A stretch of 33,696 nt of DNA from a virus. Position 1 is the stretch's first letter, and each line of letters opens with the position of its first letter. Positions 1 through 33,696 of the stretch are shown in pieces. Under the pieces are notes generated by a model. That model did no database searches and was not told where the DNA came from. It was given only the letters and a program-made list of their open reading frames with translations. The position numbers and the translations under genes were made by a program. The stretch is taken from positions 1-33,696 of the IMG/VR virus record IMGVR_UViG_3300049810_001425; one strand, 5' to 3'.

Positions 1-3000
1 ACTGATTCTTTAACACTTCATGTTAAATATCAAGCAACAGGTAACTCTGGTTCTACATTCTATACAGAATTCCAAGATGGTGAAATAATAGACGAAGTAA
101 CTCAAGACACTAATGGTCTTGGTGGTTATTCTTCTGTAACATCAAACAATCAATTTAAAATTTATTCAGTAGCAGGTTCTATTAATGTAGGGTCTATGGC
201 AGGTTCAGCTGCAAATATTTCCGAAGGTATAATTTATACAAGAGGTATGTTTGTCCAAGTTCCAGCACAAACAATTATTTTAGAAAAGTATTCTAATACT
301 CCATCCTACAAGGTTGGTGTAGATATTGCAGAAACCTTTACAACTTATACAGAGGATACATCTTTACTAGATAATGCACAGGGTTCATCAAATGAAAATG
401 CGCCAGGTGCTGACAGATTAAAAGTACAATTAACTCTTGCAAAGAAATCGTTAACTGCAACAGACTCAACAGACTTTATTGAATTAATGAGATTGTCTGC
501 TGGTGAAGTAGTTAGAAAACAAGAGATTACAGAATATAATAGAATTCAAGAAACACTTGCAAGAAGAACATTCGATGAGTCTGGTGATTACACTTTACAA
601 CCATTTACTCTTGCATTTAGAGAACACTTAAACGACTTATCAAATAATGGTGTTTATACTTCAACATCAACTCCAATTGGAGATGAATCCAAATTTATTG
701 CAGTAGTATCTGCTGGTAAATCTTATGTAAGAGGATTCGAAGTAGACAAACAAACTCCTTCATTTTTAACTTTCGATAAAGCAAGAACAACTGCATCAAA
801 AGATAATGTTGCATCTGCATTTAGAATAGGTAACTTCTTAAAGATTAATAATGTATATGGTCTACCAGATATTGGTGATACTGGAGATTTATCTGCATTC
901 TCAACAGTCACACTTATGGACACTGCAAAGGGTTCAGTTGCAAGTGATGATGGTGGTGGAAGTGAAATAGGTTTTGCAAGAGTAAGAGCATACGAAAACT
1001 TTGATACATCAAGTGATGCATTACATTTATTTGATGTTCAGCTGTTTACAAAATTAACAACTGCATCAGTATCATTTTCTAAAGGACAAAAAATTATTGG
1101 TTCTGTTTCTGGTGCAACAGGTATTGTTGCAAAAGCAGTATCAAGTGGAACAACAGTATTAGTACATAGTGTTGTAGGACAATTTAATACTAGTGATGTA
1201 GTAAGAAAAATACAAAATGCATCTGGTGGTGTAGCCGTCAGTGCAACAAGAATTTTTGATATTGGTAGAATAAGAAGAGTACATCAAGATAGAGGAACAG
1301 GTGTCTTCCAAGAATTTGGTGGAGATGTAGTATTAGAAGATAACTTCACATTAACAGGTAGTGCATTTGGTACTGCTGATGGTGATTCTGCAAACGATAC
1401 CATAACAGGTGTTGCATCTAAGTTCACTTCTGAATTAATCGAAGGGGATAAACTATTATTCCCAGATGGTAGTAACTCAACTGTAATTTCTGTTACAGAT
1501 AATGACACAGCAATAGTAACTGATTTATCTGCATCATTCAATGGTTCAGTAGTAAGACAAAGAGCAAAATTTTATAAACCAGACCAAACAGTTGCAATAT
1601 CTGGATTACCTAACTCTGGTATCAAAGACATTTCAATCGAAACAGAAGTAGTACGAAGAGAAGTAATAGTACAATCAAGTGGTACAGGAATATGCACAGT
1701 AACATCCTCAGATGGTACATTCGTTGCATTTAATGAAGATGATTACCATGCATCAAGAAGTGATAATGGTGCTAAGATATCATTAGCTTCTAGTGATGTA
1801 TCAATTAGTAATGGTTCAAACACTGGTACAGTAAACATCGATGTAGGTGTTAACAGTGTAAATTGTAAAGTTATCGTAACAGTACAAAGAGGTTCAGTAT
1901 CAGAATCAACTAAAACATTAGTCAAAGGTGGTGTATTATCAGTAGACACTGCAAACTCAACATCAAGTTATGGTCAGTCATATCAACATAATGATATTAC
2001 TTTAGGTATGTCAGATGTATATGCAGTAAGAGGAGTTTTTGAGGGTGGTAATGCAATATCGTCTGGTGGTGCAACTGCATCTACAGACCCAGTACCACCA
2101 TCGTTTACATATACAGCAGATGCTGGAAGTAATGCATTATCTAATGGTGGTGTTGAAGTTACAGGTAGTGTTTCAAATGCAAGAGGTATTCTAATTGAGA
2201 ATGACTCTAACACTTGTTTCTTCTATTACAAACAGGGTTCTGGAAAATTCCAAAATGGAGAAGGAATAACCTTTATAGATGGTTCAGAAAAATCTGGAAC
2301 AATTAGTAACTTATCAAATGGTTCAAAAGAAATTACAGATAGTTTCATGTTTGATGATGGTCAAAGAGATGGATACTATGGTATATCTAAATTAACTAGA
2401 AAGAAAGGAAGACCAGCACCTAGTAATAAGTTAATGATTGTTATTGACTTCTTTACTCACTCTGGTGGTGGTAATGTATTTACTGGTAATTCATATGGTA
2501 CTCTTGCATTTGACGAAGTACCAAGTTATGTTGCAGATAGATTTGACCCAAGTGCATCCTTTGATGCAGATGGTGAATTCCATCTTGCAGACTCAATTGA
2601 CTATAGACCAGTTGCAGCTAGACTACTAGGAACACAACCATCAAATGATATATCATCTCCACAAAATATTTCTGGTATAAGTTCTTTACCAATGTCATAT
2701 AGTGCAACTACATTTGAAGGGAATGGTTCTTTCAATCCAGACCTTGCAAAAATAGGTTCAAATATTACAGTAGACTATGACCACTATCTTGCAAGACTTG
2801 ATAGAATATTCTTAACTGCATTAGGAGAGTTTGTTGTAGTAAGTGGTGAACCTTCTGATGTACCTAAGAAAGGTGCAAAGGTTGATAATGCAATTGAAGT
2901 TGCAGAAGTATTCATACCAGCATTTACTCCAGATGTAGGAGATATAGAAACACAATTAGTACAACATAGACGATATACCATGAGAGATATTGATGGTATG

Positions 3001-6000
3001 CAAAGGAGACTTACTCAATTAGAAACAGCAGTCTCACTTTCTATGTTGGAAGAAAAAACAGAAACATTACAAGTTTTAGATGACGATGGATTTGATAAAT
3101 TTAAATCTGGTTTTGTTGTCGACCCATTTAAAGGTCATGGAGTTGGAGATGTATTCCACCCAGACTATGGTATTGCAGTAGACCAAAAAGAAGGTATTGC
3201 AAGACCATCACATAGAACAAATTATTTTGACCTAGAATACAATACAGGTATCTCTTCTAATATTACTAAAAGTGGTGACTTACTTACATTACCATTTACA
3301 GAAGAAGCTCATATCACTTCTAACAAAGCATCACAACAAGTCAATGTTAACCCATATGATGTTGCAAATTTTGTAGGAAGAATGGAACTAAGTCCAGACA
3401 AGGATGTTTGGCATGACATGGAACAACTACCAAGTATTACTTCATCTCAAGAAGGAAACTTTGATGCAGTATTAGCTGGTGTTGAAGTAGGTACAGTATG
3501 GAATGATTGGCAACAAACATGGGCAGGTATTCCAACTGTAACCCAACAAGTAGGTAACTTCTTAGAAAATAATATGTTAGGTGACGAACCAGAAGAGTTT
3601 GAATTACTTAGAGGTAGAAGATTTAGAAGAAGAAGAAGAGTCATTAATAGGGGTAGAGGTAGAGTTGCAGTTACAACTACACAGGTTAGAACTATACCAA
3701 CAAGAGAAAGAAGAAGTGGTATTATAACTAATGTAGTAGAAGATATTTCAACAACAAGAAATGATAGAGTTGTTGGTGTATCTGCAATCAACTTCATGAG
3801 AACAATAGACATTACCTTAACTGGTGAATTGTTAAAACCAAATACTGCATTAAATGTATTCTTTGATAACATCAATGTAAATGCACATTGTACTCCAGCA
3901 TCTGGAACTTATGGTGTAAGTGGTGGAACTTCAAAGGGAACAAAACTTAAAACAGATAATCAAGGTAAACTTAATGCAACCTTTACAGTACCAAACGATG
4001 ACACCTTAAGATTTGAAACTGGTGTTAGAACTTTAAAAGTTACTGATACTGATACAGTCGATAGTGCATTGTCAACCACTTCTGCATTTTCAAACTTCAT
4101 GGCAAATGGTTCATTAACTTCTACACAAACAGAAGTTATTTCTACAAGAAATGGTAGAGTAGTAAATGAAACAGTAAACGAAGGTAGAGCAAATCAACTT
4201 GTTGATATAACTACTACAACAAGATGGGTTGACCCACTTGCACAATCATTCTTAGTAGAAAGAGAAGAGGGTGTATTCATAAACTCTATTGAAGTATTCT
4301 TTAGTGCAAAAGATGGTGGTGGATTACCAGTAACATGTTCTATTAGACAGATGTTAAATGGTTCACCAACTCAGAAGGTATTACCTTTTGCAGAGAAAAC
4401 ATTATATCCAAGTGAGATTACAACAAGTGCAAATGCACAAACAGCTACTAAGTTTACTTTCCCAGCACCAGTATACTTGAATCCAAATACAGAATATTGT
4501 TTTGTACTTGAATCAAATTCAAATGCATACTTAGCTTGGGTTGGTCAGATGGGTGATTTCGATGTTCATACAAAAGAACCAATCGATAGACAACCATATG
4601 CTGGTGTATTATTTAAATCACAAAACAGTTCAACTTGGACTCCAGAACAATTACAAGACTTGAAATTTAATATCAATAGATGTAAGTTTAGTTCAACATC
4701 TGGTAAGGTAGTTCTAGAGAATAAAGCAATACCAAATAAGAAATTAAAAAGAAATGCAATCGAAATTGTTGGAACAAGTGATAGAGATAGAGTAAGAGTA
4801 TTGCATCAATCACATGGTATGTATGATGGTGATTCAAATGTAATCATATCTGGTGTTGAGGGAGATAAGGATAATGGTATCCTAACTGCAACTAGTAATG
4901 TAACTGGAACAGGTGCATCTGCTACTTATACAGGAATAAGTGGAGTTTCCAGTGGAAATGGTTCTGGTGCAACTTTTGATGTAATCCTTAATACAAACAC
5001 AAATATAAGTTCACTTAAAATTAATAATCCTGGCTTTAACTATGCAGTAAACGAAACAATTACAATTAGACAAGATGCAGTTGGTGGTTCTGGTGCAACA
5101 ACATTTGCAACATTTACAGTTGCATCTGTAGAAGACACTTTAGGTGGAATACCAATTAGTAAGATTAATACAACTCACACTGCAATACAATCATTTGATT
5201 TAGACTCATATGAAATAAATGTAACTCTAGGAGACCACTTAGGTGGTACAGACAATGTTACAGGTGGTGGTGTAAATATATTTGCAACAGAGAATATGTA
5301 CTTTGATGTTGTTCATACTTTAGTACCTAATGTAATTTATCCTAAGACATCTTTAGGTTCAGAACTATTTAAAACAAGTACAAATCAACCACAGGGAACT
5401 GGAAATAGTTATTCATTTGCAAATGCAAGTCAGACGATTGTCTTAAACGATAATAACTTTATGACAACATCTGGTATTATTGCATCACAAATTAATGAAA
5501 CTAATGAAATGGGTTCTGCAAAATCATTCAAGTTAGAACTTGACATGACAACAACTTCTGATTTCGTATCACCAATTGTTGATGTAGGTTCTATTGGTGC
5601 AAATACTATTATGAATAGAATTGATTCAATAAGTTCTTCTAATGATATTGCAACAAACTCAACTTTTGTTGAATCAACAGAACCAGAAGGAGATAATAAC
5701 TCTGCAATCTACTGTACAAGATTAATACAATTAGAAAACCCAGCAACACAATTGAAAGTCATCTTTGATGGGTTCAAACCAGCTGGAACTGCATTAGGTG
5801 AGATTAGAACATACTTTAAATTATTGAAAGCAGATAATACTTTACCAACAGAAGAACTTGGTTGGACTGAATTTGCAACAGACAATGTACCAGATGCAGA
5901 CTCAAGTAAGTTTAGGTCATATGAGTATGATGCAGATAACTTAGAAGAGTTCTTAGGATTCTCAGTTAAGATTGTAATGAAGTCAAAAGATACAACACAA

Positions 6001-6042
6001 CCATGTGCTATAAGAGCATTTAGAGGATTAGCACTTGCCTAA
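1..6042 (+). CDS. Giant virion structural protein, DUF4815-type (5' end outside window)
   Basis: The reading frame is open from base 1, so the gene begins before the window and the ATG at 196 is internal; 2013 residues are visible. The segment just after base 220 (YTRGMFVQVPAQTIILEKYS, then 'NAPGADRLK') matches the DUF4815 family of large structural proteins in marine T4-like phages. Later blocks are also typical of those proteins: a 'TGELLKPNTALNVFF' domain near 3820, a 'DPLAQSF' domain near 4230 with 'LNPNTEYCFVLES', a Gly-rich 'NPGFNYAVNETI' repeat near 5030, and an 'IKIVMKS-type...AIRAFRGLALA' C-terminal end. An Arg-rich stretch lies near 3610-3710. The likely role is in the baseplate or tail periphery, judged from family and from its place ahead of the fibre genes. 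The exact position in the virion is not known. Its stop overlaps the next gene. Confidence 0.85.
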   Translation, partial: TDSLTLHVKYQATGNSGSTFYTEFQDGEIIDEVTQDTNGLGGYSSVTSNNQFKIYSVAGSINVGSMAGSAANISEGIIYTRGMFVQVPAQTIILEKYSNTPSYKVGVDIAETFTTYTEDTSLLDNAQGSSNENAPGADRLKVQLTLAKKSLTATDSTDFIELMRLSAGEVVRKQEITEYNRIQETLARRTFDESGDYTLQPFTLAFREHLNDLSNNGVYTSTSTPIGDESKFIAVVSAGKSYVRGFEVDKQTPSFLTFDKARTTASKDNVASAFRIGNFLKINNVYGLPDIGDTGDLSAFSTVTLMDTAKGSVASDDGGGSEIGFARVRAYENFDTSSDALHLFDVQLFTKLTTASVSFSKGQKIIGSVSGATGIVAKAVSSGTTVLVHSVVGQFNTSDVVRKIQNASGGVAVSATRIFDIGRIRRVHQDRGTGVFQEFGGDVVLEDNFTLTGSAFGTADGDSANDTITGVASKFTSELIEGDKLLFPDGSNSTVISVTDNDTAIVTDLSASFNGSVVRQRAKFYKPDQTVAISGLPNSGIKDISIETEVVRREVIVQSSGTGICTVTSSDGTFVAFNEDDYHASRSDNGAKISLASSDVSISNGSNTGTVNIDVGVNSVNCKVIVTVQRGSVSESTKTLVKGGVLSVDTANSTSSYGQSYQHNDITLGMSDVYAVRGVFEGGNAISSGGATASTDPVPPSFTYTADAGSNALSNGGVEVTGSVSNARGILIENDSNTCFFYYKQGSGKFQNGEGITFIDGSEKSGTISNLSNGSKEITDSFMFDDGQRDGYYGISKLTRKKGRPAPSNKLMIVIDFFTHSGGGNVFTGNSYGTLAFDEVPSYVADRFDPSASFDADGEFHLADSIDYRPVAARLLGTQPSNDISSPQNISGISSLPMSYSATTFEGNGSFNPDLAKIGSNITVDYDHYLARLDRIFLTALGEFVVVSGEPSDVPKKGAKVDNAIEVAEVFIPAFTPDVGDIETQLVQHRRYTMRDIDGMQRRLTQLETAVSLSMLEEKTETLQVLDDDGFDKFKSGFVVDPFKGHGVGDVFHPDYGIAVDQKEGIARPSHRTNYFDLEYNTGISSNITKSGDLLTLPFTEEAHITSNKASQQVNVNPYDVANFVGRMELSPDKDVWHDMEQLPSITSSQEGNFDAVLAGVEVGTVWNDWQQTWAGIPTVTQQVGNFLENNMLGDEPEEFELLRGRRFRRRRRVINRGRGRVAVTTTQVRTIPTRERRSGIITNVVEDISTTRNDRVVGVSAINFMRTIDITLTGELLKPNTALNVFFDNINVNAHCTPASGTYGVSGGTSKGTKLKTDNQGKLNATFTVPNDDTLRFETGVRTLKVTDTDTVDSALSTTSAFSNFMANGSLTSTQTEVISTRNGRVVNETVNEGRANQLVDITTTTRWVDPLAQSFLVEREEGVFINSIEVFFSAKDGGGLPVTCSIRQMLNGSPTQKVLPFAEKTLYPSEITTSANAQTATKFTFPAPVYLNPNTEYCFVLESNSNAYLAWVGQMGDFDVHTKEPIDRQPYAGVLFKSQNSSTWTPEQLQDLKFNINRCKFSSTSGKVVLENKAIPNKKLKRNAIEIVGTSDRDRVRVLHQSHGMYDGDSNVIISGVEGDKDNGILTATSNVTGTGASATYTGISGVSSGNGSGATFDVILNTNTNISSLKINNPGFNYAVNETITIRQDAVGGSGATTFATFTVASVEDTLGGIPISKINTTHTAIQSFDLDSYEINVTLGDHLGGTDNVTGGGVNIFATENMYFDVVHTLVPNVIYPKTSLGSELFKTSTNQPQGTGNSYSFANASQTIVLNDNNFMTTSGIIASQINETNEMGSAKSFKLELDMTTTSDFVSPIVDVGSIGANTIMNRIDSISSSNDIATNSTFVESTEPEGDNNSAIYCTRLIQLENPATQLKVIFDGFKPAGTALGEIRTYFKLLKADNTLPTEELGWTEFATDNVPDADSSKFRSYEYDADNLEEFLGFSVKIVMKSKDTTQPCAIRAFRGLALA

Positions 6043-6247
6043 GATTAAAGGAAAAGACCATCTTATAAAAGATGAATTCTCTCAAGCTGTTATAAATACA
6101 GATAGAGATGCATATACATTGTATAAAAAAAGAAAAATAATTATGCAATCTAAGAACAACGAAATAGAAACTTTAAAAGTAGAAATGTCAGAATTAAAAG
6201 TAATGATGACACAAATTTTGGATAAATGTAATGGCAAAGAATGTTAA
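6035..6247 (+). CDS. Small conserved T4-like phage protein of unknown function
   Basis: This encodes 70 residues and begins at TTG, overlapping the end of the upstream structural gene by 8 bases; it overlaps the next gene by 17 bases. The N-terminal half (KDHLIKDEFSQAVINTDRDAY) resembles short proteins beside structural genes in marine T4-like phages, where a '(K)D...AVIN.D..AY..Y...R' pattern recurs. The C-terminal half (about residues 30-65) is charged with regular hydrophobic spacing and looks like a coiled coil. Tight coupling on both sides suggests a virion or assembly role, but no function can be assigned. The TTG start is chosen because no ATG lies near the N terminus; the first in-frame ATG would remove about half the protein. 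A TATAAATA octamer lies inside the gene at 6091. Confidence 0.65.
   Translation: MPKIKGKDHLIKDEFSQAVINTDRDAYTLYKKRKIIMQSKNNEIETLKVEMSELKVMMTQILDKCNGKEC
6091..6098 (+). promoter_or_regulatory. Possible internal T4-type late promoter
   Basis: Exact TATAAATA octamer inside the 70-residue gene, about 130 bases before the ATG of the S74 fibre gene. It also encodes part of 'VINT', so it could be chance in AT-rich coding DNA. If real, transcription would start near 6104 and serve the fibre gene. Confidence 0.3.
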
Positions 6248-8732
6248 TAACAATGATACACTAGAAGTCTTAAGAACTTCCTATAACGACCTTGTAGATG
6301 AGGTTGGTGGATTAGGTACACTTAGAACAAGTCAAAAGGGTTCATTAGTAGATGCAGTCAATAGTATTATTGACCAGTATTTCTTTTTCCAAGATTTTGA
6401 GTTTGATGGTTCAGATGGTGCTAGTTCAAATAGAACATTTAGTGGTACAGACAACTTAGGAGAAACTCTTAAATATTCAACTAATAGAGTTTTAGTATTT
6501 AAGAATGGTTTACTACTTAGAAATGGTACAGACTATTCTGCAACAAATGGTACAAGTATTACTCTTGTTGCTTCTGCAGCTAACTCAGATGTTATAAGAA
6601 TTACATCCTTTACAGGTTCATACGAAGGTGTTGCTGGTGCAACACAACAAGCAACAACACAATGGACTAAAACTGGTGGTGGTGCTATATACAACCATGA
6701 TACTAGTGGTGGTGTTGTTATAAATGCAGATGATACTGGTGTTGTTACAACTCCCGCTGCTGGATATGGAATTCAATTAGAATCAGATGGTGATGATATC
6801 TATTTAAATGTTGGTGGAACTTCAAACGAAGTTTACATCAATGGTAATTTAGATTTAGTCTCTGGTTCACAGATTAAAATTAATGGTTCTCAAATTACTG
6901 CAGCTGATTTATCTGGATTTACTTCAAGTGTCAGAACACAACTTAGTGCAGCTGGAGATATATCATATAATAGTTCAACTGGTGTAATTTCATTCAGTCA
7001 AGCAGGAGCTCCAGTAACAAGTGTATTTGGTAGAACAGGTGCAGTCACATTAACAACAGCAGATGTTACAGGAGTTGTTAATACCTCAAACTTAACAGAA
7101 AATACAAATTTATTTTATACAAACGAAAGAGTAGACGATAGAGTAAATGCATTAATCCAAGCTGGTACTAACATAACAACATCATATGATGATGCAGCTG
7201 GTACTTTAACAATTAATACATCTGGTAAAACTCAAGAAGAGATTGAAGACATTGTTGGTGCAATGTTCTCTGGTAATACCGAAAGTGGTCTTAGTGTAGT
7301 ATATCAAGACTCAGATGGTACTATGGATTTAGATGTAGATGACTTCTCAATTACTTTGACAGGAGATGTCACAGGAACAGGAACAGTCACAAACCTAGGT
7401 AATGTATCTTTTGCAACTACAGTTGCAGCTAACTCAGTTGCACTTGGAACAGACACAACAGGAAACTATGTTGGTACATTAGTAGCAGGAACTGCTTTAA
7501 CATCAACTGGTGCAACTTCTGGTGAAGGTATTGCACATACTATAAATCTAGACAACACTGCTGTAACAGCAGATACATATGGTTCTGCAAGTGCAATCCC
7601 AACATTCACAGTTGATGCACAGGGAAGATTAACTGCAGCTAGTGAAGTATCAGTAGACACATATTCTGGATTTGAATTTGGTACAGCTTCAAATGATAAA
7701 GGACATGTTGCAGAAACAGAAAATGTTTTTATTACTGCAGCTGGAGCTTTAAATGCTTCACATTCAGAGTCAAGTGGAACACATACATTAGCACTTTCAG
7801 TAGACGATGCATCTACAACTGCAAAGGGTGTTGCCTCATTTAATGCAGTAGACTTCTCAGTAACAAGTGGTGCAGTAAGTCTAGTCCATGAACATATCGA
7901 AGATATAGTTGGTGGAATGTTATCTGGTGGTGGTGCAACTTCTGTATCATACAATGATGCAACAGGTTCAGTAACAATTAGTTCAACCGATACTAATACT
8001 GATACTAATACACAAAGAAGTGATGAAGAGATTAGAGATGTTGTTGGTGCAATGATATCTGGTTCTGGTGCAACATCTGTAACATACAATGATTCAGCTA
8101 ACACTTTAGTTATTAGTTCAACTGATACTGATACCAATACTAACACTACTAACTTTAACATTAATGCAAATGGAGCTGCAAACGAAAACATATCTGCTGG
8201 TGAAACAATAAGATTTAATGGTGGTGGTGCAACTTCTGTATCTAGAAGTGGAAACACAATTACTATAACTTCAACCGATACTGATACCAATACCAATACG
8301 ACTTATAGTGCTGGTACAGGTATATCATTATCTGGAACTACATTCTCTATTGGTCAAGCAGTTGCAACAAACTCTACAGTGACTTTTGGAGAAGTTAGGT
8401 CAACTGGTGATATTACTGCATACTATAGTTCAGATTATGCATTAAAAGAAAACATAAATCCAATATCAAATGCACTAGACAAAGTAAGTCAACTAGGTGG
8501 TTATAATTTTGATTGGAAAGACAGTCATCTTGAATCAAGAGGTGGTGTTGATGATATGTTTGTCAAGAAATCCGATGTAGGTATTATTGCTCAAGAAGTC
8601 CAAAAAGTACTTCCAGAAGCAGTTGGTAAAAGAGAAGATGGTACATTGGGTGTAAGATATGAATTACTAGTACCATTACTCGTAGAATCTATCAAAGAAC
8701 TCAAAGAAGAAATCCAAAGTTTAAAGTCTTAA
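6231..8732 (+). CDS. Tail fibre protein with C-terminal S74 intramolecular chaperone
   Basis: This encodes 833 residues. Residues about 45-130 hold a fibre module with the pattern 'F.GTD..G..L.YS...VLVF.NGLLL..GTDY', also found three times in the protein at 11284. The middle carries 'IEDIVGAMFSGNTESG', 'IEDIVGGMLSGGG' and 'IRDVVGAMISGSG' modules, each followed by Asp/Ser/Thr-rich tails with 'TDTNTNT' runs. The last 100 residues are a Peptidase_S74 chaperone: S734-D-Y-A-L-K739 carries the Ser/Lys pair, followed by 'GIIAQEVQKVLPEAV' and a final amphipathic helix. In this family the domain trimerises the fibre and then cuts itself off just before the Ser. By analogy, release here would be before S734 (base 8430). 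The ATG overlaps the preceding gene. A long minus-strand frame across this region is a codon-bias shadow. Confidence 0.9.
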   Translation: MAKNVNNNDTLEVLRTSYNDLVDEVGGLGTLRTSQKGSLVDAVNSIIDQYFFFQDFEFDGSDGASSNRTFSGTDNLGETLKYSTNRVLVFKNGLLLRNGTDYSATNGTSITLVASAANSDVIRITSFTGSYEGVAGATQQATTQWTKTGGGAIYNHDTSGGVVINADDTGVVTTPAAGYGIQLESDGDDIYLNVGGTSNEVYINGNLDLVSGSQIKINGSQITAADLSGFTSSVRTQLSAAGDISYNSSTGVISFSQAGAPVTSVFGRTGAVTLTTADVTGVVNTSNLTENTNLFYTNERVDDRVNALIQAGTNITTSYDDAAGTLTINTSGKTQEEIEDIVGAMFSGNTESGLSVVYQDSDGTMDLDVDDFSITLTGDVTGTGTVTNLGNVSFATTVAANSVALGTDTTGNYVGTLVAGTALTSTGATSGEGIAHTINLDNTAVTADTYGSASAIPTFTVDAQGRLTAASEVSVDTYSGFEFGTASNDKGHVAETENVFITAAGALNASHSESSGTHTLALSVDDASTTAKGVASFNAVDFSVTSGAVSLVHEHIEDIVGGMLSGGGATSVSYNDATGSVTISSTDTNTDTNTQRSDEEIRDVVGAMISGSGATSVTYNDSANTLVISSTDTDTNTNTTNFNINANGAANENISAGETIRFNGGGATSVSRSGNTITITSTDTDTNTNTTYSAGTGISLSGTTFSIGQAVATNSTVTFGEVRSTGDITAYYSSDYALKENINPISNALDKVSQLGGYNFDWKDSHLESRGGVDDMFVKKSDVGIIAQEVQKVLPEAVGKREDGTLGVRYELLVPLLVESIKELKEEIQSLKS

Positions 8733-8736
8733 ATCG

Positions 8737-8744
8737 TATAAATA
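8737..8744 (+). promoter_or_regulatory. T4-type late promoter
   Basis: Exact TATAAATA in the 45-base gap after the S74 fibre gene. By T4 rules (motif at about -13 to -6) transcription would start near 8750. It overlaps the left arm of the hairpin at 8741-8773, so late transcripts would lack that arm. Confidence 0.65.
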
Positions 8745-8773
8745 CTACTTAGATAACATCAAAAGGTAGTATT
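8741..8773 (+). promoter_or_regulatory. Hairpin masking a ribosome binding site
   Basis: AATACTAC (8741-8748) pairs with GTAGTATT (8766-8773). Two further pairs (a T-G wobble and a T-A) extend the stem to 10, with a 13-base loop. The right arm contains the end of the AAAAGG ribosome site for the gene at 8778. Only RNA started upstream of 8741 would contain both arms. Confidence 0.6.
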
Positions 8774-8777
8774 GTAT

Positions 8778-9113
8778 ATGGCAAGTATTAGTAATTTATT
8801 CGTAGACCAAGGGAGTGATTTTAATATTACTGTCTCCTTGACTGATGCCACCGATTCGGCTTTAAATCTTGCAAGTACGACTTTTCTTGGTCAAGTAAGA
8901 AAGTCTCATGGTTCAAATACAGTCAAAGCTACATTTAATACCTCAAATGATGGAGTGGGTGGGAATTTAACTTTAAATCTCACTGATACTCAAACAGCCG
9001 CACTAGAAAGTGGAAGATATGTGTACGATGTCATTCAAACTGCTAGTGATGGAATAAAAACAAGATTGATAGAGGGACAGTTGATTGTAACCCCAAGTGT
9101 AAGTAGGAGTTAA
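8778..9113 (+). CDS. Small virion structural protein of marine T4-like phages
   Basis: This encodes 111 residues, beginning MASISNLFVDQG. This opening, the 'LGQVRKS' strand, the 'LTLNLTDTQTAALESGRYVYDV' core and the 'RLIEGQLIVTPSVSR' end match a short beta-rich protein seen beside fibre genes in cyanophage-type T4-like genomes, where it is annotated as a structural protein. It is probably an immunoglobulin-like beta-sandwich that caps or joins fibres; that role is inference. A TTG two codons earlier (8772) could also start, but the ATG gives the family's usual N terminus. AAAAGG stands upstream, inside a hairpin. The next gene follows 6 bases after the stop. Confidence 0.75.
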   Translation: MASISNLFVDQGSDFNITVSLTDATDSALNLASTTFLGQVRKSHGSNTVKATFNTSNDGVGGNLTLNLTDTQTAALESGRYVYDVIQTASDGIKTRLIEGQLIVTPSVSRS

Positions 9114-9119
9114 TAAACA

Positions 9120-9332
9120 ATGTCAACTATAAAAGTAAAGGTTGCAAGTCCACTTAACAAACAAGTAAAACAAGTTACTGTTGGTAAAGTAGATGCATCC
9201 TCAATTAATATGAATGATTTGGCCAATGTGGATACAACCACAGCGACCCTACAAAGTGGTACTACCCTTATATTTGATGCAAGTACAGGAAAGTTCGAAG
9301 CCGCAAACACTATTGATGGTGGAACTTACTAA
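9120..9332 (+). CDS. Small fibre-cluster protein, unknown function
   Basis: This encodes 70 residues: MSTIKVKV opening, then a Thr/Ala/Asp-rich stretch and a 'FDASTGKFEAANTIDGGTY' end. AGGAG ends about 10 bases before the ATG, inside the stop region of the preceding gene, which suggests translational coupling. The 'IDGG(T/S)Y' tail recurs at the C terminus of the 483-residue protein encoded directly downstream, a hint that the two termini share a docking function or an origin. No enzyme motif or membrane segment is visible. It is probably a virion component, judged only by place and composition. Confidence 0.65.
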   Translation: MSTIKVKVASPLNKQVKQVTVGKVDASSINMNDLANVDTTTATLQSGTTLIFDASTGKFEAANTIDGGTY

Positions 9333-9336
9333 TACT

Positions 9337-9356
9337 AAAGGATATAATTAGGAGAA
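9337..9356 (+). promoter_or_regulatory. Conserved leader/ribosome site block, copy 1
   Basis: AAAGGATATAATTAGGAGAA lies just before the ATG at 9361 and differs by one base from the block at 12599-12618 before another fibre gene. It contains the AGGAG ribosome site. Confidence 0.55.
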
Positions 9357-9360
9357 AATA

Positions 9361-10812
9361 ATGTCAACAGTAATTCAGATTAAAAGAAGCACAGGTGTTT
9401 CTGCCCCTACTACATCTGACTTAAATCAAGGAGAACTAGCCTATTCAATGGATGCTTCCAATAGTGGAGCAGGTGCTATCCTTTATGTAGAGTCACAGAA
9501 CAGTGGTGGAGCCGCAGTAATACAAAAATTAGGTGGTAAATATTATACAGATATTTTAGATGGTGCAACACCAACCCCAGCAGACTTCAAAGTAGGGAAT
9601 GGAAGTTCTACAGGTGGTAGTGTAAAACTATACGAAGATACAGATAATGGTACAAACTTTGTAGCACTTAAAGCTCCAAATGCAGTAACCTCAGATACTA
9701 CTTTTACATTACCAGATGGTGATGGTACAAGTGGACAGTTCGTTAGAACAAATGGTTCTGGTCAACTAGAATTTGCAACAGTAGTTTCAAGTTTATCATT
9801 AGCTGCAGATAGTGGGTCAAACGATTCATTCTCAACTGGTGAGACCTTAACTTTCACAGGTGGAGAAGGTATTGATACAACAGTATCAGATAATACAATT
9901 ACCATAGCTGGTGAAGATGCAAGTACATCAAATAAAGGTCTTGCATCATTTAACAGTTCACAATTTACTGTATCAAGTGGTGCAGTAAGTTTAAACAATT
10001 CTTTCTTAGTAATAGAAAGTGAAGGAATTGGTTCAAATGATAATGATACAACGATTCCAACATCAGCTGCAGTTAAAGACTATGTAGATACAAATGTAAC
10101 TGCACAGGATTTAGATACTGCTGGTGACAGTGGAACAGGTGCAATCGATTTAGATTCACAATCATTAACCATTGCTGGAACAGCAAACGAAATTGAAACA
10201 GCTGCCAGTGGTCAAACAATTACAATAGGATTACCTAATAATGTAACTGTAGGAAATAACCTTACAGTTGATGGTAACCTAACAGTTAATGGTACACAAA
10301 CTACTGTTAACAGTACTACAGTAACAGTCGATGACCCAATCTTTGTCGTGGGTGGAGATTCAGCTCCTGGCTCAGACGATAACAAAGATAGAGGTATGGA
10401 ATTCAGATGGCATAATGGTTCATCTGCAAAATTAGGTTTCTTTGGATTCGATGATAGTACAGGTAAATTTACTTTTATTCCAGATGCAACTGATAACAGT
10501 GCAATAGTTTCTGGTACAAAAGGTAATTTAGATATTGGTGGATTAGACTTAGCAGGTTCAATTACAAGTGTAGATGGTTCTGCACCGACTAATGGACAGA
10601 TTCTAATGGGTCATACTTCAAATGGAGATATGCAATTAGGAACTCTTACTGCTGGAGAAGGTCTTGATGTAACCAATGGTGCTGGTAGTATAACTTTATC
10701 AGCCGAAGATGCAACTTCAAGTAATAAAGGTATTGCATCTTTTAACTCAAATGAGTTTACAGTATCGTCTGGTGCAGTTTCAATCACTGCAATAGATGGT
10801 GGTAGTTATTAA
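9361..10812 (+). CDS. Tail fibre-like protein with Mtd-type N terminus
   Basis: This encodes 483 residues. The first 30 ([24 protein letters not shown]) match the N-terminal domain of phage major-tropism-determinant-like proteins, which fixes such proteins to the tail. Two copies of a module 'EDA(S/T)(T/S)SNKG(L/I)[14 protein letters not shown]' lie near residues 182-210 and 450-478; a relative occurs in the S74 fibre. Between them is '[32 protein letters not shown]', a pattern (quoted here with its pieces joined from one stretch near residues 300-330) common in marine phage fibres. The protein ends in IDGGSY. AGGAG stands 6 bases before the ATG. The role is host recognition or fibre scaffold, inferred from family. 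No reverse transcriptase is present, so there is no sign of diversity generation. Confidence 0.8.
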
Positions 10813-10828
10813 AAATAGAGGATAAATT

Positions 10829-11236
10829 ATGAGTTACAATGGGAAAGTCTTTAATGTAGATACTAAAATTAGTGATGTAACTGTAGAACAAAGACTAATT
10901 GATTTTGAAATACCTAAAGAAGTAATGAAAGAACTTTATATTCCTATTGATGGTAAAGTTTATATAAGTGATAATGGTAATCTTACTGCTAAGTTGAAGT
11001 TAGATAACTCAGAAGGTGGTAGAGAATTATCATTAGGACTTAGGATTAATGGTCAAGAACCCCCAATAGATTGGTGGGATTCTGGGTCGGATAACTTACA
11101 AAGAGTTATTAGAAAAGTTCCTTATGACTGTTTAGGTTATGTAGGATTAGGTTATGCAGATGACCAGATTAGAATCAAATATACTGTAGACACTTCAACA
11201 TGGAGTGCAACATTAGAAAAAATATCTGTTATATAA
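10829..11236 (+). CDS. Hypothetical beta-rich protein in fibre cluster
   Basis: This encodes 135 residues, with GAGG eleven bases ahead of its ATG. I do not recognise the family. The sequence alternates charged and hydrophobic residues, as in beta-strands ('KVYISDNGNLTAKLKLDN'), and contains a Trp-rich turn 'PPIDWWDSGSDN' and 'VPYDCLGYVGLGYADDQIRIKY'. There is no signal peptide, membrane segment or catalytic motif. Its place between two fibre genes suggests a virion part or fibre chaperone. Its stop codon lies inside a perfect 18-base palindrome. Confidence 0.65.
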   Translation: MSYNGKVFNVDTKISDVTVEQRLIDFEIPKEVMKELYIPIDGKVYISDNGNLTAKLKLDNSEGGRELSLGLRINGQEPPIDWWDSGSDNLQRVIRKVPYDCLGYVGLGYADDQIRIKYTVDTSTWSATLEKISVI

Positions 11237-11241
11237 CAGAT
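11224..11241 (+). repeat. Perfect 18-base palindrome
   Basis: ATCTGTTATATAACAGAT is its own reverse complement. As RNA it would fold as a 7-bp stem with an ATAT loop. It contains the stop codon of the upstream gene. It could be an RNA end or processing signal, or a protein operator. Confidence 0.7.
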
Positions 11242-11248
11242 TAAAGTA

Positions 11249-11264
11249 TAGGGTATATACCCTA
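11249..11264 (+). repeat. Perfect 16-base palindrome
   Basis: TAGGGTATATACCCTA is its own reverse complement, 24 bases centre to centre from the previous palindrome, and also has ATAT at the centre of the hairpin. No T-run follows, so a classical terminator is unlikely. Confidence 0.7.
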
Positions 11265-11283
11265 ATGACAAAGTGAGTGACAT

Positions 11284-12594
11284 ATGACACAGACAGTCCA
11301 ATTAAAAAGGTCTGCTACTGCTGGTGCAATTCCAAGTACATCTGATTTATCGTTAGGTGAATTGGCATTGAACACCTATGATGGTAAGGCATACATTAAA
11401 AAAAGTGTAGGTGGAACTGAATCTATCGTTGAGGTAGGTGCAGATACTTCTACTGATATCACTGCAATGAAGCATTATCTTTATAACTGTAGTGCAAACC
11501 AAACATCTTTTTCAGGCACCGATGCAAATGGTGATTCCTTGTCGTATACTACTGGTCAAATTGCAGTATTCCTTAATGGAGTATTCTTAGACCCAGATGA
11601 TTATACTTCAACAAATGGTTCAACAATTGTATTAGATGATGGTACAAAATCTTCCGACTACTTAGAAGTAGTTGCATGGACAGCTGGAGTCACTTCTGGA
11701 TTAATTACAGGTATATCAAACTATGAATTTACTGCAACAGCAGGACAAACAGTATTAACTGGTTCAGATGAAAATAGTGTTACTCTATCATATACGCCAG
11801 GCAAAGTATTAGTATTCTTAAATGGTGTTCTTATGGACAACAGGTCTGGTGCAGATTATGTCGAAACAAGTGCAACAACAATAACTTTTAATGCTGGATT
11901 ACAAGTAAATGATACAGTTATAATAAAAAGTTATACTGGTTCTGCACCATTTACAAGATTCCAATATGATGTAACTGCAGCTACTACTACACAGATAAGT
12001 GGAACAGATGCAAACAGTAGAACATTAAGTATCATTCCCAAATATACAGAAGTATTTGTGAATGGTGTCTTAGTTAAAAAAGGACAATGGAATTCTGGTA
12101 GTGGTACTCAAATTAATTTTGAAGAAGCACTTACAGACCCAAATTATGTTATAGATGTAATTGATTATGGGTTTGTTACACCAGAAGTAAACTTGTTCTT
12201 AGATACAGTACCTTTTCTTGGTGGTAATTTAGATACTAATGGAAAGGAAATAATTTCAAGTGGGACTGATTCAGTCGTACTTAAACCATCTACTTATGTA
12301 GATGTACAGGATGGGCCAGTGCATTTAGAAGTACTTGCATCCGACCCATCTGGAGTCACTAATCGTGCATCTTTGTATTCAAAAGATGTAAGTGGTAGTG
12401 CAGAGTTGTTTGCAAGAGATGAAGCAGGTAATGTTACCCAAATCTCTCCTCACAACAATCAAGGTGAATGGATTTACTATTCAGAAAATGTGAAAACTGG
12501 TAAAAGGTTTAAAGTTAATATGGAAAAAATGATTCGTAAATTAGAACAAATTACAGGACAGAACTTCATCGAAATAGATGATTTACATAAATAA
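11284..12594 (+). CDS. Tail fibre-like protein with Mtd-type N terminus and three NGV modules
   Basis: This encodes 436 residues. The start (TQTVQLKRSA..GAIPSTSDLSLGELALN) is of the Mtd N-terminal type. Three consecutive modules of about 70 residues follow (roughly residues 62-135, 140-220 and 220-295). Each reads '...(T/S)GTD(A/E)N...L.Y(T)...V.VF(L/V)NGV.(L/M)...' and continues to a strand ending in '(V/I)I..(S/D)Y'. A fourth relative is in the S74 fibre. The C-terminal part has 'GEWIYYSENVKTGKRFKVNMEKMIRKLEQITGQ', quoted here as the last recognisable block, ending in a helix. The role is probably a fibre or fibre-linking virion protein. Upstream RNA contains two palindromes; the ribosome site is weak (GTGAGTGA). 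Confidence 0.78.
   Translation: MTQTVQLKRSATAGAIPSTSDLSLGELALNTYDGKAYIKKSVGGTESIVEVGADTSTDITAMKHYLYNCSANQTSFSGTDANGDSLSYTTGQIAVFLNGVFLDPDDYTSTNGSTIVLDDGTKSSDYLEVVAWTAGVTSGLITGISNYEFTATAGQTVLTGSDENSVTLSYTPGKVLVFLNGVLMDNRSGADYVETSATTITFNAGLQVNDTVIIKSYTGSAPFTRFQYDVTAATTTQISGTDANSRTLSIIPKYTEVFVNGVLVKKGQWNSGSGTQINFEEALTDPNYVIDVIDYGFVTPEVNLFLDTVPFLGGNLDTNGKEIISSGTDSVVLKPSTYVDVQDGPVHLEVLASDPSGVTNRASLYSKDVSGSAELFARDEAGNVTQISPHNNQGEWIYYSENVKTGKRFKVNMEKMIRKLEQITGQNFIEIDDLHK
12586..12593 (+). promoter_or_regulatory. Candidate variant late promoter
   Basis: CATAAATA overlaps the stop of the preceding gene. The predicted start, 12599, is the first base of the conserved AAAGGAT...AGGAGAA leader block. The same variant octamer precedes gene 13. 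The first-base change from the T4 consensus keeps confidence moderate. Confidence 0.45.
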
Positions 12595-12598
12595 CTAT

Positions 12599-12618
12599 AA
12601 AGGATTTAATTAGGAGAA
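12599..12618 (+). promoter_or_regulatory. Conserved leader/ribosome site block, copy 2
   Basis: AAAGGATTTAATTAGGAGAA, 19 of 20 bases identical to the block at 9337-9356, ends 7 bases before the ATG of the largest fibre gene and supplies its AGGAG. Confidence 0.55.
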
Positions 12619-12625
12619 CTTTAAA

Positions 12626-15600
12626 ATGCCAACAAAAGCAAGATATCTTGCAGACCTTTTAAATGCATCTGGAGAACTAGACTCCACAGGTGCAGTTGAA
12701 GCTATACAAGACCAGATTTCAACTCTGTTTGCAGCTGGTTCACATACAGGTATATCATTCAGTTATAATGACAGTAGTGCAACCTTTAGTGCAACAGTAG
12801 GAACAGAATTCATAGAAGATACAGTAGGAGCTATGTTTAGTTCTAATACTGAAACTAATATTACTGCAGCTTATGACGATAGTGATGGAACTATCGACCT
12901 TGCAGTAGAACAACAAGTTAATGGAACAAATCCATATTACTACAAAATACCAGTCACAGTGGCTAGTGGTAAATTTGTAATTGATAACGAATCACAATAT
13001 ATCCTTAAGTTGGCAAAGGGTGTAGTATATAGATTCGACCAATCAGACAATTCAAACTCAAATCATCCTTTAAGATTCTCCATAACAAGTGATGGTACAC
13101 ATGGTGGTGGTTCAGAACTTGCTTCTACACATTATGATATTTACAATAAAGTAGGAACAGCTGGTTCAGCAGGTGCATATGTAGAAATTTCATTTAAGAT
13201 GGGGTCTGCAACTGCAAATAACCCAGCATACTACTATTGTGCAAACCATAGTGGAATGGGTTCAGCTGCAATCGTAGGTACACCATCCAGTACAACATTT
13301 GTACCAGAAGGAACAAATCAATATCACACGACTGAAAGGGTTCAAGATGTAGTTGGTGCAATGGTATCATCTAATACAGAAAGTGGTATAGCAGTGTCCT
13401 ATGACGACTCAGATGGTACTCTGGACTTTAATGTGAACGACCCTACCATTTCCTTGACTGGAGATGTAACTGGTTCTGCAACAATGACAGATTTAGGAAA
13501 CACATCTATATCTACAACAATCGCAGCTAATAGTGTTGCATTAGGAACAGACACAACAGGAAACTATGTTGCAACTGTAACTGGAACTACAAACGAAATT
13601 GAAGTATCTGGTTCTGGTTCAGAAACAGCTGGTGTAACAGTAGGATTACCAGACGATGTAACAGTCGCAGGTGATTTAACAGTTACAGGTGCTGGTTCAA
13701 CAGGTGGTAACTTTACAGTAGGTGGAAACCTAACTGTAAGTGGTAGTACAACTACAGTATCATCTACATCACTGTCAGTAGCAGATAGTACTGTTAAAGT
13801 TGCAAAAGATAACGCTGCTAATTCAGTAGACTTTGGTTACTATGGTCAGTATGTTGATGGTTCAACTACAAAATACGCAGGACTTTTATGGGATGCATCT
13901 GAATCAAATAAATTTAGATTATTCCATGGAAACCAAACAGAACCTACAACTGTAGTCGATACATCTGGAACAGGTCATGCAACAGGTACTTTAATTTCAA
14001 ATGTTGAAGGTGCATTAACAGGTAATGCTTCAACAGCAACTGCACTTGCAAATGCAAGAACTATTGCAGTAGCTGGAGATGTAGTTGGTTCTGCATCTTT
14101 TGATGGAACTGGAAACATATCCCTTAATACAACAATTCAAGCTGACTCAGTTGCATTAGGAACAGATACAACAGGTAATTATGTAGGAACAGTAACAGCA
14201 GGAACAGGTCTTACTTCTACAGGTGCAACTTCTGGTGAAGGTATTGCACATTCATTATCAGTAGACGCTGCACAAAGTGGAATAACAAGTCTTGGTACTC
14301 TTACTTCATTAACAGTAGATGATATTACTATTAATGGTTCAACCATTACTGATGCTGGAGATTTAGACTTCGATATCGGTGGAGATATGACTGTTGATAT
14401 TGATGGTGGTGACATTATCTTAAAAGATGGTGGAACACAATTTGGTAAGTTTACCCAGATGATTGGTGGTCTTGCTATTGGTGCTGGTTCTGGTACTGAT
14501 ATTCCTATTTTAGTTTCATCAAACAAAACTTTATTCTTTACAGATATTGCACTAGGTGACGATGAAAAGATTGTTCTTGGAGATGGTGCAACTGGTAACT
14601 TGCAAATATTCCATGATGGAACAGACAGTTTCCTTGATGATGTATCAGACGGCAATCTAATACTCAGAACAAATGGCACAAGTGTCAAGATGATGACTGG
14701 TTCTGAGGATATGGTTGTTGCAACCAAAGATGGCTCAGTAGATTTATACCACGATAATTCTAAAAAATTAGAAACAACTGCAAATGGTGTAACAGTAACA
14801 GGTGGTGTTACAGCAACATCATTTACAGGTGCATTAAGTGGTAATGCAACAACAGCTACAGCATTAGCAACTCCAAGAACAATTCATGGTGTATCATTTG
14901 ATGGTAGTGCAAATATTGACCTTACAGAAGTAGTTCAAGATACAATAGGTGCAATGTTTAGTTCAAATACTGAAACAGGTATTACTGCATCATATGAAGA
15001 TGGTGATGGAACAATAGATTTAGTAATAAACACAACTGCATCAACTATTTCAGATTTCACAGAATCAGTAGAAGATGTTGTTGGTGGAATGGTAACAACT
15101 AACACAGAAAGTGGTATTACAGTTACATATGATGACTCAGATGGTACTTTAGACTTTAATGTTGATGACGCAGTACTTAGTTTCACAGGAGATGTAACTG
15201 GTTCAGCAACAATGACCAACCTAGGTAATACTTCAACTGCATTAACAATTGCAGCTGGTTCTGTAGAAAACAGTATGTTAGCAGGTTCTATTTCAAATAG
15301 TAATCTTGCAAACTCAAGTATAACAGTTGCTACATCTGGTAGTTCAACTGCAACTGCATTGGGTGGAACAATAACATTTGCTGGAACATCAAACGAAGTA
15401 GATGTATCAGAAAGTTCTGGAACAATTACATATGGATTACCAGCCGATGTTACAGTATCAAATGACTTAACAGTTAGTGGTAACTTAGTAGTTTCTGGTA
15501 CAACAACACAAACAGGTGCAATTGTATCAGATTCAAACTTTACAGGTTTAACAAATGCAAACACTGGAAATTCAACAGACTTTGGTTTCTATGGTAAGTA

Positions 15601-16891
15601 TGTAGAATCAACAACAACAAAATATGCTGGTTTATTCTTTGATGCATCAACAGATAATACATTTAGATTATTTGCAGATACACAAACAGTACCTTCAACA
15701 ACAGTTAATACATCTGCAACAGGATATGGAGTTGGAACTCTAGTTGCAAATATTACAGGTAATGTGAGTGGTACTTCTGGAAGTACAACAGGAAACGCTG
15801 CAACTGCAACTGCACTTGCATCGTCAAGAAACTTTACAGTAAGTGGAGATGCAACTACAGATTCATCACAATCATTTGATGGAACAGGTAATGTTGCATT
15901 ACCAATTACACTTGCAAATACTGGTGTATCAGCTGCAACTTATGGTGATGCAAATAGTGTTGCTCAAGTAGCAGTAGATTCAAAAGGTAGAATAACAAGT
16001 GCATCTAGTGTAGACATTAGTATGCCTTCATCTCAAGTATCAGACTTTGCAGAAGCAGTATCCGACACAGTAGGTGCAATGTTCAGTTCAAATACTGAAA
16101 CAGGTATTACTGTAACATATCAAGATGCAGACAATACAATTGACCTAGCAGTAGGTACAGTTGCATTAGGTTCTGGAACATCTGGAAACTATGTTGACAA
16201 TGTTACTGGTGGAACTGGTGTTACTGTAACAGGTAGTGCTGGTGAAGGATGGGAGCCTGCAATTAGTATTGGACAGGCAGTATCAACAACCTCAGATGTA
16301 ACCTTTGCAGATATAGCTGCAACAGATATAACTGCTGGTGGTAATGTTGTAATTACTGGTAACCTAACAGTTAATGGTTCATCTGTAACAAACAGTTCAA
16401 CAAACACAACAATTGAAGATGCATTAATAGAACTTGGTTCTGGTAATACTGGTTCAAACAGTAATGACTTAGGTCTTATACTTGAAAGAGGTTCAACAGG
16501 TAACAATGCATTTATGGGTTGGGACGAGAGTGCAGATAAGTTTGTTATGGGAACAACTACTGCAACAGGTTCTTCAACAGGTGGTTTAACAGTAACTACT
16601 GGAACATTAGTTGCAAACATAGAAGGTAATGTTACAGGCAATGTCTCTGGAAGTGCAGCTACAGTTACAGGTGCAGCTCAATCTGCAATTACAAGTGTTG
16701 GAACATTGAGTTCACTTGCAGTTAGTGGTAACCAAACAGTAGGTGGAACACTAGGAGTTACAGGAGCTGCAACAACAAGTTATACAACAATAGGTGCTAG
16801 TGCAAAGGCATTCAGAAATACATTTATACATTCTTCTGCACCTAGTGGTTCAGATGGAGCAGTAGGTGATATCTGGATAACATACTCATAG
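12626..16891 (+). CDS. Large modular tail fibre with cupredoxin-like domain
   Basis: This encodes 1421 residues. At least five modules of the form '(V/I)(E/Q/S)D.VG(A/G)M.(S/T)(S/T)NTE(S/T).I...Y.D.D.T.D' occur, starting near residues 63, 240, 770, 815 and 1145. Two 'DFG(Y/F)YG(Q/K)YV...TTKYAGL' modules and several '(L)TV.G..TV..' and 'VALGTDTTGNYV' segments are also repeated. Residues about 103-218 form an inserted domain with H147-P-L-R-F-S and Y-Y-C205-x2-H208-x2-M211-G, the ligand order of a type 1 copper protein such as amicyanin. The C terminus ends 'GSDGAVGDIWITYS', as in many marine phage fibres. The gene most likely encodes the main long fibre or a side-fibre subunit; the receptor is unknown. 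AGGAG precedes the ATG. Confidence 0.85.
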   Translation: MPTKARYLADLLNASGELDSTGAVEAIQDQISTLFAAGSHTGISFSYNDSSATFSATVGTEFIEDTVGAMFSSNTETNITAAYDDSDGTIDLAVEQQVNGTNPYYYKIPVTVASGKFVIDNESQYILKLAKGVVYRFDQSDNSNSNHPLRFSITSDGTHGGGSELASTHYDIYNKVGTAGSAGAYVEISFKMGSATANNPAYYYCANHSGMGSAAIVGTPSSTTFVPEGTNQYHTTERVQDVVGAMVSSNTESGIAVSYDDSDGTLDFNVNDPTISLTGDVTGSATMTDLGNTSISTTIAANSVALGTDTTGNYVATVTGTTNEIEVSGSGSETAGVTVGLPDDVTVAGDLTVTGAGSTGGNFTVGGNLTVSGSTTTVSSTSLSVADSTVKVAKDNAANSVDFGYYGQYVDGSTTKYAGLLWDASESNKFRLFHGNQTEPTTVVDTSGTGHATGTLISNVEGALTGNASTATALANARTIAVAGDVVGSASFDGTGNISLNTTIQADSVALGTDTTGNYVGTVTAGTGLTSTGATSGEGIAHSLSVDAAQSGITSLGTLTSLTVDDITINGSTITDAGDLDFDIGGDMTVDIDGGDIILKDGGTQFGKFTQMIGGLAIGAGSGTDIPILVSSNKTLFFTDIALGDDEKIVLGDGATGNLQIFHDGTDSFLDDVSDGNLILRTNGTSVKMMTGSEDMVVATKDGSVDLYHDNSKKLETTANGVTVTGGVTATSFTGALSGNATTATALATPRTIHGVSFDGSANIDLTEVVQDTIGAMFSSNTETGITASYEDGDGTIDLVINTTASTISDFTESVEDVVGGMVTTNTESGITVTYDDSDGTLDFNVDDAVLSFTGDVTGSATMTNLGNTSTALTIAAGSVENSMLAGSISNSNLANSSITVATSGSSTATALGGTITFAGTSNEVDVSESSGTITYGLPADVTVSNDLTVSGNLVVSGTTTQTGAIVSDSNFTGLTNANTGNSTDFGFYGKYVESTTTKYAGLFFDASTDNTFRLFADTQTVPSTTVNTSATGYGVGTLVANITGNVSGTSGSTTGNAATATALASSRNFTVSGDATTDSSQSFDGTGNVALPITLANTGVSAATYGDANSVAQVAVDSKGRITSASSVDISMPSSQVSDFAEAVSDTVGAMFSSNTETGITVTYQDADNTIDLAVGTVALGSGTSGNYVDNVTGGTGVTVTGSAGEGWEPAISIGQAVSTTSDVTFADIAATDITAGGNVVITGNLTVNGSSVTNSSTNTTIEDALIELGSGNTGSNSNDLGLILERGSTGNNAFMGWDESADKFVMGTTTATGSSTGGLTVTTGTLVANIEGNVTGNVSGSAATVTGAAQSAITSVGTLSSLAVSGNQTVGGTLGVTGAATTSYTTIGASAKAFRNTFIHSSAPSGSDGAVGDIWITYS

Positions 16892-16923
16892 TAACCATAT
16901 ATAATGAATGAGGAAATTGATTA

Positions 16924-18633
16924 ATGAGTTCAAAAGTAAAAACCCCAGCTGGGTGGAATGAAACCAATGGATGGAGAGTTAAGACTCCAGCTGGCTGGAA
17001 GAAAGTAGTTGATGTAAAAAGAAAGACTCCATCTGGATGGGAATTCCAGACTGGAACTATACAGGTGCAACAACCTTTTACACAAACATATCAACAACCT
17101 TTTCAACAACCTTTTCAACAGGGATATCAACAACCCTATGAACAAACTATTAGTAGACCTACAACTTATGAGGTAACTATACCTAGACCTACTACTTTTC
17201 AAACTCCAAGACCTGCTAACTATGAGGTGACTATACCTAGACCCACTTCTTATGAAGTAACTATTCCAAGACCTACACAGGTACAGAATAGTAGACCAGC
17301 AAATTATCAGACTCCAAGACCTGCTAACTATGAGGTGACTATACCTAGACCAACTTCTTATGAAGTGACTATACCTAGACCCACTTCTTACGAGGTAACT
17401 ATTCCGAGACCAACACAGGTACAGAATAGTAGACCTACAAGTTATGAGGTGACTATACCTAGACCTACAAGTTATGAGGTGACTATACCTAGACCTACAA
17501 GTTATGAGGTAACTATACCTAGACCTACAAGTTATGAGGTAACTATACCTAGACCTACAACCTATGAACAGACTATACCAAGACCTACAACTTATCAGAT
17601 TCAAAATCATAGACCTCAACAGTATAATTATCAGATTCAAAATCATAGACCTCAACAGTATAATTATCAGATTCAAAATCATAGACCTGGCCAGTATAAT
17701 TATCAGATTCAGAATGCTAGACCAACAACTTATCAGACTCAAGGACACTCTCATAGACCAGTATCTAACCAACAAACATACCAAGTGAATTTACATACTG
17801 CGGCAAACCCTAAGTTTGGTGCTGGGGCAACTAATGCTCAGTTTCCTAATGCACAAATGACTTGGAGTGGTACTGCATTACCTCAGTTTCAACCAGCTGG
17901 GCCTTGGGCACCAAATAATATTACTAGTCAACAACCTTATAATTATCAGATACAAAATCATAGACCTGCTAATTACCAAACTCAAGGTCATGCTACTAGA
18001 CCTACTAATTATCAGACACAAGGTCATTCAACTAGACCACAGAATTATCAGACACAAGGTCATTCAACTAGACCACAGAATTATCAGACACAAGGTCACA
18101 GACCTGCTAGTTATGAGGTGACTATACCTAGACCTGCTAGTTATGAACAGACTATTAATAGACCAGCAAACTACGAACAAACGATTAATAGACCAGCAAA
18201 CTACGAGCAAACGATTCCCAGACCTGCTAACTATCAAACTAGTAGACCTGCTAACTATGAACAGACTATTAATAGACCTGCTAACTATGAACAGACTATT
18301 AATAGACCTGCTAGTTATGAACAAACAATACCTAGACCTACTCAGTTACAAAATAGTAGACCTACTAACTATCAAACTAGTAGACCAAGTACATTTGAAC
18401 AAACTATTAATAGACCTTCAACATTTGAACAAACTATTCCTAGACCAACTCAGTTGCAAAACAATAGACCTGCTAACTTTGAACAGACTATCAGTAGACC
18501 TGCCAACTATGAAGTGACATTGACTAGACCAGCAAATAGGCCTAGTACTAGACCATCGACTCGACCTTCAACAAGACCATCGACTCGACCAGTATCTACT
18601 TGGGATGGTGACTTGAATAAACCTTGGCCTTAA
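16924..18633 (+). CDS. Arg-Pro repeat protein, putative fibre or adhesin
   Basis: This encodes 569 residues. The N terminus has KTP(A/S)GW three times with an exact period of 14 residues (6-11, 20-25, 34-39). A Gln/Pro-rich linker follows. From about residue 78 almost the whole chain consists of units of 10 (RP-(T/A/S)-x-(Y/F)-E-(V/Q)-T-(I/L)-x) or 12 (RP-x-x-Y-x-(Y)-Q-(I/T)-Q-(N/G)-H) residues. Residues about 279-339 are a non-repeating island rich in Ala, Pro and Trp. The end is RPST repeats and 'TWDGDLNKPWP'. Composition is limited mainly to R, P, T, Y, Q, N, S, E, V and I. Repeat copies differ at third codon positions, indicating selection on protein as well as recent duplication. GAGGA lies 10 bases before the ATG. 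The function is unknown; its position and make-up suggest an extended virion appendage. Minus-strand frames here are shadows. Confidence 0.8.
   Translation: MSSKVKTPAGWNETNGWRVKTPAGWKKVVDVKRKTPSGWEFQTGTIQVQQPFTQTYQQPFQQPFQQGYQQPYEQTISRPTTYEVTIPRPTTFQTPRPANYEVTIPRPTSYEVTIPRPTQVQNSRPANYQTPRPANYEVTIPRPTSYEVTIPRPTSYEVTIPRPTQVQNSRPTSYEVTIPRPTSYEVTIPRPTSYEVTIPRPTSYEVTIPRPTTYEQTIPRPTTYQIQNHRPQQYNYQIQNHRPQQYNYQIQNHRPGQYNYQIQNARPTTYQTQGHSHRPVSNQQTYQVNLHTAANPKFGAGATNAQFPNAQMTWSGTALPQFQPAGPWAPNNITSQQPYNYQIQNHRPANYQTQGHATRPTNYQTQGHSTRPQNYQTQGHSTRPQNYQTQGHRPASYEVTIPRPASYEQTINRPANYEQTINRPANYEQTIPRPANYQTSRPANYEQTINRPANYEQTINRPASYEQTIPRPTQLQNSRPTNYQTSRPSTFEQTINRPSTFEQTIPRPTQLQNNRPANFEQTISRPANYEVTLTRPANRPSTRPSTRPSTRPSTRPVSTWDGDLNKPWP
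17431..17550 (+). repeat. Four tandem 30-base repeats
   Basis: Four adjacent copies encoding RPTSYEVTIP. They differ only by a G/A change in the Val codon (two GTG copies, then two GTA copies), which points to recent duplication. Confidence 0.9.
17593..17700 (+). repeat. Three tandem 36-base repeats
   Basis: Three adjacent copies encoding YQIQNHRPQQYN; the third has Gly in place of one Gln. A partial fourth copy follows. Confidence 0.9.
18007..18078 (+). repeat. Two identical 36-base repeats
   Basis: Two identical adjacent copies encoding NYQTQGHSTRPQ, followed by a partial third copy that runs into the next repeat type. Confidence 0.88.
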
Positions 18634-18674
18634 ACCTTACTATATACTAGTACAGATTATATTATGGAGTTATT

Positions 18675-19313
18675 ATGTTATTAATTTATGACCACGACAA
18701 TGTTTTGCACATTACCAATGAAAAAGGACTTCGTTGGAATTATGACAAAGCAGACAAACCACAATTTTCATTTGACTATGATTTTTTATTCTATATAGAA
18801 CAAGATGAGTTATTTGAAATAGAATTAGGTGAAGAAACTTCTATAATAACAGATGAACAACAATCTGAAATTTTAGAATATATAAACCTTTTAGAACCAC
18901 CACTAAGTTTAACTCTTGCAAATCAGTATATAAAAGATTTAAGAAATGAAACAATTGATAAAATCAATTATGTTCATGAAGAATTTACAAGAGGAATATG
19001 TGGATTTGACAGTACAGTAGATGTTGTTATTGCTGGTAGAGAAGGTTCTCAAGACCCTAGACGACAAGTTGCAAGAAGAATTATGGAATGGTGTGATTTT
19101 GCACATGGTTTATGTGAAAGAATGGTTGAAGAACTAGGAAAAACTTTAGATGAAGATTTAAAAGACTTTGGTCATTATATGCATAGTCTAGCAGAAATTC
19201 CTAGAGTAGGACACTTTATGGATGACTCACCAATCGATGAAAGATTTAACACCGATACACTAGATGTTAATGGTGGTGAGGATAAACTAGGTGAAGACAA
19301 AAAAGCAGTCTAA
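18675..19313 (+). CDS. Acidic protein of unknown function after the repeat gene
   Basis: This encodes 212 residues with GGAG 5 bases before the ATG. The N-terminal 70 residues look beta-rich ('LLIYDHDNVLHITNEKG', 'FSFDYDFLFYIEQDELFEIEL'). The rest is mainly helical and includes 'YVHEEFTRGICGFDSTVDVVI' (quoted in part) and 'RRQVARRIMEWCDFAHGLCERM'. The C-terminal tail is strongly acidic. I do not recognise a family. Placement directly after a fibre-type gene is where T4-like phages often encode fibre assembly factors, so a chaperone role is possible but unproven. It overlaps the next gene by 23 bases, implying coupled translation. Confidence 0.68.
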   Translation: MLLIYDHDNVLHITNEKGLRWNYDKADKPQFSFDYDFLFYIEQDELFEIELGEETSIITDEQQSEILEYINLLEPPLSLTLANQYIKDLRNETIDKINYVHEEFTRGICGFDSTVDVVIAGREGSQDPRRQVARRIMEWCDFAHGLCERMVEELGKTLDEDLKDFGHYMHSLAEIPRVGHFMDDSPIDERFNTDTLDVNGGEDKLGEDKKAV

Positions 19314-20196
19314 TAAACCAAAAAAACTTTCTGGTATAGGACATCATAATTATGATGAATATCTTGATAATTATGCATGGTTAGATAAACCACTTAATAT
19401 TGAATATCTAAACAAACCTAAACCGATAGAATCTCTTCCTTTTAAACAAGTATGGGTAATTGATAATTATCTATCACCAGCTATATGGAGTTCGTGGAGA
19501 GAACATAGAGATGCATCAAAAAATTGGGGAAGACAAAATAAAGTTTTTAGGAATAATGAAACTCAACATTTGTATTGGGGTGAAGCTGTATACATAAATG
19601 TTGGTGAAAGTGGTAGAAGTCATGATGGGAATGCATTAAAAGATACCTATGGTAATGGTAAGATGGTTAGTTATGCATTGTATAACTATAATAATCCTAG
19701 ATTTTTAACATCTTCTTGGAAGGAAAATGTTCTTGCAAGAGAACATGAAGGATATAGACATTCTCATATTGATTGGTTTATTCATAAACTAAGACAAGAT
19801 TTTAGATTTAATTGGGAGTACTTTCAATATTGTGGTTTCAATGGACAAACTATTGGACAAGATGGTACAGTACATGAAGATACACATTTAAACGATTCTG
19901 CTCTTACTAATTTATCATTCTTATATTATGACCAAGAATATTGGGAAGATGACTGGGGTGGTGATTTAATTTTTTACAATAGAGAATATCATGACCATAG
20001 TGTCACAGGTATTCCAGAAGATGAAGACCAATACGAAATAGGTAGATTACAATATAAACCTAATCGATTGGTAGTAATGAATGGTGCAATAACACATAGA
20101 CACCCAGCACCATCAGCCGAATATACTAAGGAAAATGGATTTCCTTTTAGAACAAGTATGGTTGTTCGTGGAGACAGATGTAGTCTTTTTGAGTAA
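19291..20196 (+). CDS. 2OG-Fe(II) oxygenase, prolyl hydroxylase-like
   Basis: This encodes 301 residues from a GTG start that overlaps the previous gene; GGTGAGG lies upstream. The C-terminal half has the double-stranded beta-helix pattern: 'TVHEDTH' with H195-x-D197, then 'LTNLSFLYYDQEYWEDDWGGDLIFY', quoted here in a run broken by its strand pattern, then 'PNRLVVMNGAITHRHPAP' with a distal His at 269 (or 271), and an Arg at 287 in 'FRTSMVVRG' placed to bind 2-oxoglutarate. These residues fit a non-haem iron dioxygenase that hydroxylates a protein side chain or small molecule. Substrate is unknown. Its nearest virion-type neighbour is the proline-repeat protein, which makes prolyl hydroxylation worth testing. 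Confidence 0.78.
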   Translation: MKTKKQSNKPKKLSGIGHHNYDEYLDNYAWLDKPLNIEYLNKPKPIESLPFKQVWVIDNYLSPAIWSSWREHRDASKNWGRQNKVFRNNETQHLYWGEAVYINVGESGRSHDGNALKDTYGNGKMVSYALYNYNNPRFLTSSWKENVLAREHEGYRHSHIDWFIHKLRQDFRFNWEYFQYCGFNGQTIGQDGTVHEDTHLNDSALTNLSFLYYDQEYWEDDWGGDLIFYNREYHDHSVTGIPEDEDQYEIGRLQYKPNRLVVMNGAITHRHPAPSAEYTKENGFPFRTSMVVRGDRCSLFE

Positions 20197-20210
20197 CCAT
20201 AAGTAATAGT

Positions 20211-20999
20211 ATGAAAACAAAAACAATTTTAATTATGGGACTGCCTGGCAGTGGAAAAACTTACATCTCAAAATGTCTACTTGAACATTTAGATGCAGAC
20301 CATTTTAATGCAGATGCAGTCCGAGCCCAACACAATGATTGGGATTTCTCAGAAGAAGGTAGAATGAGACAAGTACATAGGATGAAAGACCTATGTAGAG
20401 AATCCGAAAAACCATATGCAATTATGGATTTCGTATGTCCATTTACTCAAGGTCGACAAATTTTAAATCCAGATTATATAATCTTTATGGATACAATCGA
20501 TAAAGGTAGATATGCAGATACTAATAAAGCATTTCAAAGACCTTTAAAAAATGAAATAGATTATCTGGTAGAAGACCAGAATGGTGAACTTCATTCAGAA
20601 GTTATTGCAAGAGAAATACTTGCAGAAAATAAAAGGTTTGATGAAAATAAACCTACTACACAAATGTTAGGTAGATTTCAACCTTTTCATGATGGTCATC
20701 ATGCACTGTTTAAAAGATGTTTTGATAAAACAGGACAAGTAGTAATTATGGTTCGTGCAATGGAAAACACTGCAAAGAATCCATTTGACTTCAAGACAGT
20801 AAAACAAAATATTAAAATGTTTTTACTAGGAGAAGGATACGAAGAAAATATACACTATATTATACAGAAAGTACCAAACATTGTCAACATAACATATGGA
20901 AGAGATGTGGGGTACAAGATAGAAGAAGAGTCTTTTGATAAAGAGACAGAATCAATCTCTGCAACAGAGATTCGGAGACAACTTGGATACTCACAGTAA
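20211..20999 (+). CDS. APS kinase-like / nucleotidyltransferase fusion
   Basis: This encodes 262 residues. Residues 1-145 form a P-loop kinase domain: Walker A G10-LPGSGKT-17, 'LDADHFNADAVR' and 'DFSEEGRMRQVHRM' as in adenylylsulfate kinases. Residues 150-262 form a second domain with G154-RFQPFH-DGHH and I249-SATEIR-255, the two signatures of HIGH-type nucleotidyltransferases such as NMN adenylyltransferase. Such a pair could phosphorylate a small molecule and attach a nucleotide, but the substrate is not visible. The kinase part is shorter than usual cellular APS kinases. No Shine-Dalgarno sequence is obvious before the ATG, 14 bases after the oxygenase stop. The last 17 bases overlap the DUF2061 gene. 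Confidence 0.8.
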   Translation: MKTKTILIMGLPGSGKTYISKCLLEHLDADHFNADAVRAQHNDWDFSEEGRMRQVHRMKDLCRESEKPYAIMDFVCPFTQGRQILNPDYIIFMDTIDKGRYADTNKAFQRPLKNEIDYLVEDQNGELHSEVIAREILAENKRFDENKPTTQMLGRFQPFHDGHHALFKRCFDKTGQVVIMVRAMENTAKNPFDFKTVKQNIKMFLLGEGYEENIHYIIQKVPNIVNITYGRDVGYKIEEESFDKETESISATEIRRQLGYSQ

Positions 21000-21171
21000 G
21001 TCAATTGCAAAAGCATTTTCATGGAGAATTATTGCAACAGTTACTACTGGATTAATTAGTTATTTTCTTACAGGTTCAGTTGAGGTTGCAGCTGGTATTA
21101 TGACTTTTGACTTCTTCTTAAAATTATTATTATATTATTTACATGAGCGAATATGGACAAATGCCCAATAA
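20983..21171 (+). CDS. DUF2061 small membrane protein
   Basis: This encodes 62 residues from TTG at 20983, chosen because GGAG lies exactly 5 bases upstream and because the resulting 'MDTHSKSIAKAFSWRIIAT' is the usual DUF2061 opening. A longer TTG frame from 20935 has no such site and would overlap 65 bases of the preceding gene. Two hydrophobic segments (about residues 14-30 and 32-52, 'WRIIATVTTGLISYFLTG' and 'GIMTFDFFLKLLLYY') are followed by the family's 'HERIW' end. DUF2061 proteins are small inner-membrane proteins of unknown function. Overlap with the kinase/nucleotidyltransferase gene suggests the two act together, possibly tying the enzyme to the membrane. Confidence 0.8.
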   Translation: MDTHSKSIAKAFSWRIIATVTTGLISYFLTGSVEVAAGIMTFDFFLKLLLYYLHERIWTNAQ

Positions 21172-22046
21172 AAGAAATGGAAATACTATTTGAATGTGTC
21201 CAAGACACAGAGAATAGTTTATTTGAACCCATTCCAGCAAAGAAAGTTAGACCAGAGTGGTTCAAGAAACTACCTTTGTATATAGATAATTTTAATGAAA
21301 CATCTGAAACTATAAAGAAATGTCCAGCTATGCAAGATTGGATGAACATGGGTTATCTAATTAGAAATAGACATACTGTTCTTGTTGCATTGCATACAGG
21401 TGATAAAGACAAAGAACCAGTATCACTTGCACTTGCATTAAAGGATGATATTCCAAAAGATAAGTTTAAAAGACTTAAAGAACTAGTCAAGGTATTTAAT
21501 AAAACTGGTAGTTTAGATGATACTGATAGAATACAAGAGTATTGCAAATCACATCGTCTTCTTGTAGAAGAACTAGATGGTAATTATGTTATGGGTGGTC
21601 ATCCAGCTGCTCAAACAAGAGGTAGTGGTTTTGATGATAAGATGGCATTTAAATTTAAGTTGGATTTTTTAATAACAACACCTAAAGGAACTTCTACATA
21701 TTGGTTAGACCCATTTTTATTTAATAATCCATTCTTTCATGCATGGCAAGGAATAATAGATACCGACACATTTAATCAAATAACAACTAATAATATGTGT
21801 ATTTTTTATCCCAAAGCAGATAATAGTTTTATTATACCAAAAGGTACACCAATCGTACAAGTTGTACCTTTTGTAAGATATCCATGGAAACACAAAATTG
21901 AATATCGTACAAGAGAAGAACTTTTAGAAAAAATGAATGACCCAATTGTAGATTTACTTGAAAAACGAGGTCGTGGTAAAAATAAAATTAAAGACCATGA
22001 ACATTTTTATAGAAAAAAACTTGCATCTAAAAAGGAGTGGAACTAA
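21153..22046 (+). CDS. Conserved marine-phage protein (DUF6065-like?)
   Basis: This encodes 297 residues. The pattern 'IPAKKVRPEWFKKLP', then 'TIKKCPAMQDWMNMGYLI', then 'FKF...TPKGTSTYWLDP', then 'GIIDTD.(F)N' and 'IPKGTPIVQVVPFVR' resembles a conserved family in marine phages that I think is DUF6065; I am not certain. The middle of this copy (about residues 70-165) looks like an insert with charged helices ('HTGDKDKEPVSLALALKDD'). No catalytic motif is known to me. It starts inside the DUF2061 gene (19-base overlap) and its stop shares a base with the next ATG (TAATG), so it belongs to one translational unit. A second in-frame ATG at 21177 is possible. Confidence 0.65.
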   Translation: MDKCPIKEMEILFECVQDTENSLFEPIPAKKVRPEWFKKLPLYIDNFNETSETIKKCPAMQDWMNMGYLIRNRHTVLVALHTGDKDKEPVSLALALKDDIPKDKFKRLKELVKVFNKTGSLDDTDRIQEYCKSHRLLVEELDGNYVMGGHPAAQTRGSGFDDKMAFKFKLDFLITTPKGTSTYWLDPFLFNNPFFHAWQGIIDTDTFNQITTNNMCIFYPKADNSFIIPKGTPIVQVVPFVRYPWKHKIEYRTREELLEKMNDPIVDLLEKRGRGKNKIKDHEHFYRKKLASKKEWN

Positions 22047-22756
22047 TGTTTTTACCAATGTTTTCATGGAATGTTTTCAGAACAAATCTTGTAGATGAGG
22101 GATACATTACTCATGAACAACTTAATGCAATGAAGAAAGAGTCCTATACCATGAGGAAAGAAAATCCAGTTGGTAGGAATCGTTCTAATAATGCATCTGG
22201 TTGGCAGTCCGATGATGGTGTAAACAATAGACCTATATTCCAGTCTTTGTTGAATGGTGTTGAATCTGTTTTTAATAATGAAGTTTTTCCCTATTATATG
22301 GGAGAATATAAGAATGATTATGAATTAGAACATGGTAACTATTGGGTAAATATTAATTACAATACTTCATACAATAATCCTCATACACATCCTGGCTGCT
22401 GGTATAGTGGTGCATTCTATGTACAGATACCAGAAGAAACTAAAAATGATGGATGGGTACAATTCTTGAGAGGTCAAACACATCATATGTCAGACTTTTC
22501 ACATATGTCTCGAAGAGATGCAGATAATTTTGGGTTTATACCAAGAGAAGGTGACTTATTACTATTCCCTTCTGCAATGATACATTATGTAGAACCACAT
22601 AGTAGTGACTTCGAAAGGATATCTATTGCATTTAATAATAGTTTTAGAAATATTCACACTGGTGATTTAAACCAAGCAATGAATGGAAAACCAACATTTA
22701 ACGATGTCTTAGAGTTTAATGTCTTACCAGATGGAAATCTTGAATTCCCTAAATAA
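22046..22756 (+). CDS. Putative 2OG-Fe(II) oxygenase, TIGR02466-like
   Basis: This encodes 236 residues from the ATG at 22046, chosen over the GTG at 22037 because AAGGAG ends 8 bases upstream. The core 'NYNTSYNNPHTHPGCWYSGAFYVQIP' (pieces: H113-T-H115, then SGAFYV), 'GDLLLFPSAMIHYVEPH' with H180, and 'ERISIAFN' with R191 match putative oxygenases of the TIGR02466 type. The usual HxD iron ligands read H-x-H here, so a third ligand other than Asp must be used, or the enzyme may be altered. Substrate is unknown. It is the second oxygenase-like gene in the cassette, translationally coupled to the gene before it. Confidence 0.7.
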   Translation: MFLPMFSWNVFRTNLVDEGYITHEQLNAMKKESYTMRKENPVGRNRSNNASGWQSDDGVNNRPIFQSLLNGVESVFNNEVFPYYMGEYKNDYELEHGNYWVNINYNTSYNNPHTHPGCWYSGAFYVQIPEETKNDGWVQFLRGQTHHMSDFSHMSRRDADNFGFIPREGDLLLFPSAMIHYVEPHSSDFERISIAFNNSFRNIHTGDLNQAMNGKPTFNDVLEFNVLPDGNLEFPK

Positions 22757-22795
22757 CCTTATACAATCAACCTTTTTAGGCATCTTAGGAGAATC

Positions 22796-23047
22796 ATGGA
22801 ATTGGAATCAATACATTTACTTTGGAATTTAGTTCTAACTGGAATCGTAGCCCCATTTGTGTGGTTCATAATGCAGTTACACAACGAGACAAAACGACTA
22901 GAAATATTACTGAATCGTACAAGAGAAGAAATGAATCGTGATTTTGTTTCTAAAGAAGACTTAAAGAGAGACATGGAAAGAATGATGGACTCTTTAGACA
23001 ACATCAATAAAAAAATAGACGATTTTTTACTTTCAAATCAAAAATAA
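22796..23047 (+). CDS. Small membrane-anchored coiled-coil protein
   Basis: This encodes 83 residues with AGGAG ahead of the ATG. Residues 8-27 (LLWNLVLTGIVAPFVWFIMQ) are a single membrane-spanning segment, followed by a charged helix (residues 30-80) with heptad-like spacing, predicted coiled coil. Similar short proteins lie in front of the neck genes in marine T4-like phages. The topology recalls an inner-membrane spanin, but its position with neck genes rather than lysis genes and the lack of a partner make that weak. No function is assigned. Confidence 0.65.
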   Translation: MELESIHLLWNLVLTGIVAPFVWFIMQLHNETKRLEILLNRTREEMNRDFVSKEDLKRDMERMMDSLDNINKKIDDFLLSNQK

Positions 23048-23055
23048 CATAAATA
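23048..23055 (+). promoter_or_regulatory. Candidate variant late promoter for gene 13
   Basis: CATAAATA begins at the stop region of the previous gene. The start would be near 23061, inside the hairpin that precedes gene 13. Confidence 0.45.
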
Positions 23056-23056
23056 G

Positions 23057-23081
23057 TATTAGAGAAAATAAATTTCTAATA
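23057..23081 (+). promoter_or_regulatory. Hairpin before gene 13
   Basis: TATTAGAGA (23057-23065) pairs with TTTCTAATA (23073-23081), with one G-U pair and a 7-base loop. The right arm ends on the first base of the AGGA ribosome site of gene 13. Confidence 0.55.
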
Positions 23082-23091
23082 GGATTATGTT

Positions 23092-23907
23092 ATGGCAGCT
23101 CCAAACAGCAAAGCAACACTTAAAGAATATGCATTAAGACAACTGGGTAAACCAGTGTTAGATATCAATGTAGATGATGACCAGATTGATGATATCATCG
23201 ATGATGCATTACAATATTTTGCAGAGTACCACTATGATGGTACTATTCGTACATTTTTAAAACATAAAATTAATGATAACGACCTTGCAAACCAAAAATC
23301 AAATGCAAGTATAGGTCAATCAACTACTGGTTCACATATATCAACTAATATGACATATGAAGAAGGACAAGGATATGTTGTTCTTCCAGAATCAGTATTA
23401 TCAGTATTAAGAATATTTCCATTTGTAGATAAGTCTGGACTTAATATGTTTGACTTAAGATATCAATTAAGACTAAACGACCTTTACGATATCTCTTCTA
23501 CATCTATCATACAATATGAAATGGTACAAAACCATATTCAATTATTGGACGAAATTCTAATCGGACAAGTTCCAATTAGATTTAATAAAGCACAAAACAG
23601 ATTATACTTAGATATGGATTGGACAGCTGCAGTTACAGCTGGTGAATATATTTTGATAGATTGTTATAGAAAAATAGACCCAACACAATTTACAGACATA
23701 TACAACGATGTTTGGTTAAAAAAATATGTCACTGCATTAATTAAAAAACAATGGGGTCAGAACTTATCTAAGTTCGAAGGAATTCAATTGCCTGGCGGAG
23801 TTACTCTACAGGGTAGACAAATCCTAGAAGATGCAAACACAGAAATTGAAAAGCTAGAAGAACAAAGTAATTTATTACAAACCGAATCTGCTCTAATGAT
23901 GGGTTAA
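23092..23907 (+). CDS. 13: Neck protein gp13, head completion
   Basis: This encodes 271 residues (T4 gp13: about 309). The N-terminal signature 'LRQLGKPVLDINVDDDQ' and 'IDDIIDDALQYFAEYHYDG' is diagnostic. The middle has 'DLYDISSTSIIQYEM' and 'IRFNKAQNRLYLDMDW', and the C-terminal helix includes 'LKKYVTALIKKQWGQNLSKF'. In T4 gp13 binds the filled head under the portal and, with gp14, makes the surface to which the tail joins. Gene 14 follows after 4 bases, and the 13-14-15-16-17 order is that of T4. AGGA lies 7 bases before the ATG, below a hairpin. Expected to be a late gene. Confidence 0.93.
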   Translation: MAAPNSKATLKEYALRQLGKPVLDINVDDDQIDDIIDDALQYFAEYHYDGTIRTFLKHKINDNDLANQKSNASIGQSTTGSHISTNMTYEEGQGYVVLPESVLSVLRIFPFVDKSGLNMFDLRYQLRLNDLYDISSTSIIQYEMVQNHIQLLDEILIGQVPIRFNKAQNRLYLDMDWTAAVTAGEYILIDCYRKIDPTQFTDIYNDVWLKKYVTALIKKQWGQNLSKFEGIQLPGGVTLQGRQILEDANTEIEKLEEQSNLLQTESALMMG

Positions 23908-23911
23908 TATT

Positions 23912-24829
23912 ATGCCTACAAATGTATATTTTAATCATGCAGTTCAATCAGAACAAAATTTGCATGAAGACTTGGTAGTAGAATCTCTTAGATTCTATGG
24001 ACATGAGTGTTATTACTTACCACGAACAATCGTGGATGAGGATGAACTCTTTGGTGAAGATACAGCATCTAAGTATGGTGATGCATATCAAGTAGAAATG
24101 TACATAGAAAATACCGAAGGATTTGATGGTGAGGGAGACCTACTATCTAAATTTGGTGTAGAGGTAAGAGACCAAGCAACTTTTGTTCTATCAAGAAGAA
24201 CATGGGATAGATTTGTATCATTAGATTCTAACCTTGCAGTAACAACAAGACCCAACGAAGGTGATTTAATTTACTTTCCTCTGGGAAACCAAGTATTTGA
24301 AATAAGATTTGTAGAACATGAGAACCCATTCTACCAGTTGGGTAAACTTAATGTATTCAAACTACAATGTGAAACCTTCGAATACTCACATGAAGAGATT
24401 GATGTCGGTATTGCAGAACTAGATAATATCGAAGACCAATTCTCATATCAAGTATCAATGACACTTGGTGCTGGTTCTGGAGACTTTGTAGTAGGTGAAA
24501 CTGTAACACAAACAGTTGCAACTGGTAAAACTGTATCTGGTAATGTAGTAGATTACTCATCTCAAGGTGCAACTTCTAAAACACTTAAAGTTAATAATAT
24601 TACATTTAGTGATACAGATGTACCAACTGGTAGTACTATGTTTGTATTATCTGCACAAGCAGGTGCTGGTAATATTGTAGGTGCAACTTCTAATGCTACC
24701 AGAGCAATTACAACTGCACCAGACCAATATGCAATGCCTAATGACCCACTTGCAGATAATAAAGACTTTGAAACAGCAGGTTCTAATATCATAGACTTTA
24801 GTGAAAGCAACCCATTTGGAAACCTATAA
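23912..24829 (+). CDS. 14: Neck protein gp14, head completion
   Basis: This encodes 305 residues (T4 gp14: about 256). 'NVYFNHAVQSEQNLHEDLVVES', quoted in overlapping parts, with 'FYGHECYYLPRTIVDEDELFGED' and 'RDQATFVLSRRTWDRF', identify the family. 'GDLIYFPLGNQVFEIRFVEHENPFYQLG' covers the conserved core. A Gly/Thr/Val-rich insert after about residue 185 ('GAGSGDFVVGETVTQT') adds length and is like those of marine T4-like phages. It joins gp13 to finish the head neck. Its stop codon sits inside the TATAAATA motif that precedes the next gene. Confidence 0.93.
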   Translation: MPTNVYFNHAVQSEQNLHEDLVVESLRFYGHECYYLPRTIVDEDELFGEDTASKYGDAYQVEMYIENTEGFDGEGDLLSKFGVEVRDQATFVLSRRTWDRFVSLDSNLAVTTRPNEGDLIYFPLGNQVFEIRFVEHENPFYQLGKLNVFKLQCETFEYSHEEIDVGIAELDNIEDQFSYQVSMTLGAGSGDFVVGETVTQTVATGKTVSGNVVDYSSQGATSKTLKVNNITFSDTDVPTGSTMFVLSAQAGAGNIVGATSNATRAITTAPDQYAMPNDPLADNKDFETAGSNIIDFSESNPFGNL

Positions 24830-24832
24830 ATA
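24825..24832 (+). promoter_or_regulatory. T4-type late promoter abutting a start codon
   Basis: Exact TATAAATA at the end of gene 14. The expected transcription start, 6 bases after the motif, is 24838, which is the A of the next ATG, so the transcript would have no leader. Confidence 0.6.
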
Positions 24833-24837
24833 TAATT

Positions 24838-25086
24838 ATGGCAATATGGTATTTGAATATGTTACAAGAAGATGAAAAAAGAATGAAAGATTTTGACCAA
24901 AAGTATCACGATTATTGGCAAAGTAATCGAAGAGCAGAAGTATATAAAAGTGTTCAAGGACATTGGGGTGTTCGATTCTTCGAAGACAAGATGTGGGTAA
25001 CAGATGAAATATATAAAGGACATAGTGAAGTATATGCAGAATCAGCTGCAGAGAATTATGTATTAGGAATCAAAAATGTTAGGTAA
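24838..25086 (+). CDS. Small conserved protein between genes 14 and 15
   Basis: This encodes 82 residues, rich in Trp, Tyr, Lys and Asp, with 'WYLNMLQEDEKRMKDFDQKYHDYW' (in part) and 'GHWGVRFFEDKMWVTDE'. There is no membrane segment or known motif. It overlaps gene 15 by 11 bases. No Shine-Dalgarno sequence is visible; instead a late promoter abuts the ATG. Its fixed place between the neck genes and the sheath terminator suggests a minor tail or head-tail joining part, or an assembly factor. Confidence 0.68.
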   Translation: MAIWYLNMLQEDEKRMKDFDQKYHDYWQSNRRAEVYKSVQGHWGVRFFEDKMWVTDEIYKGHSEVYAESAAENYVLGIKNVR

Positions 25087-25900
25087 AGCACATTTCTATC
25101 ATGAAGCAATCAAAAGAGCAGTATCAGTATTTGGTACTATGTTCAATGAGATTGATATTCAAAGAGATGTTGATGGGTCAGCAACTCAGAATGTAAGAGT
25201 TCCTTTATCTTATGGCCCTAAACAAAAGTTTATTGCAAGATTAGATTCTGCCGCAGACCTTATGGACAATACAAAGTCAAGGGTTGCAATGACTTTACCA
25301 AGAATTGCATTTGATATTACAGGATTAACATACGATGCAGAAAGAAAACTTGGTAAATTAAAACAGTACAAACTGCATGATAGTAGTGATAATTCAGTTT
25401 TAAGAACACAGTTTGCACCAGTTCCTTATAATATAAACTTTGGTTTATATGTTCTATCAAAGAATACCGAAGATGCATTACAGATTGTAGAACAAATTCT
25501 ACCATTCTTTACACCAGACTTTACAGTTACAATGACTACAGTGCCAGGCACTAATGAGAAAAGGGATGTACCTATTATATTATCAGATGTATCTTATACA
25601 GACGAATACGAAGGAGACTTCCAATCTCGTAGAGTTATTACATGGAATCTAAATTTTGAAATGAAAACATACCTATATGGTTCTATATCATCTTCTGAAA
25701 TTATTAGAGATGTTCGTGCAAGAACCTATATATCAGACGATGGTCAAGTAGACTCGACTGCTGGGAGACAAAGTGAGATTAAACAAGTACCTAATCCAAC
25801 TGGTGCAAGTCCAGAAACAAGTCCACTAAATATAACTGAAACAATAAACTTTTTTGATGGGAATGACTCAGACTATAATACTGATAAAACCAATATTTAA
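25076..25900 (+). CDS. 15: Tail sheath stabiliser and completion protein gp15
   Basis: This encodes 274 residues, almost the T4 length (272). 'FYHEAIKRAVSVFGTMFNEI', 'VRVPLSYGPKQKFIARLD', 'LPRIAFDITGLTYDAERK' and 'NFGLYVLSKNTEDALQIVEQ' followed by 'PFFTPDFTVT' are the family's conserved blocks. In T4 a hexamer of gp15 caps the tail tube and sheath and binds the neck. AGGA lies before the ATG, within the overlap with the preceding gene. The Asp/Asn-rich C-terminal tail ('FFDGNDSDYNTDKTN') is variable. Gene 16 begins 2 bases after the stop. Confidence 0.93.
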   Translation: MLGKAHFYHEAIKRAVSVFGTMFNEIDIQRDVDGSATQNVRVPLSYGPKQKFIARLDSAADLMDNTKSRVAMTLPRIAFDITGLTYDAERKLGKLKQYKLHDSSDNSVLRTQFAPVPYNINFGLYVLSKNTEDALQIVEQILPFFTPDFTVTMTTVPGTNEKRDVPIILSDVSYTDEYEGDFQSRRVITWNLNFEMKTYLYGSISSSEIIRDVRARTYISDDGQVDSTAGRQSEIKQVPNPTGASPETSPLNITETINFFDGNDSDYNTDKTNI

Positions 25901-25902
25901 TT

Positions 25903-26343
25903 ATGAAAAAATCTATAGATGAAAAACTAGATGAACTTCTAGACATCAACAACGAAGCAGAAGAAGTCGTTAAAGAAACCAATAAACAACTCATTCCTAG
26001 GGACTCTGGTGGTCGTTTTGCAGAAAGGAAGGGTGAACAACAGGTTGACTATAAATACACCAGAAACACGCTGTATGGACTTGTAGAGAGGGGTCAAGAT
26101 GCTATTGAAGGAATCCTAGACCTTGCAAAAGAAAGTGAACATCCGCGAACCTATGAGGTCGCAGGACAATTAATTAAAACAGTATCCGAAACATCTGAAA
26201 AGTTATTACAAATACAAAAGATGATGGACGATTTAGAAGATGATAAACCCAAACACCAAACAACAAATCAAAACTTGTTTGTAGGGTCTACTGCTGAATT
26301 GCAGAAACTATTGAAGAAACAGAATGCCGAAACCGAAGAATGA
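25903..26343 (+). CDS. 16: Terminase small subunit gp16
   Basis: This encodes 146 residues (T4: 164). The centre 'YTRNTLYGLVERGQDAIEGI', 'LAKESEHPRTYEVAGQLIKT' and 'SEKLLQIQKMM' is the helical oligomerisation core of T4-type small terminases. The 'PRDSGGRFAERKG' stretch before it is basic. The protein helps gp17 start DNA packaging. It overlaps gene 17 by 20 bases, so the two subunits are translated together. Confidence 0.92.
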   Translation: MKKSIDEKLDELLDINNEAEEVVKETNKQLIPRDSGGRFAERKGEQQVDYKYTRNTLYGLVERGQDAIEGILDLAKESEHPRTYEVAGQLIKTVSETSEKLLQIQKMMDDLEDDKPKHQTTNQNLFVGSTAELQKLLKKQNAETEE

Positions 26344-27925
26344 AGGATATCTAGGTAATTCCCAAGTAAAAAGAAGTGGGGTTGCCGAAGAATGGGATGA
26401 CCAAAAGGTTCAAGAGTATTTAAGATGTACTCGTGACCCAGCTTATTTCATATCAAAATACATAAAAATCATATCACTAGATGAGGGGTTAGTACCATTC
26501 AAACTCTATGAATATCAAGAAAATCTTATTAATCACTTTAATGATAACAGGTTTAACATTGTCCTTGCCTGTAGACAATCTGGAAAGTCAATCACAGTAT
26601 GTGCCTACCTTCTTTGGTATCTCTTGTTCCACCCAGAACAAACAGTGGCCATACTTGCAAACAAAGGTGCTACAGCAAGAGAGATGTTATCTCGTATAAC
26701 AACCATGTTGGAAAATGTACCATTCTTTTTACAGCCAGGCACTAAAGCACTAAACAAAGGAAGTATTGATTTTGAAAACAATTCTAGAATCCTTGCATCA
26801 GCAACTACTACATCATCGATTCGTGGTTTATCTGTTAACCTTCTTTATCTTGATGAGTTTGCCTTTGTAGAAAATGCAGAACCATTTTATACTGGTACAT
26901 ATCCAGTAATTACATCTGGTAAAAACTCGAAGGTTATTATTACATCTACTGCAAATGGAGTAGGTAATATGTTCCATCGTATCTGGGAATCCTCAGTTAC
27001 AGGGTCAAATGAGTTTGCAAACTACCAAGTTAACTGGAATGATGTGCCAGGCAGAGATGAAAGGTGGAAGGAAACTACCATTGCAAATACATCTGAGTTA
27101 CAGTTTGAACAAGAATTTGGTAATTCGTTCTTAGGAACAGGGAGAACATTAATACCATCTAATGTAATTTTAGGACTAATGTCTGAAAATCCTCAAGAAT
27201 TATATGGTCAATGTAGGGTTTATAAAAAACCTAAACCCCATCATGAGTATATAATGACTGTTGATGTTGCAGAAGGTAAAGGATTAGACTACTCAACATT
27301 TACTATATTTGATATACATGATGGTAATATGTTTGAACAAGTATGTACATTTAGAGATAATATGATATCTCCTATGTTATTACCAGATATATGTGCAAAA
27401 TATGGTAAGTTATATAACGATGCACTTATTATCGTAGAGAATAATAATCAAGGTACAATGGTATGTAGAGAGTTATATTACGAACTAGAATATGAAAATA
27501 TGTTCATGACTAGTTCTGTAAAAGCAGATGGAATAGGAGTTAGAATGACCAAGAAGGTCAAAGCACAGGGATGTGCAGCTCTTAGAGAGATAATGGAAGA
27601 GAATAAACTCTATATAAGAGACTCAGACACTATCCAAGAGTTTGCAACCTTTGTATCAAAAGGACAATCTTGGCAAGCAGATGGTGGTTGTCATGACGAT
27701 ATGGTGATGAATTGTGTTATGTTTGCATGGTTTGTTAGTACACCATTGTTTAAAGATATGTCAAGTGCAGACTTAAAATCTATGTTATATGCAGAAAAAC
27801 AAAAAGAAATTGAAGACGATATAGTCCCAATAGGTATTATAGGTACTGGTCATGATAAGTTATTCAAAGAAGGTGGAGATGTTTGGACAGTTGTGGATAA
27901 TGATGACACTTATGGGACTTTTTAA
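26324..27925 (+). CDS. 17: Terminase large subunit gp17
   Basis: This encodes 533 residues (T4: 610). ATPase domain: Walker A 'CRQSGKS' at 83-89, Walker B 'LLYLDE' at 173-178, and a 'TSTANG' coupling motif near 208-212. Nuclease domain: D314 in 'MTVDVAEGKGLDYS', E372 in 'IVENNNQG' and D458-D459 in 'CHDDMVMNCVMFAW', the metal-binding acidic residues. It is the packaging motor that translocates and cuts concatemeric DNA at the portal. All key residues are present, so the enzyme looks intact. The end overlaps a possible 37-residue frame. Confidence 0.96.
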   Translation: MPKPKNEGYLGNSQVKRSGVAEEWDDQKVQEYLRCTRDPAYFISKYIKIISLDEGLVPFKLYEYQENLINHFNDNRFNIVLACRQSGKSITVCAYLLWYLLFHPEQTVAILANKGATAREMLSRITTMLENVPFFLQPGTKALNKGSIDFENNSRILASATTTSSIRGLSVNLLYLDEFAFVENAEPFYTGTYPVITSGKNSKVIITSTANGVGNMFHRIWESSVTGSNEFANYQVNWNDVPGRDERWKETTIANTSELQFEQEFGNSFLGTGRTLIPSNVILGLMSENPQELYGQCRVYKKPKPHHEYIMTVDVAEGKGLDYSTFTIFDIHDGNMFEQVCTFRDNMISPMLLPDICAKYGKLYNDALIIVENNNQGTMVCRELYYELEYENMFMTSSVKADGIGVRMTKKVKAQGCAALREIMEENKLYIRDSDTIQEFATFVSKGQSWQADGGCHDDMVMNCVMFAWFVSTPLFKDMSSADLKSMLYAEKQKEIEDDIVPIGIIGTGHDKLFKEGGDVWTVVDNDDTYGTF

Positions 27926-28013
27926 AATCAAAGAAATACTAAATACTATGGACGAACAACAATTAATGTGGTTCTGTCAGAATAGAAATAAACTTTTTAT
28001 GGGAGAAAACTAA
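27900..28013 (+). CDS. Possible 37-residue gene between terminase and sheath
   Basis: An ATG-started frame overlaps the last 26 bases of gene 17 and ends one base before the ATG of gene 18. It encodes 'MMTLMGLFKIKEILNTMDEQ' followed by 'QLMWFCQNRNKLFMGEN'. ATGs at 27900, 27903 and 27912 are all possible starts. It fills the only notable gap in the 13-20 block, and its tight fit (stop one base before the next ATG) is like the true genes here. Neither function nor family is known; it may be only a leader or spacer. Its last codons contain the GGGAGA ribosome site of gene 18. Confidence 0.4.
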   Translation: MMTLMGLFKIKEILNTMDEQQLMWFCQNRNKLFMGEN

Positions 28014-28014
28014 A

Positions 28015-30045
28015 ATGGCATTTCAAGTATCACCTGGCGTACAAGTCAGAGAAATCGATGTTACAAATGTAGTTCCAGCTATTTCATCAAGTATTGGTGC
28101 ATTCGCTGGTGAATTTAGTTGGGGCCCAGTTGATGAAGTTAGAACTATATCATCCGAGAAGGAATTGGTAGGAGTGTTTGGAGAACCTAAAGACGCAGGT
28201 AGCGATGGTTACAATACTGTACTTGGGAAGAAAGAACACTTTTATTCAGCTGCAAACTTTTTAAAATATGGAAATAATTTAAAAATAGTTCGTGGGCATA
28301 ATGGTATTGCCGCAGGTCAAACTGGGCAAATGCTTAATGCAACAACAGGTTCAGCTGGAATACTAATTAAAAACCCTACACATTACTATGAGTCAAACTA
28401 CCATTCTGGTAGTGCAGCTGGTAGTGCTGGATTATTTTCAGCAAGATGTGTTGGTTCTCTTGGTAATAGTTTAAAAATATCTATGTGTACAAGTGCTAAT
28501 GCATTTCAACAAGCTTCTGTTACTACTGTTTCCGATAGTAGTATTTCAGTAGGTCATACACAAATTACTGTCGCAGATGGTACTAAATTTGTAGTTGGTG
28601 ACTTAATTGCTTTTGCTAATTCAGCAGATGTATACAAAATATCAGCAATATCATCAAATGATATAACATTCCACTTAATCTCAGATAGTTCTCAAGGACT
28701 ACAAGTTGTACCAACTAATGGTTCAAACATTTCTAGAGGGTGGGAATTTGCAAGTAACTTTACTAAAGCTCCTGGCTCTAGTCCAGATGCAATTGCAAAT
28801 AGTTCATCTTTAGATGAAGTACATGTCATTGTTATTGATGAAGATGGTAAGATTACAGGTATACCTGGCGAAATCTTAGAAGTATTTGAAGGTCTTTCAC
28901 AAGCATCAGATGCTAAAGATGCAGAAGGTAACTCTAATTACTATGTTGATAAAATAAGATATAACTCTAATTACATTTTCTGGACAAACCACGATTCAAC
29001 TACATCAGAAGCAGGAAACACATTTGCAGTTGCTGGAGCAGCTTTTGTACAACATACCTTACCTTTAGGTGGGTCTTTGTCACATGGAGTAGATGGATAT
29101 CCTTTATCTTCTGGAGCAAAAAACACAGCAAACACCACATTTTTTGGTGATGCTGAAACTCAAGATGTTGACTTTATAATTGCAGGCCCACTAGATGGGT
29201 ATGCATCTGGTAGTGTAGTATCTACACTTGCAGAAGCAACAACTCAAGCAAATAATTTAATCGCATTATGTGAAGCACGAAAAGATTGCATGGCAGTCAT
29301 TTCACCTCGTAAAGCTGATTGTGTAAACAACAGTGGAAGTGAGTCAACAAGTGTTATTGCATTTGCAGAAACATTAACTTCAAGTTCATATGCAGTAATG
29401 GATAGTGCATGGTGTTATCAGTACGATAAGTACACTGATAATTACTGTTACATACCTTCTTGTTCACATACAGCAGGTGTAATGGCAAGAACTGATTCCG
29501 ATAGGGATGCATGGTTCTCACCAGCAGGATTTAGTAGAGGACAAATTTTAGGTATTACTAAATTATCCTTTAATCCTAATCAATCAGAAAGAGATGCACT
29601 ATATAAGAAGAGAGTAAATCCATTAGTAACATTCCCTGGCCAAGGGACTGTATTGTTTGGAGATAAAACTTTACTTTCGAGTGCAAGTGCATTTGATAGA
29701 ATTAATGTTAGAAGATTATTCATTGTCATGGAGAAAGCAATCGCAACTGCAGCTAAATTCCAATTATTCGAATTTAACGATGCATTTACAAGAGCTCAAT
29801 TTAGAGCAACGATTGAACCTTTCCTAAGACAAGTAAAAGGAAGACGAGGAATAGTAGATTTCCAAGTTGTTTGTGATGACACAAATAACTCACAAGCAAT
29901 TGTGGATGCAAATCAATTCCAAGCGTCTATTTTCGTTAAACCTAATAGAAGTATCAACTTCATCACACTAAACTTCGTTGCAGCTAGGTCTGGTGTAGAA
30001 TTCGAAGAAGTATATGGTGCAACTAATACCCAGTATGGAAACTAA
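28015..30045 (+). CDS. 18: Contractile tail sheath protein gp18
   Basis: This encodes 676 residues (T4: 659). The start 'SPGVQVREIDVTNVVPA' and 'GAFAGEFSWGPVDEV' and the C-terminal domain with 'GQILGITKLSFNPNQSERDALYKKRVN', quoted in part, 'FGDKTLLS', 'FDRINVRRLFIVMEKAI' and 'FNDAFTRAQFRATIEPFLR' are typical of T4-type sheaths. The middle (about residues 150-290) is the variable outer domain. The protein forms rings around the tube and contracts on infection. GGGAGA lies about 8 bases before the ATG. It contains a hydrophobic centre near 'CDDTNNSQAIVDANQFQA', where subunits interlock by strand exchange in the family. Confidence 0.96.
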   Translation: MAFQVSPGVQVREIDVTNVVPAISSSIGAFAGEFSWGPVDEVRTISSEKELVGVFGEPKDAGSDGYNTVLGKKEHFYSAANFLKYGNNLKIVRGHNGIAAGQTGQMLNATTGSAGILIKNPTHYYESNYHSGSAAGSAGLFSARCVGSLGNSLKISMCTSANAFQQASVTTVSDSSISVGHTQITVADGTKFVVGDLIAFANSADVYKISAISSNDITFHLISDSSQGLQVVPTNGSNISRGWEFASNFTKAPGSSPDAIANSSSLDEVHVIVIDEDGKITGIPGEILEVFEGLSQASDAKDAEGNSNYYVDKIRYNSNYIFWTNHDSTTSEAGNTFAVAGAAFVQHTLPLGGSLSHGVDGYPLSSGAKNTANTTFFGDAETQDVDFIIAGPLDGYASGSVVSTLAEATTQANNLIALCEARKDCMAVISPRKADCVNNSGSESTSVIAFAETLTSSSYAVMDSAWCYQYDKYTDNYCYIPSCSHTAGVMARTDSDRDAWFSPAGFSRGQILGITKLSFNPNQSERDALYKKRVNPLVTFPGQGTVLFGDKTLLSSASAFDRINVRRLFIVMEKAIATAAKFQLFEFNDAFTRAQFRATIEPFLRQVKGRRGIVDFQVVCDDTNNSQAIVDANQFQASIFVKPNRSINFITLNFVAARSGVEFEEVYGATNTQYGN

Positions 30046-30055
30046 GGAGTAAGAC

Positions 30056-30553
30056 ATGGCAACTATAGATGAATTTAAGTCGCAGTTGATAGCTGGTGGA
30101 GTTCGTTCCAACAGATTTAAAGTCTTTGTACCTAGAATGGGTGAGAACATAGAATTTATGTGCAAAACTGCCGCAATTCCTGGCTCAACCCTTCCAGTAG
30201 TCGAAGTACCTTTTAGAGGTCATAGACTTAAAATTGCTGGGGATAGGACTTTCGAAGATTGGACAATTACAGTAATCAACGATGTAAACTTTACTGCTAG
30301 AACAGCAGTAGAACAATGGATGGAAAGCATACAAGAATTAGATAGTGGTGTTGGTGCAACTGACCTAGAATATCTAGTTTCAAGAGCAACTATATCTCAA
30401 TTAAATAGGGATGACAGTATTATTGCAACATATGAGTTGTATAATATGTACCCTCAAACAGTAGCACAAATTGATTTATCATATGATACTGCTGATGAGA
30501 TACAGACTTTTGATGTAACATTCAGTTATTCTCACTGGGAAAGAACTCTTTAA
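30056..30553 (+). CDS. 19: Tail tube protein gp19
   Basis: This encodes 165 residues (T4: 163). 'IDEFKSQLIAGGVRSNRF', 'CKTAAIPGSTLPVVEVPFRG', 'DRTFEDWTITVINDVNFTAR' and 'ELYNMYPQTVAQIDLSYD' are standard tube-protein blocks. Hexamers stack inside the sheath to make the DNA channel. AAGGAG lies 6 bases before the ATG, a strong site in line with a highly expressed product. The stop codon is in the loop of a terminator-like hairpin. Confidence 0.96.
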   Translation: MATIDEFKSQLIAGGVRSNRFKVFVPRMGENIEFMCKTAAIPGSTLPVVEVPFRGHRLKIAGDRTFEDWTITVINDVNFTARTAVEQWMESIQELDSGVGATDLEYLVSRATISQLNRDDSIIATYELYNMYPQTVAQIDLSYDTADEIQTFDVTFSYSHWERTL

Positions 30554-30562
30554 TTAGAGTTC
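30543..30562 (+). terminator. Terminator-like hairpin after gene 19
   Basis: GAACTCT (30543-30549) pairs perfectly with AGAGTTC (30556-30562) around a 6-base loop that contains part of the gene 19 stop region. A pyrimidine-rich CTTCTTTA follows. The stem is only moderately GC-rich and the T-run is broken, so it may be a weak terminator or an RNA 3' end stabiliser. Confidence 0.42.
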
Positions 30563-30574
30563 CTTCTTTAGTGT

Positions 30575-30582
30575 TATAAATA
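30575..30582 (+). promoter_or_regulatory. T4-type late promoter abutting gene 20
   Basis: Exact TATAAATA, 6 bases before the ATG of gene 20. The expected start at 30588 or 30589 leaves essentially no leader, and no Shine-Dalgarno sequence is visible. Confidence 0.65.
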
Positions 30583-30588
30583 TATATT

Positions 30589-32115
30589 ATGGAAATATTT
30601 GGATTTGAAATAAAGAGGAAAGACGCAGAGGAACTAGCACCATCCTTTGTTGCTCCTATTAATGACGATGGAGCTCAAGTTTTAGAAGTTGGGCAAGGTG
30701 GTTATGCAATAGGTGGCGGAATGGCCCAAGGGACATTCGTAGACATGGAAGGTGGAATTAAGTCTGAACAAGACTTGATTCTAAGATACCGAACAATGTC
30801 ATTGATACCAGAGGTTGATATGGCAATTGACGATATCGTTCAAGAAGCAATTTCTTCTAATGATTTAGATGCACAGGTTGGTATCAATCTAGATGCAACT
30901 AAACTTTCAGATTCAATTAAATCCAAGGTTAGGGATGAATTCTCAGAGGTCTTACGACTTTTGAGATTCAACCAGACCTCTTCTGAAATATTCAGAAAGT
31001 GGTATGTAGATGGAAGGATGTACTTCCACTTACTAGTCGACCCAAAGAGTCCTAAAAAAGGTATCGTTGGGTTAAGAATGATTGACCCTCTTCAAATGAA
31101 AAAGGTCAGAGAAGTTAGTAAGAAAAAAGATAAGAATGGTGTAGAAATTGTAGACAAAGTAAAAGAGTTCTACACTTATAATCAAAGTGGTTTTGAGAAA
31201 AACCAGTCCTATGGTGGACAGGGTGGTCAGACCCTTATGATATCACCAGATGCAGTTGTTTACACTACCTCTGGAATGATGGATGCAAACAGACGAAACA
31301 TCATCGGTTATATGCACAAAGGATTGAAAGCAGCTAACCAATTAAGAATGATGGAAGATGCACTTGTTATTTACAGAATATCAAGAGCTCCAGAAAGAAG
31401 AATATTCTACATTGATGTAGGTAATCTTCCGAAGGCAAAAGCAGAACAGTATCTTGCAGATACTATGACTAGATATAAGAATAAACTAGTCTACAATGCA
31501 GATACAGGTGAAGTCAGAGATGATAGAAAACATATGAGTATGTTGGAAGATTTCTGGTTACCAAGAAGAGAAGGTGGAAGAGGAACAGAGATTACCACCT
31601 TGCCTGGCGGTCAGAACCTAGGTGAAATAGAAGATATTATATACTTCCAAAGAAAACTGTTCCGAAGTTTAAATGTACCTATCTCTAGGTTAGAAACTGA
31701 AAGTGGTTTCTCTTTAGGTAGGACAACTGAGATATCAAGAGATGAGGTTAAGTTCTCAAGATTTGTAGATAGACTCAGAATGAAGTTTAGTAGTATGTTT
31801 ATGGATATATTACGAACTCAGTTGGCACTGAAAGGAATTATGCCAATTGAAGAATGGGAACTTGAGAAAGAGAACATTAGGTTCGATTATCAAAAAGATT
31901 CTCATTTTGTAGAAATGAAGGATGCTGAAATCTTAAGAGAAAGGGTAACTTCATTAAGGGAGTTGGATGAGTTTGTTGGTAAATACTATTCTCAACAATG
32001 GATTAGAAAGAATGTTCTTAGACAATCCGAAGAAGAAATAGAAATGATTGATGGACAAATCGAAGACGAAAAAAATAACGAAGATGGGGAAGGAGAGGAC
32101 TCCTTTGACATGTAA
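30589..32115 (+). CDS. 20: Portal vertex protein gp20
   Basis: This encodes 508 residues (T4: 524). 'RYRTMSLIPEVDMAIDDIVQEAI' (in part), 'FRKWYVDGRMYFHLLVD', 'GLRMIDPLQMKKVREV', 'EDALVIYRISRAPERRIFYIDVGN' (in part), 'LPKAKAEQYL' and 'TLPGGQNLGEIEDIIYFQ' identify the T4 portal. The dodecamer forms the unique head vertex, starts prohead assembly and docks gp17. The C-terminal tail is very acidic ('DGQIEDEKNNEDGEGEDS'). Genes 67, 68, 21 and 22 follow in T4 order. It has a late promoter at its ATG and no ribosome site. Confidence 0.96.
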   Translation: MEIFGFEIKRKDAEELAPSFVAPINDDGAQVLEVGQGGYAIGGGMAQGTFVDMEGGIKSEQDLILRYRTMSLIPEVDMAIDDIVQEAISSNDLDAQVGINLDATKLSDSIKSKVRDEFSEVLRLLRFNQTSSEIFRKWYVDGRMYFHLLVDPKSPKKGIVGLRMIDPLQMKKVREVSKKKDKNGVEIVDKVKEFYTYNQSGFEKNQSYGGQGGQTLMISPDAVVYTTSGMMDANRRNIIGYMHKGLKAANQLRMMEDALVIYRISRAPERRIFYIDVGNLPKAKAEQYLADTMTRYKNKLVYNADTGEVRDDRKHMSMLEDFWLPRREGGRGTEITTLPGGQNLGEIEDIIYFQRKLFRSLNVPISRLETESGFSLGRTTEISRDEVKFSRFVDRLRMKFSSMFMDILRTQLALKGIMPIEEWELEKENIRFDYQKDSHFVEMKDAEILRERVTSLRELDEFVGKYYSQQWIRKNVLRQSEEEIEMIDGQIEDEKNNEDGEGEDSFDM

Positions 32116-32128
32116 GAGGTAAAATATT

Positions 32129-32311
32129 ATGGCAAGAGAAGATGTTAAAAAAGTAATAGATTCAATTGAAGCAGGTGATAATGTTAGTGCATCTAACGCT
32201 TTTAGTTCAGCTATGGTTGATAAACAAAAAGAAGCAATCGATACTAAAAGATTGGATGTTCAACTGGATTGGTTAAACAAACAGGAACAACCAGCAAATG
32301 AAGAAGTTTAA
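32129..32311 (+). CDS. 67: Prohead core protein, gp67-like
   Basis: This encodes 60 residues (T4 gp67: 80). It has the composition and position of the prohead internal protein: 'REDVKKVIDSIEAGDNVSAS' then 'FSSAMVDKQKEAID', a short charged helix-rich chain directly after gene 20. Core proteins of this kind are packed inside the prohead and degraded by gp21. Assignment rests mostly on gene order and the 'I..G....A...F...M..K' pattern seen in marine T4-like phages. AGAGG precedes the ATG. It overlaps the next gene by 14 bases. Confidence 0.7.
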   Translation: MAREDVKKVIDSIEAGDNVSASNAFSSAMVDKQKEAIDTKRLDVQLDWLNKQEQPANEEV

Positions 32312-32669
32312 AGAATTAGTTCAATCATTAGATGAAGTGAAAAAATTCAAATTACCTCGTGGTGAACAAGAGGTAGATTCCTACATGGAAAAAGGTGCAA
32401 AAGGAAAGAAAGTACCTATTGTTATTGCAAAAAAATCTAATAAATATAAAGTTTATGTAGATGGGCAAGAACTTGCAGTTTACAATAATGAAAAGTTAGC
32501 AAGGAAGAATGCAAGAGAGTTAATAAAATTATTAGGAGAAGACCTTAGTGATTTTATAGAAGAAGTTTTAGATGAACCGAAGATAGAAGATACTCTTGGG
32601 TTCTCAAATGGTTTGAAAGGTAATCAAACCTACAACGATGTTGCAGAAAAGATTGCAACTATAAAATAG
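32298..32669 (+). CDS. 68: Prohead core protein, gp68-like
   Basis: This encodes 123 residues (T4 gp68: 141), Lys- and Glu-rich. A small domain is suggested by 'KKVPIVIAKKSNKYKVYVDG' and 'AVYNNEKLARKNARELIKLL', which reads like a compact beta-beta-alpha unit that interprets as a dsRNA-binding-like or scaffold fold; that fold guess is weak. Gene order between 67 and 21 supports gp68. Its product would help set prohead shape in the core. It overlaps gene 67, and its stop codon abuts the ribosome site of gene 21. Confidence 0.68.
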   Translation: MKKFKELVQSLDEVKKFKLPRGEQEVDSYMEKGAKGKKVPIVIAKKSNKYKVYVDGQELAVYNNEKLARKNARELIKLLGEDLSDFIEEVLDEPKIEDTLGFSNGLKGNQTYNDVAEKIATIK

Positions 32670-32677
32670 GAGAAGAC

Positions 32678-33328
32678 ATGTTTTTAATTTCAGAACAACA
32701 ATCAGAAGAAGTAAATCTTATTACTGAGGTTAATAAAAATGGTGGTAAGGATACTTTCATTGAAGGTGTTTTTCTCCAAACAAATTTAAAAAACAGAAAT
32801 GGTCGTGTTTACCCAATGGATATCATGGAAAATGAGGTAAATCGATACAATAAAGAATTCATTAAGAAGAATCGTGCATATGGGGAACTGGGACATCCAG
32901 AAGGCCCTACCATCAATTTAGAAAGAGTTAGTCATTTGATTACCTCTTTAGAGAAAGATGGTAACAATTTTGTCGGTAAGGCAAAAATAATGAATACTCC
33001 AATGGGTAATATAGTTAAAGGACTGTTGAATGATGGTGCTAAACTAGGCGTGTCCAGTAGGGGTATGGGGTCAGTATCCCAGAAAAACGATGCACAATAT
33101 GTCCAGAAAGATTTCATGCTTGCAACTGCAGCTGATATCGTGGCAGACCCTTCTGCACCAGATGCTTTTGTAGATGGTATTATGGAAGGTGTTGAGTGGA
33201 TAAATGAAAGCGGTGTAATTAAAGCCGTAGAGATTGAATCATGGAAAGACCAGATTCGACAAACCAAACAGCGCCAATTGGATGAGAAGAAATTAGAAAT
33301 TATGAAAAGTTTCTTCTCTAAACTATAA
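32678..33328 (+). CDS. 21: Prohead core protease gp21
   Basis: This encodes 216 residues (T4: 212). 'IEGVFLQTNLKNRNGRVYP' opens the protease domain. H73 in 'GELGHPEG' and S126/S127 in 'LGVSSRGMG' are the catalytic His and Ser of this serine protease family, followed by 'DIVADPSAPDAFVDGIMEG'. It cuts scaffold, core and capsid proteins inside the prohead and finally itself. AGGAG lies 5 bases before the ATG. Key residues are intact. Confidence 0.94.
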   Translation: MFLISEQQSEEVNLITEVNKNGGKDTFIEGVFLQTNLKNRNGRVYPMDIMENEVNRYNKEFIKKNRAYGELGHPEGPTINLERVSHLITSLEKDGNNFVGKAKIMNTPMGNIVKGLLNDGAKLGVSSRGMGSVSQKNDAQYVQKDFMLATAADIVADPSAPDAFVDGIMEGVEWINESGVIKAVEIESWKDQIRQTKQRQLDEKKLEIMKSFFSKL

Positions 33329-33332
33329 AAGT

Positions 33333-33340
33333 TATAAATA
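33333..33340 (+). promoter_or_regulatory. T4-type late promoter for gene 22
   Basis: Exact TATAAATA between genes 21 and 22. Transcription would start near 33346, giving a leader of about 61 bases. Confidence 0.65.
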
Positions 33341-33347
33341 CATAGTA

Positions 33348-33368
33348 AAGAACAAATAATTCGTTCTT
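33348..33368 (+). promoter_or_regulatory. 5' hairpin in the gene 22 leader
   Basis: AAGAAC (33348-33353) pairs with GTTCTT (33363-33368) around a 9-base loop, starting about 2 bases after the predicted transcript start. It does not reach the ribosome site (AGGGGA), so it would act on RNA stability rather than mask translation. Confidence 0.4.
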
Positions 33369-33406
33369 AATTTGTAATTATAGAAATTTACATAGGGGAT
33401 AAACAC

Positions 33407-33696
33407 ATGTCAGATGAAATTAAAAATCAAGACGAAGTAATGGAAGCGTCAGCTCCTGTTGCTAATAAGGGTGTTGTTACTCCAGAAAAAGACCCAGAGA
33501 AATCTTCTCTTGCATCTGTTGATAAAGCAGGTGATGCTACTAAACCTAGCAAAAAGAGAAAAGGTGATAAAGACCAAAAAGATGCACCTCAAAAATTATC
33601 AGCTTCTTATAAAGAAGATACAGATAGTGAAGAGGAAATCGTAGTTGAAGATTTAACTAAGATGGAAGCATTAAGGAAAATCATTGAAGAACTCAA
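33407..33696 (+). CDS. 22: Scaffold protein gp22 (N-terminal part)
   Basis: The frame from the ATG at 33407 stays open to the window end; 96 residues are visible. It begins MSDEIKNQDEVMEASAPVA and is rich in Lys, Glu, Asp and Ser, as expected of the major prohead scaffold; the last visible part 'DLTKMEALRKIIEEL' starts a helix. gp22 forms the core around which capsid protein gp23 assembles and is then degraded by gp21. Identity rests on position after gene 21 and on composition. AGGGGAT lies upstream of the ATG. A frame at 33459 in another phase is a shadow. Confidence 0.85.
   Translation, partial: MSDEIKNQDEVMEASAPVANKGVVTPEKDPEKSSLASVDKAGDATKPSKKRKGDKDQKDAPQKLSASYKEDTDSEEEIVVEDLTKMEALRKIIEEL

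Follow-up and report, generated by a model that had tools for sequence, protein, structure and literature searches.

Conserved linkage of an evenly spaced proline-repeat protein with a 2-oxoglutarate oxygenase in the structural gene cluster of a marine phage and its relatives

A repeat protein (REP), a conserved protein (orf212), a 2OG-Fe(II) oxygenase (OXY1), a phrog_7084 family protein, a second oxygenase (OXY2) and a gp13-like neck protein are encoded in the same order in 45 phage lineages, down to about 30% identity. The prolines of the repeat protein follow a parity rule that is kept while its sequence changes. The best current reading of this arrangement, held tentatively and at less than even confidence, is a virion appendage that the phage itself modifies; that proline is the residue modified is held with less certainty.

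The locus was analyzed in a window of 33,696 nucleotides, positions 1 to 33,696 of IMG/VR record IMGVR_UViG_3300049810_001425. Judged by the surrounding genes, the window belongs to the structural cluster of a marine phage of T4-like type. Upstream lie tail-fibre and baseplate-like genes, and gp13-, gp14- and gp15-like neck/sheath-stabiliser genes, terminase and tail sheath lie downstream. The features of the module are the following.

12626..16891, + strand: tail-fibre-like protein, 1421 aa, directly upstream of REP569 (phrog_7389/30742 tail fiber)
16924..18633, + strand: REP569, repeat protein with KTPxGW module, Pro/Tyr/Gln/Thr repeats and WDGxLxxPWP
18675..19313, + strand: orf212, 212-aa conserved protein, the most constant neighbour of OXY1
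19291..20196, + strand: OXY1, 301-aa 2OG-Fe(II) oxygenase (H195, D197, H269, R287)
20211..20999, + strand: kin262, P-loop (APS-kinase-like) and nucleotidyltransferase domains, clade A only
20935..21171, + strand: small DUF2061 membrane protein (PF09834, E 9.5e-19)
21153..22046, + strand: phrog_7084 family protein, conserved part of the module (phrog_7084, E 8e-30)
22037..22756, + strand: OXY2, second 2OG-Fe(II) oxygenase (PF13759 / TIGR02466)
23092..23907, + strand: gp13-like neck protein that anchors the module downstream (phrog_211, E 1e-46)

The protein upstream of REP569 matched its tail fiber families at E 1e-12 to 1e-9, and a tail-fibre-like gene likewise adjoins REP in the clade A relatives. 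The recurring order is fibre, REP, orf212, OXY1, kinase/nucleotidyltransferase, DUF2061, phrog_7084, OXY2, small ORF and gp13. kin262 is absent in L042 and L044; in L038 (10848-11282) and L039 (10851-11285), it lacks the P-loop kinase half and keeps the C-terminal nucleotidyltransferase domain alone. An oxygenase one gene past the repeat gene and a second one further on had both been noted in the preliminary description of this DNA, and both are in place, with orf212 lying between REP569 and OXY1 and three genes lying between OXY1 and OXY2.

REP569 is a single open frame of 569 aa with 79 prolines. The dozens of Arg-Pro units described earlier amount to 46, against a mean of 6.7 and a maximum of 16 in 2000 composition shuffles. 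The frame measures 553-569 aa in close relatives and 524-604 aa elsewhere in the clade; because it is conserved across relatives, REP569 is a gene and not a chance frame. The N-terminus carries a triple KTPxGW module (about residues 1-48) and the C-terminus a WDGxLxxPWP motif. These terminal modules are conserved, whereas the repeat units, built in REP569 from Pro/Tyr/Gln/Thr with even-only spacing, are wholly replaced from lineage to lineage. The label "fibre-type" given to the protein earlier is an interpretation that the gene position favours; Pfam and PHROG searches returned no family match above cut-off. A PDB search also gave no match, and AF2 produced no usable model (pLDDT 33). Among INPHARED isolates, tblastn found no match to the REP or OXY1 of the window, none was found for the L132 repeat protein, and the L053 repeat protein had a single match, in Vibrio phage F23s1 at 22% coverage. 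Two candidates were rejected: the L042 REP match to MW202485 falls within a Ser-repeat gene whose annotation uses a different frame, and L237 has a P-rich ORF that encodes a PEPT-type protein outside the REP family.

In L057, L075, L060, L093, L108 and others, REP consists of two adjacent ORFs, a KTPxGW N-terminal half and a C-terminal half, both with the spacing rule; this split is frequent in clade D. In L075, the first repeat ORF (3217-4482) has at its end a Hint/intein-like domain, ~150 aa long and matched weakly by Pfam Hint, which sits directly ahead of the start of the second, and protein splicing or self-cleavage is possible there. A 284-aa antisense frame in the window (16930-17784, - strand) mirrors the repeats and is likely a by-product of repeat DNA rather than a gene.

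In each version of REP, the Pro-Pro spacings are even and the Pro-to-aromatic spacings are odd. In the clade of the window, most RP-to-RP units have a length of 4, 8, 10 or 12 residues, and 647 of 659 are even. The repeats of other lineages are very different, such as ATGTYPAQRP and QQPYGF in L042, YPYIANAQEPNIRNRQ in L057 and RRRPVQQSYQYHNRVP in L132, and the rule is common to the four unrelated repeat types. Even Pro-Pro spacing had P = 3e-10 to 1e-76 over the four types, computed on distinct contexts with identical ones removed; these values overstate independence because repeats inside one protein are related, and the agreement of four unrelated types is a stronger argument than the P values. 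Aromatic-aromatic spacing is likewise even in most versions, with L024 and L038 as exceptions. When 419 P-containing ORFs from the loci were scanned, those with at least 80% even spacings almost all belonged to the REP family. The repeats show selection on spacing parity while the sequence varies freely. This parity is compatible with a beta-type strand whose prolines share one edge, because a beta strand alternates every second residue; prolines at one parity would leave one edge without amide hydrogens and the other free to pair. A collagen-like reading, which the preliminary description had drawn on as an analogy, was rejected: REP has no Gly-X-Y, and its rhythm of two residues disfavours collagen, which has a three-residue period.

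OXY1 is a 2OG-Fe(II) oxygenase by its residues, profile and model. The HxD...H iron-binding triad is complete (H195, D197, H269), and R287, past the distal His, is the basic 2-oxoglutarate residue. These four residues stand exactly where they had been reported and are invariant in 49/49 representatives. The match to PF13640 reached 22.9 bits (E 1.8e-4), under the 27-bit cut-off, whereas the distant OXY1 of L142 exceeds it with 35.1 bits; phrog_274 was matched at E 2e-7. The model (pLDDT 75, pTM 0.79) is strand-rich and matches 2OG oxygenase folds. The best PDB profile match was the Dictyostelium prolyl hydroxylase 6t8m (E = 0.014). In Foldseek, the best E-values belonged to small-molecule 2OG enzymes (FtmOx1/SptF-type, TM about 0.4), and PHD2, 6t8m and 4iw3, the Pseudomonas EF-Tu prolyl hydroxylase, came lower down among 118 matches with E <= 0.001; against viral models, the top match bears a prolyl 4-hydroxylase name. 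The distal His and the basic residue are 18 residues apart in the window, and this spacing is shorter in PHD2. The earlier placement in the prolyl 4-hydroxylase group is therefore borne out in its catalytic residues but weak as a family assignment, because the Pfam score is under the cut-off, the 6t8m match is at E = 0.014 and Foldseek favours small-molecule enzymes. Related enzymes occur elsewhere, adjoining tail fibres in S-CAM1 and amid replication genes in P-SSM2. OXY1 of L183 (8785) and L186 (2923) has 414 aa, about 170 aa above its relatives, which is possibly a fusion.

REP and OXY1 were found together in 116 loci, many of which repeat one contig or phage population, so the 45 OXY1 clusters at 90% identity are the fairer number. 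The initial searches of viral contigs used REP and OXY1 as queries and hence start from the pair itself; for this reason, gp13 and phrog_7084 were added as anchors. In the gp13-anchored scan (80 loci), REP and OXY1 were both present or both absent where the contig was long enough, with the single exception of L124, and neither was found in related phages outside the REP/OXY1 clade. In the phrog_7084-anchored scan, REP (or a rule-obeying repeat ORF) and OXY1 were present in 37/37 contigs that had gp13 and >=6.5 kb upstream. The co-occurrence suggested earlier as a check holds in all sufficiently long clade contigs but one. The case named earlier as speaking against self-modification, a repeat gene without a nearby oxygenase, was looked for and not seen in clade contigs long enough to tell. 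kin262, the DUF2061 gene and a glycosyltransferase-like gene vary in presence, whereas REP and OXY1 are constant. All REP/OXY1 loci group in a single clade of the gp13 tree, and their linkage could thus be synteny inherited from an ancestor; a linkage that was acquired once and then kept counts for less than one gained repeatedly.

orf212 is present in every REP/OXY1 lineage and had no convincing match in Pfam, NCBIfam, PHROG or PDB. Its identity as a known tail-fibre chaperone was tried, but its profile showed no match to those of window 8772-9113, window 10829-11236 or the S-CAM1 chaperone. L124 (= L228) carries orf212-OXY1-phrog_7084-OXY2-gp13 with baseplate-type genes upstream in the place of REP; its contig stops 3 kb further upstream, and REP may be elsewhere. 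In L142 and L145, OXY1 and a shortened orf212 (the C-terminal part) lie in another neighbourhood, away from REP. Because the pair persists in these three loci, orf212 is the nearest partner of OXY1.

The record behind L142, called G001, is a divergent phage of 150,920 bases in which no KTPxGW module was found, with positive controls run. It encodes a protein of 647 aa for which no relation to REP was detected and whose spacing tendency is REP-like (P-P even 59/70, P-aromatic odd 63/72, and a weaker aromatic-aromatic tendency, even 73/103). After this protein come a PF13640 oxygenase (E 2e-13, with PKHD-type hydroxylases as PDB relatives), phrog_7084, a JmjC-type gene, a PF13759 oxygenase and gp13; OXY1-orf212 lies elsewhere in the same record, apart from it. 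The different make-up of this cluster indicates that the association of repeat protein and oxygenase is not confined to one arrangement. Possible sulfotransferase genes, one matching phrog_3347, also occur in G001 (L157:4596-6109).

OXY2 matched PF13759 (E 3e-20, 72.8 bits, cut-off 27), TIGR02466 (86.9 bits, cut-off 62.5) and PDB 3bvc (E 7e-12), and its H116, H118, H183 and R194 are invariant in 10 aligned sequences. The phrog_7084 protein is present in all REP lineages and in G001. Its relatives also occur near virion genes in haloarchaeal tailed viruses, as in Halophage HF1 (L160, 48119-49003 of the record), where the stretch shown has no annotated oxygenase. Lineages other than A and B (clades C and D) have a ~500-aa gene between REP and orf212. 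The C-terminal half of its product has 35-39% identity to proteins annotated as glycosyltransferase; Pfam, NCBIfam and PDB did not recognise the protein. L021 (2002-2607) and L022 (2000-2605) have an insertion between REP and orf212 that encodes a protein of 201 aa; its start is like a signal peptide, and it resembles TorF-type porins.

In the self-modification reading, REP569 is probably a virion structural protein, extended in shape and forming an appendage close to the baseplate, tail fibres or neck. The repeats would run as beta-type strands, their prolines lined up along one edge or face and their Tyr/Phe along the opposite one. OXY1 would hydroxylate REP residues during assembly, with orf212 helping or placing it, and the likeliest target would be proline, since nothing else in the repeats is as constant. 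Further modifications may come from OXY2 and, in many lineages, from the glycosyltransferase-like protein. The co-occurrence of REP and OXY1, the invariant site, the spacing rule, the glycosyltransferase-like gene, the G001 cluster and the position between tail-fibre-like and neck genes argue for this reading, whereas the single gp13 clade, the attachment of OXY1 to orf212 rather than to REP and the OXY1-like gene amid the replication genes of P-SSM2 argue against it. A wider proposal is that a widespread clade of marine phages makes a so far unrecognised class of virion fibre, beta-type in structure and set apart by the spacing rule instead of by sequence, and matures it by self-encoded hydroxylation, in many lineages with glycosylation afterwards; this is unlikely.

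A substantial possibility is that OXY1 modifies another target (orf212, another tail or neck protein, or a host protein) and that REP is linked to it through the conserved late structural cluster. OXY1-orf212 is indeed the tightest pair and persists with REP elsewhere or unseen (L124, L142, L145), oxygenases often adjoin tail-fibre genes where no such repeats occur (Mosig, S-CAM1), and one clade holds all REP/OXY1 loci; yet a rule-obeying repeat protein is again followed by oxygenases in the rearranged cluster of G001, and REP and OXY1 stay where the accessory genes come and go. A role of the oxygenases unrelated to the virion, with nucleic acid or small molecules as substrates in DNA repair or auxiliary metabolism, is improbable. 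A DNA-repair role has been proposed for phage 2OG oxygenases (PMC9146016), the P-SSM2 gene fits such a role, and PHROGs labels the family of OXY1 "DNA endonuclease V"; but this label conflicts with the intact HxD...H site, and both oxygenases lie within the structural block in every REP lineage. Least probable is that REP is an assembly aid or disordered linker outside the virion, with even spacing serving the binding of a two-residue-periodic partner and the oxygenases unrelated. The low-complexity composition and the AF2 result agree with it, but the conserved terminal modules, the near-constant length in clade A and the position among tail genes do not.

Many 2OG oxygenases of unassigned target are carried by marine phages and are often assumed to serve DNA repair or metabolism; the literature found treats them as DNA-repair or auxiliary metabolic genes. 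In that literature, with subscription journals mostly outside the search, neither a study tying phage oxygenases to virion proline hydroxylation nor a prior report of the REP/OXY module was found. The REP/OXY1 locus offers a concrete candidate protein substrate conserved in 45 lineages, and its gene neighbourhood makes the substrate question directly testable. Parity that is kept while sequence drifts may point to a fibre architecture that homology searches miss.

Several known systems resemble parts of this locus. OXY1 shares the HxD...H...R site, a strand-rich model and a weak 6t8m match with the prolyl 4-hydroxylase/HIF-PHD-like enzymes (PF13640); it differs in its sub-threshold Pfam score, His-to-Arg distance of 18 and unspecific Foldseek result. 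In the cyanophage and pelagiphage examples S-CAM1 and Mosig EXVC030M, oxygenases of the same broad families adjoin tail-fibre genes, but the stretches examined hold no repeat protein with even Pro spacing. Pelagibacter phage Mosig (L046, 8880-13965) has, in the interval from its tail fibres to gp13, four annotated 2OG oxygenases together with ferrochelatase, heme oxygenase and PcyA, and this oxygenase cluster adjoins a protein of 516 aa whose C-terminal half is rich in Gly. The C-terminus of T4 gp5 is a triple-stranded beta-helix of octapeptide repeats; compared by sequence, REP shares repeat units of even length but lacks the VxGxxxxx motif and has Pro instead of Gly. T4 fibritin (whiskers) is encoded between fibre genes and gp13, the same position as REP; the likeness is one of position, and the repeats of REP are Pro-rich and not heptads. 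Mimivirus and chloroviruses encode collagens together with viral hydroxylases. REP differs from these collagens in lacking Gly-X-Y, in its two-residue rhythm and in being a putative substrate, but in both cases the virus encodes a repetitive protein and a possible modifying oxygenase.
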